Assembly (NCBI RefSeq): GCF_025149915.1
Contig: NZ_CP102278.1
Coordinates: 2,807,001 to 2,871,000, forward strand
Direction: 5' to 3'
DNA: 64,000 nt
From: Coprococcus eutactus
Lineage (GTDB): Bacteria; Bacillota; Clostridia; Lachnospirales; Lachnospiraceae
Position 1 is the stretch's first letter, and every line of letters starts with the position of its first letter. This document shows, piece after piece, positions 1-64,000 of this stretch. The notes below the pieces were generated by a model. That model saw only the letters and a program-made list of their open reading frames with translations, did no database searches and was not told the origin of the DNA. The position numbers and the translations under genes were made by a program.

Positions 1-578
1 GCACTTAACTTTCCAACTGTTGCCTTTCTCGTGGTACTGTTACATACTACATTCCACTTACCATTCTTATACATATACACTTCATACTTCTTTGTGCCCT
101 TAACCTCGCTCCACTTGAGAGTGATACTGTTAGCAGTCTGTGTCGACACTATCTTGCTGATCTTGGCTTTTGAGATCTTGAAGTTCGCCTTATTTGTTCC
201 CTTGTACTTGTCCTTGTACGTAATCTTCACTGTTGCCGTTCCCGGATAAGTGTTGTTCGCATACGTACATGCATAATCTGTTCCGTTCTTCAAAGTAACA
301 CGCTTGCCTTTGACAGTTCCGATGATCTTCACTGTCGGCTTTTTTGCTGCGCCATCATACACATACGACGATGTACTCAGACTGACGCTAAAATTGCTGG
401 CGTCTATCTGAGGATCTGTCGGTGATGCGTCCCCCGGTGTTGCCACATCTGCAGCAACCACCGCCTGGGCATCCTCTGCCGCATACGCCTTTACCTCACC
501 GCCAAATCCGGTGAAACTGCCAATTGCCATAACTGCTGACAACGCAAGTGCCAGCATTCTTGTAGATGTTTTTCTCAT
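1..578 (-). CDS. Secreted Ig-like/FN3-type surface protein, N-terminal part (runs off window)
   Basis: The ATG at 576-578 follows a good ribosome binding site (AGAGGAG) and opens a frame that stays open to the window edge, so only about 192 N-terminal residues are visible. It begins with a signal peptide (MRKTSTRMLALALSAVMAIG, then a small-residue cleavage region near AYA). A Thr/Pro/Asp-rich linker follows, then a beta-rich domain with YDG-K-PTVKI, LKNGTDY and YPGTATVKITY patterns, typical of repeated bacterial Ig-like domains. A stretch resembling a fibronectin type III repeat (SITLKWSEVKGTKKYEVY) comes after it. Such proteins are usually exported and wall- or surface-bound. The specific role and the anchoring domain lie outside the window. 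Confidence 0.75.
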   Translation of the reverse strand, partial: MRKTSTRMLALALSAVMAIGSFTGFGGEVKAYAAEDAQAVVAADVATPGDASPTDPQIDASNFSVSLSTSSYVYDGAAKKPTVKIIGTVKGKRVTLKNGTDYACTYANNTYPGTATVKITYKDKYKGTNKANFKISKAKISKIVSTQTANSITLKWSEVKGTKKYEVYMYKNGKWNVVCNSTTRKATVGKLS

Positions 579-691
579 ATCTGTCTCTCCTCTCTTAATA
601 GATAACGTAACGTTTAACCATATACAAATTATACAACTTATTTTGGCAAATGTATACAAAATATTATCATTTACACTAACCTATTCTGCAT

Positions 692-745
692 AAAAAAGAG
701 ATCTGTCTTTCATCTGATTAAAGCTGAATAGCAGATCTCTTTTTT
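692..745 (-). terminator. Rho-independent terminator after the alcohol dehydrogenase remnant
   Basis: Perfect 14-base inverted repeat (AAAAAAGAGATCTG at 692-705, CAGATCTCTTTTTT at 732-745) with A/T runs on both outer sides. It can therefore end transcription of the minus-strand gene ending at 763 and separate it from the surface-protein gene. Confidence 0.8.
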
Positions 746-762
746 AATATGAAACTTTAATT

Positions 763-1527
763 CTACATCGCCTTCTTGTATATCTCAGCGATCTCCTCCT
801 GTGTAAATACCACAGGGTTATTTGCTATGCTGGCTGCTGATACCTTCATGCAGTTCTCAGCCATCCAAGGAATATCCTTCTCCTCGATTCCGAGGTCTGA
901 AAGCTTGACATCCAGATCAAGATTCTTCAGAAGAGTTCGGATCTTCGGTGCCAGATCATCCGCCGTGATACCACCAAATATTCTGGCGATTTTCGCAAAC
1001 TTGAAGTGATCTCCCTTGTAGGATGCCTCGATGATAACAGGTGTCAGAGCTGCAAGTCCCTTGCCGTGAACTATATCCTTAAGTCCGCTGGCCGGATGCT
1101 CCATTCCGTGAGCCAGTGTAACTCCGGCTGTGTTGATGACCATACCACCTATGGTGCTGGCCAGTGTTATCTTCTCCCAGCTCTCCTGGGTTCCTCTACC
1201 CTTATATACATCCACAAGATTGTGGGCGATAAGATCAATCGCATACAGTGCAAGCGCATCTGTAAATGGCTGCGAGATCTTTGATGTGTATGCCTCCATG
1301 CAGTGGCACAGTGCATCGAATCCAACCGCTGCTAACACGTGCTTTGGCATAGTCTTCATGCAGTCCGGATCCACGATGGATACCTTTGCCACGATGGCAT
1401 TGCATCTGAGCGACTTCTTGTCGCCATTTTCCGGATTGGTGAGAACTGCAAATCCATTTCCCTCTGAACCTGTTCCACAGGTTGTAGGAATAAGTACAAG
1501 CGGAAGTACCGTATCGCTGACCCAAGC
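763..1527 (-). pseudogene. Iron-containing alcohol dehydrogenase, 5'-truncated
   Basis: The frame encodes the C-terminal two thirds of a group III (Fe-dependent) alcohol dehydrogenase. The nucleotide/metal region IPTTCGTGSE is present near the break. The metal-binding segments DALCHCMEAY, AHGMEHPASG and HGKGLAALTP follow, then the helical C-terminus. An internal ATG at 1392 gives a 209-residue frame, but homology clearly continues upstream of it to about 1520. There the sequence stops matching the family and changes abruptly into a PucR-type regulator on the other strand. The N-terminal Rossmann half (about 120 residues) and the promoter are missing, so no active enzyme is expected. Family members reduce aldehydes or oxidise alcohols with NAD(P)H. 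The exact break can only be placed within about ten bases. Confidence 0.8.
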
Positions 1528-2545
1528 GAAAATACAACCTTAACCTGATATCCGGTGGAAAGGGAATAGAGAACATCGTAAGCTGGGTATACATATCAGA
1601 GGATATATCCACATCCACATTCTTGAACGGAGGGGAACCTGCGGACTTATTCTGAATACCGGCAGATATATATTTGAGGAGGACATGACCGATGAAATCG
1701 TCAGACTGTGCCACCGCTATTCATTTCCTCTTTTTACCATGCCATGGGATACAAGGATATTTGATATAACCCACGACTACTACAACAGGATATTTGAAGA
1801 CTCCAGGGATGATGGCAACATGACCGCAGCATTCCAGAATATCCTCATGGGGAATTCCCTGACCGACGAGCAGGCTGACACACTAAGAGGCTCCGGATTC
1901 AACAATGGCTGCTACAACGTTCTGTCCATCGATGCAGAAGCAACGGACGAGTTCATGTATGTTCTGCAGAAGGTCTGCAACAATACAGATCTTGTCTTTC
2001 ATGCATTTGTATATGATGGCAGTCCGATAGTCATCCTGAGGTGCCCTTCCTCCGGATCCATCGCAGACAAATGCAATGACATCGCAGAGGCTCTGGTGGC
2101 AAGATTCCCGGACCGCAGCATACATATGGGTTCCGGAAGCACGGTTTTGTCCCTTACAGAACTCTCCTTGAGTTACCGCCGTGCAATTTCCGCAAGGGAA
2201 TTTGCTGCAGACAACATATACTGTGATTACAACAGTCTTGGATTCCTGCGTATTCTTCTGGAAGTTAATGATGCCCAGCTCATACACTCATTTATCGCAG
2301 AGCAGCTCGGTGGGGTCATAGAGTACGACAAAACCCATCACTCAGCTCTGACGGACACTCTGTACGAATATCTTAAGTGCAGCGGCAGTGTTCAGCACAT
2401 CTCTGAGAAAATGTTCTGCCACAGGAATACAATAAATTACAGGCTCCGGATAATAAAAGAAGAGCTGGAATATGATCTCTCCGATGCGGAGGTCAGATTC
2501 CAGCTCATGGCTGCATATAAGCTCAGAGAGATGCGAAAAGTATAA
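1524..2545 (+). pseudogene. PucR/CdaR-type transcriptional regulator, 5'-truncated and frameshifted
   Basis: Two frames together give a PucR-family regulator. From the junction (about 1524) to 1637 one frame encodes the end of the N-terminal PucR domain (NLNLISGGKGIENIVSWVYI ... STFLNGGE). The homology then resumes at 1646 in another frame (LILNTGRYIFEEDMTDEIV) and runs to the stop at 2545. The eight bases 1638-1645 therefore look like an out-of-frame insertion. The C-terminal part has the GGDEF-like middle region and the PucR helix-turn-helix with the usual CHRNTINYRLRIIKEEL signature. The first 15 or so residues and the start codon are missing. The ATG at 1685 could produce a 286-residue product, but without a visible promoter or good binding site. 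The intact gene probably regulated the divergent dehydrogenase. Confidence 0.75.
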
Positions 2546-2564
2546 CTCTCTCCAATTATATCTA

Positions 2565-3257
2565 TTACATAAAATGTGCATACACTGACGCGAGTATGAC
2601 CGTGAGTATTCCTGTAACTGCAATCGACAGACTACTCATGGCTCCTTCAACCTCGCCGATCTCCATAGCCTTGGCAGTTCCGATGGCATGGGCTGATGAT
2701 CCCAGGGCAAGTCCCTTTGATATAGGTTCTTTGATACGGAATATCTTGAACACGATCTCTCCGATTATATTGCCGATCACTCCAGTCACAACTATGACTG
2801 CAACCGTGATGGTCACATATCCGCCAAGCTCTTCCGAAACACCCATTCCGATAGCTGTGGTTATGGACTTCGGAAGAAGTGTCACATAATCTTTATGGGA
2901 AAGCCCCATGACCTTGCACAACACAAGGACTGTAGTCAGACTCGTTATTACTCCGGCAACTATACCGCCGAGCACAGCCTTATAATTGTGCTTTAAAAGC
3001 TCCCACTGCTCATAGAGTGGGATCGCAAGACACACTGTAGCCGGTGTGAGGAACCAGCTCAGATACTTTGCGCCTTCATTGTACACATCGTAATCCACAT
3101 CAGCCACAACCAGCACCACTATAGTCACTATGATGGACACCAGCAGTGGGTTAAGTATAGCTATCTTAAGTTTCTTTTTAAGTACACTTCCAAACATATA
3201 TGCCAGAAGGCTTATAGTCACCCCTGCAAATATGGACGATTCAAACAGATCACTCAT
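2565..3257 (-). CDS. lrgB: LrgB/CidB family membrane protein
   Basis: A 230-residue, strongly hydrophobic protein with about six to seven membrane segments and the LrgB signatures VCLAIPLYEQWELLK, LLPKSITTAIGMGVSE and LGSSAHAIGTAKAME. LrgB works with LrgA. The pair was first described as antiholin-like control of murein hydrolases and later as a transporter for pyruvate and related small acids in several Gram-positives. Length is normal for the family. The start overlaps the end of lrgA by eight bases, so the two are translationally coupled. It ends 20 bases from the convergent PucR remnant, with no terminator between them. Confidence 0.9.
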   Translation of the reverse strand: MSDLFESSIFAGVTISLLAYMFGSVLKKKLKIAILNPLLVSIIVTIVVLVVADVDYDVYNEGAKYLSWFLTPATVCLAIPLYEQWELLKHNYKAVLGGIVAGVITSLTTVLVLCKVMGLSHKDYVTLLPKSITTAIGMGVSEELGGYVTITVAVIVVTGVIGNIIGEIVFKIFRIKEPISKGLALGSSAHAIGTAKAMEIGEVEGAMSSLSIAVTGILTVILASVYAHFM

Positions 3258-3618
3258 TTTCAGTCTCCTTCTTCCTGTCTCTCCTTATTATAAGCTGTGA
3301 TACCCAGCCTGAAGCAAGCATGACCGTTATGATAACGACCACCGTTATGACGCTGACTGGCACAAGCACAGGCTTAAGCGTTCCCCACGACGACATAAGG
3401 CCCACACCGGCTGGTATGAACATAACCGGCATGATCTCTATGAGAAACTTGCCCACACTCTTCACATCATCCAGCTTGAGAATCTTCGTCTGCAGGCAGA
3501 TGAACATGATCACCATACCATATATACTCGCCGGAATCGGTAGTGGAACTATATACTTAAGTATCTCTCCGATAAATGAGATGGCAAGGATTATAAGAAA
3601 CTGCTTCAAATATTTCAT
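3250..3618 (-). CDS. lrgA: LrgA/CidA family holin-like membrane protein
   Basis: A 122-residue protein with four predicted membrane helices and a charged C-terminus (IIRRDRKKETENE), matching the CidA/LrgA family in length and pattern (PIPASIYGMVIMFICLQ, PVMFIPAGVGLM). It is the first gene of the lrgAB pair and overlaps lrgB. In relatives the operon is controlled by LytSR-type two-component systems in response to membrane potential or pyruvate. No such regulator is adjacent here. The region upstream has two inverted repeats that could be operators. Confidence 0.9.
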   Translation of the reverse strand: MKYLKQFLIILAISFIGEILKYIVPLPIPASIYGMVIMFICLQTKILKLDDVKSVGKFLIEIMPVMFIPAGVGLMSSWGTLKPVLVPVSVITVVVIITVMLASGWVSQLIIRRDRKKETENE

Positions 3619-3980
3619 CTTTTTTGTCTTCCTTCTATATATTTATCATTCACATATGGAGCAACGATCCACAACCTTGGTATACATGCCTGTATACAAC
3701 CTCCACATACCGGGCCTTTTTCATAAAAAAGGAGGTTCGATACACAGATATAGTTACTCTGTATATTCAAACCACCCTTTAACCCTTTGATTATTATATT
3801 CTCACTCAGATTTTATTCAATAGAATATTCTGCATTTTCTAAATTTTGATAAATATAACAATTTTTTTAATTCAATCTAAAAATATTTCGTAAATATTTC
3901 TATTGACTATTATTTTTGCAGGAATCTCATCCTATGAATTTTTCATGATCACGGTGTTCACGATATTCTCCACATACAAT
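3619..3980. promoter_or_regulatory. lrgA upstream region with two inverted repeats
   Basis: This 362-base gap has no credible gene. At 3680-3697 lies a dyad with perfect seven-base arms (GTATACA, four-base spacer, TGTATAC). At 3739-3765 lies a second, imperfect dyad (ATACACAGA ... TCTGTATAT). Both are 60-150 bases upstream of the lrgA start and share a TGTATA core, so they may bind one regulator. The rest, to 3980, is very A+T-rich. It lies just beyond the 3' end of the P-type ATPase, with no clear terminator. Confidence 0.4.
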
Positions 3981-6647
3981 CTATCTCCTCTTGTCCTGTA
4001 TGGCCTTAATGATCTGTATTATCGCAGTCGGTGCAAATGCAAGTCCCGCTATCTTCAGCACATCAGCCGCTCCAAGACTTACCACGCTGAACAGACTGTG
4101 AAGTCCCGGTATGAACAGGACCGCAGCCAGAAATGCCACTCCGGCTAAAAATGCATATACGCTGTATTTATTTGATCTAAATCCAAGCTTAAACATCGAC
4201 TCCTCACTTCTGCAGTTAAAACCATGGAACAGTCTGGCGAGTGTCAGTGTTGCAAATGCCATGGTAGTGGCTTTTGCCGAGCTCACCGGCAGTCCAAGAT
4301 GGAATGCTGTCATGGTCGCTACAGCGATGAGAAGGCCTTCCGAGAGCATCTTTGCCATAAAGTCAGATGTCAGGATTCCCTTCTTAGGATCCCTCGGTTT
4401 TTCTGAGAGCAGCGATGGGTCAGCCGGCTCCATTCCTATCGCGAGCGCAGGAAGAGAATCTGTGAGCAGGTTGATGAACAACAGATGTACAGGTGCAAAC
4501 GGAACAGGCAGGGCCGCTATCGAGGTGTAGAGCACCGCCAGTATTCCAGCTGTGTTTCCTGACAGCAGGAACAGTATCGCATTCTTTATGTTCCTGTATA
4601 CATTTCGTCCATTTGACACAGCCTTGATGATGGTTGCAAAGTTGTCATCTGAGAGGATCATGGCCGCCGCGTCCTTGGACACCTCCGTGCCGGTTATTCC
4701 CATGGCAACACCTATGTCTGCTTTCTTGAGTGCAGGGGCATCATTGACACCATCACCTGTCATGGCTACTATATTGCCGTTCTTCTGCCATGCATCAACT
4801 ATCCTTATCTTATTCTCCGGTGACACCCTGGCATATACAGATATCTTTGTTATGTCACGCGCAAGCTCCTCATCAGACAGAGCGTCAAGCTCCTCTCCCG
4901 TGAGTGCCATGTCCCCATCCTCGTATATTCCGATCTGCTTCGCTATGGCAACCGCTGTGATCTTGTGGTCTCCAGTTATCATGACCGGCTTTATACCCGC
5001 ACGCCTTGCATCGGCAACCGCTGCCATAGACTCCGGGCGTGGCGGATCCACCATGGACACAAGTCCAAGGAATGTAAATCCATACTCAGTATCAACTCCC
5101 AGTACCTCATCACTTTCCTTATATGCAAATGACAGTACACGGAGGCCATTTTCTGAGAATGCCTTGTTCTGAGCCTTGATCTTCGCTTTTTCTTCATCTG
5201 TCATAGGCTTTACGCCATCGCTGTATCTCACGCTCACGCATCTGTCAAGCAGCACATCCACAGCACCCTTGGTGAGTATGGTCGGAACCCCATGAAGCAG
5301 ATACTTTGTACTCATAAGCTTTCTGTCCGAGTCGAACGGAACCTCCTCCATTCTGTCCATGCAGTCCCTGAGTACATCCTCCTTCAGACTCCATTTTACA
5401 GTCTCCGCAGGAACAGAGATACCTGTACCCTCCGTCTCCATGCCTGGCATCATGTGGACCTGACGGAACATCTCAAGCAATGCATATTCCGTCGGATCTC
5501 CTATTCCTTTACCATCCACTATGCTGGAATCATTGGTGAGAACCGCATCATATAGCAGATACCTGTGGAGCTGGTTATGGGAATCAAGCTCCTCCGGCTT
5601 GTAAAGTTTTCCATCCAGATATATCTCCTGCACGGTCATCTTGTTCTGTGTAAGTGTTCCGGTCTTGTCTGAGCAGATGACTGACACGCATCCAAGGCTT
5701 TCAACCGCCTTGAGGTTCTTGATGATCGCATTCTCCTTCGCCATCTTCTGGGTGCCAAATGCCTGCACGATGGTAACTATCGAACCTAGAGCCTCAGGTA
5801 TAGCTGCAACCGCAAGGGCAACTGCGAACATCATAGAATCAAGCACCGCCATCTTCCTGTAGATGCAGAGGACAAATACCAGCGCGCACACAATCATGAT
5901 AAATGCCGCAAGTCTTGCACTGAACTTGTCAAGGCTCTCCTGAAGCGGAGTCTTTCTCTCCTTTGCAGCGTTCATCAGTCCTGCTATCTTACCTAGCTCC
6001 GTATCCATTCCTGTTCCAGTCACAAGCACCTCTGCTCGTCCATATGTAACAAGACTTCCTGAATACACCATATTTGTCCTGTCTGCAAGTGGCACGGAAC
6101 CTTCTATTATTGCATCATTCTTTTCCACATTTGTAGATTCTCCGGTAAGTGAGCTCTCATTTACCTGGAGTGAGAAGTTCCTGAGTATCCTTCCATCGGC
6201 AACTATCATATCGCCCGCCTCAAGCAGTACGATATCACCCGGAACTATCTCGCGGGACGGAAGCTCCTGCTTCACACCATCTCTCATAACCTTTGCATTT
6301 GGGGATGAAAGCTGTTTCAGACTGTCAAGCGAACGCTCAGCTTTCACATGCTGCACTGTTCCCAGCACAGCGTTCATGACGAGTACCGCCAAGATTACTA
6401 TGGTACTCTCGATATTGTCAGAAAACATAGAAATGACTGCTGCTATGATCAATATGATCACCAGCAGGTCACAAAACTGACTGAGGAACACCTGTAATGT
6501 GCTCTTTCTCTTGCCTTCCTGGAGAACATTTTCTCCCTTCTCATTGCGGATCTCCTCTGCCCGCTCCGTCGACAGTCCGCGGCTGTCTGTCTTGAATTCT
6601 TTTAGTAATTCATCACCGGAACAATTCCAAAAATTTTTCTCTGTCAT
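3981..6647 (-). CDS. Calcium-type P-type (P2) cation-transporting ATPase
   Basis: An 888-residue P-type ATPase pumping cations out of the cytosol, most likely Ca2+. In order it shows the N-terminal cation-ATPase domain, the actuator loop with TGES, the M4 motif AIPEAL, the phosphorylation site CSDKTGTLT, the nucleotide-binding domain (KGAVDVLLDRC) and the hinge MTGDGVNDAPALKKADIGVA. Six C-terminal membrane helices follow. The M4 motif is PEAL rather than the PEGL of SERCA, as in many bacterial members. I chose the ATG at 6645-6647 (MTEKNFW) because it has AAGGAG about eleven bases upstream. An in-frame ATG at 6728 would add 27 unlikely residues. The gene appears monocistronic. Confidence 0.9.
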   Translation of the reverse strand: MTEKNFWNCSGDELLKEFKTDSRGLSTERAEEIRNEKGENVLQEGKRKSTLQVFLSQFCDLLVIILIIAAVISMFSDNIESTIVILAVLVMNAVLGTVQHVKAERSLDSLKQLSSPNAKVMRDGVKQELPSREIVPGDIVLLEAGDMIVADGRILRNFSLQVNESSLTGESTNVEKNDAIIEGSVPLADRTNMVYSGSLVTYGRAEVLVTGTGMDTELGKIAGLMNAAKERKTPLQESLDKFSARLAAFIMIVCALVFVLCIYRKMAVLDSMMFAVALAVAAIPEALGSIVTIVQAFGTQKMAKENAIIKNLKAVESLGCVSVICSDKTGTLTQNKMTVQEIYLDGKLYKPEELDSHNQLHRYLLYDAVLTNDSSIVDGKGIGDPTEYALLEMFRQVHMMPGMETEGTGISVPAETVKWSLKEDVLRDCMDRMEEVPFDSDRKLMSTKYLLHGVPTILTKGAVDVLLDRCVSVRYSDGVKPMTDEEKAKIKAQNKAFSENGLRVLSFAYKESDEVLGVDTEYGFTFLGLVSMVDPPRPESMAAVADARRAGIKPVMITGDHKITAVAIAKQIGIYEDGDMALTGEELDALSDEELARDITKISVYARVSPENKIRIVDAWQKNGNIVAMTGDGVNDAPALKKADIGVAMGITGTEVSKDAAAMILSDDNFATIIKAVSNGRNVYRNIKNAILFLLSGNTAGILAVLYTSIAALPVPFAPVHLLFINLLTDSLPALAIGMEPADPSLLSEKPRDPKKGILTSDFMAKMLSEGLLIAVATMTAFHLGLPVSSAKATTMAFATLTLARLFHGFNCRSEESMFKLGFRSNKYSVYAFLAGVAFLAAVLFIPGLHSLFSVVSLGAADVLKIAGLAFAPTAIIQIIKAIQDKRR

Positions 6648-7095
6648 ACACACCAGACTCCTTTTCTTCTTATTTTCGGATACCAGGCACATGCCCGGGG
6701 TCCATTTTTCTATTTCCCAGATCAGCAATATTATCTATGCATCAAACATAATGCCATCTGATCTTATATGCTTATCACGCAAAGAAAAGTCTGTTGTGTA
6801 TTCAGCTATATCTTTTTCTTACATACAACAAAGGAACGAGACCTTCATTGCATGATAAACACACAATAAAAGTCTCGTTCCTTTCAAGTTCTATATACAC
6901 TACTATATATACTCCGAAAGCGTGCGTCCCGGTTCCCTGCACAGGTATGTCCCAGCCAGAAAACGTGATGACGAGATCGCACAACATCTTATAACCGATG
7001 CGAACTACTCCCTGATATTTCCGACATAATAACACGGGAACCCTTTGATTGTCAAAGGATTCCCGGCTAGTATTTGGTAAAGAAATTATAAACTT
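6648..7095. other. Intergenic region between PII gene and Ca-ATPase, with a long hairpin
   Basis: No coding sequence stands out here. At 6830-6842 and 6872-6884 there is a perfect 13-base inverted repeat (AAAGGAACGAGAC / GTCTCGTTCCTTT) around a 29-base A+T-rich loop. It lacks a clean T-run on either side, so it is not a standard terminator. It lies about 180 bases upstream of the ATPase start and could be a leader structure. The region 7035-7065 holds the PII-gene terminator. Confidence 0.5.
7035..7065 (-). terminator. Terminator after the amtB-PII operon
   Basis: A 14-base stem with one mismatch (CGGGAACCCTTTGA at 7035-7048, TCAAAGGATTCCCG at 7052-7065) and a three-base loop. It lies 30 bases past the PII stop, followed on the minus strand by the T-rich TGTTATTAT. 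Confidence 0.65.
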
Positions 7096-7443
7096 TTAAT
7101 TCAGAGCATCATAGCCGCTCTCCTTTGTACGGATCTTAGTTGCAGTGCGGATCTCGTAGCTGAATATCTTGCCGTCTCCAACCTCGCCTGTATATGCCGC
7201 CTTCTGGATAGCCTCGATGGTCTTCTTCTCCCATTCCTCAGATGACACAACTATCTCAAACTTGATCTTCGGCTGCATCACCACATCTACCTCCGTACCA
7301 CGGACAAGCTTCTTATATCCTCTCTGTGCTCCGCATCCCATAACCTGAGACACTGTGATTCCATTTACATCTATGGCATTCAACGCTTCCTTGACGTCCT
7401 CAAAGACCTCCTCGCGCACGATAGCCTCAACCTTTATCATCAT
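7096..7443 (-). CDS. glnK: PII nitrogen-regulatory protein (GlnK/GlnB family) lacking the T-loop tyrosine
   Basis: A 115-residue PII protein that senses ATP/ADP and 2-oxoglutarate and, from its position, should gate the neighbouring ammonium channel. Family patterns are clear: KVEAIVREEVFEDVKEALN, the T-loop QRGYKKLVRGTEVDV, PKIKFEIVV and the B-loop TGEVGDGKIFSYEI. Aligned with E. coli GlnB (RGAEYMVDF), the uridylylated Tyr51 is replaced by Val52 (RGTEVDVVM), so classical uridylylation cannot occur. A Tyr43 sits earlier in the T-loop. The gene is 32 bases downstream of amtB and has its own binding site. Confidence 0.88.
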   Translation of the reverse strand: MMIKVEAIVREEVFEDVKEALNAIDVNGITVSQVMGCGAQRGYKKLVRGTEVDVVMQPKIKFEIVVSSEEWEKKTIEAIQKAAYTGEVGDGKIFSYEIRTATKIRTKESGYDALN

Positions 7444-7475
7444 AATAGATCTCTCCTTCCTATATCATTGCTGTC

Positions 7476-8720
7476 CTACGAATCAAGTCCATTGAATGTT
7501 GGATATGCACTCTCGCCGTGCTCTGAGATATCCAGACCTACCTTTTCTTCTCTGTCTGTTACACGGAGCGGTGTGAAAAGTCTCACAATTCCAAGACAGA
7601 TAAGTGTTCCGACTACGGCAACTACGATCGTAACCACAATGCCAACAAGCTGCATCAGGAACAAATGTACATCTCCGAATACCAGACCATCCCAACGAGC
7701 TACACTGTTGATGGAGCTCTTTGCAAATAAACCTGTTGCGATACCTCCCCAGATACCACCGATACCATGACATCCAAATGCATCAAGTGCATCGTCTATC
7801 TTCAGCTTACCCTTAAGGAATGATATTGTAAAGCAGCAGATTGGGCTGACAAGCGCACCGATGATGAATGATGACCAGATCGGTACGAATCCTGCACCAG
7901 GTGTTATAGCCACAAGACCGACAACAAGACCTGTCGATGCACCGACCAGGGTAGGTTTTCCATCCTTTATCACATCTATTATCATCCATGAGAGCATTGC
8001 GCTGGCACTGGCAATTGCCGTTGTCATGAATGCATGTGCTGCAAGACCATTTGCGCCGAGGGCACTTCCGGCATTGAAACCGAACCATCCAAACCAAAGA
8101 ATGAATGCACCGAGTGCGACAAATGGAATGTTGTGAACTCTGTATGCTGTGTTCTCATATCCCTTTCTTCTTCCAAGGATGATAGAGAATACAAGGGCGC
8201 TCACACCTGAGCTTATATGTACTACATTTCCTCCCGCGAAATCAACTGAACCGATCTCTCCGAGAAAACCGCCCTGACCCCATACCATGTGAGCCATCGG
8301 ATAATAAACGATGATCGACCAGAGCATGATGAAGAAGAACAACGCCTTGAACTTCACACGTCCGACCAGTGAACCGGTGATAAGCGCCGGTGTGATCATG
8401 GCGAACATCATCTGAAATGCAACGTATACAAGATGAGGTATATTGTCCGCATAAGGACCAGCCTCATCCATCTTTATCCCGTTAAGTGCAAACCACTTGA
8501 GATCTCCTATAACACCTCCGTGATTAGTGCCAAATGAGAGTGAGTAACCGAACAGCACCCACATGACAACTGAAAGTCCCATGATGGCCGTACATGCCAT
8601 GATGGTATTTACAACATTTTTCCTCCTGACGAGGCCTCCGTAGAAGAATGCAAGTCCGGGTGTCATGAAGAACACCAGAGCCGCACAGATCATAATAAAA
8701 CCAGTATCTCCCGTATTCAT
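7476..8720 (-). CDS. amtB: Ammonium transporter Amt
   Basis: A 414-residue channel for ammonia/ammonium with eleven predicted membrane helices and the family signatures GLAFFYGGLVRRKNVVN, DFAGGNVVHISSGVSALV and DALDAFGCHGIGGIWGG. The central His pair of the pore is recognisable in the last two. I place the start at the ATG 8718-8720 (MNTGDTGF), which has AAGGAGG eight bases upstream. An in-frame ATG at 8768 would add 16 polar residues. The gene forms an operon with the PII gene, the usual pairing in which PII plugs the channel under nitrogen-replete conditions. No obvious promoter was identified. Confidence 0.93.
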   Translation of the reverse strand: MNTGDTGFIMICAALVFFMTPGLAFFYGGLVRRKNVVNTIMACTAIMGLSVVMWVLFGYSLSFGTNHGGVIGDLKWFALNGIKMDEAGPYADNIPHLVYVAFQMMFAMITPALITGSLVGRVKFKALFFFIMLWSIIVYYPMAHMVWGQGGFLGEIGSVDFAGGNVVHISSGVSALVFSIILGRRKGYENTAYRVHNIPFVALGAFILWFGWFGFNAGSALGANGLAAHAFMTTAIASASAMLSWMIIDVIKDGKPTLVGASTGLVVGLVAITPGAGFVPIWSSFIIGALVSPICCFTISFLKGKLKIDDALDAFGCHGIGGIWGGIATGLFAKSSINSVARWDGLVFGDVHLFLMQLVGIVVTIVVAVVGTLICLGIVRLFTPLRVTDREEKVGLDISEHGESAYPTFNGLDS

Positions 8721-8774
8721 AGTTTCTTCCTCCTTAATTATACTCATCTGGGGAACGCGATATCTCATTCTCCC

Positions 8775-8809
8775 ATGGGGACGGAGGTACCTGTCCCCTC
8801 CGTCCCCAT
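8775..8809. repeat. GGGGACGG palindromic repeat, copy 1
   Basis: Perfect 13-base inverted repeat (ATGGGGACGGAGG at 8775-8787, CCTCCGTCCCCAT at 8797-8809) with GGTACC in the centre, allowing alternative nested pairings. Related copies lie at 19135-19160 and 27682-27712. It resembles REP-type intergenic elements. This copy sits between the amtB start and the terminator of the next gene. Confidence 0.8.
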
Positions 8810-8815
8810 TGTCGA

Positions 8816-8862
8816 AACAAAAAAGGCGCCAAACGAATCTTTTCGATTCATTTGACGCCTTT
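8816..8862 (-). terminator. Terminator after the phospholipase-like gene
   Basis: Imperfect long stem (AAAGGCG-CAAA-GAATC paired with GATTC-TTTG-CGCCTTT) around TTTTC. On the minus strand it is followed by a T-run (GGCGCCTTTTTTG). It would end the gene at 9017-9691, leaving a 155-base 3' region without other features. Confidence 0.7.
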
Positions 8863-9016
8863 GTCGTGATTTATAATAGCAGACTTCAGAAAATAATGCA
8901 AGAGGTAATTTTAAATTGTTTTTCACAAGCTATTTTGTTGTTTTTGCAAAGTTTCTTAACTAAATCTTTATCGCGCACTCAATTTAGACATATCAGATTT
9001 TTTACGGCTGCTATTT

Positions 9017-9691
9017 CTACGCCACCCCTGTGGACTCCATTCCAGTCTGTCCAGCTGCTGCCATACTTACATTTGCCGTAACTGGTATATGTTCCTTACA
9101 TGCAATTGCAACATCACGCATGGATGGCACTGACACACTCTCTGTCTGCCAGAACCGCTCTGTAACCACCGATATTGCATGTGTGATATGTCTGTAATCA
9201 TTCTCGCATCCCAGAGCCTCACTGACATATCTGTAATGAATTTCCTCAAGATATTCAACTATATCTATTCCATCATCAATACTATCTAAATTTACATTAT
9301 CTGATGATATCATCTGATTCACATAGTCATGCAGCTCTGTCTCGTACTGGCAGTGTTCTCTAAGATTCCCAGGAAATATACTGTTGTGCGGATATGTGAA
9401 TGAATCCGCCACATAGTGAACAAGCTTTCCGAGAAGAAAGCTCTGTCTGACAGTTCCCATTCCGCCTTTCTCAAGTTTCTTTGTGAGTTTTTCCATATAC
9501 TTCATGACATTTTCGTAATTGTGTCCTCTAAGTTTCTCCTCGCCACGGATGCTGCCCCTGAAATAAGTCAGCATATTGATATCCGGCTCTATGCTGCCAA
9601 ATATGAACGCCGCCTTCTGCAGCTTAGATGCGCCGGCATCCATGTGATCCATAATATATCTGCTCAGATTCATGTGGTCTGCTGTTCTCAT
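9017..9691 (-). CDS. Zinc-dependent phospholipase C-like protein
   Basis: A 224-residue protein of the zinc-dependent phospholipase C/S1-P1 fold. Candidate metal ligands are the early His (MRTADHMNLSRYI), FGSIEPDIN, RGHNYENVMKY, the central GKLVHYVADSFTYPHNS and EHCQYETELHDYV. Those His/Asp-rich segments match the family, in which three zinc ions hydrolyse phospholipid head groups. No signal peptide is visible, so it is probably cytoplasmic or a relative with another substrate. The C-terminal 35 residues (ANVSMAAAGQTGMESTGVA) look unstructured. The start has AGGAGG nine bases upstream. It stands alone, with a terminator downstream. Confidence 0.75.
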   Translation of the reverse strand: MRTADHMNLSRYIMDHMDAGASKLQKAAFIFGSIEPDINMLTYFRGSIRGEEKLRGHNYENVMKYMEKLTKKLEKGGMGTVRQSFLLGKLVHYVADSFTYPHNSIFPGNLREHCQYETELHDYVNQMISSDNVNLDSIDDGIDIVEYLEEIHYRYVSEALGCENDYRHITHAISVVTERFWQTESVSVPSMRDVAIACKEHIPVTANVSMAAAGQTGMESTGVA

Positions 9692-9851
9692 ATTTAACGC
9701 CTCCTGCCTGTTCTGCCATCAAGCACAGCTTGATAAGCTTCTCATGTACAAATGTATCCTCTATATCTTTTTCGTTGTATATAGTGTAAACGATAGATAT
9801 AAAATCCGCAGGAAGAAACTATAAATACTTTCTAAATAGACCGTAAAATAT

Positions 9852-10793
9852 TCAGAAATTCATGGCAATTAAGAGAGTTCCAGCAGTGATGCATACCACG
9901 CCAACAGCCGCTTTCTTGGTCAGCTTTTCGTGGAACACGATTCCTGAAAATGCAATGGTGATGAGCATGCTCAGCTTGTCTATCGGTACTACCACGCTTG
10001 CCGGTCCGTCCTGAAGTGCCCTGTAATAACACAGCCAGGATGCTCCCGTGGCTATTCCAGAGAGCGCAATAAACAGCAGCTCATTCTTCTCTATGCCCTT
10101 TATCTCATGCTGTTTTCCTGACACAAACACCATAAGCCAAGCCATGACAAGAACCACCGTTGTCCTGATCGCCGTGCCCAGATTTGAGTTGATATCCGAT
10201 ATCCCTACCTTGCCGAGTATCGCTGTCAAACTGGCAAAGACAGCTGAGAGCACCGCGTACAGCAGCCAGCTGCCATGCAAAAGTCCCATTTCCCGCTGTT
10301 TCTGTGCCACACTGCCACCGTCTGTTGACATATGTTCGACATCTTTCCCTGACAGCTCCTGATCATCTGCAGTTTTCTTTTTGGTGATCATAAGCATGGT
10401 GCCCACACCTATCATAACTATTGAGATACCCTTAACCCAGGTGATCCCCTCATGTAGGAATATGAGGGCAAGCAGAATCGTGAGCACGGTGCTTGATTTG
10501 TCTATGGGAACGACCTTGTTGATATCCCCTTTCTGCAGCGCCCTGAAATAACACAGCCAGGATGCTCCGGTTGCAAGGCCGGAGAGGATCAGAAAGAGAA
10601 GTGTCTTACCGCTGATATGTGTGTCTGCAGTCCAGGCTCCTGTGACAAGAACCATCAGCCAAGCAAACAGCAGAACCACAACTGTCCTTATAGCCGTCGC
10701 CACATCAGAATCCGTCTTTCTTATACCGCATTTTGCAAGTATCGCCGTGATCCCCGCAAATGACGAAGAACCCACTGCAAATAATATCCACAT
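9852..10793 (-). CDS. EamA/DMT family transporter
   Basis: A 313-residue drug/metabolite-type transporter with ten predicted membrane helices in two homologous halves. Each half carries the same signatures: FAGITAILAKCGI and FASLTAILGKVGI, ATAIRTVVVL twice, GASWLCYFRALQKGD and GASWLCYYRALQDGP, and VVPIDK twice. Such proteins export or exchange amino acids, sugars or metabolites; the substrate cannot be told. I use the ATG at 10791-10793 (MWILFAV) with GGGAGG upstream. Both halves span an internal 45-residue cytosolic loop. No partner gene is adjacent. Confidence 0.85.
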   Translation of the reverse strand: MWILFAVGSSSFAGITAILAKCGIRKTDSDVATAIRTVVVLLFAWLMVLVTGAWTADTHISGKTLLFLILSGLATGASWLCYFRALQKGDINKVVPIDKSSTVLTILLALIFLHEGITWVKGISIVMIGVGTMLMITKKKTADDQELSGKDVEHMSTDGGSVAQKQREMGLLHGSWLLYAVLSAVFASLTAILGKVGISDINSNLGTAIRTTVVLVMAWLMVFVSGKQHEIKGIEKNELLFIALSGIATGASWLCYYRALQDGPASVVVPIDKLSMLITIAFSGIVFHEKLTKKAAVGVVCITAGTLLIAMNF

Positions 10794-11205
10794 TTTACGC
10801 GCCTCCCATTTATATGTGACCGTGAGCCACACTTACATTTATCATTTTGTATCATCTTTACTATAGGGTAACACTATTTTGACTCCAAATCCATCCTTGC
10901 GGCACCCCCGCTCAAAGCCACACAAAAGGCAGGCTCACATAAGGACGCTTTCAAAAAGTGACCGATTGAGAGCAGCACAACGCCACAGAGATTTAAAACT
11001 CTGTGGCGTTGTGCTTTTTTATAGCTAACAGGAAAATGATTAGAAAAAATTTTGATCTTTGATTAAGGTTACGGGCGTAACAGTTACTGAAAAGTGATTT
11101 ATTCTACAACGGCGGCGTCCGTCAGTCTGGAATAGTGAGCAGTGTATTTCCGTAAAAACAGCAAAGCCGCCCGGTTTCGGACGGCAAATTGGCACAGGCT
11201 GTGTT
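10794..11205. other. Boundary region left of the Ktr/Kdp block
   Basis: No intact gene. A plus-strand terminator lies at 10975-11020 without any intact plus-strand gene before it. A short open frame just upstream, ending LKATQKAGSHKDAFKK, might be a 3' remnant, but this is weak. From 11021 to 11205 I see nothing coding. Base usage changes near here, so this is the likely left edge of an acquired segment. Confidence 0.35.
10975..11020 (+). terminator. Strong orphan terminator
   Basis: Perfect 16-base stem (GCACAACGCCACAGAG at 10975-10990, CTCTGTGGCGTTGTGC at 10999-11014) with an eight-base loop, followed by TTTTTTAT on the plus strand only. Both flanking genes are on the minus strand, so it serves no intact gene here. 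Confidence 0.8.
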
Positions 11206-11385
11206 TTATGCTCCCCAAAGCAACATACCGATTGCCGTAGCGAGAATCATTGCGATAACGCAGGGGCGAACGCCGGAGAGAAAAGCGTTGACGCCGGCAT
11301 ATTTCATCAGATTTTTGAGTACCGCCGCAATTAAAAGTATAATAACGAAAGACGGAAGAACAACGCCGAGCGTACCAAGCGATAT
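11206..11385 (-). pseudogene. Chromate transporter (ChrA-type) C-terminal remnant
   Basis: A 59-codon open frame ending at 11206 encodes a hydrophobic stretch characteristic of the end of ChrA-type transporters: LGTLGVVLPSFVIILLIAAV, then LKNLMKYAGVNAFLSGVRP and a last membrane helix ending GMLLWGA. A stop codon (TGA at 11386-11388) closes the frame immediately upstream and there is no start codon. About nine tenths of the gene is thus missing. It lies just downstream of kdpE in the same orientation, so it may have been the last gene of the acquired cluster or a resident gene cut by its arrival. Confidence 0.6.
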
Positions 11386-11452
11386 TCAGCCCTTCAATTC
11401 CGAAAAGATTTTCTATTGCATATCGGTTCAAATCCTTGTTTCCCCGCTTTTC

Positions 11453-12154
11453 TCAGTCTACCCGCAGCATACGGTAACCGACGCCGATATGCGTCTGAAT
11501 GTATTGCGGACCGTCCTTTTGCGGCTCCAGCTTTTTGCGCAGGGTCGCCATAAACACCCGCAGAGAAGCAATATCGTTTTCCCAGCTGCTGCCCCAAATC
11601 TGCTGCGTGATATAGGTGTGCGTCAGCACCTTTCCGACATTATGAGAGAGCAGACACAAAAGCTTGTATTCAATCGGGGTCAGGTGCAATTCCTCCCCAT
11701 TTAGATAAGCGCAGCCGGCGGCATAATCAATTTTAAGCTTGCCGTTTTGGAAAACGGGTGAGTTGGCATCGCCGCTTGCCTGAAGCAGCAGCAGCCGTCT
11801 TTGCGTGACCCGAAGGCGTGCCAAAAGCTCCTCTATGGAAAAGGGCTTTGTCAGATAGTCGTCCGCCCCGGCATCCAGCGCCGTGATTTTGTCTTTATCC
11901 TCGCTGCGCGCACTGATCACAATAATGGGCATATTTGACCATGAGCGGATGCTTTCGATCACCTGTGTGCCGTCGATATCCGGCAGCCCCAGATCCAGCA
12001 GAACGATATCCGGGTTATGGGAGGTCGCTTCTATAATAGCGCTGTGTCCGTTCTCCGCGGTCAGGTAGCGGTAATCGTGCGCCTTTAATGTTGTTACGAT
12101 CAGATTGCGGACGGGACGGTCGTCCTCCACAACGAGAACAAGGGGTTTATTCAT
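11453..12154 (-). CDS. kdpE: KdpE-type response regulator
   Basis: A 233-residue OmpR/PhoB-family regulator. The receiver domain (residues about 4-115) has the acidic pocket EDD, phospho-acceptor Asp in DIVLLDLGLPDIDG, VISAR and the conserved Lys in YLTKPF. The winged-helix domain (about 130-230) has LTPIEYKLLCLLSHNVGKVLTHTYI and HIGVGYRM, closely matching KdpE. It overlaps kdpD by eight bases, so the two are translated together. KdpE normally activates kdpFABC under potassium limitation. No kdpFABC is present, so the target here is probably the ktrAB genes upstream in the same cluster. Codon use is richer in G+C than in the flanking regions. Confidence 0.9.
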   Translation of the reverse strand: MNKPLVLVVEDDRPVRNLIVTTLKAHDYRYLTAENGHSAIIEATSHNPDIVLLDLGLPDIDGTQVIESIRSWSNMPIIVISARSEDKDKITALDAGADDYLTKPFSIEELLARLRVTQRRLLLLQASGDANSPVFQNGKLKIDYAAGCAYLNGEELHLTPIEYKLLCLLSHNVGKVLTHTYITQQIWGSSWENDIASLRVFMATLRKKLEPQKDGPQYIQTHIGVGYRMLRVD

Positions 12155-14138
12155 TCAGAGTCACCTCGCTGAGCGGTAAAGTAAAGGTAAATATGCAGCC
12201 GTGCGGTACGTTATCCGTAAGCGTCAGCGTTCCGCCGTGCAGCTCTATGATAGATTTACACAGGGTAAGCCCGATCCCGAAGCTTCTGCGGCTGTCTGCG
12301 ACGGTATTTTTCCCGGTGTAAAACATCTCAAAAATATGCGGTTTCATATCGTCTGCAATTCCGTTTCCGTTATCGGTGACTCGGATCACGGCATCCCCGC
12401 CCTGTTTTTCGGCACTTACGCAGATCTCGGAGCCTTGTTCGGTATATTTCAAAGCATTATCAATAAGGTTGACAATGACCTGCACGATAAGCTGTGCGTC
12501 CATACGCGCAAGGATCAAATCGTCGCACCTTACCGTCACCTTGTGTCCGACGGATTTTTTCTTCAAATGCGAAACGGCTTCGTTGACCACTTCGTCTACA
12601 AGCTGGTCGGTAAGCTCCAGCTTCAGGCGTCCGTCATTCAGCCGTGTAACATACAGCAGATTTTCCACCACGCCGATCAGCCATTCGGAATCGTCATAAA
12701 TATCTTTATAGATCTGCTGCTTGGTTGCTTCGTCCAGGCAGTTTCCGTTATGCAAAAGCGTGTCCGCATTACCCGAAACGGAGCAAAGCGGCGTGCGCAG
12801 ATCGTGTGAGATCGACCGCAAAAGGTCGGCGCGCAGCTGCTCGCTTTTTGCAAGATCTGCCGCCCGTTCCTTTTCGGCGGCGTTGTGAGCATTATCCATT
12901 GCCAGCGCACATTCGTTCACAACCGACAGTACGATGCTGCTCTCAAATGAATCGGGCCTTTCGGGTTTCATCGGTATCCCGATTACACCGTATACTCTGC
13001 CGCCTGCACGGATCGCAAGATAAAGACATTCGGATTTTCCAAACTGTGCTGTCGCTGCTCCTGCACGGCAATCGTTTTGAAGCACCCATTCTGCGGTCTG
13101 CCGCTCTGCATCGCTTAGCAGCTTTTCAGCGTGTGTATCCTTTTTTTCGGCATACAGCCGCCCGGACAACATTCCGTTTTCGCCTTTCGTATAGGCAACA
13201 ATGCTTCGGTCAAGCAGCCGAGAGAGCTGCATACAGGTCACGCTTAAAACATCATCGTTGCTTTTTGCTTTTTGCAACAGACGGTCAGTGTCGAACAGCA
13301 CCTGCACACGGAACGCGGAGCGAGCCGAAAGCCTTGCATGATCTTTCAGCTTCGAGGCAAGCGTGCCGGTGAGAACGGAAGACGCCAGCATGACTGCAAA
13401 GGTAACGGGATAGCCTACGGCATAGGTCTGAAAGGACAACCTGGGTTCGGTAAGGAAAAATCCGAACAATACAACACTTAGAAGTGAGCCTGCCATACTG
13501 CAAAGGTATCCTTTGGTCAAAACGGAGATCATCAGCACACCTAGGATGTATACCGTAACGATATTGGTATCGGGAAAGCCGAGATGGTCGAACAGAAACC
13601 CGATCGCCGTACATACGGCAAGCGCCAGGACGGTCACGGCAATATCCCGCAGCGACGGTATCTCTGCACCTAAGAACAGACGGCGTCTGTGCGGCTTTGT
13701 ATAGTTCAGTGCGTCGGGAATAATATGAATGTCAACGTCGGGGGCGGAGGAGATAAGCTTTTCGGTGAGAGTCGGTCTTCCGAACAGCCCTCTGCGTCTG
13801 GCACTGCTTTGCCCGATCACGATTTTTGTGACATCGGAAAGCCTGACATATTCCGAGATCTGCAGCGGTACATCCTCGCCGTGCGTCTTAACGATCTCGG
13901 CGCCGAGCCTTTGCGCGAGCTGTATGTTCTGCGAAAGTCGGGACTGATCCTCATCATTTATGACCGTATCCGTCTGCACATAGATGGCGGTAAATCTTGC
14001 ATGAAGGGCCTTAGCCATCTTTGCGGCGGTGTGTATGATCCTTGCATTGGACGGCGAAGAGGATAGGCAGACAAGGATATGCTCGTCTGTATCGAATTTT
14101 GACTGTTCGGTTTGTACTTTCATCGGTTTCACCGCCAT
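12147..14138 (-). CDS. kdpD: Short KdpD-type sensor histidine kinase without the N-terminal KdpD domain
   Basis: A 663-residue kinase. Residues about 20-140 form the universal-stress-protein-like domain (ILVCLSSSPSNARII ... KIVIGQSSARRRGLFG). Four membrane helices of the DUF4118 type occupy about 160-265 and a GAF-like domain about 285-415. The dimerisation/phosphorylation domain holds SISHDLRTPL. The ATPase domain shows NLIDNALKYT, VTDNGNGI and FGIGLTL. Full-length KdpD is near 890 residues; the missing part is the N-terminal osmosensitive domain with its Walker-type site. An alternative start at 14123 (MKVQTEQ) has a slightly better upstream sequence. It pairs with the overlapping kdpE. Confidence 0.88.
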   Translation of the reverse strand: MAVKPMKVQTEQSKFDTDEHILVCLSSSPSNARIIHTAAKMAKALHARFTAIYVQTDTVINDEDQSRLSQNIQLAQRLGAEIVKTHGEDVPLQISEYVRLSDVTKIVIGQSSARRRGLFGRPTLTEKLISSAPDVDIHIIPDALNYTKPHRRRLFLGAEIPSLRDIAVTVLALAVCTAIGFLFDHLGFPDTNIVTVYILGVLMISVLTKGYLCSMAGSLLSVVLFGFFLTEPRLSFQTYAVGYPVTFAVMLASSVLTGTLASKLKDHARLSARSAFRVQVLFDTDRLLQKAKSNDDVLSVTCMQLSRLLDRSIVAYTKGENGMLSGRLYAEKKDTHAEKLLSDAERQTAEWVLQNDCRAGAATAQFGKSECLYLAIRAGGRVYGVIGIPMKPERPDSFESSIVLSVVNECALAMDNAHNAAEKERAADLAKSEQLRADLLRSISHDLRTPLCSVSGNADTLLHNGNCLDEATKQQIYKDIYDDSEWLIGVVENLLYVTRLNDGRLKLELTDQLVDEVVNEAVSHLKKKSVGHKVTVRCDDLILARMDAQLIVQVIVNLIDNALKYTEQGSEICVSAEKQGGDAVIRVTDNGNGIADDMKPHIFEMFYTGKNTVADSRRSFGIGLTLCKSIIELHGGTLTLTDNVPHGCIFTFTLPLSEVTLNE

Positions 14139-14191
14139 TTTTATTTTATTTTATTATTATACAGTAAAACTGTAAAAAAAACTACCGCAAC

Positions 14192-14452
14192 CTAAAAATC
14201 ATTCTTCTGCCCATCGGAAAGAATAATATCGACATTTCCGTGCGTTTCACGAAAACGGCGGATCTCACATAATATTTCACTTTCGGACAGTCCCTGCGGC
14301 AGCAGAATTTCGGAAGGCTCACGGGATTCGTTTTCCTTTAACAGTGCTTTTCTGTTTTCTTCAAGAAATCGATCCAGCCTGCTCATAAGATAAAATCCGA
14401 AAGCAAATATGCCAAGCAGGCTGACGATCAGTAATAGCTCAGCCATCCTCAT
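14192..14452 (-). CDS. Small single-pass membrane protein in the ktr-kdp cluster
   Basis: An 86-residue protein with one N-terminal membrane helix (ELLLIVSLLGIFAFGFYLM) followed by a charged cytosolic part with RLDRFLEENRKALLKENESR, a turn and IRRFRETHGNVDIILSDG. It is not a family I recognise. It lies 9 bases after ktrA and 53 bases before kdpD, in the same direction, so it is probably co-expressed and may be an accessory subunit or a signalling link between the potassium channel and the kinase; that is inference from position. The first ATG (MRMAELL) or the second are both possible starts. Confidence 0.65.
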   Translation of the reverse strand: MRMAELLLIVSLLGIFAFGFYLMSRLDRFLEENRKALLKENESREPSEILLPQGLSESEILCEIRRFRETHGNVDIILSDGQKNDF

Positions 14453-14461
14453 TCACCTCTG

Positions 14462-15109
14462 TTAAATGCGAAAACACTTCTGCAGTTCTTTGTAAGCGCC
14501 GAGAACCAAAAGAGTGATATTGTCCGTAAGAACGGTGTCAGGCGAAACTGCCATATTTATCTTTCCGTTCTCCTTGGTTGCCATAATATTGATGCTGTAT
14601 TTTCTGCGGATATCCAGCACTCCGACGGTTTTTCCGATCCAACCCTCCGGAACCTCTACCTCAAAAATGGCATGAGCCTCATCGACCTCGATGTAATCCC
14701 GTACGTGATCGGCGGTATAGCGAATAGCAGCCCAATTTGCTACTTGCTTTTCAGGGTAAATTACTTCGTCCGCTCCGTTACGCAGAAGAAATTTCTCCTG
14801 AACATCACGCTCGGCGCGGGACACAACTAATTTTGCACCGAGCTCTTTCAGCAAAGAAGTGGTTTCCAGCGAATTTTGAAAATTTCCTCCTATGGTGACT
14901 ATGCACACATCAAAGTTTCCGATTCCGAGCGACTTTAAAAATTCCGTGTTTGTGCTGTCACCTATCTGTGCGTTAGTAACGATCGGCAGAATCTTATTGA
15001 CCCTTTCTTCGTTGCTGTCTACCGCCATCACCTCATGCCCGAGCTTATTCAGCTGCAAAGCGATATGCCTACCGAATCTGCCGAGACCTATCAACAATAT
15101 GTTTTTCAT
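14462..15109 (-). CDS. ktrA: KtrA/TrkA-type potassium channel regulatory subunit
   Basis: A 215-residue cytosolic RCK protein. The N-terminal NAD/ATP-binding domain has the Rossmann glycine motif GLGRFGRHIA and the acidic AVDSNEE at the end of beta-2, then VTIGGNFQNSLETT. The C-terminal RCK-C domain begins near residue 135. KtrA forms an octameric ring that gates the KtrB pore in response to ATP/ADP. It follows ktrB by 15 bases with an AAAGGAG site and belongs to the same operon. Size is standard for the family. Confidence 0.9.
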   Translation of the reverse strand: MKNILLIGLGRFGRHIALQLNKLGHEVMAVDSNEERVNKILPIVTNAQIGDSTNTEFLKSLGIGNFDVCIVTIGGNFQNSLETTSLLKELGAKLVVSRAERDVQEKFLLRNGADEVIYPEKQVANWAAIRYTADHVRDYIEVDEAHAIFEVEVPEGWIGKTVGVLDIRRKYSINIMATKENGKINMAVSPDTVLTDNITLLVLGAYKELQKCFRI

Positions 15110-15124
15110 AATATAGTAACTCCT

Positions 15125-16462
15125 TTATCCGACTGTGATTTTTTCGAGCGGCAGCTTTGCTCCGCTCTGATTTTTATTGGAGACCGCCGCGTAAATCAGG
15201 GTAAGTCCGCCGACTCTGCCGAGATACATCAAGACGATCAAAATAAGCTGAGAAAGAACACCGAGCTGCGGTGTGATTCCAAGGGTAAGCCCGACCGTTC
15301 CGACAGCGGACGCCGTTTCGTAAAGGCAGGTGCTAAGCGGCAGACCTTCTGCCGTGCTGATAACAATGCCGCCGACAAAAAACAGCATGAAATACATTAC
15401 GGCAACGGCTGCGGCGTTTTTCACTGCCGAACCGTCAATGCGCCTGCCGCAGACTTCGGCATCGTCCTTTTGGCGACAAACGGAGAATGCACTCAGAATC
15501 AGAACGGCAAGCGTGGTCGTTTTCATACCGCCTGCCGTGGAGCCGGGTGATCCGCCGACAAGCATCAGCAGAATCATAATTGCCTTGGAGGAACCGGTCA
15601 TAGTGGGAAGATCGGCGGTATTGAAACCGGCGGTTCTCGGTGTGACGGACTGAAAAAGCGACGCAAGAATCCTTTCGGCGAGCGGCAGTCCCGTAAAATC
15701 GCAGAAGAAAAAGAATACTGCGGGAGCGATAATGAGGATTGCCGTTGTTACCAATATGACCTTGCTCTGCATCCGGTATTTTTTGAAATGCCACTTGTTT
15801 GTGCAAATATCGTCCCAGGTCAAAAATCCAATACCGCCCACAATAATTAAAAGCATAATTGCAATGTTTATTGTAGGCTCTCCGATGTATCCCGTAAGAG
15901 ACGGGTATTTGTTTTCTGCGGTGCCGAGTATGTCAAAGCCGGCATTGCAAAAGGCGGAAATCGAATGAAATGCCGCCATCCAAATTCCCTTGATACCGAA
16001 GTTTCCGCAAAATGTCGGCAGCATGACGATCATTCCGATAAGCTCGATCAAAAAAGTTCCCCGTACAATAAAGCGGGTCAGGCGGACGATCCCGCCGACC
16101 TTCGGGGCAGAGATGGCGTCCTGCATGGTACTGCGCTGCATCAGCGATATTTTTCTGCCGGACAGCATGGCGAAAAATGCCGCAACTGTCACAACACCGA
16201 GCCCGCCTATCTGGATCATCAGCAGTATTACCGTCTGCCCGAAAGCGGACCAATAACTGCCCGTATCCTGCACGACCAGCCCCGTAACGCAAACGGCCGA
16301 GGTCGATGTGAACAGCGCCTCGTGAAACGGCGTAACAACTCCGGCAGTCGATGAAAACGGCAGCATCAATATCAGTGCTCCGATCAGAATAACCCCGGCA
16401 AAGCCCAAAACGATCAGCTTAAAGGATGACAGTCGCTTTTTTCTATGTGTAATTTCAGACAT
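15125..16462 (-). CDS. ktrB: KtrB/TrkH-type potassium uptake membrane subunit
   Basis: A 445-residue membrane protein with the four pore-loop repeats of the Trk/Ktr/HKT superfamily, visible as TSTSAVCVTGLVV, FHSISAFCNAGFDI, FQSVTPRTAGFNT and YETASAVGTVGLTLG. These supply the filter glycines. The conserved GGSPGSTAGGMKTTT sits in the region before the last repeat. It takes up K+ (often Na+-dependent) with KtrA. The start at 16462 has ACAGGAG upstream and is the first gene of the cluster ktrB-ktrA-small gene-kdpD-kdpE. The region 16463-16540 contains no other gene and should hold the promoter. Confidence 0.92.
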   Translation of the reverse strand: MSEITHRKKRLSSFKLIVLGFAGVILIGALILMLPFSSTAGVVTPFHEALFTSTSAVCVTGLVVQDTGSYWSAFGQTVILLMIQIGGLGVVTVAAFFAMLSGRKISLMQRSTMQDAISAPKVGGIVRLTRFIVRGTFLIELIGMIVMLPTFCGNFGIKGIWMAAFHSISAFCNAGFDILGTAENKYPSLTGYIGEPTINIAIMLLIIVGGIGFLTWDDICTNKWHFKKYRMQSKVILVTTAILIIAPAVFFFFCDFTGLPLAERILASLFQSVTPRTAGFNTADLPTMTGSSKAIMILLMLVGGSPGSTAGGMKTTTLAVLILSAFSVCRQKDDAEVCGRRIDGSAVKNAAAVAVMYFMLFFVGGIVISTAEGLPLSTCLYETASAVGTVGLTLGITPQLGVLSQLILIVLMYLGRVGGLTLIYAAVSNKNQSGAKLPLEKITVG

Positions 16463-16540
16463 ATATACTTCTCCTGTTTTTGTTTGTTTACAAAGAGTAT
16501 ATTATGAAATATAAAAAAACGGTGTAATGATCCGGTGTAC

Positions 16541-16687
16541 TGTATTAAGATTGCATTAAGGCGCTCATTCTTTGAAAAAACAGCGCATAGTATAGCAAAC
16601 GCTGAAGGCCTTGAAGCCCTCGGCTTTGACAAAGACACCGCCGAAGGTGCTATATCCATTCTGACAGAACTTGGCATCATATCATGA
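16541..16687 (+). pseudogene. 3' remnant of an unrecognised plus-strand gene
   Basis: An open frame without a start codon ends at 16685-16687. It encodes a convincing C-terminal tail (RRSFFEKTAHSIANAEGLEA, then LGFDKDTAEGAISILTELG). The codon pattern looks protein-coding, but I cannot name the family. It lies between ktrB and the Dxs-like gene, opposite in strand to both, and is followed by a hairpin. It is probably the residue of a gene destroyed when the flanking block was gained or rearranged. Confidence 0.4.
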
Positions 16688-16707
16688 TCAGACACTCGAA
16701 TAAAATA

Positions 16708-16751
16708 CCCCATATAATTTCTGGAAATAAAAAATTTCAGAATTATATGGG
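16708..16751. terminator. Bidirectional terminator-like hairpin
   Basis: An 11-base perfect stem (CCCATATAATT at 16708-16718, AATTATATGGG at 16741-16751) extended inward by further pairing (TCTGGAAAT with ATTTCAGA). T-rich tails follow on both strands. It can serve the Dxs-like gene on the minus strand and the remnant on the plus strand. Confidence 0.65.
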
Positions 16752-16826
16752 ACATTTTATGTCTGTTCTATATTTCTACTAATAAATTATTCACACAAAC
16801 ATATATATCATAGATAATCATACACT

Positions 16827-18578
16827 TTACAAAAGTCCCTTAACGTCCTCCGCGATCATCTCTGCATCAAGACGATTATCCTTAAGAACCTCTTCGACAT
16901 CGTACCTGTCAAGGAATTCCTTCTTAAGACCATAATTCAGCACCTTCATATCTGAATCGCCATAGAATCTTGCAATCTTCTCACCGAATCCGCCGTCCAG
17001 TATACCATCCTCGATGGTGACGACAACTGAGTGGTCTGCCTTGAGGCTTTCAAGAAGTTCCTCATCGAGACCTGTGATATAGTAAGGATTGATGACAGTG
17101 GCATCTATACCAAGCTCGCTCTTCATCTCGTCTGCTGCAGCATTTGCCAGACTGTAGAAGGTTCCAAGGCCGAGTAGGGCAACCTTACTTCCCTTCTGTG
17201 TCACCTCATATTTATTCAGATCTCCAAAGTTCTTCGTCACAGGGCTTCCACTTACCATTGCACCGCCTGGGAGCTTGATGGCCACAGGATGCTCATTCTG
17301 CTCTATGCTCCAGTCAAGCATAGCAATATACTCTTCCTTTGTTGTCGGAGCAAGATATACAAGATTCGGGATATTTGAAAGCATAGGGATATCCTGAAAT
17401 CCCAGATGTGTCACATCATTCATTCCATATACAGATCCTGCAAATGTCACTATAGTGGCTGCATTGTTGTTGATACAGAGATCCTGAGATATCTGGTCAA
17501 ATGTTCTCTGCACAAATGAGCTGTACACACCGAACACTGGTTTTCCGCCGCCTGCTGCAATTCCCGACGCAAGTGCCACCGCTGTCTCCTCTGCGATTCC
17601 CACGTCGACAAACTGCTTTCCGGCCTCACGTCTCTTATCCTCTGTAAATCCTATAACTGTCGGTGTTCCCGCTGTGATGGCAACGACCTTTGGATCCTTC
17701 TTCATCTTGTCAAGCAGGTAATCACAGGACACGCTTGAGTAGTCCTCCTCGTCACCTTCAAATAACGATCTTCCTGTCTCTATGTCAAATGGTCCGCTGT
17801 AGTGCCACTGCTCCTTGTGCTCCTCAGCTGGGGCATAACCCTTTCCCTTGAGGGTTCTGATGTGGACCACAACAGGCTTCTTTGAATCTTTTACCTTCTG
17901 GAATGTGTCTATGAGGGCTGCCACATCATTGCCTTCATGCACGTAATAATAATCAAGTCCCACGGCGCGGAACAGATTGCACTCTGCTGTTCCATTAGTG
18001 TCTCTGAGTAATCTGAGATTTGTATAGAGTCCTCCGTGGTTCTCGGCTATGGACATATCGTTGTCATTTACAACTATGATGAGGTTGCCATCCAGCTCTT
18101 TAGCGTAATCAAGTCCTTCAAGGGCCTCTCCTCCTGACAGGGAGCCATCACCTATCACCGCTATCACATTGCCCTCTGCGCCCTGAAGGTCCCTTGCCTT
18201 TGCAAGACCTGCAGCCAGACTGATGGATGTTGAGGTATGTCCAACCGTGAAGAAGTCGTGCTCGCTCTCATGCGGGTTGCTGTAACCAGTCACATCATCA
18301 TAGTGCTCCTCATAGAGGTATGCATCCTTTCTTCCTGTGAGCATCTTATGAGGATAGCTCTGGTGGGACACGTCATACACAATCTTATCCTTTGGTGATT
18401 CAAATACATAGTGAAGTGCTATGGTTGCCTCCACCATACCAAAGTTCGGTCCAAAATGTCCGCCGTGCTTGCTGGCTCTGATGAGAAGTGCATGTCTCAT
18501 CTCGTCTGCAAGTGTTCTCATCTCGTCTACTGTCAGTTTCTTTACATCCTGTGGTCCATTAATATTTTCAATATACAT
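16827..18578 (-). CDS. 1-deoxyxylulose-5-phosphate synthase-like (transketolase family) enzyme
   Basis: A 583-residue thiamine-diphosphate enzyme resembling Dxs. The N-terminal domain has GHTSTSISLAAGLA and the TPP motif GDGSLSGGEALEGLDYA, ending in NDNDMSIAENHGG. The middle pyrimidine-binding domain has VDVGIAEETAVALASGIAA and the C-terminal transketolase domain follows. It is about 40 residues shorter than usual Dxs. The segment that normally reads DRAGIVG...THQG is diverged here (FAGSVYGMNDVTHLGFQDIPM), so it may be a Dxs paralogue with another acceptor or donor. It shares an operon with a MerR regulator (20-base gap), unusual for the housekeeping Dxs. The start has AGGAGG. Confidence 0.75.
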   Translation of the reverse strand: MYIENINGPQDVKKLTVDEMRTLADEMRHALLIRASKHGGHFGPNFGMVEATIALHYVFESPKDKIVYDVSHQSYPHKMLTGRKDAYLYEEHYDDVTGYSNPHESEHDFFTVGHTSTSISLAAGLAKARDLQGAEGNVIAVIGDGSLSGGEALEGLDYAKELDGNLIIVVNDNDMSIAENHGGLYTNLRLLRDTNGTAECNLFRAVGLDYYYVHEGNDVAALIDTFQKVKDSKKPVVVHIRTLKGKGYAPAEEHKEQWHYSGPFDIETGRSLFEGDEEDYSSVSCDYLLDKMKKDPKVVAITAGTPTVIGFTEDKRREAGKQFVDVGIAEETAVALASGIAAGGGKPVFGVYSSFVQRTFDQISQDLCINNNAATIVTFAGSVYGMNDVTHLGFQDIPMLSNIPNLVYLAPTTKEEYIAMLDWSIEQNEHPVAIKLPGGAMVSGSPVTKNFGDLNKYEVTQKGSKVALLGLGTFYSLANAAADEMKSELGIDATVINPYYITGLDEELLESLKADHSVVVTIEDGILDGGFGEKIARFYGDSDMKVLNYGLKKEFLDRYDVEEVLKDNRLDAEMIAEDVKGLL

Positions 18579-18598
18579 TTTTATTTATCCTCCTGTTT

Positions 18599-19003
18599 TT
18601 ACATGGTGCATTCGCCATCGGTAATTTTCCCGTCCCATACAAGCTTGCCGGTCTTCACGGCCTCCTCATATTTGGATATCTTGTAATGTAATCTATCCAT
18701 GGTGGCTTCGATCTGTTTTCTCTGCTCCTCAAGCTTCTCATACTGCTCCTTAAGGAGATCCAGCCTCGCGCCAAATGTAGCATCTCCCATCTGGAACAGT
18801 TTTACATATTCAATAAGCGCCTCTATCGGAACACCAGCATTTCTCATACATACAGTGTGTTCAACCCAATCGACATCCTTTTCCTGATAATCCCTGTTGC
18901 CACTGGCATTTCTCGCTACAGGAGGGATAAGCCCGACCCTCTCGTAATACCTGAGCGTATCAGCGGTGATATCAAACTTTTCACTTACCTCTTTGATAGT
19001 CAT
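18599..19003 (-). CDS. MerR family transcriptional regulator
   Basis: A 134-residue MerR protein. The winged-helix part is at residues 1-70 (TIKEVSEKFDITADTLRYYERVGLIPPVARNASGNR as separate motifs) and is followed by a long dimerisation helix (about 75-120) rich in Lys/Glu. Only two Cys are present (CMRNAG near residue 53 and the C-terminal GECTM), in no clear metal site. It is more like the NmlR/aldehyde or redox-responsive branch than the metal sensors, but that is uncertain. It directly precedes the Dxs-like gene and is probably its regulator. MerR proteins usually act at promoters with 19-base spacers in their own upstream region, here 19004-19130. Confidence 0.85.
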   Translation of the reverse strand: MTIKEVSEKFDITADTLRYYERVGLIPPVARNASGNRDYQEKDVDWVEHTVCMRNAGVPIEALIEYVKLFQMGDATFGARLDLLKEQYEKLEEQRKQIEATMDRLHYKISKYEEAVKTGKLVWDGKITDGECTM

Positions 19004-19134
19004 ATTGCCACCACTTTCCTAATTTCAAGAAAACCTTTCTATTTATAGCTATATGCACTCACACAATACCTATATGTTACATTGAATATATCACTTGGAG
19101 TTCACTCTAAGTCAACCCCCAATTTTCACCCCTT

Positions 19135-19160
19135 ATGGGGACGGAGGTGCCTGCCCCCAT
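19135..19160. repeat. GGGGACGG palindromic repeat, degenerate copy 2
   Basis: ATGGGGACGGAGGTGCCTG followed by CCCCCAT: the same left arm and centre as the copy at 8775-8809, but the inner right arm (TCCGTC) is missing. It lies just downstream of the terminator of the mini-XRE gene. Confidence 0.65.
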
Positions 19161-19169
19161 ACAGAATAT

Positions 19170-19208
19170 AAAAGAGGCGGGCAACGTAGTTAACGCTGTC
19201 CGCCTTTA
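19170..19208 (-). terminator. Terminator after the mini-XRE gene
   Basis: Stem AGGCGG...CCGCCT (19175-19180 with 19200-19205), extended across a bulge. A T-rich stretch follows on the minus strand (CCCGCCTCTTTTATATT). It lies 27 bases past the stop of the gene at 19235. Confidence 0.65.
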
Positions 19209-19234
19209 TATACATAAATATGTAAATTTTTATG

Positions 19235-19489
19235 CTACGCACTGATTCCAACTGTCGAGCAGATGTTTACTGCAATGATATCATCCACTGTTACACCAAA
19301 GATGGTGGCCAGAATGATCAGGTTATCTACGGTTGGCATAGCCATACCTTTCTGCCACTTGTATATCGCATTTGGAGTGGCAAATCCAAATATATCCTGC
19401 AGATCCTTTACAGAAAGACCTGCATTCTGTCTAAGCTTCACAATATTTCTGCCTGTTCCTGTCATGTCAATTGTTGGTACATTACACAT
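19235..19489 (-). CDS. Small XRE-type helix-turn-helix protein
   Basis: An 84-residue protein consisting almost wholly of one XRE/Cro helix-turn-helix domain (residues about 12-70: GRNIVKLRQNAGLSVKDLQD, then FGFATPNAIYKWQKG and MPTVDNLIILATIFG). It is a clear paralogue of the gene at 27669-27977, sharing TGR-I, the FGF/LGF turn, IYKWQ-G and the DD(I/L) end. Such miniature regulators occur in many copies in Lachnospiraceae genomes; their targets are not known to me. Both copies here are followed by a terminator-like hairpin and a GGGGACGG repeat. The start has AGGAGGG nine bases upstream. Confidence 0.82.
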   Translation of the reverse strand: MCNVPTIDMTGTGRNIVKLRQNAGLSVKDLQDIFGFATPNAIYKWQKGMAMPTVDNLIILATIFGVTVDDIIAVNICSTVGISA

Positions 19490-19666
19490 AATACTTCCCT
19501 CCTAAAATTCTCATCTCATCTGCATTGCTACAATTGTGGACCGCGCAGAGCGCATCCCCTGGCGCTCCTAACGATCTGACACATACAATCTCTGCCATGT
19601 CTCTCCCTTTCTTTTATCTCTTAGTTCTGGCAGATTTCTTCTTCACAAAGACGAGTTCAAAAACAC

Positions 19667-19722
19667 AAAAACGCCCATCTACATGAATACTTATATAATA
19701 CTCACATAGATGGACGTTTTTT
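19667..19722. terminator. Bidirectional terminator
   Basis: Long stem (AAAACGCCCATCTA paired with TAGATGGACGTTTT, one mismatch, continued inward by CATGAATAC/ATACTCACAT) with A/T runs outside both arms. It could end the small frame to its right on the minus strand. Confidence 0.7.
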
Positions 19723-19817
19723 TGTACATCATGATTCCAATCTATAAATGCTGATAGATCTGGCTGATCTCAGTCTATCGAAACCTATTTGATCTGTTAT
19801 GTATTTGCTCAGATCAT

Positions 19818-19976
19818 TCAGGTCAGCATATTTGTATGATCATGTTCCGTACGCTCTCGCCCTGTACCATATGAGTACATATGTTCACGCAGCTTATCAT
19901 CTGTATGTAAAGTATTCCCTGCCACATCACTATTAAACTCTCGGGTTATGTATTTAGCGAAAACTATACTTAACAT
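19818..19976 (-). CDS. Possible small protein of 52 residues
   Basis: An ATG at 19974-19976 follows AGGAAAGGAAAG at a suitable distance. It opens a frame starting MLSIVFAKYITREFNSD and ending TEHDHTNMLT before a TGA at 19818. It has no recognisable domain, signal or membrane segment. It is supported only by the binding site and by its position in an otherwise empty gap upstream of a hairpin terminator. It could equally be the remnant of a larger gene. Confidence 0.3.
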   Translation of the reverse strand: MLSIVFAKYITREFNSDVAGNTLHTDDKLREHMYSYGTGRERTEHDHTNMLT

Positions 19977-20094
19977 GATTCTTTCCTTTCCTGACTACCC
20001 TTCCGGGTTCCTTTTCCTTAGTCATTTCTTATTGGTGTGTCCTGATTTTCTTCTTTTATTTGACCACCTAAACTGTACTCTACCACAAATATAA

Positions 20095-20517
20095 TTATTT
20101 GTCATTACACCGCTGGTATAAAATTATTTTATCCCCGGCTGCTTCTAGCTCCCTCTCTATCCAGGTCATGATAACATCCACCAAATACTCCTGCTGTCTT
20201 GGACCAAGCTCCACTCCCGGGGCAAATGTATGCCACTTACGTATGCATTCCCGGCAGCATGTAGCCGTCGCATGCTGTGCCACAAATACCGGATGTCCCC
20301 GCATGGGAGTCTGCTTTCCGTCATTTGGTATGAATGCCGGAGCTTCCCTCTGCGCAATGAAATCCCGTGCATGCTGTCTTATGGTATCCAGCCCCTTTTC
20401 ATGTATATAGTCGATATCTTTCTGTGTCAAATGAAATCCACTGCGGAATTTCGACCTTCCCAGACGCTCAAAAAGCCGGGCGTACCATTCTTCCTTTGTC
20501 AACCCTATCATCTCCAT
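20095..20517 (-). CDS. DUF4186 family protein
   Basis: A 140-residue protein with the family's diagnostic segments: LFERLGRSKFRSGFHL near the start, EKGLDTIRQHARDFI, then PNDGKQTPMRGHPVFVAQHA and the Cys-containing TATCCRECIRKWH. The pair of Cys separated by two residues, with nearby His, suggests metal binding. The function of the family is unknown. Near-universal conservation of the core among distant bacteria suggests an enzymatic role. The start is either the first ATG or MIGL two codons on; no strong binding site is visible for either. It is probably co-transcribed with the VOC-domain gene 35 bases upstream. Confidence 0.85.
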   Translation of the reverse strand: MEMIGLTKEEWYARLFERLGRSKFRSGFHLTQKDIDYIHEKGLDTIRQHARDFIAQREAPAFIPNDGKQTPMRGHPVFVAQHATATCCRECIRKWHTFAPGVELGPRQQEYLVDVIMTWIERELEAAGDKIILYQRCNDK

Positions 20518-20552
20518 GTAATTCTATAACAGAAAGTCTCTACAACTCTTCA

Positions 20553-20936
20553 TCATTTCTCACAGAAAAATTCTATCTCCTCGCCAAGCGGTCCATGACA
20601 GAACGCGATCCTTGCTGGAAACCTTGGATCCGACTGGATCTCTATGTCCTTTGGCTCTATAAACACCTCATATCCTGCCTTTCTCACTGCCGAAACACAG
20701 GCATCCACATCCTCTGTGGCAAATGCAAAATGTCTTATATTTCCCTGCGGAAGCGGTGACTCACCATCATCAAACACCTCGATGATGCCATCTCCGGTGT
20801 CAAACATGATCCCGCCATCCCATTTTCTCGCAACTGAAAGTCCCAATATATCACCATAAAACTCTGCTACATTCTTATACTCTTCGCTGCAGCAGCACTT
20901 AAGTGCCACATGATGTATTCCTTTTATAAGCGCCAT
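20553..20936 (-). CDS. Glyoxalase/VOC superfamily protein
   Basis: A 127-residue vicinal-oxygen-chelate protein with two beta-alpha-beta-beta-beta modules. The first is IHHVALKCCC...EFYGDILGLSVARKWDGGIMFDTGDGIIEVF (several motifs) and the second begins RHFAFATEDVDACVSAVRKAG and ends PLGEEIEFF. Likely metal ligands are His8 or 9, Glu53 (IEVF), His67 (RHFAF) and the last Glu (EEIEF). That arrangement fits glyoxalase I-like isomerases or dioxygenase relatives; the substrate is unknown. The start has AAGGAGG. No partner enzyme is adjacent apart from the DUF4186 gene. Confidence 0.85.
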   Translation of the reverse strand: MALIKGIHHVALKCCCSEEYKNVAEFYGDILGLSVARKWDGGIMFDTGDGIIEVFDDGESPLPQGNIRHFAFATEDVDACVSAVRKAGYEVFIEPKDIEIQSDPRFPARIAFCHGPLGEEIEFFCEK

Positions 20937-21119
20937 CGTATTGCCTCCTTATGAAAACTGATTCTAAAAGCTGATTGAACCTTTATGATTAATATATATA
21001 TCTAATCCGTGCATTTTCCAAGTTCATTGTTCACTATCTCACGAATCTCATATAAAAACCTCTCATATAAAAATTTGTTGAAAAAGTCCACAAAAAAGCT
21101 CTTGCTACTCGTATATATA

Positions 21120-21148
21120 TTGAAAGTTAACGATATACCAGTTACAAT
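21120..21148 (+). promoter_or_regulatory. Putative sigma-A promoter of the serpin gene
   Basis: TTGAAA (21120-21125), a 17-base spacer and TACAAT (21143-21148), 49 bases upstream of the serpin ATG. Two near-identical copies of CTCATATAAAAA lie 45-75 bases further upstream (21048-21075), which could be regulator sites. Confidence 0.6.
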
Positions 21149-21196
21149 AAATCATCGGGACGATACGATGGGCTTTACAATAAGGAGGTTTCAACT

Positions 21197-22492
21197 ATGA
21201 AAAAACGAATAACAGCATTACTACTCAGCGCCTGTATATGTGCAGGTCTTGCCGGCTGCGGCACAAATACACCGGGGAATAATCCTGGTCACACAAAACC
21301 TGATTCGTCGGTCACTTCACTCACTGACAACATCTCTGTGACTCCGGTCAAAACGGATATAACATCATTTGACCAGCTAAAGAACGGAATCAATGAATTC
21401 TCTATGAATATGTATTCTGCACTTCCAGCTGACAAGAACATATTTTACTCGCCTTACAGCATTGCAAGTGCACTGTCCATGCTGGATGTAGGTGCAGACG
21501 GCGCAACAAAAAAAGAGCTCGAAAATGCTCTCGGCATAACAGACCTTGATGAGTGGAATGATGAGATGAAGGCATATCTGTCAAAGGACTGGTCACAGAA
21601 TACATTTGTCAACACAGCAAATTCAGTATGGATGAACAAGGATACATCCTGGTCAGCTGACATAGAAAAGGATTTCCTTACACCTGCCAAAGATTACTAC
21701 TCAGGTGAGGTGTATGAAGCAGACTTCAACGGTCAGCCGGACAAAGTTGTACAGAATGTCAACAATTGGGTCAGCACAAACACTAACAAGATGATCCCTG
21801 AAATCTTAAAGGAGATTCCTGGTGGAACCGTGATGATGCTCATAAACGCAGTTTATTTCGAGGGGAAATGGGATACTCCTTTTACCGAGGATAAAACTTT
21901 TCAGAGCAGCTTCTACGGAACCGACAAGGAAAGCGTTGTTGATATGATGCATCTCTACGGTGAGCACTTCACATACATGGACAACGGTGAGATCAAAGGA
22001 ATCACTCTTCCATACGACGGCGACAATGTTGTCATGAAGGTGTTCATGCCAACCGCCGATGACGGAGACATAAATGAACTCTTTGACAAACTAAGCAACG
22101 AAGAAAAACAGAAGCTCATCGACTCTCTGGATAATGCCAACAACGTAGAGATCGATACACTCCAGCTCCCAAAATTCACAGATGAGCAGAGCATTGACGG
22201 TCTCGATGAAATTCTTCAGAACATGGGAATAAGATCTGCATATTCAGACAGCGCAGACTTCTCCAAGATTGCCGACGGAATCGCAGTCTCATCTGTAAAT
22301 CACAGGGCAAAGGTTATCGTGGATGAGAACGGAACCAAGGCCGCAGCAGAGACAGACATCATGGTCAAGGAAACAGCAATGATGCCAAGTGAAGAAACAT
22401 ATAACTTTATTGTGGACAAGCCATTTGTGTATGTGATTGAAGATCAGAGCACTGGCATGATCCTGTTCATGGGCAGGGTAAACTCACTGTAA
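21197..22492 (+). CDS. Lipoprotein serpin (serine protease inhibitor)
   Basis: A 431-residue serpin. Residues 1-21 are a lipoprotein signal peptide ending in the lipobox LAGC, so it is membrane-anchored outside the cell. A Thr/Pro/Ser linker of about 40 residues follows, then the full inhibitor fold: NIFYSPYSIASALSMLDVGA, WMNKDTSW, LINAVYFEGKWDTPF and the hinge GTKAAAETDIM. The C-terminal signature NFIVDKPFVYVIEDQSTG is present. The hinge (Gly-Thr, then small residues) indicates an inhibitory serpin that traps proteases covalently. Counting from the hinge puts P1-P1' near Thr-Ala, which would suit proteases preferring small residues, such as elastases. AAGGAGG precedes the ATG. Confidence 0.93.
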   Translation: MKKRITALLLSACICAGLAGCGTNTPGNNPGHTKPDSSVTSLTDNISVTPVKTDITSFDQLKNGINEFSMNMYSALPADKNIFYSPYSIASALSMLDVGADGATKKELENALGITDLDEWNDEMKAYLSKDWSQNTFVNTANSVWMNKDTSWSADIEKDFLTPAKDYYSGEVYEADFNGQPDKVVQNVNNWVSTNTNKMIPEILKEIPGGTVMMLINAVYFEGKWDTPFTEDKTFQSSFYGTDKESVVDMMHLYGEHFTYMDNGEIKGITLPYDGDNVVMKVFMPTADDGDINELFDKLSNEEKQKLIDSLDNANNVEIDTLQLPKFTDEQSIDGLDEILQNMGIRSAYSDSADFSKIADGIAVSSVNHRAKVIVDENGTKAAAETDIMVKETAMMPSEETYNFIVDKPFVYVIEDQSTGMILFMGRVNSL

Positions 22493-22617
22493 TTTTTGAT
22501 TATCGACACATACCAGAACTTGCTTCAGCAGCTTTTACCCGCAAGAAATGGAACATTTTCACTTTTTGCACTGTTTTTCAGAATTGGAGTACAAAATTTT
22601 CACTTTTCTTTGCGAAT

Positions 22618-22660
22618 ATCAAAAAAGCACACAAGGTCTCAAAATCTTGTGTGCTTTTTT
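22618..22660. terminator. Bidirectional terminator between serpin and signal peptidase genes
   Basis: Perfect stem of 15 bases (AAAAAAGCACACAAG ... CTTGTGTGCTTTTTT) with an 11-base loop. The A- and T-runs make it active on both strands; it separates convergent genes. Confidence 0.85.
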
Positions 22661-22671
22661 CTATAGACCCA

Positions 22672-23172
22672 CTATTCCGACTTTCTCTCTGAATTCTCAT
22701 TGGATTCTGTCGTGTCACCTGTTTCTCTGAGATTCTTCTCCCGTATATACTGGATCACCTCTTTTACGGCTGCTTCCTCCTCATCCTTTGCTATCTTTCT
22801 TGCATATGATACAGTCTTTACGAGGTTGGCTATGAGTATAATGGCAAGCGGAACAAGAATTATGGGTACAAATATAAGTGGGTTGGACACAAGCCTCACT
22901 ATCTTGCCAAGTATGAGTGATGACCACACCACTTTGCCAAGCAGATCTCTTGAGTCCACATCGTAACGATCCACCACATTATTGACATCACCCTTTGTAA
23001 TATACCTGTAATTATTACCATCCGTCTCTATCGAGACAACTCTATGTGTATTTACCGCACCTGAAAGAGCAGGATCCGAGGAATAAAATGATATCACATC
23101 ATTCTCCTTTATGGCTGATGGATCTGTCTGCTTAACGATTGTCTGGTCTCCCCCATTTTTCAAATAATACAA
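22672..23172 (-). pseudogene. SipW-like signal peptidase lacking its N-terminus and catalytic serine
   Basis: The frame encodes the C-terminal part of an ER/archaeal-type (SipW-like) signal peptidase I. It shows KQTDPSAIKENDVISFYSS, the catalytic-His region NTHRVVSIE, YITKGDVNN, a transmembrane segment near residues 100-118 and a charged tail. The usual N-terminal membrane helix and the GSMEPT segment with the nucleophilic Ser are absent. The first in-frame start is a weak TTG at 23172 and a stop lies six codons upstream. The C-terminal tail is also longer than usual. It is therefore probably an inactive remnant, unless an adjacent frame supplies the missing part; I find none in 23173-23310. 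Confidence 0.6.
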
Positions 23173-23310
23173 TATTGTATATCATAATGACGTATTATTA
23201 TATGGGAAAATGTCAAGTATTCATGTATTAGTAATCTGTTTTTGTGCATATTGCAATATTGCATATGTGCACTATGTTCTACATTCTATCGGCTTTTTAA
23301 AACATCGAGC

Positions 23311-25650
23311 CTACTGAGCGGTTGTCACACGGCACCAGTCAAGTACAGCCGAGTAAGAAGCCATCACACTCTCATGCATCTTGCAGATCATATCCACATC
23401 AAGTTCTTTAACCGCATTCTCCAGCTTCTGCGCCTCATCGCCCAGCTCCATGGCTCCGATCGTTCTGGATGTGCTTTTTACCGTATGTATCAGTATCCTG
23501 TAGCTATCCCAATCTTTTTCATCATAAGCCTTCTGTATCTCTGTGCGCTTGTCGTCAGCTGCATACATTGATATGATTTCTTTCAAAAAGTCTTCACTGC
23601 CCCCGCAGTATGTAAGGCCTTTCTCGTGGTCAATGTGAACTTCTTTACAAGATATGTCTGAATCCTGTTTTGGAAACCCATCTCGAGTCATATTTTCACA
23701 TTTTTCTACCGCGCAAGTCTCTTCCATAGCTTTATTCTGTTTTCCCATAACATCTGTTTTTTCGTCTACGGTTCCGGCACCCATTGTTTGGCTTTCCCGA
23801 GCTTCATCACATACCGTCGGATCTACCAGCTTATCCTCAGGTATATATCTCATCAGGATATCTTCCAGCACCTCCGGCTGCACCGGCTTGCTGATATAAT
23901 CCTTAAATCCTTCCGCCAGATACATCTCTCTTGCACCCATGACAGCATTTGCAGTCATGACTATATATGTACTCTTGCCACACAGGCTGTCGCGCATGAG
24001 CATAGCACGGTGAAATGTCTCCATGCCATCCATCTCAGGCATCATGTGATCCATAAGGATGATATCATACCTGTACTTTTTTATAAGCTCCAGACACTCG
24101 GCACCGCTGGCACAGGTCGAAACCTTCATACGTGTAGGCTTAAGCATCATCTTGATAACTTTCAGGTTCATGACATTGTCATCCACAACAAGAACCCTGA
24201 CATCCGGGGCACACAATTTGCTCTTATACGTCTTTCTCTCCTTCATATACTGTCTGTGCCTGTCCTTAAAATCGCCTATTCTCTCATCGGACAGACGTTC
24301 CTGGCTGATTTTTACCACAAATGTAGTTCCATATCCATACTTACTATGGCAGGTTATACTTCCACCCATCATTTCCACGAGGTGATATGTGATGGCCAGC
24401 CCAAGTCCTGTCCCCTCTATAGATCGGTTATTCGACAGATCAAGCCGCTCAAAATCTTTGAAAAGTCTCTCCTGATCTTCCTCTTTTATTCCGATTCCAG
24501 TATCACGAACAGCCATGACCAGTTCCACATTATGGGGATCTGCACCATGATTCTCCATATGGACGGTCACTCTGATCGAACCTTTCTTCGTATACTTCAC
24601 AGCATTTCCAATAAGATTTATCAGGATCCGGCATATTCTGGCGGAATCGCCTTTCAGATCATTGTACAAAGTCTCCTGAACCTCGGCATCAAGCTCCAGA
24701 TTCTTCTGTCTTGCTCTGGACTCCATAACAGACAACACATTGCTGAGCAGCTGGCTGAAATGATATTCCTCATTGACTATCTCCATCCTGCCCGATTCTA
24801 TCTTGGAGAAATCCAGCACATCCCTAACCAGATCTACCAGGACATCACTTGAGCTCTGTATATCCCTTGCACATTTCATGGTTTGTTCCTCGTGTGTCTC
24901 CCTCATTATTATCTCATTCATCCCCACTATGGTATTTAGCGGAGTCCTGATCTCATGGGACATATGCGCAAGGAACTCGGATTTGGCATGGTTCGCCACA
25001 TCAGCATCATCCTTCGCTCTGGTAAGCTCCTCATTTATCTGCTCTATCTCCTCTAGTTTACACTTGTATACGTCATTCTGGAATCTCACTATGGATCCGA
25101 TAACTATGCCGAATATTATAAGGCTCTGGAGCATGTCTACATACACACTTCTCTCATTTGCCAATGGGATCACCAGTTCTGGGTATTTATACGAGACTAT
25201 GTAACATGCAAGCACCATTATGATCTGGACGGCCAGCATGACATAGCAAAACATGCCATCTATCAGAAGGAATGAGAATATCATGCCTAAGCCAAACCAG
25301 AAACCCATACCGCTGTACGCTCCGCCCGAGGTGAAGAACATCATCGGGAATGCCATCAAAGTTATAACAAAAACGATCACTATAGCACTCTGTCTCACCA
25401 TCTTTTTTGCATTTGCAAGGTAAATGCATATGCCGAGCACAGCCAACGCGGTCAATATGGCAACATCTTGTATAAGTGGAGTTTTGATGATCAGGCTCGC
25501 TATAAAGCTGATGATCCCGCCAACGGTGCCTCCACCTGTAATTATATTAAATAGAAGCAGCTGCATATCCGTATCATTGTTGAGCATCTTCTTCCAAGGT
25601 ACAGCCTTTGAACTTTTTTTATCTGATTTCTCATTTACTATCTTCCCCAA
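23311..25650 (-). CDS. Hybrid histidine kinase with receiver and Hpt domains
   Basis: A 779-residue membrane kinase. Residues about 30-195 carry six or so membrane helices with no large extracellular sensor. After a coiled coil come the HisKA domain ([19 protein letters not shown]) and the ATPase domain ([27 protein letters not shown]). A receiver domain follows (VLVVDDN, phospho-Asp in [14 protein letters not shown], conserved Lys in YISKPV). The C-terminal Hpt domain has its histidine in [14 protein letters not shown]. It thus contains a whole internal phosphorelay. Its start is a TTG with GGGGGACA upstream. It follows the HD-GYP gene by 19 bases and is clearly in its operon, making that protein's receiver the likely target. 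Confidence 0.88.
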
Positions 25651-25669
25651 AGTGTCCCCCCATCTGTAT

Positions 25670-27571
25670 TTAACCGATAACTCCGTACAAGGTCTCGAGG
25701 AAAACTATTGGAAGGAACGGCTTCGTAATATAATCCTCAACCCCCATCTGTCTCGCTCTCTCTATCAGCTTATAATCCTTATAAGCTGTTACGAATATGA
25801 CCGGTACGTCTGTGATCTTTCGTATCTCTTCCAGCGTCTGGAATCCATCCATGTCTGGCATCTCGATATCGAGCAATACCAGGTCTATCTGCTGATTTCC
25901 CACTATGTCTATGGCCTGCTTTCCGCTCTCAGCCGCAATGACCTTGTAGAGAGGCTCGTTTTTGCAGATATTCTCTATAAGTCTGATATTTATCTTCTCG
26001 TCATCTACAACGAGGATATTGCTGACCATCTTCTCGACCTGTCTCATGTGGTAGTCTTCATCCTCATCAATCATACTGAGCATGACTTCTGCAATGTCCG
26101 GATCAAACTGACTGCCCTTGCCCTTCTCCATCTCATCGCGCACTATCTTCTGTGGCAGGGCGTATCTGTAGCTTCGGTTGGATGTCATGGCATCATAGCT
26201 GTCCGCCACCGCTATGATCCTTGCACACCTTGGTATATTTTCTCCCTTCAGCCCACTTGGATATCCTGTTCCATCGTACCTCTCGTGGTGATACTTTGCG
26301 CCCACCGCCAGTTCCGGAAATGCATTTATATTCTTGAGAATATGGTATCCATTTACACAGTGTAGCTTTATCATGGAGAATTCTTCATCCGTAAGTCTTC
26401 CCGGCTTGTTGATTATGTTGTCAGGAATACGTATCTTGCCCATATCATGAAGCAGTGCTATCTGATATATCTCGTCCTGCTCCCTGATTGTTCCGCCCAT
26501 CCGCTTCACCAGCTCACGACTGTATCTGGCAACACGCACGGAGTGGCCTTTTGTGTATTTGTCCTTTGCATCTATCGTCTTGGCAAATGCCTGCATGACC
26601 ATATTATTCAGGTCTGTGAGTTCGTTATTTGTCTCATCGAGCTTGCTCATGATTGCATCCGTACTATTCTTGGATCTGGTACAGAAGAACACTATAATTA
26701 TATATAAAACTATTCCAACGCCTATATCGTAGCCTATCAGGTTTCTTATTCCGTGGTACAGCTTCTCATTTGTGATGACCATGACCACATACCATTCATC
26801 AACTATGGAACAGCTGAAAACCGTCACCTTCTTGTCATCAACAACCGCTTGAAATGGTTCGCCGTCATTGTCCGTTATGCCCTTCATGAGTACAGACATT
26901 TCACCCTGAGTATAGTCCTGTCCTACATCTTTCTTGTCTGAATGGGTTATCACCAAGCCTGACTTGTCGCAGACGAATGCATATCCCTGACCATTTAATT
27001 TGATTTTTTCCGTCTCAGCCTGTATTTGATCCAGAGTTACATCCAGAGATATTACGCTCACACCATCATAGAGTAACTGGCTGACTGACATCAGAATATC
27101 ACCTGTCTGCGCATCGATGTACGGCTGGCCCAGGGTTGGCTGGCCGTCTGCCGCCACTGCTGCTTTGTACCATGCCCGCTCCCGAGGAACATAATCATCG
27201 TTGGGAACCCAGTCTGTGCCATCAAGGTATTCGCCGTTTATAAAGCCATATACACCTGTGAACGCCGCATCTATATCCTGGAGATAATAATCCGATTCAT
27301 TCGTGAGAAAGTTCAGTATATCCTGCCCCGACTGGCCTTCTCTCATCATATGCTCCACAGTGATCTTCGTAACTTCCACCGCATCCACGGCTCGATTCAG
27401 ATACGAATTCATATATTCCTGCTCCTGCTTAACAGTCTCTGCCGCCAAAGCCAGAGTATCATTCACTGACTTCCTATAAAATGTCATGATCGTACATAAC
27501 GACAGTACCACAATCGCAACAAAACTCACTATCAGCGTCAGTATATACTGCCTCTTGCTTACATTCTTCAT
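25670..27571 (-). CDS. Cache-HD-GYP-receiver protein, predicted cyclic-di-GMP phosphodiesterase
   Basis: A 633-residue protein. An N-terminal membrane helix is followed by a double-Cache extracellular sensor ([20 protein letters not shown], then [20 protein letters not shown] and SGLVITHSD). A second membrane helix leads to the HD-GYP domain, with [23 protein letters not shown] and [18 protein letters not shown]-terminal receiver has [10 protein letters not shown] and the Asp in [19 protein letters not shown] enzymes hydrolyse cyclic-di-GMP. A receiver at the C-terminal end is an uncommon order. I take the ATG at 27569-27571 (MKNVSKRQY), preceded by GGGGGAA, over upstream ATGs. It is first in an operon with the hybrid kinase. 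Confidence 0.88.
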
Positions 27572-27668
27572 ACCGAATTCCCCCATTTCACGTACATTAT
27601 TCCGGTCCCAGATCAGCTCAAATCTATACTTACACATAAATATAATTGTAACACACTACCACCATTAA

Positions 27669-27977
27669 TCAAATATTTAATGGGGACGGTGGTACCTGTC
27701 CCCTCCGTCCCCGGAGACGAAAGTGCAAAAAAACAACCTCCTGGCGGTTTCCCACCAGAAGGTCGTCAATTCCTACCCCGAAGAGGCAGGCCATTGCGTA
27801 CATGTTGTCGAATGTCGGCAGGCATTCGCCTCGCTGCCATTTGTAGATCGACACGGGTTCGTTGAATCCCAAGAACATCTGCAATGTCTTTACTGTGATC
27901 CCTTTCTTCTCTCTCACTTCCTTGATCCTCCTGCCTGTAGCCTGAAGATCAATAACTGGAAATTCCATCTGTGCCAT
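27669..27977 (-). CDS. Small XRE-type helix-turn-helix protein with an extended tail
   Basis: A 102-residue paralogue of the gene at 19235-19489. The XRE domain occupies about residues 14-72 (GRRIKEVREKKGITVKTLQM, LGFNEPVSIYKWQRGE, LPTFDNMYAMACLFGVGIDD). Unlike its paralogue, which stops soon after DDIIAV, this frame reads on after DDLLVGNRQ through a terminator-like hairpin (VVFLHF) and into a GGGGACGG repeat, which supplies the last residues GRRGQVPPSPLNI. The extension therefore looks accidental, the result of losing the original stop. The start has AGGGAGG. Its targets are unknown. It lies 97 bases upstream of the HD-GYP operon, in the same direction. Confidence 0.75.
   Translation of the reverse strand: MAQMEFPVIDLQATGRRIKEVREKKGITVKTLQMFLGFNEPVSIYKWQRGECLPTFDNMYAMACLFGVGIDDLLVGNRQEVVFLHFRLRGRRGQVPPSPLNI
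27682..27712. repeat. GGGGACGG palindromic repeat, copy 3
   Basis: GGGGACGGTGG, GTACCT, then GTCCCCTCCGTCCCC: the same element as at 8775-8809 with one arm mismatch. It lies inside the 3' end of the XRE frame 27669-27977. Confidence 0.8.
27727..27764 (-). terminator. Terminator-like hairpin inside the 3' end of the XRE frame
   Basis: The stem ACCTCCTGGCGG (27737-27748) pairs with CCACCAGAAGGT (to 27764) with a few mismatches. On the minus strand it is followed directly by GTTGTTTTTTTG. It has the form of the terminator expected just after a stop codon, but the reading frame passes through it. Confidence 0.6.
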
Positions 27978-28212
27978 AATTATACCTCCCTGTTAAATAT
28001 GAAATTTAAATGTGCTATAAACTAGGTTCCACCAATTTTTCCAACCTAATATGCCTATAGCAGGGTATGATATGTAAATATGTTTTGCTAATATAAATAT
28101 TTCTTCGGTCAGAATGCCGTCGAAATCTTTCATGACACCTTTATTGAGTTTTAAAAGGAATCTTCATCTAATATAACACATATAAACTACTAGTTAAAAG
28201 TAAACCTGTAGT

Positions 28213-30393
28213 TTAATTTTTAATTTCTTTGCCAACTTCCAATACATCTCCGAGTACAGTGAATATGCGTTCCAAATCCACAGGCTTTACGACGTGTCCA
28301 TTCATCCCTGCAGAAAATGCCTTCTTCTTGTCCTCGTCAAATGCATTTGCAGTCATGGCAATGACTGGGATCTTCGCCCGGGCATCTCCCAGGCCCCTGA
28401 TTATCTCTGTCGCCTGATATCCATCCATGTTTGGCATCTGTATATCCATAAGCACTGCAATATAATAATCGGAAGGTCTGCTTCTAAGCATCTCAATACA
28501 CTGGACTCCATCAACCGCACGATCAACCAGAATCCCCCTTTCTCCAAGTAGTGTAACCGCAAGTTCGGCGTTGAGATCATTGTCCTCCGCCATCAGAATC
28601 CTCATGCCGCAAAGCCTGTCCGCTATGTTCTCCCAGCTCTGATCCATGCTCGTGAGCACTTCGGTGTTGGTTGCCACCGCAAACGTCAGCACGATTGTTG
28701 TGGTAGTTCCAACTCCCACTTTACTCTGCACATCTATGCTGCCTCCCATCATATCTACAAGCGACTTCACGATTGGAAGTCCAAGTCCTGTACCCTCCAC
28801 TCTCGTCTCTGTGCTTGTTCTCTCTCTGGTAAACTCTTCAAATATGTGAGGCAGATACTCTTCGCTCATGCCGATTCCCGTGTCCGCTACCGTAAATCTG
28901 TACGATGCACTGCCCTGATCTCCCTTAGATATTTGTTCAACCCTCACCGATATGTTGCCTCCATCCGGAGTGTACTTCACCGAGTTTCCAATTATATTGA
29001 GTAAAATCTCACGAACCTTCGTCTCATCATAACTTACAAACTCTTCAGTAACCTTGACAAGATAATCGCAGGACAGCTTTTTCCTGCTGATCTCCGGTTC
29101 AAATACCGCCTTGATAGACTCTGTGAGTTCCCGCAGATTTCCCACTTCTTCATTCAGTTCCGCTTCTCCGCTCTCTATCCTTGCCATCTCCAACACCTGA
29201 TTGATGATCGACAACAGAACAGATCCCGATGCACTTATCTTGGATGTATATTCATTCACCTTATCCTTATCATCCGCATGATCCTTGAGCAGCTGTGCAA
29301 ATCCTATGATGGCATTCATCGGGGTTCTTATATCGTGACTCATATTGAACAGAAACCTGGTTTTTGCTTCATTTGCAAGTCTGGCATTCTCCGCTGTCTT
29401 CTCTATTTCTGCCATATATGACTGTTCTTTCCTGTGTCTTATGGCGAACTGCCAGTACACCAACCCTATGAGCAATGCAACGACTAAGCAAAGTACATTT
29501 CCGAGCAGCAGCTGGTTCCCGGATACCCAGCCTTTTACCGGAACAATATCAAAATACCATGTATCATTTGGAACATCACAGTCTACCTCGATGTCATTCT
29601 TCAGCGATTCATCCTGGCAGCTGGCTATCATCGTCCTCTGCCCCTCTTCGTCCAGCTTCCTCCACACCTGATAGTGATAGCCGGCATCCTCCAGCTTCGA
29701 TATCTCTGTCTCATCTATAAATCTGTCCCAATTCACAATAAGAATGGCAAATCCCCAGAATTCCTTGTCCTTCTGATCACCTGTCACATATATCGGATCA
29801 AACAGCAGCGCTCCCACGCCGCCCTGCGCAAGTTCGAACGGCCCCGCAATGGTATAATTGCCGCTTTCCCTGGCCAGCCTTGCTTCCCTGCTTCTTCTAG
29901 GATTGTTCAGCATATCAAGTCCAATCGCAGCCTCATTTCCTGCCATCGGGTACACCATATTCACAACCCCATCCTTTGCCAGTTCCACTGCACCAATGAC
30001 ATCATCATCATCCAACAGAAAACCGCCCAGTCTGTTAAATTCTTCTTCTTTTATATCATATCCCGACTCTATCATACTCTTTAACATATCAGTCTTGGAC
30101 AGATACTTGTCTATCTGCGAACCTAGACGCCTTATGGTAGACTCTGCTGTATAAGTCGCCTTGAGTTTCTCCTGATTCTCCGTGTTCAGGAGCTGAAGAT
30201 GTACTACAGCGTTAACCACTATAAACGTCAGTACAGCTACCAAAAAAGTCCGCACCTTTATATTCGAATGGAACGAATGTTTTTTTTGTGTTTTTTTATT
30301 TTCTTTTGTGTTCTCTGCCTTTTTATCTTTTGAGCTGCCATGTGCACTCATATCAGAATCTGCCTGCGCATGTATACGTTGTGTCTTATCCAT
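28213..30393 (-). CDS. CHASE-domain hybrid histidine kinase with receiver
   Basis: A 726-residue kinase. A charged N-terminus (residues 1-45) precedes one membrane helix. An extracellular CHASE-type sensor (about 75-285) has DKYLSKTDMLKSMIES, VVNMVYPMAGNEAAIGLDML and GPFELAQGGVGALLF. A second membrane helix near 295-315 leads to HisKA (FNMSHDIRTPMNAIIGF), the ATPase domain (NIIGNSVKYT, VADTGIGM, GTGLGLPI) and a receiver (ILMAEDNDLNAEL, Asp in AVLMDIQMPNMDG, Lys in HVVKPV). There is no Hpt domain, so phosphotransfer onward would need a separate protein; the Hpt of the kinase at 23311-25650 is a candidate by proximity. CHASE domains bind small ligands outside the cell. Confidence 0.88.
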   Translation of the reverse strand: MDKTQRIHAQADSDMSAHGSSKDKKAENTKENKKTQKKHSFHSNIKVRTFLVAVLTFIVVNAVVHLQLLNTENQEKLKATYTAESTIRRLGSQIDKYLSKTDMLKSMIESGYDIKEEEFNRLGGFLLDDDDVIGAVELAKDGVVNMVYPMAGNEAAIGLDMLNNPRRSREARLARESGNYTIAGPFELAQGGVGALLFDPIYVTGDQKDKEFWGFAILIVNWDRFIDETEISKLEDAGYHYQVWRKLDEEGQRTMIASCQDESLKNDIEVDCDVPNDTWYFDIVPVKGWVSGNQLLLGNVLCLVVALLIGLVYWQFAIRHRKEQSYMAEIEKTAENARLANEAKTRFLFNMSHDIRTPMNAIIGFAQLLKDHADDKDKVNEYTSKISASGSVLLSIINQVLEMARIESGEAELNEEVGNLRELTESIKAVFEPEISRKKLSCDYLVKVTEEFVSYDETKVREILLNIIGNSVKYTPDGGNISVRVEQISKGDQGSASYRFTVADTGIGMSEEYLPHIFEEFTRERTSTETRVEGTGLGLPIVKSLVDMMGGSIDVQSKVGVGTTTTIVLTFAVATNTEVLTSMDQSWENIADRLCGMRILMAEDNDLNAELAVTLLGERGILVDRAVDGVQCIEMLRSRPSDYYIAVLMDIQMPNMDGYQATEIIRGLGDARAKIPVIAMTANAFDEDKKKAFSAGMNGHVVKPVDLERIFTVLGDVLEVGKEIKN

Positions 30394-30675
30394 TCTATGT
30401 CCTCATGATCTTATAATTTGTATTATATCAAACGTTCACTTGTGCCAATTATATCACCTGCAAGCGCCCACACACAACAAAAGGATTAGTTGCCTCCAGT
30501 ATATACTCTGGCTGTGTCCATCGAGAAAACTGCTCTACAACAATCCAGTTGAATGCTTTTCTGTTAACTGCATACTGCTTACCACCCTATAAACTCTGCC
30601 GTGCACAACACACATTTGGTTTACAAATGCGCCAAGCCGTGATAACATCAAAAAAAATATCAGGGAGGGTTACGT

Positions 30676-31062
30676 ATGCCAAATATCGTATGGAAAGACA
30701 GAAAACGGACTTTATTCGGACTGCCTTGGTCATTCACCAAATACAGCCTGTCCGATGACAGACTATTTATAAGCACCGGATTCTTAAGCACCAAGGAGGA
30801 TGAAGTCCGCCTCTACAGGATCATGGATATCTCACTTAAGCGTACACTCGGTCAGAGAATCTTCGGTCTCGGAACCATCAAGTGCTGTTCAGCAGACAAG
30901 ACGCTCGGAGATTTTGAGATTAAGAACATCAAGAAGTCCAAGGATGTTAAAGAGCTTTTATCCGAGATGGTTGAAAATGAAAGAAATCGCAAGAAAGTCA
31001 CAAGCCGCGAATTCATTGACCATGAAGATAGCGAATTCGATGACGGACACGACGACATGTAA
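30676..31062 (+). CDS. PH-domain protein (bacterial PH type)
   Basis: A 128-residue protein whose first 95 residues form a bacterial pleckstrin-homology domain (SLSDDRLFISTGFLSTKEDEV, LYRIMDISLKRTLGQRIFG, IKCCSADKTLGDFEIKNI). A helical, then acidic tail follows (REFIDHEDSEFDDGHDDM). There is no membrane segment, so it is cytosolic, unlike many YdbS-type bPH proteins. The function is unknown; these domains usually mediate oligomerisation or membrane association. The ATG has GGGAGGG upstream, a terminator follows, and it is the only plus-strand gene between 22.5 and 52.9 kb. Confidence 0.8.
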   Translation: MPNIVWKDRKRTLFGLPWSFTKYSLSDDRLFISTGFLSTKEDEVRLYRIMDISLKRTLGQRIFGLGTIKCCSADKTLGDFEIKNIKKSKDVKELLSEMVENERNRKKVTSREFIDHEDSEFDDGHDDM

Positions 31063-31077
31063 ATAAAAACAACTCAC

Positions 31078-31118
31078 AAAAGCCGGGTATCCCTATTTTA
31101 TAGAGATATCCGGCTTTT
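31078..31118. terminator. Terminator after the PH-domain gene
   Basis: Stem AAAAGCCGGGTATC paired with GATATCCGGCTTTT (one mismatch) around an A/T loop. T-runs on both sides let it also serve the convergent lipoprotein gene. Confidence 0.82.
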
Positions 31119-31148
31119 CTTCTGGCCCTTATTCTGATTACTTTTTAG

Positions 31149-31982
31149 TTACGGAAGCCAGCTTATTCTGACCTCTTTGAGCTGTCCTGTTGTATCGTCA
31201 AATTCAAATGTATAGCCGCTGCTTCCCATATAAACCTCAGAATCTACACTGTACTTGACTATCTTGCCATCTACTTCTGCATTCTCGCTGCACTTTTCAA
31301 GCAACTGATCCTTGGTGATAGTTGTAGGGAATGAGAAGTTCACCTGCTTTGCACCGTCAAGCATCATCTCACTGATCTCTGCATTCATGCTGGCATCATA
31401 ATCCGGGTTTGGCACAAAAAGGTGTGAATACCTTACATATGAGAGAACGCAATCCTCCGCCTTCTGCTCACTGTCAGTAAAGTTGCCAAACATAAACTGC
31501 ATCGTTACGTAGTCATTTATGTCTGCTGTGTATCTGTCAGTTTCGTAATTTTTATTTACATTGTTGCCACTGTTATTGAGTGAATTCTGCTCAAATGGTA
31601 TACCGCCGTCTATAAGATCCTTCAAGGTGGACTCACCTAAAGTGAATTTCTTTCCATTATATACAAATGACCTATTGTCAAGATCTGCGTAATTCTCGCT
31701 GAGTCCCGATGCCAATGTGAAATCCTCATATACAGGCATCGTAAATTCTGTGGATTCCTCACTGTCATCACTGTAATCGGTTTCATCTGCATATGAACCA
31801 TCAGATTCAGTATCACCTATATCCTCAGCCTCAGATTCCTTCTCCGTTGCCATTTCCATTTCGGTTACCTGCTCTGTTGACTCCGTCTCTCTGGTGGATT
31901 TACCATCATTTCCACATCCCACTATAGAAATTCCCATCACCACCGTGATAAGTCCTGCGATCAGCATTTTCTTGTTCCTCAT
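31149..31982 (-). CDS. Secreted lipoprotein of unknown function
   Basis: A 277-residue protein with a lipoprotein signal (MRNKKMLIAGLITVVMG, lipobox IVGC) and a highly acidic, low-complexity linker (residues about 25-85, rich in Glu, Ser and Asp). A folded C-terminal domain begins near VYEDFTLASG. I recognise no family. The region FTLGESTLKDLIDGGIPFEQ resembles sequences seen in other Lachnospiraceae lipoproteins. The start at 31980-31982 has AAGGAGG; upstream ATGs lack one. It is expected on the outer face of the membrane. The 145 bases upstream, to 32127, hold no other gene. Confidence 0.75.
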   Translation of the reverse strand: MRNKKMLIAGLITVVMGISIVGCGNDGKSTRETESTEQVTEMEMATEKESEAEDIGDTESDGSYADETDYSDDSEESTEFTMPVYEDFTLASGLSENYADLDNRSFVYNGKKFTLGESTLKDLIDGGIPFEQNSLNNSGNNVNKNYETDRYTADINDYVTMQFMFGNFTDSEQKAEDCVLSYVRYSHLFVPNPDYDASMNAEISEMMLDGAKQVNFSFPTTITKDQLLEKCSENAEVDGKIVKYSVDSEVYMGSSGYTFEFDDTTGQLKEVRISWLP

Positions 31983-32127
31983 ATAATAATCCTCCTTAAA
32001 ACCTAGTGGCTTTATTATTAAGAATGTCACTATATTTTATCAAGCCGTAATCGGTTGCAACGGGGCAACTATGGGTAGCAAACCGAAATCATAGGTGTTT
32101 TCGTCACTTTTTTGTAATCTATAGTGT

Positions 32128-33249
32128 TTATTTCTCCGTAATGTTCATGAAACTATAATAAGTGCCTCTGTCCATGGCATCCGGATTATCATCGGCAAAT
32201 CCGCTGACTGTATATATGTTCCCATCCTTCAGATCAGCATATGCATTAAAATAGTATGTGATATTTTTCTTGCCGTCCTTTATATATAAGGTTGAATATG
32301 TGTAGTAATAAAATGTCACACCATTTACCTCACACTGACCTTCCTCTGTCACCTTTGATATTCCGGCCCTTGTCTTTCTATCTGCCATATCAGATGCTGT
32401 CATCCAGCTATACGGTACGATCGATGTCACGACCGTGATCTTATCACTGTCTGAATAGTATGTCTTACCTGACAAACCCTCATTCTGAAGGCTGTAATTT
32501 TCAGGGATTTCATATGACACGGTAGTATCTCCATTCACGACACTGTCCACTACTCCCGTCTCCATAGCATCGTCCTCCTGCCAGTATGCGCCTGTCATAT
32601 CATTTGTCTCATCTGTGGGAACGGCCCCCACAACAATGGCCACAGCTTCATCGGAAGCCTTCTCATATACCTCGGCTCTCTCCGCCCCGCTCAGCGCATC
32701 TATATCTATCTCATCAAATCTTATCGAAGTAAAGAAACGCTGACCTTCCCCGGCATCACATATAAGCTGATAGAAATATGATCTATCGAACTTCGCACCT
32801 CGTTCATTTGCAAGACTTGCTATGTATCTGATATATTCCTTCCCCTGTATCTCGAACTTCTCAGGCTCCAGCTCCATCACATAACCTGCGTCCTCAATAT
32901 TTTTCTTGCGCTGCTCTCTGTTGTCCCAGAAGTCCGCAATCGTCTTATCCTCCACATCGATCTGTATCAGATAATCATCACAGCTTCTTATGTTAAGGCA
33001 GCCACTGTCATGTATGATCGCCAGTCCTACCGGCTTCACAGAGAAGGCATATCCCTTGAACACTATATGCCATGGCTCTGTCTTATCGTCAACTATTTTA
33101 TTTCCATCCTGTTCAGTTTCACTTTTTTCTTCCGTCTTCTGCGCACTGTTCAGATCAATAACGCCCATAAACTCAAGAGCGACAAATGCAGCTCCCCCCA
33201 GTATGCATGCTATTACGATCGCGCAGACAATTTTTTTACATTTTTTCAT
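32128..33249 (-). CDS. Membrane-anchored extracellular protein of unknown function
   Basis: A 373-residue protein with an N-terminal uncleaved or cleaved membrane helix (KKIVCAIVIACILGGAAFVALEF). A large extracytoplasmic part with mixed alpha/beta features follows (SYFYQLICDAGEGQRFFTSI, YSLQNEGLSGKTYYSDSDK, VNGVTFYYYTYSTLYIKDG). It is not a family I can name. It may contain two repeats of one domain, because both halves have strand patterns around a Tyr-rich core. The chosen ATG at 33247-33249 overlaps the 3' end of the XRE-membrane gene, so the two are translationally coupled. That gene probably regulates or senses with it. Confidence 0.7.
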   Translation of the reverse strand: MKKCKKIVCAIVIACILGGAAFVALEFMGVIDLNSAQKTEEKSETEQDGNKIVDDKTEPWHIVFKGYAFSVKPVGLAIIHDSGCLNIRSCDDYLIQIDVEDKTIADFWDNREQRKKNIEDAGYVMELEPEKFEIQGKEYIRYIASLANERGAKFDRSYFYQLICDAGEGQRFFTSIRFDEIDIDALSGAERAEVYEKASDEAVAIVVGAVPTDETNDMTGAYWQEDDAMETGVVDSVVNGDTTVSYEIPENYSLQNEGLSGKTYYSDSDKITVVTSIVPYSWMTASDMADRKTRAGISKVTEEGQCEVNGVTFYYYTYSTLYIKDGKKNITYYFNAYADLKDGNIYTVSGFADDNPDAMDRGTYYSFMNITEK

Positions 33250-33964
33250 CGGCTGTCTTATCCTCAAGTATGATCTGAAGTGTATCTTCTTTCTTCATCC
33301 TTCTTATCTCAAGCCCAATGAGGATCAGAAGAATAATAAACACCAGCACGACAAATGCTGCGGCAATTATGGTTGATGTCTTGTAATTCAGAAACAGACC
33401 ATCACCGTCCGCCCCTGTGTACAACTGTATGTAATCTCCATCCCGTACCCCCGGTACATCAAGCCACACAGTATCCATGATCTTTCGGCCATTGTCATCA
33501 AAATATGCCAGATCAGCTTTTGTATACTGCTGATACACCTTCTCCACGCGCACATTTCCGTTCTTATCTGAATGGCTGGTCCACTCGTTCCTCACAAACA
33601 GCACCGCCACCACAATTACACAGAAAACGCATATGGCCGCCATCACGCAAAATAATATTTTCAATCTGGCAAGCCTGCCTTTTCCCCTGAGATTCTTCAG
33701 ATGGACAGCATTATTCGCTGAAGTCCCATCCCTGGACACCTCTTCCGGCGTCTCCGACTCCTCACCCTTTCCATATACAAGTTCTCCAACCTGTACATCC
33801 AGAATCTCACATATACACACAAGCCTGTCCAGATCAGGATACGCCTTATCCCTCTCCCACTTGGACACAGCCTGTCTGCTGACTCCCATCTTTTCCGCAA
33901 ATTCCTCCTGATTCAGCCCGGCTTTCTTCCGGTACTCCTGAATCCTGGATCCTATAAGCAGCAT
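33236..33964 (-). CDS. XRE-type regulator with two membrane helices
   Basis: A 242-residue protein. The N-terminal XRE domain (residues 5-62: IQEYRKKAGLNQEEFAEKMG, VSRQAVSKWERDKAYPDLDR) is followed by a linker and a membrane helix near 105-125. A short extracytoplasmic segment of about 70 residues comes next, then a second helix near 198-220 and a cytosolic tail. This is a membrane-bound one-component regulator, in which an outside signal could alter DNA binding. It has AAAGGAG upstream. It overlaps the downstream gene by 14 bases and the end of the SUKH-like remnant by 13. Those overlaps point to one transcript. Confidence 0.82.
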   Translation of the reverse strand: MLLIGSRIQEYRKKAGLNQEEFAEKMGVSRQAVSKWERDKAYPDLDRLVCICEILDVQVGELVYGKGEESETPEEVSRDGTSANNAVHLKNLRGKGRLARLKILFCVMAAICVFCVIVVAVLFVRNEWTSHSDKNGNVRVEKVYQQYTKADLAYFDDNGRKIMDTVWLDVPGVRDGDYIQLYTGADGDGLFLNYKTSTIIAAAFVVLVFIILLILIGLEIRRMKKEDTLQIILEDKTADEKM

Positions 33965-34513
33965 TTGTTTTTCTCCTTTTCCCGAATATTCGGATTGACA
34001 TTCATATTGTTAATAAGTTCTTTTAGAGAATTGGCAATTGGCTTATCTTCCACTTCTCCATCTACATCCATATTTTCCAAAAAAATGTTATGACTACTCA
34101 CTTCATAGAGGACGTATCCGCCAGAATAACCAAGCCATCCTATAGGAATAAATTTTTTAATATCGCCTATCTCTTCCCAATCTTTAGCCATTGAAATCAA
34201 ACTATTTTCATAGAATAATATCTCATCACTAGAATCTCCTTCCTTTTTCAAAACGGAAAATAATACAATAGATTCTTTAGTATTACAATATCCTCTAATA
34301 CAAGGATGCCAAAACAGATTAATATCCATATTTTTCTTCAAACACAGACAGATCTGTTTCATCTTTCCTCTTAACAAGAAATGCACCCTCATCAATTTCT
34401 TTTTTAATATCATCACAAATAGTACTAAAATCTTCATTTGAATAATAATTAGGATATTGCTTCGTTTTTTCAAAATAATTTTGAATAGCTCCTCTCATGT
34501 CTACATACCTCAA
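33952..34513 (-). pseudogene. SUKH/Syd-superfamily protein, frameshifted
   Basis: Two overlapping frames make one protein. The first (34513 to 34319, start MRGAIQNYFEKTKQYPN) ends DLSVFEEKYGY and stop. The second continues from about 34340 in another frame (INLFWHPCIRGYCN ... ISMAKDWEEIGDIKKF, IPIGWLGYSGGYVLYEV, ANSLKELINNM) to 33952. The switch lies at a run of five A on the coding strand near 34331-34335, consistent with a one-base slip. The end of the second frame (gly-rich strand, then a helix SLKELI) resembles SUKH/Syd-type domains, which often act as immunity proteins to contact-dependent toxins. No toxin gene is nearby. It is much richer in A+T than its neighbours, suggesting transfer. 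A sequencing error cannot be excluded. Confidence 0.55.
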
Positions 34514-34583
34514 TTTAATAAATTTTGTGATAATTCTTGTAGAATATTTCTTGCATTCATGGCACAGTAAAAGGTGTCAGGTG

Positions 34584-35858
34584 TTACAGATCCGCCATAA
34601 GAAGCCATTTCCAGATTGGTATGACCTCTATATCTATACCATCATATTCAAGATTTGTCTCTTCACTGTTGGTGATAAGGATGCATTTGGAATCAGGAAT
34701 AAAATTGTTTAATTTGGCAAATGCACGGGTTTCGCGTTCTTTTGTGTCTATATCATCTAAAACTTGCAGGCTTACCTGTATGGCAAGGCGTTCAGAAGGT
34801 ATATAGAAGTCTATTTCTACATTGTTTTCAAAGAAAAAAACATTTTCTACGCCATAGCGTCTGATAAGTTCAATCGCAACAAGGTTCTCCAATTGGGCCG
34901 ATTTTGAATCCAGCAGCATAAGACCAAGAAGACCTGTGTCCATAAAATAGTATTTTGGCGATGTCTCTTTATCAACAAGCTTGGCTGCATAATTTTGCAG
35001 GGTAAAGAGAAGATAAGAGTCGGTCATGTAGCCAACGTAGTTTATGACTGTCTGCTTTCCTATGGCCATGCCGGTGCTCTTTAATATGTTTGTCAATCTG
35101 CTGAAAGACAGAGGTTTGGTAACTGATTCGGCTATTTTTTTGAGTATCAGTTTTATGGCAAAATCATTGGATATCTTATTTCTCGTTATTATATCCCCAA
35201 GATAGATAGTTTGATAAATGCTACTAAGAAATGCGCGTTTGTTCTTTATATCAACCAATTCGGGAAAAGCACCAAAGGTGACATATTCGTTGTACAGACT
35301 TAATACATCGGCTCTATCCTGGGTGCTGATCACATCAAGATAGTTTTTTTCTCTGTGATTGGCGGTAAGATATTCTGTAAATGAATATGGATAAACATTC
35401 ATGATGATAAATCTTCCGCCGAGAGTAGAAGCAATTTCGCTGCTGAGCATTTTGCAGTTGCTTCCTGTGATGTTGATTCGGTATTTCATATCAGCTATCC
35501 GACGCACAAATTTTTCCCAACCGTTTATGTTTGGGATTTCATCAAGAAACAAATACGGCTTGTTAGCTGAGCCAGACATTTCAAGACCTATTTCTAAGAT
35601 AGTATTTAGATCTGTAACCTTAATTTCTAAAAGACGCTCATCTTCAAAATTTACGTATACTATCTGTGAAAGGGGGACACCTTTTGATTCAAGTTGTTTT
35701 ATCTGTTGGTACATCAAATATGATTTACCAGTTCTTCTGATCCCAACAAAGCAATAATTAACATTTTCTTCCAAAAGGTATTGTCTGGTTATAATGGTAT
35801 TGTTAAGATAGGTCTCTTTCTGATCTATCATTATCTGTTTTAAGGTGTCTCTATTCAT
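34584..35858 (-). CDS. AAA-family ATPase with DUF4143 domain
   Basis: A 424-residue ATPase of the AAA_14/DUF4143 group. The Walker A motif is GIRRTGKSYLM (residues about 38-48), Walker B is PYLFLDEIPN, and a sensor follows in RINITGSNCKML. The C-terminal half is the DUF4143 domain with a PD-(D/E)XK-like fold (FFFENNVEIDFYI, AIQVSLQVLDD). These proteins are common, often in many copies, in gut anaerobes. Their function is unsettled, though archaeal relatives include proteins of mobile elements. It stands alone. The upstream region has a perfect 10-base dyad at 35896-35921 that could be an operator. The start has GGGAGG. Confidence 0.88.
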   Translation of the reverse strand: MNRDTLKQIMIDQKETYLNNTIITRQYLLEENVNYCFVGIRRTGKSYLMYQQIKQLESKGVPLSQIVYVNFEDERLLEIKVTDLNTILEIGLEMSGSANKPYLFLDEIPNINGWEKFVRRIADMKYRINITGSNCKMLSSEIASTLGGRFIIMNVYPYSFTEYLTANHREKNYLDVISTQDRADVLSLYNEYVTFGAFPELVDIKNKRAFLSSIYQTIYLGDIITRNKISNDFAIKLILKKIAESVTKPLSFSRLTNILKSTGMAIGKQTVINYVGYMTDSYLLFTLQNYAAKLVDKETSPKYYFMDTGLLGLMLLDSKSAQLENLVAIELIRRYGVENVFFFENNVEIDFYIPSERLAIQVSLQVLDDIDTKERETRAFAKLNNFIPDSKCILITNSEETNLEYDGIDIEVIPIWKWLLMADL

Positions 35859-35895
35859 GGCACAGTCCTCCCTTATCTAGAACAATCGTATAACA

Positions 35896-35921
35896 TTTTT
35901 GTCTTATATGCAAGACAAAAA
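35896..35921. promoter_or_regulatory. Perfect 10-base inverted repeat upstream of the AAA ATPase
   Basis: TTTTTGTCTT (35896-35905), six-base spacer ATATGC, AAGACAAAAA (35912-35921), 38-63 bases before the ATPase start. It overlaps the region where minus-strand promoter elements would lie, so it may be an operator. Confidence 0.45.
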
Positions 35922-36060
35922 TACGATAAAATTGTTTCCTATTAAAGATAGTATATACTGTTGAGAGGGAAATATTATAAAAAGCATACCCACAATGTTA
36001 AACCATACCGATAGTGTCAAATGAGCTACGAAAAGATTCCTTCCTTCTATTTATTTGAAT

Positions 36061-36174
36061 TTACTTTGCAAGTGCCGCATCGACTTCATCTGCAGAATAT
36101 ACCGTTCGTGCCTTGATGGAATCAACACCCTTCTGGAATTCTGCATCAAACAGGCAGTGGAGGCCTTTGGGGAA
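36061..36174 (-). pseudogene. Short C-terminal gene remnant
   Basis: An open frame without a start codon, bounded upstream by a TAA, encodes LFDAEFQKGVDSIKARTVYS followed by ADEVDAALAK and a stop. The sequence is typical of the C-terminal helices of a soluble protein, but I cannot name it. No other part of the gene is present nearby, so it is probably a relic left after rearrangement. Confidence 0.35.
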
Positions 36175-36334
36175 TTAAAACAGGACATGCTTCCATTACT
36201 ACATCCTCCGCCCATGTCATTATCATTTTGTCCGTATTATAAACATCTGATTCTCTTTAGTCATTTTGATTTTGTCATGTTGTATCATTTTTTTAATAAT
36301 ATTTATAAAATTAAGTAACATATACTATGTGTAC

Positions 36335-36378
36335 AAAAAATCCGGCAGGTAAACTACTTGTTCACCTGCCGGATTTTT
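36335..36378. terminator. Bidirectional terminator after the DUF5684 gene
   Basis: Perfect stem (AAAAATCCGGCAGGT with ACCTGCCGGATTTTT) around a 13-base loop, with A/T runs on both sides. It lies 27 bases past the stop at 36405. Confidence 0.85.
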
Positions 36379-36404
36379 GACGTTATACTATATTCATTAT
36401 TTTA

Positions 36405-36767
36405 TTAACTTGTCATATCAGAATAATAACAATCTCCAAGACCTAAAACACCTATAAAAATCGGGTTTAACACCAGGAAACCTATCAGGAACATCAAACC
36501 ATAGCCAAAGCTCTGGCACAGTTTGAAGTATAAATACAAAGTAAATATAGTTCCAACTATCGGAATAAATGTAAGAATACACATCCATCCTTTGTGTGCC
36601 CCGATCAAATATTCACACATTAAGTAAACATCGTACACGGGAATAAATGCCTTCCAGCCTTCTATTCCCATTTTTTCAAAGATCTTATACCAGCATATAC
36701 AACTGAAAATTATAAGTATGATTGATAAAGATATGATGATAAAACCTGAACTGTCCCCGTACGCCAT
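36405..36767 (-). CDS. Small membrane protein, DUF5684 type
   Basis: A 120-residue protein with three to four membrane helices. It has the characteristic turn KIFEKMGIEGWKAFIPVYDV between helices 1 and 2, then YLYFKLCQSFGYGLMFLIG and the C-terminal NPIFIGVLGLGDCYY. These features match the DUF5684 family, whose members often serve as signal-peptidase-like or leader-associated membrane proteins of unknown role. The start has a weak site (GGGGGAAT). It is monocistronic and followed by a strong terminator. Confidence 0.78.
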   Translation of the reverse strand: MAYGDSSGFIIISLSIILIIFSCICWYKIFEKMGIEGWKAFIPVYDVYLMCEYLIGAHKGWMCILTFIPIVGTIFTLYLYFKLCQSFGYGLMFLIGFLVLNPIFIGVLGLGDCYYSDMTS

Positions 36768-36869
36768 AATAAAATTCCCCCTATGTACTTATTTAGTCTT
36801 TCTCCCTTAGACGTATAAACACAGTTTATGCGACGTCAATATAAAAGTCAATAAGTTATCATTGAAACA

Positions 36870-38243
36870 CTATATCCTCTGCATTTTCACGATTGTCTCC
36901 ACATGAACAGTCCCCGGAAACTGATCGACAGCGCAGGCCTTAGTCACATAATATCCATTCTCCTGAAGTGTCACCAAATCCCTTGCAAGCGAAGTCGGTT
37001 TGCAGCTAATGTACACAAGTTCATTCACTCCATAGTTGATGATCTTCGTAAGAGCCTTCGGATTGATTCCATCCCTTGGTGGATCAAGGACTATGAAGTC
37101 CGGCTTTTCTTCGATCTCATCTATGACCTTAAGGACATCCCCTGCGATGAACTCGCAATTATCAAGACCATTGAGTTTAGCATTTACACGAGCTGCCGCA
37201 ACGGCCTCCTCCACGATCTCCACTCCTATCACCTTCTTTGCAACAGGTGCAAGAAGCTGGGCTATGGTTCCGGTTCCACTGTAGAGATCGAATATGACTG
37301 CATCCTTTGTGTCACCCACATAGGAACGCGCCTTGTCGTAGAGTCTCTCCGCACTCTTGGTATTTGTCTGGAAGAATGAGAACGGCGATATCTTGAACTG
37401 AAGCCCAAGGACCGTCTCATATATATACTCTGTTCCGTAGAGCAGATTTGTCCTGTCACTTATGACCGCATCTGCCATGGAGTCATTTTCTGTGTGGAGG
37501 ATTCCCGCGATCTTTCCCTCAAGAGGCAGATCAAGAAGTCCTCTCACAAATGCATCGAGGTCAAGGGCATCAAGATTCTGTGTCGATGTCACGAGATTTA
37601 CAAGCAGATCACCATTTGTGGCAGAGCGTCTGATCACCAAATGTCGGAGCAATCCTGTGTGCTGCATCTTTTTATAATAAGGAAGTCCTGCTGCCCTGCA
37701 GAATTCCACTGTATATTTCACGATCTTGTTCAGATCGTCATTTACTATATAACAGTCGTCCATCTGGACTATGTCGTATGTGCTGTTCTTCTTGTGTAGT
37801 CCAAGCGCCAGCGGGCCATCCTTGTACTCGTCGCCAAATGAGAATTCCATCTTATTTCTGTAGCCCTGAGTTACCGGTGACGCAAGTATCCCCTGCCACT
37901 CATAAGGATGCGTCTCACCATCGATAACGCCATCCAGAAGTCCCTTCACCAGTTCCTCTTTCACCTTCAGCTGATTATCATAGCTGAGTGTCTGGTAACT
38001 ACATCCACCGCACACACCAAAATGAGAACAAACCGGTGATGAATCCTCAAGCTCCGATTTCTCCAGAACCTCAAGGAGCCTTCCGTCTGCCTTGCCCTTC
38101 TTTAGCTTTGTGATGCGGCACGAAACCTTTTGCCCCTTTATCGCACCCTTGACGGTCACCTTCCTGTCGTCCATATGAAAACTTCCTTTGTTCGGGAACT
38201 CATATGTATCTATCACACCTTCAACTATATCATGTTTCTTCAT
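36870..38243 (-). CDS. rlmD: 23S rRNA (uracil-5-)-methyltransferase, RlmD/RlmCD type
   Basis: A 457-residue TrmA-family RNA methyltransferase that makes 5-methyluridine with S-adenosylmethionine. The N-terminal TRAM domain covers residues 1-60. The iron-sulphur Cys set is CSHFGVCGGCSYQ plus a later Cys in DDCYIV. The methyltransferase core has FDLYSGTGTIAQLL, VLDPPRDGINPKAL and the catalytic Cys in VYISCKPTSLARDL. A Glu near the end (VHVETIVKM) is the conserved base. Firmicutes often encode several paralogues (RlmCD, TrmFO-independent), so the exact target uridine, 1939 and/or 747, cannot be decided from sequence alone. Confidence 0.9.
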   Translation of the reverse strand: MKKHDIVEGVIDTYEFPNKGSFHMDDRKVTVKGAIKGQKVSCRITKLKKGKADGRLLEVLEKSELEDSSPVCSHFGVCGGCSYQTLSYDNQLKVKEELVKGLLDGVIDGETHPYEWQGILASPVTQGYRNKMEFSFGDEYKDGPLALGLHKKNSTYDIVQMDDCYIVNDDLNKIVKYTVEFCRAAGLPYYKKMQHTGLLRHLVIRRSATNGDLLVNLVTSTQNLDALDLDAFVRGLLDLPLEGKIAGILHTENDSMADAVISDRTNLLYGTEYIYETVLGLQFKISPFSFFQTNTKSAERLYDKARSYVGDTKDAVIFDLYSGTGTIAQLLAPVAKKVIGVEIVEEAVAAARVNAKLNGLDNCEFIAGDVLKVIDEIEEKPDFIVLDPPRDGINPKALTKIINYGVNELVYISCKPTSLARDLVTLQENGYYVTKACAVDQFPGTVHVETIVKMQRI

Positions 38244-38332
38244 ATCATTTTACCTGCCATTTTAATCTCTCAAATATGCCCTACTCCCAAATGTTCTCCC
38301 AGAAACTCTTTCTCTTCTTCTCCTCCGGTATG

Positions 38333-38406
38333 GAACATCAGCCATTTAAAGCTGCCTTCGGCAGGGCTGATGCTACATGTCAAATTTTCTTCGAAAACTT
38401 GACACA
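38333..38406. repeat. Double-hairpin dispersed repeat, copy A
   Basis: A 74-base element closely related to 59580-59656. Shared blocks are GAACATCAGCC, GCCTTCGGC (a small hairpin), GGGCTGA, GCTACATGTCAA and TTTTC...GAAAACTTGACACA. The last forms a perfect stem of TGTCAA-TTTTC with GAAAA-TTGACA type arms. Here it overlaps and ends the phosphodiesterase gene. Confidence 0.85.
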
Positions 38407-38897
38407 TTCGACTCCAGCCTTGGCAGCTCATTCTCCGCAAAGAAAGGCGTTCCGTGCTGGTCAAAATCCAGCAGCATGTATGTTCCTACTCTGTTATCCC
38501 TCGGCAGTGCCAGACTTCCCGGATTCACGATATATGAATTCTTATAAGTCGTCAGATCCCGCCTATGGGTATGTCCATACATCACGAAGTCATATCCCTC
38601 CAGATCTATGAGTTCCTCCAGGTATGCTGTTCCGCTGTTCACTCCATACCTGTGTCCATGGGTTATAAATGCTCTCTTGTCTCCAATATTGAACTCATCA
38701 TATATCGGGAGTTCTGCATTGTAGTCGCAGTTTCCCCTCACCATGTGGATCTCGCAATTAAACAGATCATATATGAGTTCTTCATCGCCTTCAACATCTC
38801 CCAGATGTATCAGCATATCCACATCTCCAACTATATCGTATATCTGCTCTATGCAGCTGCTTTTGCCATGGGTATCACTTATTATCAGGACTTTCAT
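38373..38897 (-). CDS. YfcE/MJ0936-type metallophosphoesterase
   Basis: A 174-residue two-metal phosphodiesterase with every family motif: ISDTHG (metal D, H), HLGDVEGD, RGNCDY (GNC variant of GNH), FITHGHRYG and MYGHTHRR with the closing NPGSL. Such enzymes hydrolyse phosphodiesters and phosphomonoesters; the natural substrate is usually unknown. The last 11 or so residues (SSFRRKFDM) are encoded by a dispersed repeat (38333-38406), which also provides the TAG stop, so the original C-terminus has been replaced. It lies 55 bases downstream of rdgB; co-transcription is likely. AAGGGGGG precedes the start. Confidence 0.9.
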   Translation of the reverse strand: MKVLIISDTHGKSSCIEQIYDIVGDVDMLIHLGDVEGDEELIYDLFNCEIHMVRGNCDYNAELPIYDEFNIGDKRAFITHGHRYGVNSGTAYLEELIDLEGYDFVMYGHTHRRDLTTYKNSYIVNPGSLALPRDNRVGTYMLLDFDQHGTPFFAENELPRLESNVSSFRRKFDM

Positions 38898-38952
38898 CTC
38901 TGCCCCCCTTGTTTAAAATCTAACAAACACAGTGATTCGCAATCATCTGCCA

Positions 38953-39555
38953 TCAATTATTCTCTCTATGCTTTCTGATGACGTCCTTCATCAGTCTGAG
39001 TGCATTTCCGCGGTGGCTTATCTCGTTCTTCTCCTCCGGGTCAAGCTCCGCCGTGGTCTTGCCCTTTTCAGGCAGGAAGAATATCGGATCATATCCAAAT
39101 CCATTCTCGCCACGCTCCTCATATCCGATTATTCCCTCAATGGTTCCGCGTGTCGTATACTCACTTCCATCTGGAAATACCGCTGCTATTGCACACACAA
39201 ATCTTGCGGTTCTCTCAGAATCCGGAACACCTGCCAGCTTGTCTATTATGTACTGGTTCTTTATCCTGTATGATGTGTCCTCGCCGAGGAATCTCGCGCT
39301 GTATATACCAGGCGCCTTGTCCATGTAGTCGACCTCCAGGCCTGAATCATCGGCAAGCACCAGACATCCAGTCTCCTTGCTGATCGCCCTTGCCTTGATA
39401 AGGGCATTCTCCTCAAATGTCTTTCCATCCTCGACTATATCAACATTGATCCCAGCCTCCTTCATGGACTGTATCTCATAGCCAAGATCCGCAAGTATCA
39501 TGCGGACCTCCTTCATCTTGCCCTCATTGCCAGTTGCAAATATAAGCTTATCCAT
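38953..39555 (-). CDS. rdgB: RdgB/HAM1-type non-canonical purine NTP pyrophosphatase
   Basis: A 200-residue enzyme that removes dITP, dXTP and XTP from the nucleotide pool by hydrolysis to monophosphates. Motifs are the N-terminal FATGNEGKMKEV (substrate binding), EDGKTFEENALIKA, VLADDSGLEVD (metal Asp), GIYSARFLGE, FGYDPIFFLPEKGKT and the C-terminal EKNEISHRGNAL. Length is normal. It follows the papain-like gene by 16 bases and precedes the phosphodiesterase, a pairing with YfcE-type genes that is common in Firmicutes. GAAAGGAG precedes the start. Confidence 0.93.
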   Translation of the reverse strand: MDKLIFATGNEGKMKEVRMILADLGYEIQSMKEAGINVDIVEDGKTFEENALIKARAISKETGCLVLADDSGLEVDYMDKAPGIYSARFLGEDTSYRIKNQYIIDKLAGVPDSERTARFVCAIAAVFPDGSEYTTRGTIEGIIGYEERGENGFGYDPIFFLPEKGKTTAELDPEEKNEISHRGNALRLMKDVIRKHRENN

Positions 39556-39571
39556 ATATACGACTCCTTTC

Positions 39572-41266
39572 CTACTCCACTGTTCTCGTAAATGCCTTCA
39601 GGCACACATTACATTTCCTATCCTTCTCCGCGCTGTACCACTGCTTGCCATACAGACTCAGATATCCCTCACCGTCTTTTATGTCGAAACTGTCAGTCAG
39701 CGAGTCCGCATCATACTCTATGGCTATCGGATATTTCGTATCCGGCGTAGTTATATGAACCACAACTGCGAATTTCTTTCCATCAGCAAGTTTCTCCGCC
39801 TGCTCCAGATCCACAGTATAATAACCTGCATACTCGACTTCGCCTGATGCCACAAGCTTTCGATCAGCCAGACTGTCCTCGTCCTGAAAATCCGTCACAA
39901 CATAGACTTCATATGTGGTCTTGGCGCCTGTTGCATAGAACGACACCGCAGCGAGTTCCTCATTCTTGCCCGCCTTGTACACATTTGCAAAATATGCCTC
40001 TTCATTGTCAAATCCTAACACGCCGACCCAGCCAAGCTTGTCCGCCTGATAAATCTTGTCATAATTGTCCGCCGGCTCCAGCTTCGTGTACACAACGCTT
40101 GTCTCGCATATATGTGCATCATAATAGGAAATATAGAAATATCCCTCATCGCCAAAGTCTGTTCCCCAGCTGTTCTTACAGATAAATGCGCCATCCTTCT
40201 TCGGCGTTTTGTTGAAGTTGTTCCTGCTGTAATTGTCATCCCAGCCCACTATGACAACATCGTGGTTGATTCCCTCCGTGCCGTCATAATAATATGAGCT
40301 GTGGTCTCTGTTGTAATATTCAGAATCGCTGTCGGCGTCCACCATGTCACTGTATATCGCGGTCTCAACTCCGCCCTTCTTATACACAGCTTCCTTGACC
40401 GCCTCAAGATCCTTGTCCTCTATTATCTCAGCTTCCTGGAGGTGCTTCACCGCCTTAAGTTTTGAATTGGTCTCGTCATCGCCGTATGGATCATCCTTTT
40501 CAAGCACAGGCCCCTTCCACGATGCCAGATAGGCTATACTCATTCTGTACTGTCCGCCCTCAAACTGCTCTATGCCAAATCCGTTGTTCTTCGTCATGTT
40601 GTCCACAGAGAACTGAAGATTCTCATCCGGCATGAGCGTTGTCTCAAGAGCTGCCAGAGACGCAAATGCCCAGCACGTGCCAGAATCGCCCTGATCTCTG
40701 ACCTCTGTGACACGTCCCTCTTTTCTCATATCATACGCTGCAGGAAGTGTTGTATCCTCGCCCTTTTTCTGCAGTGATATCTGACCGGTGGAATAGTTGT
40801 ACTCACAGGTGTAATCTATGGCATCGCTTATATACTCTATAGGCACATACAACTTGTCATTATTTTTCACCGGCTGCGTCTGCAGCGTTACCTTCTCTTC
40901 GTCAAAGCTTGCATCTGCGGAACCAGCCACGATCCTGACCGTATGGTCGTTTCTCTTTATGATGATACCGCCATTTGCATATTCATCGACAGTGCATCCC
41001 ATCTTGTCCTTCACAGCATCGATCGGCAGCATGACGTGAAGGTCAGAACCTATATATGGAAGGTACTGCTCATCCGGAACATCACTGCCATTTATCTTGA
41101 GTTTCAGTCCCTCTAAATTGTAGTTTTCTGCAAGCTTGCCTGACAGAACCTGCGCCGCATGCTGTTCTTCATCGTTCTTTTCAAGTCTTCCAACGGGATT
41201 CTGCATTCCATAATACGCCAGTATTCCAATGGCGCATATAAGGACTATATATACCAGCTTTTTCAA
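39572..41266 (-). CDS. Exported papain-like cysteine protease with copper amine oxidase-like N-terminal domain
   Basis: A 564-residue protein. A signal or anchor helix (KKLVYIVLICAIGILAYYG) is followed by a copper-amine-oxidase N-like domain (about 60-165: VMLPIDAVKDKMGCTVDEYA, LYVPIEYISDAI). A C1A papain-family domain (about 178-395) follows. The active site is complete: Gln and Cys in RDQGDSGTCWAFAS, His in INHDVVIVGWDD and Asn in FICKNSWGTDFGDEGY. The last 165 residues form a beta-rich domain like the lectin-like domain found after bacterial C1 peptidases. It is expected to act outside the cell, cleaving or trimming surface proteins. It overlaps the RlmL-type gene by four bases (ATGA). Confidence 0.85.
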   Translation of the reverse strand: MKKLVYIVLICAIGILAYYGMQNPVGRLEKNDEEQHAAQVLSGKLAENYNLEGLKLKINGSDVPDEQYLPYIGSDLHVMLPIDAVKDKMGCTVDEYANGGIIIKRNDHTVRIVAGSADASFDEEKVTLQTQPVKNNDKLYVPIEYISDAIDYTCEYNYSTGQISLQKKGEDTTLPAAYDMRKEGRVTEVRDQGDSGTCWAFASLAALETTLMPDENLQFSVDNMTKNNGFGIEQFEGGQYRMSIAYLASWKGPVLEKDDPYGDDETNSKLKAVKHLQEAEIIEDKDLEAVKEAVYKKGGVETAIYSDMVDADSDSEYYNRDHSSYYYDGTEGINHDVVIVGWDDNYSRNNFNKTPKKDGAFICKNSWGTDFGDEGYFYISYYDAHICETSVVYTKLEPADNYDKIYQADKLGWVGVLGFDNEEAYFANVYKAGKNEELAAVSFYATGAKTTYEVYVVTDFQDEDSLADRKLVASGEVEYAGYYTVDLEQAEKLADGKKFAVVVHITTPDTKYPIAIEYDADSLTDSFDIKDGEGYLSLYGKQWYSAEKDRKCNVCLKAFTRTVE

Positions 41267-42420
41267 CTGTCTTCTCTCCTTCTTTTAGGTGGCTTCGGTC
41301 CCATAAACTGATAGAAATAGGACTTTATCATGCCGTTGTATATCTTGCGGTTCCTGTCCGCCTTTCTTCCAATATATTTCTCTGCGTCCGCATATGACGT
41401 TATGAGGAACATCGACCAGTCATCCAGATTCCTGTAGCTCTCGCCTATAGTTCTGTACAGCTCCGGAAGAGCCTCCTTCTCCTCAAGTCTCTCTCCATAC
41501 GGCGGATTTGTTATGATGAAACCGTACTTCTTTGGATTTCTGAGGTCCTTCACATCCCTCTGCTGGAAATGTATGTGCTGATCAACCCCTGCTGCCTTCG
41601 CATTTTCCATGGCACACTTTACCATGTCTGAGTCAAGATCATATCCCTGAATATTCATCTTTACATCCCGGTCTATCAGATCATTTGCCTCGTCGACCGC
41701 GCTGTACCAGATCTTCTTGTCACACACTTTTCCCCACTCTTGGGCAGTGAATTCCCTGTCCATTCCCGGTGCAATATGTGCTCCTATCATGGCAGCCTCT
41801 ATAGGGAATGTACCACTGCCACAGAAAGGATCTACCAGAACACGGTCCTTGTTCCACGGCGTGAGCATGATGAGCGCCGAAGCCAGTGTCTCCGATATAG
41901 GCGCCTTGCCAACAAGCTTTCTGTAGCCTCTCTTGTGAAGTGATACCCCTGAGGTGTCAAGTGCTATGGTTACTATATCCTTAAATATAAACACACGCAC
42001 AGGATAGCTTGCTCCGTCCTCTGTGAACCAAGATACCCTGTATGTCTTCTTCATCCTCTCAACCATAGCCTTCTTTACTATGGACTGTATATCCGAAGGG
42101 CTGAACAGCGCACTCTTGTTTGATGTCGCCTTTGATACCCAGAACTTCGCATCTCTGGTGAGATACTTCTCCCAGGCGATCGCCTTTGTCCCCTCAAAAA
42201 GCTCGTCAAATGTGGTGGCTTTGAAGCTGCCACATTTGAGCATTATCCTCTCTGCCGTTCTTATAAATACATTTGCCCTGGCTATTGCGTCCTCATCACC
42301 AGCAAATGTTATTCTTCCGTCCTCGACCTGGACTATCTCATATCCAAGATCCTGTATCTCTCTTTTCAGTACAGACTCCAGTCCAAAATGGCATGGAGCA
42401 ATCAGTTCAACTCTGCTCAT
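41263..42420 (-). CDS. THUMP-domain class I RNA methyltransferase, RlmL type
   Basis: A 385-residue methyltransferase of the RlmL/YpsC group that modifies N2 of a guanosine in 23S rRNA, or possibly another RNA. The THUMP domain covers about residues 45-160 (FELFEGTKAIAWEKYL area). The Rossmann methyltransferase domain has LVDPFCGSGTFPIEAA (SAM site), GYDLDSDMVKCAMENA and the catalytic NPPYGERL. The C-terminal KKPPKRRREDS is basic. It is the single-methyltransferase form, without the second RlmK domain of E. coli. AAGGAAAGG precedes the start. It overlaps the protease gene, so the two are coupled although functionally unrelated. Confidence 0.9.
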   Translation of the reverse strand: MSRVELIAPCHFGLESVLKREIQDLGYEIVQVEDGRITFAGDEDAIARANVFIRTAERIMLKCGSFKATTFDELFEGTKAIAWEKYLTRDAKFWVSKATSNKSALFSPSDIQSIVKKAMVERMKKTYRVSWFTEDGASYPVRVFIFKDIVTIALDTSGVSLHKRGYRKLVGKAPISETLASALIMLTPWNKDRVLVDPFCGSGTFPIEAAMIGAHIAPGMDREFTAQEWGKVCDKKIWYSAVDEANDLIDRDVKMNIQGYDLDSDMVKCAMENAKAAGVDQHIHFQQRDVKDLRNPKKYGFIITNPPYGERLEEKEALPELYRTIGESYRNLDDWSMFLITSYADAEKYIGRKADRNRKIYNGMIKSYFYQFMGPKPPKRRREDS

Positions 42421-42451
42421 CTATCGTCCTTTCCTTATATCAGCTATTCTG

Positions 42452-42760
42452 TCATCTCTGTCTTGTGAGCGGTCCCTTATACTGTGCAAGACCACCTATC
42501 GTGTTGATTACTTTGTAGCCATCCTCACCCATGGCAAGGGCTGCCCTCATACTGCTTATACCGCGCTCACAATATACGATCAGGTACTTACTCTTTGGAA
42601 GTGAATAAGCCCCCTCCTCGATCTGTTCCAGCGGTACATTGATCGCCATCGGAATATGCCCGGATGCAAACTCCTCACGGCTTCTGACATCCACTATTAT
42701 ACCACCCCTGGCGACCGCTTCGTGGATAATGTTGCGAATAGGAATACTTGTGAACCCCAC
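42452..42760 (-). CDS. Single-domain rhodanese
   Basis: A 102-residue rhodanese-homology protein with the CH2A-type segment DVRSREEFASGHIPMAINVPL and the active-site loop CERGISSM, containing the persulphide-carrying Cys. It probably transfers sulphur to an acceptor in the cytosol; the partner is unknown. It starts with GTG (42758-42760), supported by GGGAGG nine bases upstream; a nearby ATG is out of frame. It lies 31 bases upstream of the RlmL-type gene and is probably in its operon. Confidence 0.85.
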   Translation of the reverse strand: MGFTSIPIRNIIHEAVARGGIIVDVRSREEFASGHIPMAINVPLEQIEEGAYSLPKSKYLIVYCERGISSMRAALAMGEDGYKVINTIGGLAQYKGPLTRQR

Positions 42761-42875
42761 TCATTCCACCTCCCTCATACATATAGAAAATCCTTTCTGT
42801 TATATGATATGAGGCAGATATATTTGCGGTCACAAACAAATCCGCAAAACCTATACTGCTTTTTCAAGCCAAGAA

Positions 42876-42908
42876 GTCCCGGCAGGCGCAGCTACCGTCT
42901 GTCGGGAC
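42876..42908 (-). terminator. Terminator after valS
   Basis: Stem GTCCCGGCAG (42876-42885) with CTGTCGGGAC (42899-42908), one mismatch, 16 bases beyond the valS stop. The tail on the minus strand is only moderately T-rich. A smaller hairpin (TTTGCGG/CCGCAAA) lies at 42823-42848. Confidence 0.55.
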
Positions 42909-42924
42909 CCCATTTACTTATTTA

Positions 42925-45567
42925 TTACTTCTTCAGCTGTGCAAGACGCTCGGCAACCTGCTCAGACATCTCTGTGTACTTTGCAAGCTTTGCCTTCTCC
43001 TCCTCGACCTTTGCGGCTGGTGCCTTATCAACGAACTTTGGATTGGCAAGCATTCCGGATGCTCGCTTGATCTCTCCGGCAAGCTTTGCAGCCTCCTTCT
43101 CAAGTCTCTCGATCTCCTTGTCTATATCAACAAGCTCCTCAAGAGGAATGTATACAGCAGCGTCGTGGATCAGTGTTGATACAGCGTTCTCATCGATTCC
43201 TGTCTTGTCCTCCTGTACATGTACCTCGCTGGCATATCCCAGTGTGGCAAAGAAGCTCTTTGATGACTCGAATATATATCTCACGTCCTCCTTGGCAGAT
43301 ACGACATAAACCTTTGCCTTTCTGCTAGGTGGTACGTTCATTCCTGTACGAAGATTTCTGATGGCACGAACTGCTGCCTTGATCGTGTCAACAGCTGCCT
43401 CGTCGGCCTCGAAATTCCACTCATCTGTGTACTCAGGCCATTTGGAGATCATGATCGACTCCTCCTCGTCCTGAATATTACAGAATATCTCCTCTGTGAT
43501 GAACGGCATGTATGGATGAAGAAGCTTAAGTGCCTGGATAAGTACTGTCTTAAGTGTCCAGAGTGCCGCTGCCTTTGTCTCATCCTCATCATTGTAGAGA
43601 CGAGGCTTAACCATCTCGATGTACCAGTCACAGAACTCCTCCCAGATGAAGTCGTATACCTTGGATACCGCGATACCAAGCTCGAACTTCTCCATGTTGT
43701 CTGTCATCTCTTTTGCAAGAGTGTTGACCTTGGACAGGATCCAACGGTCAGCTATTGTCAGATCAGACAGCTTCACAGCTGAGAAATCTGCCTTCTCCAT
43801 GTTCATCATGATAAAACGAGTTGCGTTCCAGATCTTATTTGCAAAGTTTCTGGAATTCTCGACTCTCTCCCAGTAGAAACGCATATCGTTTCCAGGGGCA
43901 TTTCCCGTGATAAGTGTCAGACGAAGAGCATCTGCGCCGTACTTATCAATAACCTCAAGTGGGTCGATACCATTTCCAAGAGACTTACTCATCTTACGTC
44001 CCTGGTCGTCTCTTACAAGTCCGTGGATCAGTACGTGCTTGAATGGGCTCTTTCCTGTCTGCTCAAGTGCTGAGAATACCATACGGATTACCCAGAAGAA
44101 GATGATATCATATCCTGTTACAAGCACGCTTGTAGGATAGAAATACTCGTACTCAGGTGTCTTGTCTGGCCAGCCAAGTGTTGAGAATGGCCACAGTGCT
44201 GATGAGAACCATGTATCAAGTGTGTCCTCATCCTGTGTGAGGTGTGTGCATCCGCACTTTGGACATACTGTAGGTGTCTCACGGCTTACAATGGTCTCGC
44301 CACACTCGTCGCAGTACCATGCAGGGATTCTGTGTCCCCACCAGAGCTGTCTTGATATACACCAGTCACGGATGTTCTCAAGCCAGTGGATGTATGTCTT
44401 GTCAAACTGCTCAGGCACAAATGAGAGCTCATCAGTCTTGATGATGTCAAGCGCTGCCTGTCCCATCTCCTTCATGCGGACGAACCACTGAGGCTTGATC
44501 ATCGGCTCTACAGTTGTTTTACATCTGTCGTGTGTTCCTACGTTATGGCTGTGTGGAACGACCTTTACGAGGAGTCCAAGTGCGTCAAGGTCTGCCACCA
44601 TCTGCTTTCTTGCCTCGTAGCGGTCCATGCCTGCATACTTGCCGCCCAGCTCATTGATGGTTGCATCATCGTTCAGTATATTTATCTCCTCAAGGTTGTG
44701 ACGCTTTCCAACCTCGAAATCGTTAGGGTCATGGGCAGGTGTGATCTTTACACAGCCTGTTCCGAACTCCTTGTCAACATATGGATCTGCGATAACCGGG
44801 ATCTGTCTGTCTGTAAGTGGCAGCTCCAGCATCTTTCCAACTATATCTGTGTATCTCTCATCATCAGGATTTACAGCAACGGCTGTATCTCCGAGAAGTG
44901 TCTCAGGTCTTGTGGTTGCTATCTCAACAAATCTTCCAGGCTCCCCAACTACAGGATAGTTGATGTGCCAGAAATATCCGTCCTGCTCCTCATGGATAAC
45001 CTCTGCATCCGATATGGAAGTCTTACACACTGGACACCAGTTGATGATCCTTGAGCCCTTGTAGATGTAGCCCTTATCGTACAGTCTTACAAAAACTTCC
45101 TTTACAGCTCTAGAACAGCCCTCGTCCATGGTGAATCTCTCTCTATCCCAGTCAGCAGATGAACCCATCTTCTTGAGCTGGCTCACGATACGGTTGCCGT
45201 ACTCCTCCTTCCATGCCCATGCATGCTTGAGGAACTCCTCACGGCCGATCTCTTTCTTATCTATTCCCTGCTCCTTCAGCTTCTCTGTAACCTTGACCTC
45301 GGTTGCGATGGCTGCGTGGTCTGTGCCAGGCTGCCACAGTGCAGAGTAGCCCTGCATTCTCTTGAATCTGATAAGTATATCCTGCATGGTATTGTCCAGG
45401 GCATGTCCCATGTGGAGCTGTCCTGTTACATTTGGAGGCGGCATTACTATCGTAAATGGCTTCTTGCTCCTGTCAACCTCTGCATGGAAATACTTCTTTT
45501 CCTCCCACTTTCTGTAGAGTCTGTCCTCTATCTGGGAAGGATCATATGTCTTCTCTAACTCTTTCAT
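42925..45567 (-). CDS. valS: Valyl-tRNA synthetase
   Basis: An 880-residue class I synthetase that charges tRNA-Val. It shows the HIGH-type motif [17 protein letters not shown], the CP1 editing domain with [16 protein letters not shown] and the KMSKS motif ([10 protein letters not shown]). An anticodon-binding domain and the C-terminal coiled-coil arm ([20 protein letters not shown]) typical of ValS complete it. The zinc-like CPKCGC and CPVC segments are present. The correct start is the ATG at 45565-45567 ([12 protein letters not shown]), with AAAGGAAG upstream. A longer frame would run into the leader. Expression is controlled by the T-box leader at 45640-45910. Confidence 0.95.
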
Positions 45568-45639
45568 CTCATTCTTCCTTTCTATTGTTTCTGATTTCTT
45601 ACTGTTTGATAAATCCGGACCGGACTTTTTATGCCGGAG

Positions 45640-45910
45640 CTTTCTTATTCCCCATGCACTGCACAAAAAAACCCGCTCTTCGGACATCCAGCCTGAAGGG
45701 CGAGTATATATCGCGTTACCACCTTGTTTTGTATCTCATCTTATCCTATAACGGGAACGCCCCGGCATGACCTACTATACTTTCAGCCACGCAGCTCAGA
45801 AGCTACCTTCGCACATCTCTGTCGGGAACGGTCTCACAGCCCAGGAACCATTCTCTCTGTCCGACTCCACATGCTACTCCTCTTCGTCACAGCATTTGCA
45901 TATATTTATT
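45640..45910 (-). promoter_or_regulatory. T-box riboswitch controlling valS
   Basis: The leader shows the T-box sequence AGGTGGTAACGCG (at 45712-45724 on the complement), which pairs with the tRNA acceptor end. It also has a G+C-rich terminator hairpin ending in a run of seven T (45664-45703). Upstream, stem I occupies roughly 45730-45905, with GNTG-like and AG-rich bulges. In its 3' side the sequence GAAGGTAGC offers GTA at 45804-45806 as the specifier codon for valine, followed by the usual purine. Uncharged tRNA-Val would favour antitermination and raise valS expression. Confidence 0.85.
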
Positions 45911-45952
45911 TTGAATAGTACAACATAGGCTGGTGCTGCGTCAAGCACAAAG

Positions 45953-46789
45953 TCAACCTATCTGGTTTCTGAATTGATCCTTCAATGTGCTCAGCAGGGA
46001 ATCCATTCTCCTGTCATAATCCTCAATATCCCCATGCATTCTGTTGTACACAGCTTTCTGAACCTTGTTGTATATGGACATCTCATGCACATCCTCCTTG
46101 GAATCAGCGATCTCACTCATGAGATCGTCAAGAAATCCCGCTGGCATTCCGCGCTTTCTTATCTCCCTCTGCAGTGTGGCAGTGTCCACAGTTACCGCCA
46201 TGACGCAGAAATATTCTATGAGGGATTCGTTGTTTTTATTCAGCGAAAATGCTCTGATAAAGCACGCTTTCGCCTCCTCTAGCTGGAGATTTCCAGCCAG
46301 GGCAACGCCCTTATTGTGATATATATTTCCAAGGAATTCGTCATATTCATCATGACTTTCCTTGTACTCTATGATCTCATCATATATGGCATCAGCTTTG
46401 ATGTAATGCTTATACATCATGTAACTGTCTGCTCTCCTCTTATCCAATTCATAAGGCTTCAGAGTCCGTATACGCTTGCACTCTCCGAGGAATTCCTTTA
46501 TATCCTCCGTGCCATAGAATTCGCCAAATGTCAGGATCTCCACCATGACATCCTGAATATATGCATTTTTCTGATTGAGCGCATCCACCTTGTCCGCCAG
46601 ATCGTACATCTCGATCTCATCTCTGAGCCATGCTGTGAGTCTGTCAGTCAGATCATCCTTTCCGACCAGAACCATATTGTTGAATATGTAGTAACACAAT
46701 TCCTCATATGTGTATACACTCATCTTGGTATTCAGAAATGTATACGGATTGTCTGCTGTTTTCGTCTTACAAATAATTATTCCACTCAT
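45953..46789 (-). CDS. TPR-like helical protein, third gene of the ATPase operon
   Basis: A 278-residue, mostly helical cytosolic protein. Residues about 110-215 contain TPR-like helix pairs (ADSYMMYKHYIKADAIYDEI, IYHNKGVALAGNLQLEEAKACF, IRAFSLNKNN). No enzyme motif, signal or membrane helix is visible. I recognise no named family. It is the last gene of the operon with the actin-fold ATPase (39-base gap) and the 1188-residue protein, so it probably works with them, perhaps as an adaptor. The gap beyond, to 45910, leads into the valS leader. Confidence 0.75.
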   Translation of the reverse strand: MSGIIICKTKTADNPYTFLNTKMSVYTYEELCYYIFNNMVLVGKDDLTDRLTAWLRDEIEMYDLADKVDALNQKNAYIQDVMVEILTFGEFYGTEDIKEFLGECKRIRTLKPYELDKRRADSYMMYKHYIKADAIYDEIIEYKESHDEYDEFLGNIYHNKGVALAGNLQLEEAKACFIRAFSLNKNNESLIEYFCVMAVTVDTATLQREIRKRGMPAGFLDDLMSEIADSKEDVHEMSIYNKVQKAVYNRMHGDIEDYDRRMDSLLSTLKDQFRNQIG

Positions 46790-46828
46790 CTGTGTATCAC
46801 CTTTTATCTATATCAGCTGTCATACAGT

Positions 46829-49018
46829 TTACTCACCGGGATCAAAATGCTGTCCCCTGAGATATGCAGGTATTGTAAACCTGCTCTGCTCCGGTTCGTC
46901 TTCGTCAGAATCCAGATAATCTTCGTCATCATCATCATGAATCTTCATTCCATAGACATCTATGTCTTCATCCTCTGTCTCATCGGATTCTGCCACATCT
47001 CCAACATCTTCCTTGACATCACCCGCATTGTAGACGTACGCCGATGCAGGCTCTGTCTCCGTGATATCTTCATCTACCAGTTCAGACTCCACTGCTTCGT
47101 CTTTTTCCTTGGCGCGCTCTGTCTCCTGCTCATCACCGTCTGCTGCTTCGTCCTCTAACTTCATCTCATCGCTGTCCGCTGCTTCGCTCTCAGATTCCTG
47201 CTCGTCGATGTCTGCTGCGTCTCTCTCAGATTCCTGCTCATCGATGCCTGCTGCTTCTCTCTCAGATTCCTGCTCACCGATGCCTGCTGCTTCGCTCTCA
47301 GATTCCTGCTCATCGATGCCTGCTGCTTCGCTCTCAGATTCCTGCTCATCGATGCCTGCCGTTTCTCCAACTGGTGCCGACATATCACTGTCAGTCACTT
47401 CAGCCTCTGTATCTGCTATATCAACATCCACCTCTTCGCCCTCAGGCTCCGGTGATGCTGTGCCATAATACACAACATCCTCTGTATTGTCACTATCATT
47501 CTCTGCCCTGTATCTTAGGTCATCCAGATCCATGTGTATCTCATGCTTCAGCGCATCCTGTGCGGCAAGCTCCTCCGCCTGTATCCTCTCCTGTCTTTCT
47601 CTCTCAGCCTCGGCATCCCTGTCCACAGGATCCTCACCGATCAGCTCCTCAGTGTCTCCCTCTGCAGCCTTGATCCGCTCATGTTCTATCTTCTTTGCGT
47701 GTTTCTTCTTTATCTCAGATATATCAAATTCTTTTCTGTATATCTTATTTGTAGTAGGATACAGATTGCCAAATCCCATATCCCTTATGACTATCGCACC
47801 CTTATCAGCGCCATAGTACTCAACCTCAATTGATAACTTCGTAGTCTTTGGAGGTCTCGCCGGAAGACCGTATATCTCTATAGTCTCGATATACTCCTCC
47901 TCGGTAAGTATATCCTGATAAACTATCTGTATTCTCCGTGTGTCATCAAGAAACACCACCACTCTGCCTCTTGTGTTAAACCACTCAAGACCTCCATACA
48001 CAATAGGCCAGAATGTGTTCTTCTCATCCATGAGATTGATGCCGATATTTGTCTTGACCGTCTGCTCCGTATCAATGAAATACCGGCTAAGTGATTCCGT
48101 ATACACTCCGCCAAGAGATCTGTAACATGCCCCTTTCGTATATATATTCTGTCCGACAAACACTCTGCGCCCCTGACACAAAACCGTCGCTGACTGTTTC
48201 ATCCAGTTCTCAGAGAACCCAAGTCCTGTTAAAAATACCGATGATATAAACACCTGCTCTGTACACTCTTTTACAATGTCTGCAAATGTCTCATCCATGT
48301 CCTCATGGTATCTTCCAAATCTCCTGAGATTCATTTTGTCGTGATAGTTTATGTGCTGCGTTGTGACTATGAGTGGATATTTTCTCGTCATATCTATTCT
48401 GTAGAAATCAAGTCCAGCTCTGCCAAAATCAAACAATCCCACGCTGTTATTTCTGAGTGGTTCAGGCTGTGCAAATATATAACAGAGCCCGCTGTCCAGA
48501 TGGCTCACTATATTGAACTGGTCATGGCTGAGCCTAAGTGCAGTCTTAAGTCCTCTGACCGCCTGTATTATACGCGGATCAGTGTCCGCCACCGTCACTG
48601 TAAGCCTCTTTATAACAAATCCACCAAGGGTATCTGTAAACTGTTTGATGTGAAGCACAAGCATCTTCACCATCAGATCAGAAGCCTTATAACCTCTCCC
48701 CTCAACTTCTATATTCTCATTTTTTAAAGTGCTCTCATAGATTCCGTCAACTACAGTTCCTTTGTCCTCAAATCTATAAGCTGAGGCCCTTGCACCGACA
48801 CACCATCCTGACAAATCTATAAACTTATAACAGTCATTCTGATTATCACCCATTCTCTTATGATACGCACTGTAAAACATGATGTTTGGAAGCATGTAGG
48901 TGTCCTTTGCCTCCTCATGATATACAGATTCCGGCTCACGCGTATCTGCATTGTAATAACTTAGCTGTGTATATTCCGGTCCCAGATCGAGACCTAGATA
49001 CAACTGTGTGTCAGCCAT
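46829..49018 (-). CDS. Actin/Hsp70-fold ATPase with acidic tail and FtsZ-like C-terminal peptide (DUF5716-like)
   Basis: A 729-residue protein. Residues 1-400 have the actin/Hsp70 superfamily pattern: phosphate-1 loop YLGLDLGPEYTQLSYYN, phosphate-2 loop VGLFDFGRAGLDFYRI and adenosine loop VFLTGLGFSENWM. A beta-rich region (about 330-430) follows, then a charged helical stretch (RKEFDISEIKKKHAKKIEHE). A long acidic, low-complexity tail (about 440-712) includes seven 12-residue repeats of the AGIDEQESESEA type at residues 554-637. The protein ends SRFTIPAYLRGQHFDPGE, which resembles the FtsZ C-terminal peptide (E. coli IPAFLRKQ). From memory the family corresponds to Pfam DUF5716; this is not checked. 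It is the middle gene of a three-gene operon. Confidence 0.82.
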   Translation of the reverse strand: MADTQLYLGLDLGPEYTQLSYYNADTREPESVYHEEAKDTYMLPNIMFYSAYHKRMGDNQNDCYKFIDLSGWCVGARASAYRFEDKGTVVDGIYESTLKNENIEVEGRGYKASDLMVKMLVLHIKQFTDTLGGFVIKRLTVTVADTDPRIIQAVRGLKTALRLSHDQFNIVSHLDSGLCYIFAQPEPLRNNSVGLFDFGRAGLDFYRIDMTRKYPLIVTTQHINYHDKMNLRRFGRYHEDMDETFADIVKECTEQVFISSVFLTGLGFSENWMKQSATVLCQGRRVFVGQNIYTKGACYRSLGGVYTESLSRYFIDTEQTVKTNIGINLMDEKNTFWPIVYGGLEWFNTRGRVVVFLDDTRRIQIVYQDILTEEEYIETIEIYGLPARPPKTTKLSIEVEYYGADKGAIVIRDMGFGNLYPTTNKIYRKEFDISEIKKKHAKKIEHERIKAAEGDTEELIGEDPVDRDAEAERERQERIQAEELAAQDALKHEIHMDLDDLRYRAENDSDNTEDVVYYGTASPEPEGEEVDVDIADTEAEVTDSDMSAPVGETAGIDEQESESEAAGIDEQESESEAAGIGEQESEREAAGIDEQESERDAADIDEQESESEAADSDEMKLEDEAADGDEQETERAKEKDEAVESELVDEDITETEPASAYVYNAGDVKEDVGDVAESDETEDEDIDVYGMKIHDDDDEDYLDSDEDEPEQSRFTIPAYLRGQHFDPGE
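47108..47359 (-). repeat. 36-base in-frame tandem repeats in the ATPase tail
   Basis: Seven units of 36 bases encode 12-residue repeats; five are near-perfect (AGIDEQESESEA variants) and two are diverged. Substitutions such as D to G and S to R are scattered between units, consistent with slippage and drift in a disordered acidic linker. Length variation between strains would be expected. Confidence 0.85.
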
Positions 49019-49028
49019 CTAAAGTTCC

Positions 49029-49143
49029 TCCTTATGAAAATATGGAGCAGGCGCATTTGTGTGCGCTTGCGCGGGCTCCTCCTTATGAAAATAATGGAGC
49101 AGGCGCATTTGTGTGCGCTTGCGCGGGCCACTCCTTATGAAAA
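49029..49143 (-). repeat. Tandem 51/52-base hairpin repeat between DUF5717 and ATPase genes
   Basis: Two full units and the start of a third (starts at 49030, 49081 and 49133 on the plus strand). Each contains CCTTATGAAAA, which on the coding strand is an AAGGAG ribosome binding site context, and a G+C-rich hairpin (GCGCA-TTTGTG-TGCGC). The last AAGGAGG is the actual site of the ATPase gene. The duplicated sites and hairpins fill the whole gap between the two genes. Confidence 0.85.
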
Positions 49144-49144
49144 G

Positions 49145-52100
49145 TTAAAGCAGCATCAGGTTTGCATCGAAGAAATGACTATCATACAGGTATGTGTCCA
49201 TAGCCTGTATCAGCTCATGATCATTCCTCGTCTCCTGACTCACAAGCATGTTGTTGATGAGTTCAAAGCTGCTGCCGCCGCCCTTATGGAATGTCTCGTT
49301 CTTCAATATGTCGCTCTCAACGACCACCGAAGTTCCGACAACCCCATCTATCGAATATATGAGCGATTCGCCATGGAACACCACGACCTCCTTCACGTAT
49401 ACCCCCGGTATGATCTCATTCATCCTCTCGGATTTGTAGTTCGCCATACTGCTGCTCTCCTGGCCAAAGCTATAGCTCACCCATACCTGCTTGCCACTCT
49501 CGCCCTTGAATACGACATATGTCTTGAATTTCATGTCACCCGGAAGTTTGACTATCGCTTCAAACTTTCTGAAAAACGGCAGTATCTTGCTGAACTCAAC
49601 AAACTGTCTCACCGTAGTTCTTATCCACTCCTGCTGTTCTTCTGTATATCGTCCTGTCCTGTTGCTGAAGTAATAGAGCAAGCTCATTTTTGATATCTCA
49701 TCCTTTATATTGCCCTTTGCTATCTCAAGGTACAGATCCTCCATTATATTGGAAGGTATCTTCTTGTCCTTTATAAAATACTGATGTGCGCAGTATCTGA
49801 GAAATGCCTTCACAACCATGCCCCTGCTTCTGCCGCGGTAATACACATCAAATATATCATATATAGACTCTATATAACCATCCGCGAACATCATCTGTGC
49901 AAGGATATTCTCCGACAGCATATCGATATTCCTGTAGTTGGAATTTACCGACTTAAACAGATTTGCCATCTCCTCAAGTGAGCCGTTATAATTATTTATA
50001 AGATATGAAAGTATCTTCTGTCCTGCATATCCGCGCCTGTATATATACACACAGATCGATATGAGCAGCCTGCTCTCATCATATCTCTTGTCATCTATTC
50101 CGTACTCAGCGATCTTTATCAGCTCATCTATGTCCACGTCCACATAGCCAAATCTATTCATTCCCTCAAATGCATTCTCGTACATATCAAGGGTTATATA
50201 GTATGTGTTTATCCTGGACGCGTACGATGGATCAACATAATCCAGATCGATCTTCGACATATATCTGCCAAGAATGTCCGCATCAAAGTTCTCGTGGTAG
50301 TACTCCACCATATGGGTGAGAGCCTCCTGCCTTACCCTGTAACTGACCTCCGGACAAAGCACGATATCTCTAGTCAGATTGATCTCTTTCGCATCCCTGT
50401 GGGTAAATATATCTATGTCATTGTAGAGGAACAATAGGTATCTGTAATCCTTGAAGCTGTACTCATGACATATATCTAGATAACTTCTCTCATCAACTAT
50501 CCGCTCTACCCTGTACGGAATTGTACCCACATATCTTCCACCGTTGTCATCGAGCAATGTTATCACAGCAGATGGGGATATGATCTCAACATACGCCTCT
50601 CCATTAACTACCGGCACCTTGACCTCGCCCCCCAGTTCCCCATGGGATACAAGGATTCCTGTTATGTTCTGGTTGTCGCACACTATCTTTCTCTTAAATA
50701 TTATGTTTATGATCTTAGAGGCAAATTCCGGCTTTACCGTTTCGGGGTCAAGGAACTCATCATATATGACTGTGAGATCATCACTCACCTTGCCCTGGAG
50801 TATCATCTTCTCCATGAACCGCTCTATGGCAGGAACAAAATCACGATATACCGACATCTGATCAGCCTTGTTCATGATGACACTGGCATAAATATATGCC
50901 AACTCATCATCTGTCAGCACATTCTTGTAGCTGAAGTATCTGAGTATCGCCTCAGGTATCTCATCATATCGTCTCCTGTCCATACTCCTGATAAAGCACT
51001 CGTTGAGCCCAACATACTTGAGATCCTTCTCTGCAGCATCACTGTAATACCTGTGATATCTAGGATCGTACATCTTGTCTTTGATGAGTATACCGCACAT
51101 CGCCTCAAGAGTCGTTTTATCATGACGCATATCATATATCTGCTCAAGCATCTTAAATGAATGTTCATCAAATGTCTTCTGTCTGGATGCAGTCTTGACA
51201 AATTCCACTATGACATCCTCGGACACGAATTCATTTCTCATGCCCCATCTGAGCGCTGCGATTTCGAGCGGCGCAATCTTCTTCATCATAAGAGGCTGTT
51301 TGTTGAACATATCACATATCTCAAAATAGATCACAGGACTGTTCACGCCTTCGTTGAAAAGCTTCTGTATATCATCATAGAGAACCCATTTATCCTCTGT
51401 ATAACTCACATCCACGAACAACAGAATCCAGAAATAGAAAAGCCTGTTATTCTTACTCGTCTCAAACTTCTCGCGAACCATTATTGCAGTCCTGTCGATG
51501 AGAAATTTTTCTCTTCTGAGCAGTGATTTCAGGTAGCTCAGATAGCACTTCTCCATGTCTTCCATACTAGTAAAGTTGGCATCAGCATCTATTCTGAGGA
51601 ACTCCTGCTCCACAAATTCAGTATGCCCCTCGAGAATCTGCATGTGCAGCAGTCCAAGTCTGTACATTCCATATTCAGGTCTGTATTTTATGAGGGTATT
51701 CAGGGCATTCCTCGTCTCAGCGATATATTTGCCAAGGTCTATCTTGTCTGTTCTGAAGTCTATATATGCGCGTATCAGAGTCTCCTCAGCCCTCTTTATC
51801 GTGAATCTGGTCTGCCTGCTCTTCGGTGTCATCTTGACGACCTCCGGCTTCCTGATACTGACCCTGATCTTCATGTTCTGGTATGTGTTCCATATATATA
51901 TGTATCCCGCAGACTCACCGTCATGTATCTTCTGCGGGTCTATCAAGAATGTTAGTTCAAATGTATTCCCATCAAAGCTGTTCCACTTGAGCACATTTGT
52001 CTCGGGAATAAGGAAATCACAATCTGATGCTATCTTTGTGTTGGTATATCCCCATGTGTTCTTAGCGATAGTCACCGATGCGCGAACAAGCTCCTTCGGC

Positions 52101-52711
52101 ATCTCGACCAACAGATCATTCTGGGCAACCGACAAAGTGAGTGACCTCTTTTTATGTGTATAGACCAGGAATTCTTCCATAGCCTGACCTATTGAAAGTG
52201 AGAGCCCCAACGCGTCGTACACTCTGTGGAGTTTCTCATCCCTGCCTATAAAAGTGCGCACAAAATCTTCACTGCCAAATATCCGTATGGCATCTTCCCA
52301 GTTCTCCTCTGCATAAGACGCAAATTGAAACAGATCCTCAAGCTTTCTGTCTCCCGTCTGTATATACGGAGCTATAACCGTTATGTTATATGGAATTAAA
52401 AATTCACCGCCATCTGTGATTATGTTGATATGACCTTTAAAAGATTTGCCCCGTTCCAGTCCACGGGCATCAAATGAATAGCACACTGTATTTTTTCTTC
52501 CCACATACGTGTGACTCTTGAAATCCAGTATATAGCGGCTGTCGTACACCATCAGCTTCACTGGGCAGCTATTCGTGGTGTCAACCGAAAACTCACCATC
52601 ATACACTGTACCTGCCTCGATATTCAATTCTAACCTGCTGACTGATATGGCAACAACCGGCCTGTCGACCTTGAATTCGCCACGTGCATACTGCTCAACT
52701 ATTCCCTTCAT
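49145..52711 (-). CDS. Very large multi-domain scaffold-like protein (DUF5717-like)
   Basis: An 1188-residue cytosolic protein without signal peptide or membrane helix. Residues about 20-115 are a beta-sandwich-like domain (VVAISVSRLELNIEAG, then HINIITDGGEFLIPYNITV). A second beta region is near 200-300 (EKSYIYIWNTYQNMKIRVSI area). Long helical, TPR/solenoid-like stretches run through about 310-690 and 790-1050. A beta domain near 700-760 and another at 1065-1150 (KTYVVFKGESGKQVWVSYSF) interrupt and end it. I see no catalytic motif. From memory this matches Pfam DUF5717, unverified. It is first in the operon with the ATPase and TPR-like genes. Size and build suggest a scaffold or partner of the ATPase. 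Confidence 0.78.
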   Translation of the reverse strand: MKGIVEQYARGEFKVDRPVVAISVSRLELNIEAGTVYDGEFSVDTTNSCPVKLMVYDSRYILDFKSHTYVGRKNTVCYSFDARGLERGKSFKGHINIITDGGEFLIPYNITVIAPYIQTGDRKLEDLFQFASYAEENWEDAIRIFGSEDFVRTFIGRDEKLHRVYDALGLSLSIGQAMEEFLVYTHKKRSLTLSVAQNDLLVEMPKELVRASVTIAKNTWGYTNTKIASDCDFLIPETNVLKWNSFDGNTFELTFLIDPQKIHDGESAGYIYIWNTYQNMKIRVSIRKPEVVKMTPKSRQTRFTIKRAEETLIRAYIDFRTDKIDLGKYIAETRNALNTLIKYRPEYGMYRLGLLHMQILEGHTEFVEQEFLRIDADANFTSMEDMEKCYLSYLKSLLRREKFLIDRTAIMVREKFETSKNNRLFYFWILLFVDVSYTEDKWVLYDDIQKLFNEGVNSPVIYFEICDMFNKQPLMMKKIAPLEIAALRWGMRNEFVSEDVIVEFVKTASRQKTFDEHSFKMLEQIYDMRHDKTTLEAMCGILIKDKMYDPRYHRYYSDAAEKDLKYVGLNECFIRSMDRRRYDEIPEAILRYFSYKNVLTDDELAYIYASVIMNKADQMSVYRDFVPAIERFMEKMILQGKVSDDLTVIYDEFLDPETVKPEFASKIINIIFKRKIVCDNQNITGILVSHGELGGEVKVPVVNGEAYVEIISPSAVITLLDDNGGRYVGTIPYRVERIVDERSYLDICHEYSFKDYRYLLFLYNDIDIFTHRDAKEINLTRDIVLCPEVSYRVRQEALTHMVEYYHENFDADILGRYMSKIDLDYVDPSYASRINTYYITLDMYENAFEGMNRFGYVDVDIDELIKIAEYGIDDKRYDESRLLISICVYIYRRGYAGQKILSYLINNYNGSLEEMANLFKSVNSNYRNIDMLSENILAQMMFADGYIESIYDIFDVYYRGRSRGMVVKAFLRYCAHQYFIKDKKIPSNIMEDLYLEIAKGNIKDEISKMSLLYYFSNRTGRYTEEQQEWIRTTVRQFVEFSKILPFFRKFEAIVKLPGDMKFKTYVVFKGESGKQVWVSYSFGQESSSMANYKSERMNEIIPGVYVKEVVVFHGESLIYSIDGVVGTSVVVESDILKNETFHKGGGSSFELINNMLVSQETRNDHELIQAMDTYLYDSHFFDANLMLL

Positions 52712-52819
52712 CGCCTGGTCTCCTGTATCTGATTCTGTTGTCTTTTTGTCAATTTTTACTTGTTGTAGTTGTATTTGTAGTCCCCAATCGGTATAATTAA
52801 CTAATAGACATATATTTTG

Positions 52820-52854
52820 ATTATAGCAAAATATTGTTTCTTTTTAAACAATAT
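52820..52854 (-). promoter_or_regulatory. Extended -10 promoter overlapped by an inverted repeat, upstream of the DUF5717 operon
   Basis: On the minus strand TGC-TATAAT (52828-52820) forms an extended -10 element about 108 bases before the ATG. A perfect nine-base dyad, ATATTGTTT (52831-52839) and AAACAATAT (52846-52854), covers the spacer and -35 area. That is the usual position of a repressor operator. The dyad also lies about 55 bases upstream of the divergent aminotransferase gene and could control both. Confidence 0.55.
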
Positions 52855-52908
52855 AAAACAGAAAAATAACTTAAAACAACTGAATTCAACTAAAAAAGAG
52901 GTTTTTTT

Positions 52909-53979
52909 ATGAAAAAAGGGGTTATCAATCTTACAACAGAGAATCTGATCAGTCAGGTTGAGACAGTTCGTGCAGATCTCAACATGAATCCACTTGGGAT
53001 TCCTGATTCAGTGAGCAAAGCCATTTCTGAAAGTCTCAGTCAGCTGTCTACCTATCCGGACCGTAGCATGAAAAAGTTAAAAGCTGCTATATCTGCATAC
53101 TCCGGAGCGGATGAAGACAACATCATAATCGGGGGAAGCTCCTACGAATTTGTGAAGATACTATGTGAATTTACTTCTCCCAAAAATGTTATTCTCATAA
53201 CACCAGGAGCTCAAAACTATGAAAGGCTGCTCTCAATGAACGGCTGCAATATAACATACTACTCCACACCGGAAGAGGAGGATTTCAATCTGGACATAGC
53301 TGATTTTATCTCCAAACTGACAGAGGATATCGACATGATCTTCATATCCAATCCAAACGGAACAACTTCCCAGATAATCGATGCAGAATCCATGGAGTTT
53401 ATTGCAAAGATATGTGATGGCAACGATATTACCATGGTGGTAGATGAGGAATATATGGACTTTGTGGATGATATCAGTGTCAACTCTGCCATTCCTCTTA
53501 TATCTGAATATGAGAACGTGGTCGTACTCAGGAACACTACCAAATTCTTTGCTGTACCGGGACTCAGACTTGCATATATGGCCACATCCAATCCTGTTCT
53601 TAAAAAGACTCTGGAGATAACTGAACTCCCTTATAGCATAGGCAAGCTTGTAGAAGCCGCCGGAGTTGCCATGTTCACCGATAACGAATACATTTCCAAG
53701 TCAAGGGAACTTATAAGGACAGAGCGCAATCTTGTGTACTCAGCTCTATCAACCCACAAGACGATAAAGCTCTACAAACCATCTGCAAACTTTATTCTGA
53801 TAAAACTGCTCAAAAATGATGTTTCCGCGGGAGATGTTGTGGAACACTGTCTTCCAAAGGGACTATACATAAGGAGCTGTGCGGATATCAGAGGTCTTGA
53901 CAACAAATATATAAGATTCTGTTTTATGAACCCTAAGCAGGATGACCTGTTGGTCAACACCATTCTAGAAATTGTGTAA
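52909..53979 (+). CDS. HisC/CobD-like aminotransferase
   Basis: A 356-residue fold-type I PLP enzyme most like histidinol-phosphate aminotransferase. Motifs are RADLNMNPLGIPDSV (in place of the usual N-ENP-G), YPDRSMKKLKAAISAY, IIGGSSYEFVKILCEF, FISNPNGTTS (Asn contacting PLP), VVDEEYMDFV and the Schiff-base Lys in RNTTKFFAVPGLRLAYM. The C-terminus has FILIKLL and RSCADIRGLDNKYIRFCF. The lysine context TTKFF differs from the usual SKAFG. Substrate is uncertain: it may not be histidinol phosphate, as no his genes are adjacent. The next gene is a phosphoribosyltransferase, probably co-transcribed. Confidence 0.82.
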   Translation: MKKGVINLTTENLISQVETVRADLNMNPLGIPDSVSKAISESLSQLSTYPDRSMKKLKAAISAYSGADEDNIIIGGSSYEFVKILCEFTSPKNVILITPGAQNYERLLSMNGCNITYYSTPEEEDFNLDIADFISKLTEDIDMIFISNPNGTTSQIIDAESMEFIAKICDGNDITMVVDEEYMDFVDDISVNSAIPLISEYENVVVLRNTTKFFAVPGLRLAYMATSNPVLKKTLEITELPYSIGKLVEAAGVAMFTDNEYISKSRELIRTERNLVYSALSTHKTIKLYKPSANFILIKLLKNDVSAGDVVEHCLPKGLYIRSCADIRGLDNKYIRFCFMNPKQDDLLVNTILEIV

Positions 53980-54084
53980 TGCTAATTTAACGAGCATACG
54001 TTTTTTACCAGAATATTCAATCTGCGACCACTCGCAAAATATTCTGCGATTATAATTCAAATTTTAAAAAGGAGAATAAAGGCT

Positions 54085-54726
54085 ATGGAAAACATTACAA
54101 CAAAGATTACATCATCCTATAACAACGCACTTGATATAAAGGTGGTTGACGGACATTTCGCAACCAACCACTCCCATATCAACAAATACATTGACATGAC
54201 AACTCTCAAGAGCAGAAGAAAAATGGCTTTGGCCGCTGCCAAATCCATGGCGACAGAGTACGTGGCAACCACCATCGTCGATACCATCGTTTGTATGGAC
54301 GGCACAGAAGTCATAGGTGCATATCTGGCAAATGCGCTCACTGAGAACGGCATAGTGTCAATGAACCAGCACCAGACCATTTACATCATGACTCCTGAGG
54401 TTCACTCATCAGGTCAGCTGATCTTCAGAGATAATCTCCAGCCTATGATCAAAGATAAGAATATCCTCCTGCTTCTGGCTTCAGCCACAACAGGAAAGAC
54501 TATAAAGCAGAGTATTGAATGTATCGAGTATTACGGTGGAACCATTTCAGGTATTTCAGCTATATTCTCGGCAACTGACGAAGTAGCGGGACACGAGGTT
54601 CACTCTCTGTTCAACAAGAAGGATATAGACGATTACGCATCTTATTCCGTTGACGAATGTCCTATGTGCAAGGCCGGCAAGAAGATCGAAGCCATTGTTA
54701 ACAGCTATGGATATTCCATGCTGTAA
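54085..54726 (+). CDS. Orotate phosphoribosyltransferase-like protein
   Basis: A 213-residue type I phosphoribosyltransferase. Segments are FATNHSHINKYIDMTTLKSR near the N-terminus, the substrate region VDTIVCMDGTEVIGAYLANAL and the PRPP-binding loop KNILLLLASATTGKTIKQSI. The loop here lacks the usual pair of acidic residues before TTG, reading LLASATTGKT. A C-terminal Cys pair (ECPMCKAGKKIEAIVNS) is typical of a Clostridia subgroup annotated as PyrE-like. True orotate activity is uncertain because of the altered PRPP loop. It follows the aminotransferase by 105 bases, has AAGGAG upstream and ends in a terminator. Confidence 0.8.
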   Translation: MENITTKITSSYNNALDIKVVDGHFATNHSHINKYIDMTTLKSRRKMALAAAKSMATEYVATTIVDTIVCMDGTEVIGAYLANALTENGIVSMNQHQTIYIMTPEVHSSGQLIFRDNLQPMIKDKNILLLLASATTGKTIKQSIECIEYYGGTISGISAIFSATDEVAGHEVHSLFNKKDIDDYASYSVDECPMCKAGKKIEAIVNSYGYSML

Positions 54727-55125
54727 TACGATCAGATAGCTACAATATGCACATAATCATTACTGTATTGCATAAAAACACAGCCGCAGAATTGTATGTC
54801 AGCAATTCTGCGGCTTTAATCTTATTTTTCTGAATATGTAACCTTGTCTGGAACAAATTCTTTAACTGCGTCTGTATTCATCTGCATTTATACAATGTAA
54901 TCTATTTTTATGTATTAATTTCTGACCCTCTATCTGATAATGTGTCCGAAAGGCACGTTATGCATGCAAACAATGCATCTAGCTATCCAAATAGTAAAAT
55001 CACCCCCTAAAAAACCCCCTAAATTCGCTTATTTAACGCATTTGTGCCATTCTATTGACTTTGATTTTCCAGTAATGTATCGTGTGACCTACCAGCTGGA
55101 ATACGAATTCTAAGGAGATTTTTAT
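54727..55125. other. Intergenic region before the Rpn-like gene
   Basis: Holds the terminator at 54782-54815, a small palindromic pair (ATGCAT at 54961-54966 and again about seven bases later) and a homopolymer-rich stretch near 55005. Near 55055 there is TTGACT with a weak -10 at 17-base spacing, a possible promoter for the next gene. No other gene is seen. Confidence 0.45.
54782..54815 (+). terminator. Terminator after the phosphoribosyltransferase gene
   Basis: Perfect 12-base stem AGCCGCAGAATT / AATTCTGCGGCT with a ten-base loop and a short T-run, 55 bases past the stop. Confidence 0.82.
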
Positions 55126-56139
55126 TTGACATATACAGGCAACAACAATATACATAACGAGATGATATTTGACCGTGCTTTCAAGAAAATATTAACCCTC
55201 TCATCAAAGGCCGTGACCAATATGATAAATGGTCTTTTTAGCACAAACTACGATCCTGATACCGCAACCATCAGCTATCACTGGACTGAACACCAAGCCG
55301 ACAGCACCCTCAAGGCCACTCTTGCGGACACTATCCTGATACTAAACAACAAAGACGCATATCATATGGAGGCCCAGATCACCGAGGACCAGGAGATCAT
55401 ATTCCGCGTATTTTCTTATGGGTATGGCTATGCAGATGTCAACAAAGAAGCCATACCGGCGGACGATACAGCTCATCCCAATTTTGTCCTTCATTTTCCA
55501 AATCCCTGCATAATATTTCTTGGCGACGTCTCATCAAAAGTGCCAGACAAATATAATTTACAGCTTGATTTCGGAGATCAGAAAATCTATACCTACACTG
55601 TGCCAACGGTGAAGCTTGCCGATATCAGTGCGCAGGAACTGAACAACAGAAAGATGGTGATACTCATACCTTTTCACCTTTTAAAGCTCAGAAAACTCAT
55701 GGCTAAAAACAGATCACATGACACTATCTGTTCGTTGAAAAAGCTCGTTGAGACTGATATACTTGGCAGTATAGAAACTAACCAGCAGCTAGGAAATATA
55801 ACTCCTTCTGATGCTCATCAGCTCATATCGCTGACGAAGAAATTATATTCCTATCTGTATGAAACCTATACAGAAAGTGAGGAGGTACATGATATGATCG
55901 ATCAGTCCCTGGAGCTTGAATCTGATGAACTTGTATTAAAAATGCAGGCGTTGGAGGAGAAACTTAAAGAATTAAACATCAAAACCGCCGAAGTAGACGC
56001 AGCAAATGCCAAGTTAGAATCTACTCAAGCTAAACTGAACTCTACTCAGGCTGAACTGGACTCTGCTCAGGCTAAACTCAGCGACGCCGAATCAGAAATT
56101 ACACGACTCAAAAAGGAGCTTGAGCAGGCAAAGAGATAG
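55126..56139 (+). CDS. Rpn/PD-(D/E)XK nuclease-family transposase-like protein with coiled-coil tail
   Basis: A 337-residue protein. Residues about 8-235 match the Rpn/'PD-(D/E)XK nuclease family transposase' group: NEMIFDRAFKKIL, DTILILNNKDAYHMEAQITE (the E-Q pair of the nuclease core), RVFSYGYGYADVNK and IPFHLLKLRKL. From 265 on there is a coiled coil with heptad-like repeats (LESTQAKLNSTQAELDSAQA). It starts with a TTG (55126-55128), supported by TAAGGAG at the right distance; no ATG fits. Such proteins are abundant in gut Firmicutes and are linked to RecA-independent recombination in E. coli. A terminator follows. Confidence 0.8.
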   Translation: MTYTGNNNIHNEMIFDRAFKKILTLSSKAVTNMINGLFSTNYDPDTATISYHWTEHQADSTLKATLADTILILNNKDAYHMEAQITEDQEIIFRVFSYGYGYADVNKEAIPADDTAHPNFVLHFPNPCIIFLGDVSSKVPDKYNLQLDFGDQKIYTYTVPTVKLADISAQELNNRKMVILIPFHLLKLRKLMAKNRSHDTICSLKKLVETDILGSIETNQQLGNITPSDAHQLISLTKKLYSYLYETYTESEEVHDMIDQSLELESDELVLKMQALEEKLKELNIKTAEVDAANAKLESTQAKLNSTQAELDSAQAKLSDAESEITRLKKELEQAKR

Positions 56140-56170
56140 CACTGTATTTGTATGTTGCTCCGCACAATTA

Positions 56171-56237
56171 AAACGACTGCCTTGGTGGCATGTGATTATC
56201 TATTATTGAAAACCACACACCATCAGGGCAGCCGTTT
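56171..56237. terminator. Terminator between the Rpn-like gene and potD
   Basis: Imperfect long stem (AAACGACTGCC...GGTGG paired with CCATC...GGGCAGCCGTTT) around an A/T-rich loop. It lies between convergent genes and can serve both. Confidence 0.65.
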
Positions 56238-56250
56238 ATCTTATATTATT

Positions 56251-57879
56251 CTATTTCCCAAGATAAAATTTCTTTGACCTTTTATGATATACGATCACTC
56301 CGGCCAGTGCACCGATCACCGCTGCCACAATAAACCATGCCCATGTCGGCACATCTTTGATATTGTAGCATCTGATGTTGATCCACATCTGGTTGATATC
56401 CTTGGTGGCATCCTCATCGAAATACTCCATGACCGCACTTCTCTCTATGGCGTCCTGTGACGGATACTGAGCCCCAAGCTGTCTGTTGACCTGTTCCGCA
56501 GGAGCTCTGAGAACGTAGTCAGGATCTGAGTTGTCCCCTGTGAAGAAATATCCAAGTGGATAATCAACAACATCCTCCTCGTCATCCTCTGCACCATAAG
56601 TGTAATCCAGATAAGAATATACCGTATCGTCATCCCCACCTGCTATGACTGAGGTATAACCAATGTAATACATGTTGCGGACTGCATTGTCAGGTCTTGA
56701 CACAAAGTTGATAAACGCCTCGGCCGCCTGCTTTCTGTCAGCGTCACCGTCTATTCCATTTTTCAGCATGACCCATCCGTCAAAGTACAGATTTGTGCAC
56801 TCCTCAGGGACCGCAAAGTCAAGCTTCACACCATCCTCCTCAGCCTGATCCATGGCATAAACTGCATCTCCTGACCACTGATAATTCGCAACAACCTTTC
56901 CTGTTATCATGTCTGCCTTACCGCTGTCAGTCTCAAATGAATACACATTATCCTTTATGTCCTGAAGAAGATCCTGTGACTTTGCTATAGTCTCAGGACT
57001 GACATCGTTCATGATATCCTTGAGCTGCTCTGAGTAATCATCCTGAGCCCTGAATTCAGTGTCCATCAGCTTGTCCCTCTGCAGTGCTCCGACTGCGGCA
57101 AAGTAGGAATCTCTGACATTGTCTTTTATGGTGATCTGTTTTGCAAACTTAGGGTTGTTGAGGACTGTCCATGTTCCCGCCTCGTCAGCAGTCATCTTCT
57201 CCGGATTGTACAGAATTCCCGTAATTCCAAACATGAAACCAGCCGCATATTTGCTCCAGGTCTCACCATTTATCTCATGAGTCTCAAATGTATCTCGAAT
57301 ATATGGCGACACACCATTTATATAATAATTCTTGTCGTTGTTCTCATCGAAAAAGCCATCGGACAAAGGCTCAAGCTTGTTCTCAGACATAAGCTTCATG
57401 ATCATGTACTCCGAAGGACATACAAGATCATACACATCGCCGAGAGTCAGCATATTATAGAGATCCTCATTGGTACCGAAGCATGAATATTGAACATTCA
57501 CCTTCACACCATAATTCTCGTAATACCAGTTCTCGAAATCCTCCACCATGGAATTCTCACCAAATATAGTTGTTCCATTGTCCAGTTCCAGGGCTTCGTC
57601 TTCATCCCAGCCACCCTCGTCAATGTACTCTTCCCAGCTGCACACCCTGAGAGTGACCTCTTTTTCAGTAGCAGATGCACCGTTGTTCTTGATGGACGCC
57701 GCATCATTCGCTGCACTGTCATTTGCTGAACTTGCAACTGACTGAGAGTCATCTGCCGAAGCTCCTGCATCCTCCGCCGCCATTACCGGCAGCATCTGTC
57801 CGGCAAGCAATGAAACAGCCATGACTGCTGCCGCCAGCTTTCTGGAAATCGAACGTCTAAAACATCTATGTCTTATCAT
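56251..57879 (-). CDS. potD: Polyamine ABC transporter substrate-binding protein
   Basis: A 542-residue extracellular binding protein. The signal peptide (RKLAAAVMAVSLLAGQMLPV then MAA) is followed by an Ala/Ser/Asp-rich linker of about 45 residues and the PotD/PotF fold. Signatures are LRVCSWEEYIDEGGWDEDEA, YDLVCPSEYMIMKLMSE and YAAGFMFGITGILYNPEKM, then the C-terminal FDGWVMLKNGIDGDADRKQ. Unusually, it ends with a C-terminal membrane helix (TWAWFIVAAVIGALAGVIVY) and basic residues, so it is membrane-anchored at its C-terminus instead of by a lipid. I chose the ATG at 57877-57879 because the signal peptide starts there. Last gene of potABCD. Confidence 0.88.
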   Translation of the reverse strand: MIRHRCFRRSISRKLAAAVMAVSLLAGQMLPVMAAEDAGASADDSQSVASSANDSAANDAASIKNNGASATEKEVTLRVCSWEEYIDEGGWDEDEALELDNGTTIFGENSMVEDFENWYYENYGVKVNVQYSCFGTNEDLYNMLTLGDVYDLVCPSEYMIMKLMSENKLEPLSDGFFDENNDKNYYINGVSPYIRDTFETHEINGETWSKYAAGFMFGITGILYNPEKMTADEAGTWTVLNNPKFAKQITIKDNVRDSYFAAVGALQRDKLMDTEFRAQDDYSEQLKDIMNDVSPETIAKSQDLLQDIKDNVYSFETDSGKADMITGKVVANYQWSGDAVYAMDQAEEDGVKLDFAVPEECTNLYFDGWVMLKNGIDGDADRKQAAEAFINFVSRPDNAVRNMYYIGYTSVIAGGDDDTVYSYLDYTYGAEDDEEDVVDYPLGYFFTGDNSDPDYVLRAPAEQVNRQLGAQYPSQDAIERSAVMEYFDEDATKDINQMWINIRCYNIKDVPTWAWFIVAAVIGALAGVIVYHKRSKKFYLGK

Positions 57880-57944
57880 CGCTCCACCCTCTCTATAATG
57901 TATCGCCCCTCTCTGCTTCGCGAGCGGGGCAGATCGGTGGAGCG
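57880..57944 (-). promoter_or_regulatory. Hairpin masking the potD ribosome binding site
   Basis: CGCTCCACC (57880-57888), which on the message is the ribosome-binding GGTGGAGCG next to the ATG, can pair perfectly with GGTGGAGCG (57936-57944). Between them lies a second G+C-rich hairpin (GCCCC ... GGGGC). The structure lies wholly in the potC-potD gap and could limit potD translation. Confidence 0.6.
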
Positions 57945-57965
57945 CATTAAAATTATTCACTCCGT

Positions 57966-58760
57966 TCATAAGCGCTCCACCTCCTTCTTTCTTCCGGCCA
58001 CATTCATAGCCACAACGATTATGACAACCAGTGCAAATATGACTGTTGAGAGCGCCCACAGGGCTGTCTTGATCTCAGTCTGTGAACCCTTTGTCGCATT
58101 TACAACGTAAGTACTTATGGTGTCAAATGTCGCAGGCTTGGTGTATGTCGCGATGAAGTAATCATCCAGTGACAGTGTAACAGCCAGCGCAAATCCCGAA
58201 ATAATACCCGGAAGTATCTGAGGTATCACTACCTTTGTGAGTCCCTGGAAAGGTGTAGCTCCCAGATCTAACGCAGCCTCATACAGACTGCTGTCCATCT
58301 GCTTGAGCTTTGGCACTACCGACAGATATACGAAAGGTGCCGACAAAACCACATGGCCGATGACAAGTGGAACATAGCTGTCCTTGCTCATGCCGAATGC
58401 AACTATGAGCAGTATACATATAGAGAAACCTGTCACAACATCTGCATTTACAACAGGCACCTCATTCATGGCATTTATCGATGCTGAAGCCCATTTTTTT
58501 GAATAAAAAGCACCTATGGCACCGAGTGTTCCTAGAATGGTTGCTATCAGTGCTGAACCGGCAGCCAGAAGAACAGTTCCAACGATCATTGACCTCAGCT
58601 CATCTTTGGTGAACAGAGTCACATAATTGTGGAGCGACCATCCGTGAATGCTTCCGATATTTGCCGATGTCGTAAAGCTGTACACAGCCAGTATCAGTAT
58701 AGGCATATATATGAGAAGCAGCATAATGCATATAAATATAATCTTAGACCATTTCTTCAT
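57966..58760 (-). CDS. potC: Polyamine ABC transporter permease PotC
   Basis: A 264-residue permease with six membrane helices and the binding-protein-dependent signature EAALDLGATPFQGLTKVVIPQILPG (the EAA loop, seen as shorter motifs), which contacts PotA. Matches PotC in length and in the N-terminal helix MLLLIYMPILILAVYSF. It imports spermidine or putrescine with PotB, PotA and PotD. Its first codon shares one base with the PotB stop, so translation is coupled. Confidence 0.92.
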   Translation of the reverse strand: MKKWSKIIFICIMLLLIYMPILILAVYSFTTSANIGSIHGWSLHNYVTLFTKDELRSMIVGTVLLAAGSALIATILGTLGAIGAFYSKKWASASINAMNEVPVVNADVVTGFSICILLIVAFGMSKDSYVPLVIGHVVLSAPFVYLSVVPKLKQMDSSLYEAALDLGATPFQGLTKVVIPQILPGIISGFALAVTLSLDDYFIATYTKPATFDTISTYVVNATKGSQTEIKTALWALSTVIFALVVIIVVAMNVAGRKKEVERL

Positions 58761-59560
58761 TATAACAACGCACCTCCTCTGCTTCCACCGTCGTCATCCG
58801 TGTACTTGTTTGTCACAAGTGTGAATACAAGTATTATCACAAGAAGGACGAGTGCTATCATAGAACCGCCGTTCCAGTTGTATGCTGAGAAGTAGCTTCC
58901 TATCAGACTACCCATGATGTATGTGCTGTTGTAAAGCATGTCAAGCACAACATAGTTAGTCATCGATGGCAAAAATACCATAACTATTCCGCTGACGATT
59001 CCCGGAACGGTGAGCGGAAGTGTGACCTTGACAAATGTCTGGAAGCTATTTGCCCCAAGATCCACAGCGGCCTCCATAAGGCTGCCGTCAAGCTTCAATA
59101 TGGTTGTGTATATAGGAAGTATCATAAATGGCAGAAAATCATATGTCATTCCTATAACCGAATTGAGAAACGGGTGGAATGCCAGATTGCCCTCTATAAC
59201 CGTGAGTACTTCCTTGAGTGCTGTGATCCTCAGTGTGAAGTTGATCCACATCGGGAGCACGAACATCATGACAATTACCGATTTCCTTTTCATCTCACTT
59301 CTCGCAAGTATATATGCGATCGGATAGGCCAGCAGCAGACACACCAAAGTAGTCGCTATGGCAAGCAAAAAGCTGTATGCCAGAGTACCTATGGTGTTCG
59401 GGCTGGTAAAGAATCCCGTCAGATTGTCAAATGTAAACCTGCCCTCGCCGTTGGTGAAGGCATAATAAATAATTACAAACAGTGGTGCAACTACAAAGCA
59501 TATGAGAAATAATGCGTATGGGATGCCCAGCTGTTTTCTTGAAAAACGTAAGCCGTTCAT
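58760..59560 (-). CDS. potB: Polyamine ABC transporter permease PotB
   Basis: A 266-residue permease with six membrane helices and the EAA-loop EAAVDLGANSFQTFVKVTLPL. Matches PotB (MWINFTLRITALKEVLTVIEG near residue 110). It forms the transmembrane channel with PotC. GGAGGG precedes the start. The gap to potA is filled by a dispersed double-hairpin repeat (59580-59656), so expression relative to potA may be altered. Confidence 0.92.
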   Translation of the reverse strand: MNGLRFSRKQLGIPYALFLICFVVAPLFVIIYYAFTNGEGRFTFDNLTGFFTSPNTIGTLAYSFLLAIATTLVCLLLAYPIAYILARSEMKRKSVIVMMFVLPMWINFTLRITALKEVLTVIEGNLAFHPFLNSVIGMTYDFLPFMILPIYTTILKLDGSLMEAAVDLGANSFQTFVKVTLPLTVPGIVSGIVMVFLPSMTNYVVLDMLYNSTYIMGSLIGSYFSAYNWNGGSMIALVLLVIILVFTLVTNKYTDDDGGSRGGALL

Positions 59561-59579
59561 GTATATCCCTCCATTTCTT

Positions 59580-59656
59580 GAACATCAGCCCATTAAAAGT
59601 CGCCTTCGGCGAGGGGCTGACGCTACATGTCAAGTTTTCAGAGAAAACTTGACACA
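59580..59656. repeat. Double-hairpin dispersed repeat, copy B
   Basis: A 77-base copy of the element at 38333-38406. It includes CGCCTTCGGCG (tetraloop hairpin) and a perfect long stem TGTCAAGTTTTC / GAAAACTTGACA. It occupies almost the entire gap between the potA stop (59658) and potB (59560), inside an operon. Confidence 0.88.
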
Positions 59657-59657
59657 C

Positions 59658-61106
59658 TTATCTCTTAAGTGAAAACTTCATCTTATCCTCTGGAATTATC
59701 AGGCTGACTCTGTCCTCCATGTTCCACAGGTACTCGTCATCCACGATAAAGTCCTCCTCATTGTCAGTTCTCACCACATAGCTGTAGTGGTCTCCCTTAT
59801 ATATAAGATTGATGATATGTCCGCAGAGTATACCAGCTTCCTCGTCATCACTCATGTCGATATCCTCTGGAAGTATAGATACTATTACCTTGATCTTCTC
59901 ACGGTCTATCGCCTCACCATTTGCATCCACCAGCACGCCATCCTTCATGGCTGAACCCGGAACGATCTCCGTGAGGTCGCATGATACCTTACCGTCAAAT
60001 ACGCCGAGGGCATAATTCCTATTGACTGAGCTCTCAATCTTGTTGATTGCAGTCTCCGATATCATGATGTGTATTCCATCAGGTTCAACATTGAGGCCAA
60101 CCTTGTCTCCAACCTTGGCGGACTTTGTGGTCTGAATAACTATCTCATTTCTTCCGGACTCAACGGTGATCTCATAGTGAACACCCTTAAATACTACGGA
60201 GGTCACAACGCCCTTTACAGCGCCCTGTTCAGGTGTAGTGATCATCACATCCTCCGGTCTTACTACGGCGTCCACCTTTGTTCCAATCTCCACGTCATCC
60301 AGACAGACAAATTCTGCACCACAGAATCTTACCTTTAACTTGCCCGTCATGATTCCGTTGAAGATGTTACTCTCGCCTATGAAATCCGCAACAAATGCGT
60401 TCTTTGGCTCATTATATATATCTTCAGGAGTTCCTATCTGCTGTATCTCACCCTCGCTCATGACAACTATCTTGTCTGACATGGTGAGCGCTTCCTCCTG
60501 GTCATGTGTTACATAGATAAAAGTGATTCCCAGCCTGTCATGCATTCCCTTGAGCTCTATCTGCATCTCTTTTCTCATCTTGAGATCCAGTGCGCCAAGA
60601 GGCTCATCCAGAAGAAGTATCTCTGGCTCATTGACAAGGGCTCTCGCTATAGCTATTCTCTGCTGCTGTCCACCAGAAAGCGTGGCGACTTTTCTGTCCT
60701 CAAAGCCCTCAAGGTCAACCATCTCAAGGACCTTCTTGACCTTCTTCACGATCTCTGCCTTAGGAAGCTTCTTGAGCTTGAGGCCAAATGCTATGTTGTC
60801 AAAGATATTCAGATGTGGGAACAGCGCATACCTCTGAAAGACCGTGTTGATAGGTCTCTTATTTGGTGGAAGCTTGCTGATATCCTGTCCATCCAGTAAT
60901 ATCTCTCCTGAAGTAGGAATCTCGAATCCTGCTATCATTCTAAGTGTCGTGGTTTTTCCGCAGCCTGAAGGGCCTAAGAACGTGACGAACTCGCCTCTCT
61001 TCACTTCGAGGTTAAAGCCGTCAACTGCTGTGAATCCATTGTCATAGGTCTTGACAATGTTTTTCAATTCAATGATATTGTTGGAATTATTGTTGTTTTT
61101 TTCCAT
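59658..61106 (-). CDS. potA: Polyamine ABC transporter ATPase PotA with extended C-terminal domain
   Basis: A 482-residue ATPase. Walker A is LGPSGCGKTTTLRMIAG, the Q-loop is VFQRYALFPH, the ABC signature LSGGQQQRIAIARAL is followed by Walker B LLLDEPLGALD, and the switch His is in VTHDQEEAL. The usual TOBE domain (about 280-360) is followed by another 120 residues (ALGVFDGKVSCDLTEIVPGS on) that repeat a TOBE-like pattern, ending in IINLIYKGDHYSYVVRTDNE. Ordinary PotA is about 370 residues, so this form carries a second regulatory domain, seen also in other Clostridia. It powers PotB/PotC. AAGGAGG precedes the start. First gene of potABCD. Confidence 0.92.
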   Translation of the reverse strand: MEKNNNNSNNIIELKNIVKTYDNGFTAVDGFNLEVKRGEFVTFLGPSGCGKTTTLRMIAGFEIPTSGEILLDGQDISKLPPNKRPINTVFQRYALFPHLNIFDNIAFGLKLKKLPKAEIVKKVKKVLEMVDLEGFEDRKVATLSGGQQQRIAIARALVNEPEILLLDEPLGALDLKMRKEMQIELKGMHDRLGITFIYVTHDQEEALTMSDKIVVMSEGEIQQIGTPEDIYNEPKNAFVADFIGESNIFNGIMTGKLKVRFCGAEFVCLDDVEIGTKVDAVVRPEDVMITTPEQGAVKGVVTSVVFKGVHYEITVESGRNEIVIQTTKSAKVGDKVGLNVEPDGIHIMISETAINKIESSVNRNYALGVFDGKVSCDLTEIVPGSAMKDGVLVDANGEAIDREKIKVIVSILPEDIDMSDDEEAGILCGHIINLIYKGDHYSYVVRTDNEEDFIVDDEYLWNMEDRVSLIIPEDKMKFSLKR

Positions 61107-61139
61107 TTATTTCCTCCTTAAGTATCGTGACATACTCCG

Positions 61140-61403
61140 TCACTTACTTACAGTGCCCCAACAAAGCGCATTTGTCATCTGCCATTCCAAATGGACGACA
61201 AGAGCGACCGCCCCGCCGTCAGCGGACAACAAATCCACGCTCCATGTATCACTGCTGTATATCTCACCAGCCCGGGGAGCAAATAACGAAAAGCCTATCT
61301 GATAGCTCTCCTCGCATGAGCACAACTTTATCTTGCCCTCATACTGTCGGGGAATCAAAAACATGTTAAGAAAAAACCCCTTTATGATACCGGGTGATGG
61401 CAT
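61140..61403 (-). CDS. Possible small gene upstream of potA
   Basis: An 87-residue frame (or about 74 residues from the internal MFLIPRQYEGKIKL) with protein-like composition: mixed beta-type segments such as SYQIGFSLFAPRAGEIYSS and AVALVVHLEWQM. It ends 33 bases before potA. There is no clear binding site and no family match that I recognise. It could be a remnant of the N- or C-terminal part of a regulator often found before pot operons, or chance. Confidence 0.3.
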   Translation of the reverse strand: MPSPGIIKGFFLNMFLIPRQYEGKIKLCSCEESYQIGFSLFAPRAGEIYSSDTWSVDLLSADGGAVALVVHLEWQMTNALCWGTVSK

Positions 61404-61660
61404 GGATCACGGTTAGTAGCCCTATCCACCTGCCTCTCCATGTCGAGATACATTTTAAGGCACGATATCAAGGGTAAAATAGCTAACAGACTTCCTATTT
61501 TTCCCAAAATCCACGAAGATCATCCTGCATTTTATGCAGAAAAATCGACCCTGTCTCCAAACATTCCGCATATTCGCGGCTGCATCCCTGCAATTTGAAA
61601 CAAAGTCGATTTATTCTAACATATAATCATTGGTAATGATATATATTTTCATTTAATTCT
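61404..61660 (-). other. Structured region upstream of the potA operon
   Basis: Several inverted repeats cluster here: CTGCAT-TTT-ATGCAG at 61525-61539, and an eight-base perfect pair AAATCGAC (61542-61549) and GTCGATTT (61605-61612). Inside that pair, CCGC...GCGG lies at 61566-61579. Such nesting of pairings suggests a folded RNA on one strand, or a protein-binding region, between the small membrane gene and potA. I recognise no known riboswitch class. A plus-strand frame (61440-61589, 49 codons) also crosses it, without a binding site. Confidence 0.4.
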
Positions 61661-61782
61661 TTAACAAAACAGGTCGTTACCTGTTATTTCATTCTGAACA
61701 ATTCCGGAATGACTCAAGAGGCAGTCACATTTTACTGAATCCATCAAATCCGAATCACTATTCAGATAATAGCTAATAAATT

Positions 61783-61863
61783 CTAGATCAGAAGTACCGC
61801 CAGCTGCACCAGTGCTGACAGCCATATGAGAACCACCAGATATATCTTTGCCGCTTTTGTCAT
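61783..61863 (-). CDS. Possible 26-residue membrane peptide
   Basis: An ATG at 61861-61863 preceded by TGGAGG at eight bases encodes MTKAAKIYLVVLIWLSALVQ and then LAVLLI and a stop: one membrane helix with a short basic N-terminus. The binding site is among the best in the region. It might be a genuine small membrane peptide or the first part of a gene disrupted by frameshift, since an overlapping frame stays open for another 40 codons (to 61661). Confidence 0.45.
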   Translation of the reverse strand: MTKAAKIYLVVLIWLSALVQLAVLLI

Positions 61864-61968
61864 GTCGAACCTCCACACACATCCCTTTTACAACTTGTTA
61901 TTATTATGTTCTACGAGAGGGATTTTATGCCTGAACAGGCACAAGTTTACGCAAAGATCGTGCAAAAA

Positions 61969-62862
61969 TCATCTGATGATACTTCTTTCCGTTTTCCCAT
62001 ATTTCCATGTATATACATACGTAAGCTTCATCTGCCCGTGCTCTGACTGCCATTCAAGATGTCCGTCTTTCATCCGAAAATCTATGCTCAGCTTGTCCGT
62101 GTCTATCTCTCCTGGCTGGTATGTTCCATCTTGGCCGTCACGAGATGCATCGCTTATACCAGCGACCTCGTATCTCACCTTCTCAACATCCGCCTCCACC
62201 TGCGCTTTGGCCATGTAACCAGCCGCAGAAAACATAGCCAGATCAAAAATCACGGATACAAAGCCAGCCAAAAGTATAGTCATAATCTTCTTAAACAGAT
62301 AGGTTCTTACCTTTCTGTCATCGACTGGTTCAAGCCTTCCTCTATATTTTCTATTGTCAGACTGTCTATAATATACAACTGCCCCAGCCACCCAGAATAC
62401 AACAACAATACACAGGCATATTCCAGGAAGCGACACTCCGGGGAGCCAGCGCCACCACCCTACATAATACTTTATGACCACCACTGCAAAACAAAGTGCA
62501 CATGCAGCCGTGATACATGCTGATATCACGCTATCCCTGTCCCTTCCATCAACGATGCAATAATCTTCTCGTTCTCTCGGCAGATTTTCTAGCACACAAT
62601 TATATTTCCTTCTGTCATCTGGAACCTCATATCCGGCCTTGCCCAGTTCTCTCAGGTACAGCCATGCGTCCAGGCAGGCAAGCCACAAACCAGCCATAGG
62701 GCAAAATGTTATAACACCCGTAACCATCATAACATCGCAAAATGTACTGACAATATCATCAAAAAACACACCACAGATCATTCCTGCAAGTGTAGGAACA
62801 GATACCACCACCGCGGTGGTCAGAATTATACGCATTACGCGTCTGTCATATTTTATCTTCAT
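61969..62862 (-). CDS. Membrane protein of unknown function
   Basis: A 297-residue protein with five or six membrane helices: two near the N-terminus (residues 10-32, 40-64), two in the middle (115-132, 142-162) and one near 195-215. A soluble C-terminal part of about 75 residues contains AQVEADVEKVRYEVAG, DKLSIDFRMKDGHLEWQSE and LTYVYTWKYGK. A charged loop (YEVPDDRRKYNCVLENLPRE) separates the helix pairs. I recognise no family. The C-terminal strand-rich part faces either side. Upstream sequence lacks a strong binding site. The downstream neighbour is the small peptide gene. Confidence 0.65.
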   Translation of the reverse strand: MKIKYDRRVMRIILTTAVVVSVPTLAGMICGVFFDDIVSTFCDVMMVTGVITFCPMAGLWLACLDAWLYLRELGKAGYEVPDDRRKYNCVLENLPREREDYCIVDGRDRDSVISACITAACALCFAVVVIKYYVGWWRWLPGVSLPGICLCIVVVFWVAGAVVYYRQSDNRKYRGRLEPVDDRKVRTYLFKKIMTILLAGFVSVIFDLAMFSAAGYMAKAQVEADVEKVRYEVAGISDASRDGQDGTYQPGEIDTDKLSIDFRMKDGHLEWQSEHGQMKLTYVYTWKYGKTERSIIR

Positions 62863-62914
62863 ACGACTTTACCCCATTTTCGAACATCAAATAACTTATT
62901 ATCTCCTACCTGCA

Positions 62915-64000
62915 CTACATCAATGCCAGCCCCACAAACATCTTAACTGCTGTCTCTATGATCTCATCCGGGAACTCGAATCCCGCCGTGTGGAGCTGGG
63001 CATGATCCTCACCATCACCTATGCCAAAGAATGCCCCCTTTGTCTCCTGCAGATAGTATCCGAAGTCCTCCGACCACCTCATCGGCTCAGCAAGTTCTGT
63101 GACCACAATATTCTGGTCAGCAGCACATTTTCTCAGTTTGTCCACATTCACAGCATGATTTTCCGTTGCCGGGAACCGCTCTATCTCCTGTATATCAAGG
63201 GTGAAGCCCCCATCGTCCGCAGTATTTTGTGCAATCTGCTTTATCTCATCCACATACCCGGCAAATATCTTTTCTCTCTCAGCCCTCACCGTCATGCGCA
63301 GCGTTCCTTCTGATGCAGCCACACCGTAATTGGCACTTCCAATATCCATTCCGATGAGCGTCATCCTGACAAATCCCCTGCTGCGATTGTACTCCTCCGT
63401 AAGCTTCTCTACCTCCAGCAACAGCCTGGCAAGCGCAGGTCCCGGATTCTTTCCCGCCTCAGGATATGCCGCATGGCTGGCAGCACCAGCCATATGTATC
63501 TCAAGCCCCGTTGATGCGCATGCAAATGTTCCATCTATCGTCAGCACATGATTTCTCGGATATCCCGGTATGTTATGAAGTCCATAAACCTCACCTATAT
63601 TCTTCTCAACTATAAGATCTCTGCACAGCCTTGCCCCGGCACCAATCTCCTCGCCGGGCTGGAAAATGAAATAGACGTCCCTGTTAATTATCTGATTCTG
63701 GCAAATCACTCCAGAATTGTCATTTATATCACACACATGCGTATTTCCGCATTTTTCCATTGCACGGGACAGCCAGGCCGCAGCCCCACATAATATACTG
63801 CTATGTCCATCATGCCCGCAGTAATGTCCCGGCTTTCCATCCTGCCCACACACTGCATCCATGTCTGCCCTAAACGCGATCGGCGTTCTTTCTTCATCCC
63901 CTATTATGTCATAAGAAGATTTCAGCACCGCATAAAACCAAGCACCTCTATCCACGATCTCAAGGTCAGTATTCTCCCTGAGAAACGACATGAGCATCGC
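62915..64000 (-). CDS. M20-family amidohydrolase (N-terminus beyond window)
   Basis: At least 361 residues of a peptidase M20/amidohydrolase of the N-acyl-amino-acid or IAA-amino-acid hydrolase type. Metal ligands are visible in FRADMDAV, HYCGHDGHSS, FQPGEEIGAGAR (catalytic Glu-Glu), VYGLHNIPGYPRN and the C-terminal AQLHTAGFEFPDE. The dimerisation domain lies between (GLEIHMAGAASHAAYPE, AAREGTLRMTVRAE area). The frame is open to the window edge, and the family's N-terminal RRxxHxxPE segment is not present, so the start lies outside. Cys-Gly-His spacing suggests a two-metal active site. Substrate is unknown. It is cytosolic. Confidence 0.88.
   Translation of the reverse strand, partial: AMLMSFLRENTDLEIVDRGAWFYAVLKSSYDIIGDEERTPIAFRADMDAVCGQDGKPGHYCGHDGHSSILCGAAAWLSRAMEKCGNTHVCDINDNSGVICQNQIINRDVYFIFQPGEEIGAGARLCRDLIVEKNIGEVYGLHNIPGYPRNHVLTIDGTFACASTGLEIHMAGAASHAAYPEAGKNPGPALARLLLEVEKLTEEYNRSRGFVRMTLIGMDIGSANYGVAASEGTLRMTVRAEREKIFAGYVDEIKQIAQNTADDGGFTLDIQEIERFPATENHAVNVDKLRKCAADQNIVVTELAEPMRWSEDFGYYLQETKGAFFGIGDGEDHAQLHTAGFEFPDEIIETAVKMFVGLALM

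Follow-up and report, generated by a model that had tools for sequence, protein, structure and literature searches.

The DUF5716 protein of Coprococcus eutactus ends in a long acidic tail that carries two short motifs resembling, in the same order, those of the FtsZ tail of its genus: [YF]xGTA[SA]P within the linker and IPx[FY]LR close to the terminus. In the clade that bears the tail, both motifs are kept while the linker around them drifts. The best reading of these sequences is that the tail may dock DUF5716 on proteins that read the FtsZ tail, namely SepF, FtsZ's own core, or ClpX.

Architecture of the tailed DUF5716 protein

The window analysed here is a stretch of 64,000 nucleotides from the genome of C. 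eutactus, which consists of a single contig of 3.11 Mb. It contains, on the minus strand, an open reading frame of 729 residues (46829-49018) whose C-terminal end is SRFTIPAYLRGQHFDPGE. The original prediction, made from the bases of this region, had placed the frame, the acidic linker and the segment IPAYLRGQ as we find them, with exact coordinates. The features referred to below are the following.

46829..49018, minus strand: DUF5716 protein with a long C-terminal tail, 729 aa (PF18980, 289.5 bits)
47723..48604, minus strand: DUF5716_C domain, residues 139-432, the sole recognised domain
46880..47722, minus strand: acidic linker, residues 433-713, poorly conserved except for motif 1 (identity 0.27 over 433-512 and 0.12 over 524-708)
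47124..47359, minus strand: 36-bp tandem repeat within the linker, 12-residue unit, 6.6 copies
47450..47476, minus strand: motif 1, VVYYGTASP, residues 515-523 (the FtsZ of the same genome has RYAGTASP)
46832..46879, minus strand: motif 2, FTIPAYLRGQHFDPGE, residues 714-729 (the FtsZ of the same genome ends IPDFLKKR)
46850-46873, minus strand: IPAYLRGQ, inside motif 2
49145..52711, minus strand: DUF5717 protein, 1188 aa, upstream neighbour (PF18984 and PF18983)
45953..46789, minus strand: TPR-like protein, 278 aa, downstream neighbour (PF07719, below its cut-off)

The score against PF18980, to be compared with a gathering score of 34.7, places the protein in the DUF5716 family. It is not an FtsZ: DUF5716_C is the only domain found, the Tubulin/FtsZ GTPase domain is absent, and the single PF00091 match of the genome is the genuine ftsZ. 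The tail comprises about 280 residues of linker, 39% of them Asp or Glu, and includes the 36-bp repeat, in good agreement with the acidic, repeat-bearing linker of some 270 residues that had been anticipated. Judging from its composition, the linker of the tailed proteins is probably disordered. Near-identical copies of the protein have lengths of 693, 705, 717 and 729 residues, that is, steps of 12 residues, as if the copy number of the 36-bp repeat varied.

The protein had also been described as an actin-fold ATPase with phosphate and adenosine loops. Among the residues of these motifs, G9, D11, D197, G265 and G267 are invariant in all 54 aligned DUF5716 homologues. Positions 13 and 199 are variable, the phosphate-1 glycine at position 13 being G in 14 homologues and C in 37, and position 199 of the phosphate-2 loop being G in 19. 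Sequence searches of solved structures with DUF5716 returned nothing up to E = 10, and a profile comparison with two MreB-like proteins gave a probability of 0.3%. The actin-like identity of DUF5716, resting on short, partly conserved motifs, is unproven; the ATPase label is premature, and ATPase activity is at present putative. With FtsA and the actin-like division proteins DUF5716 has in common short phosphate-1-like and adenosine-like motifs and, possibly, a place of action at the Z-ring. It differs from them in that the FtsA model TIGR01174 has no match at the DUF5716 locus and in that FtsA, in the account given in PMC7118173, binds the FtsZ peptide, whereas DUF5716 carries such a peptide.

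Conservation and distribution of the tail

Conservation along the protein was measured on ten representatives (P0001, eight other database proteins, and L194), obtained from eleven initial ones by dropping P0092, a near-copy of the query, and P0120, which has neither motif, and by adding L194. The mean pairwise identity of this set is 0.82 in the core, 0.27 in linker residues 433-512 and 0.12 in residues 524-708; it reaches 0.87 in VVYYGTASP and 0.84 in the last 16 residues, F-x-IP-x-YLRGQHFDPGE. A conserved end behind a linker that is not conserved, which had been proposed as a check of the prediction, is therefore what the clade displays (0.84 versus 0.12-0.27). A larger set was formed by adding to the query 120 hits listed out of 497. 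Near the end of 117 of these 121 proteins IPx[FY]LR is present; the last 24 residues are identical in 91 of the 121, which are thus near-copies in that stretch. The four proteins in which the peptide is missing are P0097 and P0119, which look truncated, together with P0120 and P0121, and in a further one (P0096) the linker is shortened and motif 1 is absent.

As regards its full domain match and its conserved gene neighbours, the protein resembles the rest of the DUF5716 family (PF18980), from which its tail sets it apart: nearly all the relatives whose ends were read stop straight after the domain. The tail is present in one of 80 neighbourhood loci (L194) and in two of the five genomes of the genus, namely that of C. 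eutactus and G393, the latter being probably the same genome as that of L194. In the family sample, the DUF5716 open frames among the matches listed do not exceed 475 aa, except for one of 527 aa, whose surplus length is an internal insertion and which has no tail; as these frames are known among the matches listed, rare tails elsewhere are possible. As far as relatives were read to their ends, the tail occurs in a single Coprococcus-like clade. The notion of an old, family-wide trait was accordingly rejected, as the orthologues read outside the clade are tailless, and the expected conservation of the terminal peptide in orthologues applies within the clade, where P0120 and P0121 lack it, and not beyond. 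In a tree of 30 DUF5716 cores, 18 tailed rows together with P0120 and P0121 form one group (support 99/100). These two proteins are members of the clade with an acidic linker and neither motif, which fits a single gain of the tail followed by loss of the motifs in both; the tree does not settle their position beside L194, so that they may instead have diverged before the motifs arose.

A search with residues 690-729, which detects relatives sharing 5-residue words and having 0.55-1.75 times the length, found 99 proteins, all annotated as DUF5716, and no other protein bearing the tail. C-terminal extensions of other kinds also occur in DUF5716. Six proteins from other genera of the family (L035, L039, L041, L042, L044 and L051) have a short one that ends GG-xx-G-[QK]-FNS-[ML]-S, and L242, L246 and L259 have short acidic extensions with neither of the FtsZ-like motifs.

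The DUF5716 family itself is widespread in Lachnospiraceae, being present in 388 of the 397 sampled genomes. In a sample of the whole class, 17 of 391 genomes have a match; 16 of them belong to the same family, all above the cut-off, and the remaining one, from another family, falls below it. From 130 relatives in named genomes, 80 loci were retained. Upstream, on the same strand, 79 of them have a DUF5717 homologue, the exception being L270, where the start of the contig is too close; downstream, all 80 have a homologue of the TPR-like protein. DUF5717, DUF5716 and the TPR-like protein form a stable gene trio. In most of these loci the order of the trio is kept between an aminotransferase gene and valS, homologues being found in 79, 80, 80, 71 and 73 of the 80 loci (DUF5716 given; some contigs end early). 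A literature search on DUF5716 and DUF5717, outside which lay most subscription papers and the whole of bioRxiv, yielded no described function. In PHROGs and PADLOC, DUF5716 has no match up to E = 0.1, on which ground a phage or defence family was rejected, and its neighbours have weak matches only.

Likeness to the FtsZ tail

The FtsZ linker is often regarded as a mere spacer. In C. eutactus, FtsZ (434 aa) has YAGTASP at residues 326-332 and ends IKIPDFLKKR; an unrelated FtsZ end, which would have spoken against the original prediction, is thus not what the genome contains. Motif 1 had escaped that prediction; it is a second FtsZ-like motif and, as far as sequences can tell, strengthens what was a real observation. 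The FtsZ proteins of all five genus genomes have [YF]AGTA[SA]P and end IP[DE]FLKKR. Among 29 FtsZ proteins read from other genera of the family, 22 have [IVL]Px[FY][LI] near the end and none has [FY]xGT in the linker. The linker motif is present in 49 of the 120 closest FtsZ proteins listed and absent in 71, which are largely near-copies of one 412-aa form; after clustering at 80% linker identity, 12 of 17 clusters have it. Of the 27 rows of an FtsZ tree, 15 bear the motif, and all of these fall within one group of 17 (98/97, with a rough bootstrap), a pattern compatible with a single gain and two losses; P0136 is an FtsZ that has lost it. The motif occurs in five of five FtsZ proteins of the genus, and the tail in two of five DUF5716 proteins, which suggests that FtsZ had its motif first.

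The sharing of these motifs is uncommon within the genome. A DNA pattern for [FY]xGTA[SATP]P, which misses AGY serine codons, was found at two places in the six frames of the C. eutactus genome, FtsZ and DUF5716. Over the five genus genomes it was found at ten, comprising the five FtsZ genes, the two tailed DUF5716 genes and three places in frames of 25-39 residues, whereas the reversed pattern, used as a control, was found at one. A DNA pattern for the terminal peptide, IPx[FY]L[K/R-like], occurs at 95 places in the six frames of the genome, versus 60 for the reversed control. We read the 93 places that are distinct in context; 22 are strict IPx[FY]L[KR], and of all 93 only those in FtsZ and DUF5716 are located at most 27 residues from the end of a long open reading frame. 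Ten others, at most 27 residues from a stop and with no close upstream stop, were read in longer stretches. Nine of these are overlapped by a longer frame in another reading frame, and the tenth (L079) lies at the end of a 497-aa frame on the opposite strand. At two further places (L054 and L095) the distance to a stop is 29-30 residues. Shuffling the linker of the genome's own FtsZ 400,000 times produced motif 1 in 49 cases and motif 2 in 8, and any exact 5-residue word of VVYYGTASP 914 times; as the motifs were picked after inspection, these counts are guides and not P-values. The motifs of DUF5716 and FtsZ moreover alternate between Y and F and between S and A at identical places. Coincidence in a single peptide is made unlikely by the second FtsZ-shared motif and by conservation across the clade. 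An ungapped alignment of the two tails, dominated by low-complexity matches, gave a best score of 34, which was equalled in 20 of 300 shuffles and is not significant.

In its layout the protein resembles FtsZ and its tail, with a globular domain, a long variable linker, the [YF]xGTA[SA]P of genus FtsZ within it and, near the C-terminus, the IPx[FY]L[KR] that defines an FtsZ-type peptide. The differences concern the absence of a tubulin/FtsZ domain, the spacing of motif 1 (about 84 residues past the domain in DUF5716, versus about 12 in FtsZ, with the end of the FtsZ core taken as IIATG, ending at residue 313), and the linker, which is longer in DUF5716 and strongly acidic (32-45% acidic residues in the tailed proteins versus 6% in the FtsZ linker). 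In addition, the core peptide of FtsZ is normally followed by few, poorly conserved residues, whereas that of DUF5716 is followed by GQHFDPGE, which is as conserved as the peptide itself and has no FtsZ counterpart. This end and the acidity of the linker speak against simple mimicry. Our search of the literature on FtsZ peptide mimicry and related terms, mostly in open-access papers, preprints aside, found no description of such a tail.

These comparisons bear on two alternatives. The late, clade-restricted gain of the tail would suit a tail devoid of function, whether taken over from a copy of ftsZ or added by chance; we judge this very improbable, given that both motifs are kept where the linker is not and that the composition of the linker is unlike that of FtsZ, though capture from ftsZ is a possible origin for a tail whose function was kept. 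It is less far-fetched, if still unlikely in our estimation, that the motifs serve another partner, for instance DUF5717 or the TPR-like protein, their likeness to FtsZ having arisen by convergence towards a widespread type of short motif. The conserved stretch does extend eight residues past its FtsZ-like part, partners within a conserved trio would be natural, and the two tails do not align significantly; but tailless orthologues occupy the same trio, which does not need the tail, and two independent motifs are each common, in this genome, only to FtsZ and DUF5716.

Candidate partners and a model for the tail

FtsA was among the partners originally put forward. No match to TIGR01174 above the cut-off was found in the five genus genomes, one of which is 79% complete, and FtsA is therefore an unlikely partner of the tail. 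The C. eutactus genome has two partial matches below the cut-off, at loci other than that of DUF5716 and MreB-like by inspection, and the four other genomes have partial matches of the same kind. Among 100 genomes of the family, again none passes the cut-off, the controls including model organisms that do. In 39 of these 100 the model matches from its position 2 in a long frame (422-1121 aa) with 75-115 bits, the cut-off being 175.85 (for example G485:C3:31314-32351), and these are possibly long, divergent FtsA proteins; none of this kind was found in the five genus genomes.

The genome does contain a gene for SepF, and, because no FtsA was found in the genus, SepF appears as the likeliest reader of motif 2. 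For C. glutamicum SepF, the conserved FtsZ contacts labelled in PMC7118173 are an aspartate, a proline and a phenylalanine; in a register set by eye, the proline and the aromatic residue are kept, and the place of the aspartate is taken by Lys in the genome's own FtsZ and by Thr in DUF5716, a point against docking by the tail. The Kd given there for SepF and FtsZ of C. glutamicum is 15 uM. B. subtilis SepF is described as binding the C-terminus of E. coli FtsZ as well (PMC3418248). As for motif 1, the FtsZ core is suggested as a partner by the position of the motif, about where the linker element L330-H337 of B. subtilis FtsZ lies, just after the core to which it is reported to bind (PMC12747378), the two being likened by position alone. 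By inference throughout, we therefore favour SepF as the partner of motif 2 and the FtsZ core as that of motif 1.

A shared degradation signal has to be considered as well. In E. coli, FtsZ carries a ClpXP site in its linker and another at its C-terminus (PMC3983244), and by analogy ClpX or another unfoldase might read both motifs, so that DUF5716 and FtsZ would turn over jointly with no docking at the ring. The linker site of the E. coli protein, QEQKPVAKVV, does not resemble YAGTASP, and we hold this explanation to be rather improbable.

We lean, if only slightly, towards a model in which the two FtsZ-like motifs of the tail bring the DUF5716 trio to the division machinery. The acidic tail would act as a docking strap: the terminal peptide would bind a protein that reads the FtsZ C-terminus, with SepF as the first candidate, YYGTASP would bind the reader of the RYAGTASP of FtsZ, perhaps the FtsZ core, and the DUF5717-DUF5716-TPR group would be recruited to the division ring, or else act as a competitor at it. 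What had been predicted may thus stand as a docking hypothesis that is limited to the clade and that favours SepF, the FtsZ core or ClpX over FtsA. A bolder proposal, which we put forward tentatively and consider doubtful, is that, in a clade where no FtsA can be recognised, a protein other than FtsZ, which may have an actin fold, came to imitate the FtsZ tail in two parts. The first would address SepF and the second the FtsZ core or a further reader of the FtsZ linker, the trio being a lineage-specific regulator of division. If this were true, the FtsZ tail would be a portable address label.

All together, the tail offers a first way of testing what DUF5716 does, a protein that 388 of the 397 genomes sampled from a major gut family possess and that, in this clade, may plug into the division machinery. 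It also draws attention to the motif conserved in the FtsZ linker of the genus. Should the tail bind SepF or the FtsZ core, the motifs of the FtsZ tail would be transferable, recruiting other proteins to division.
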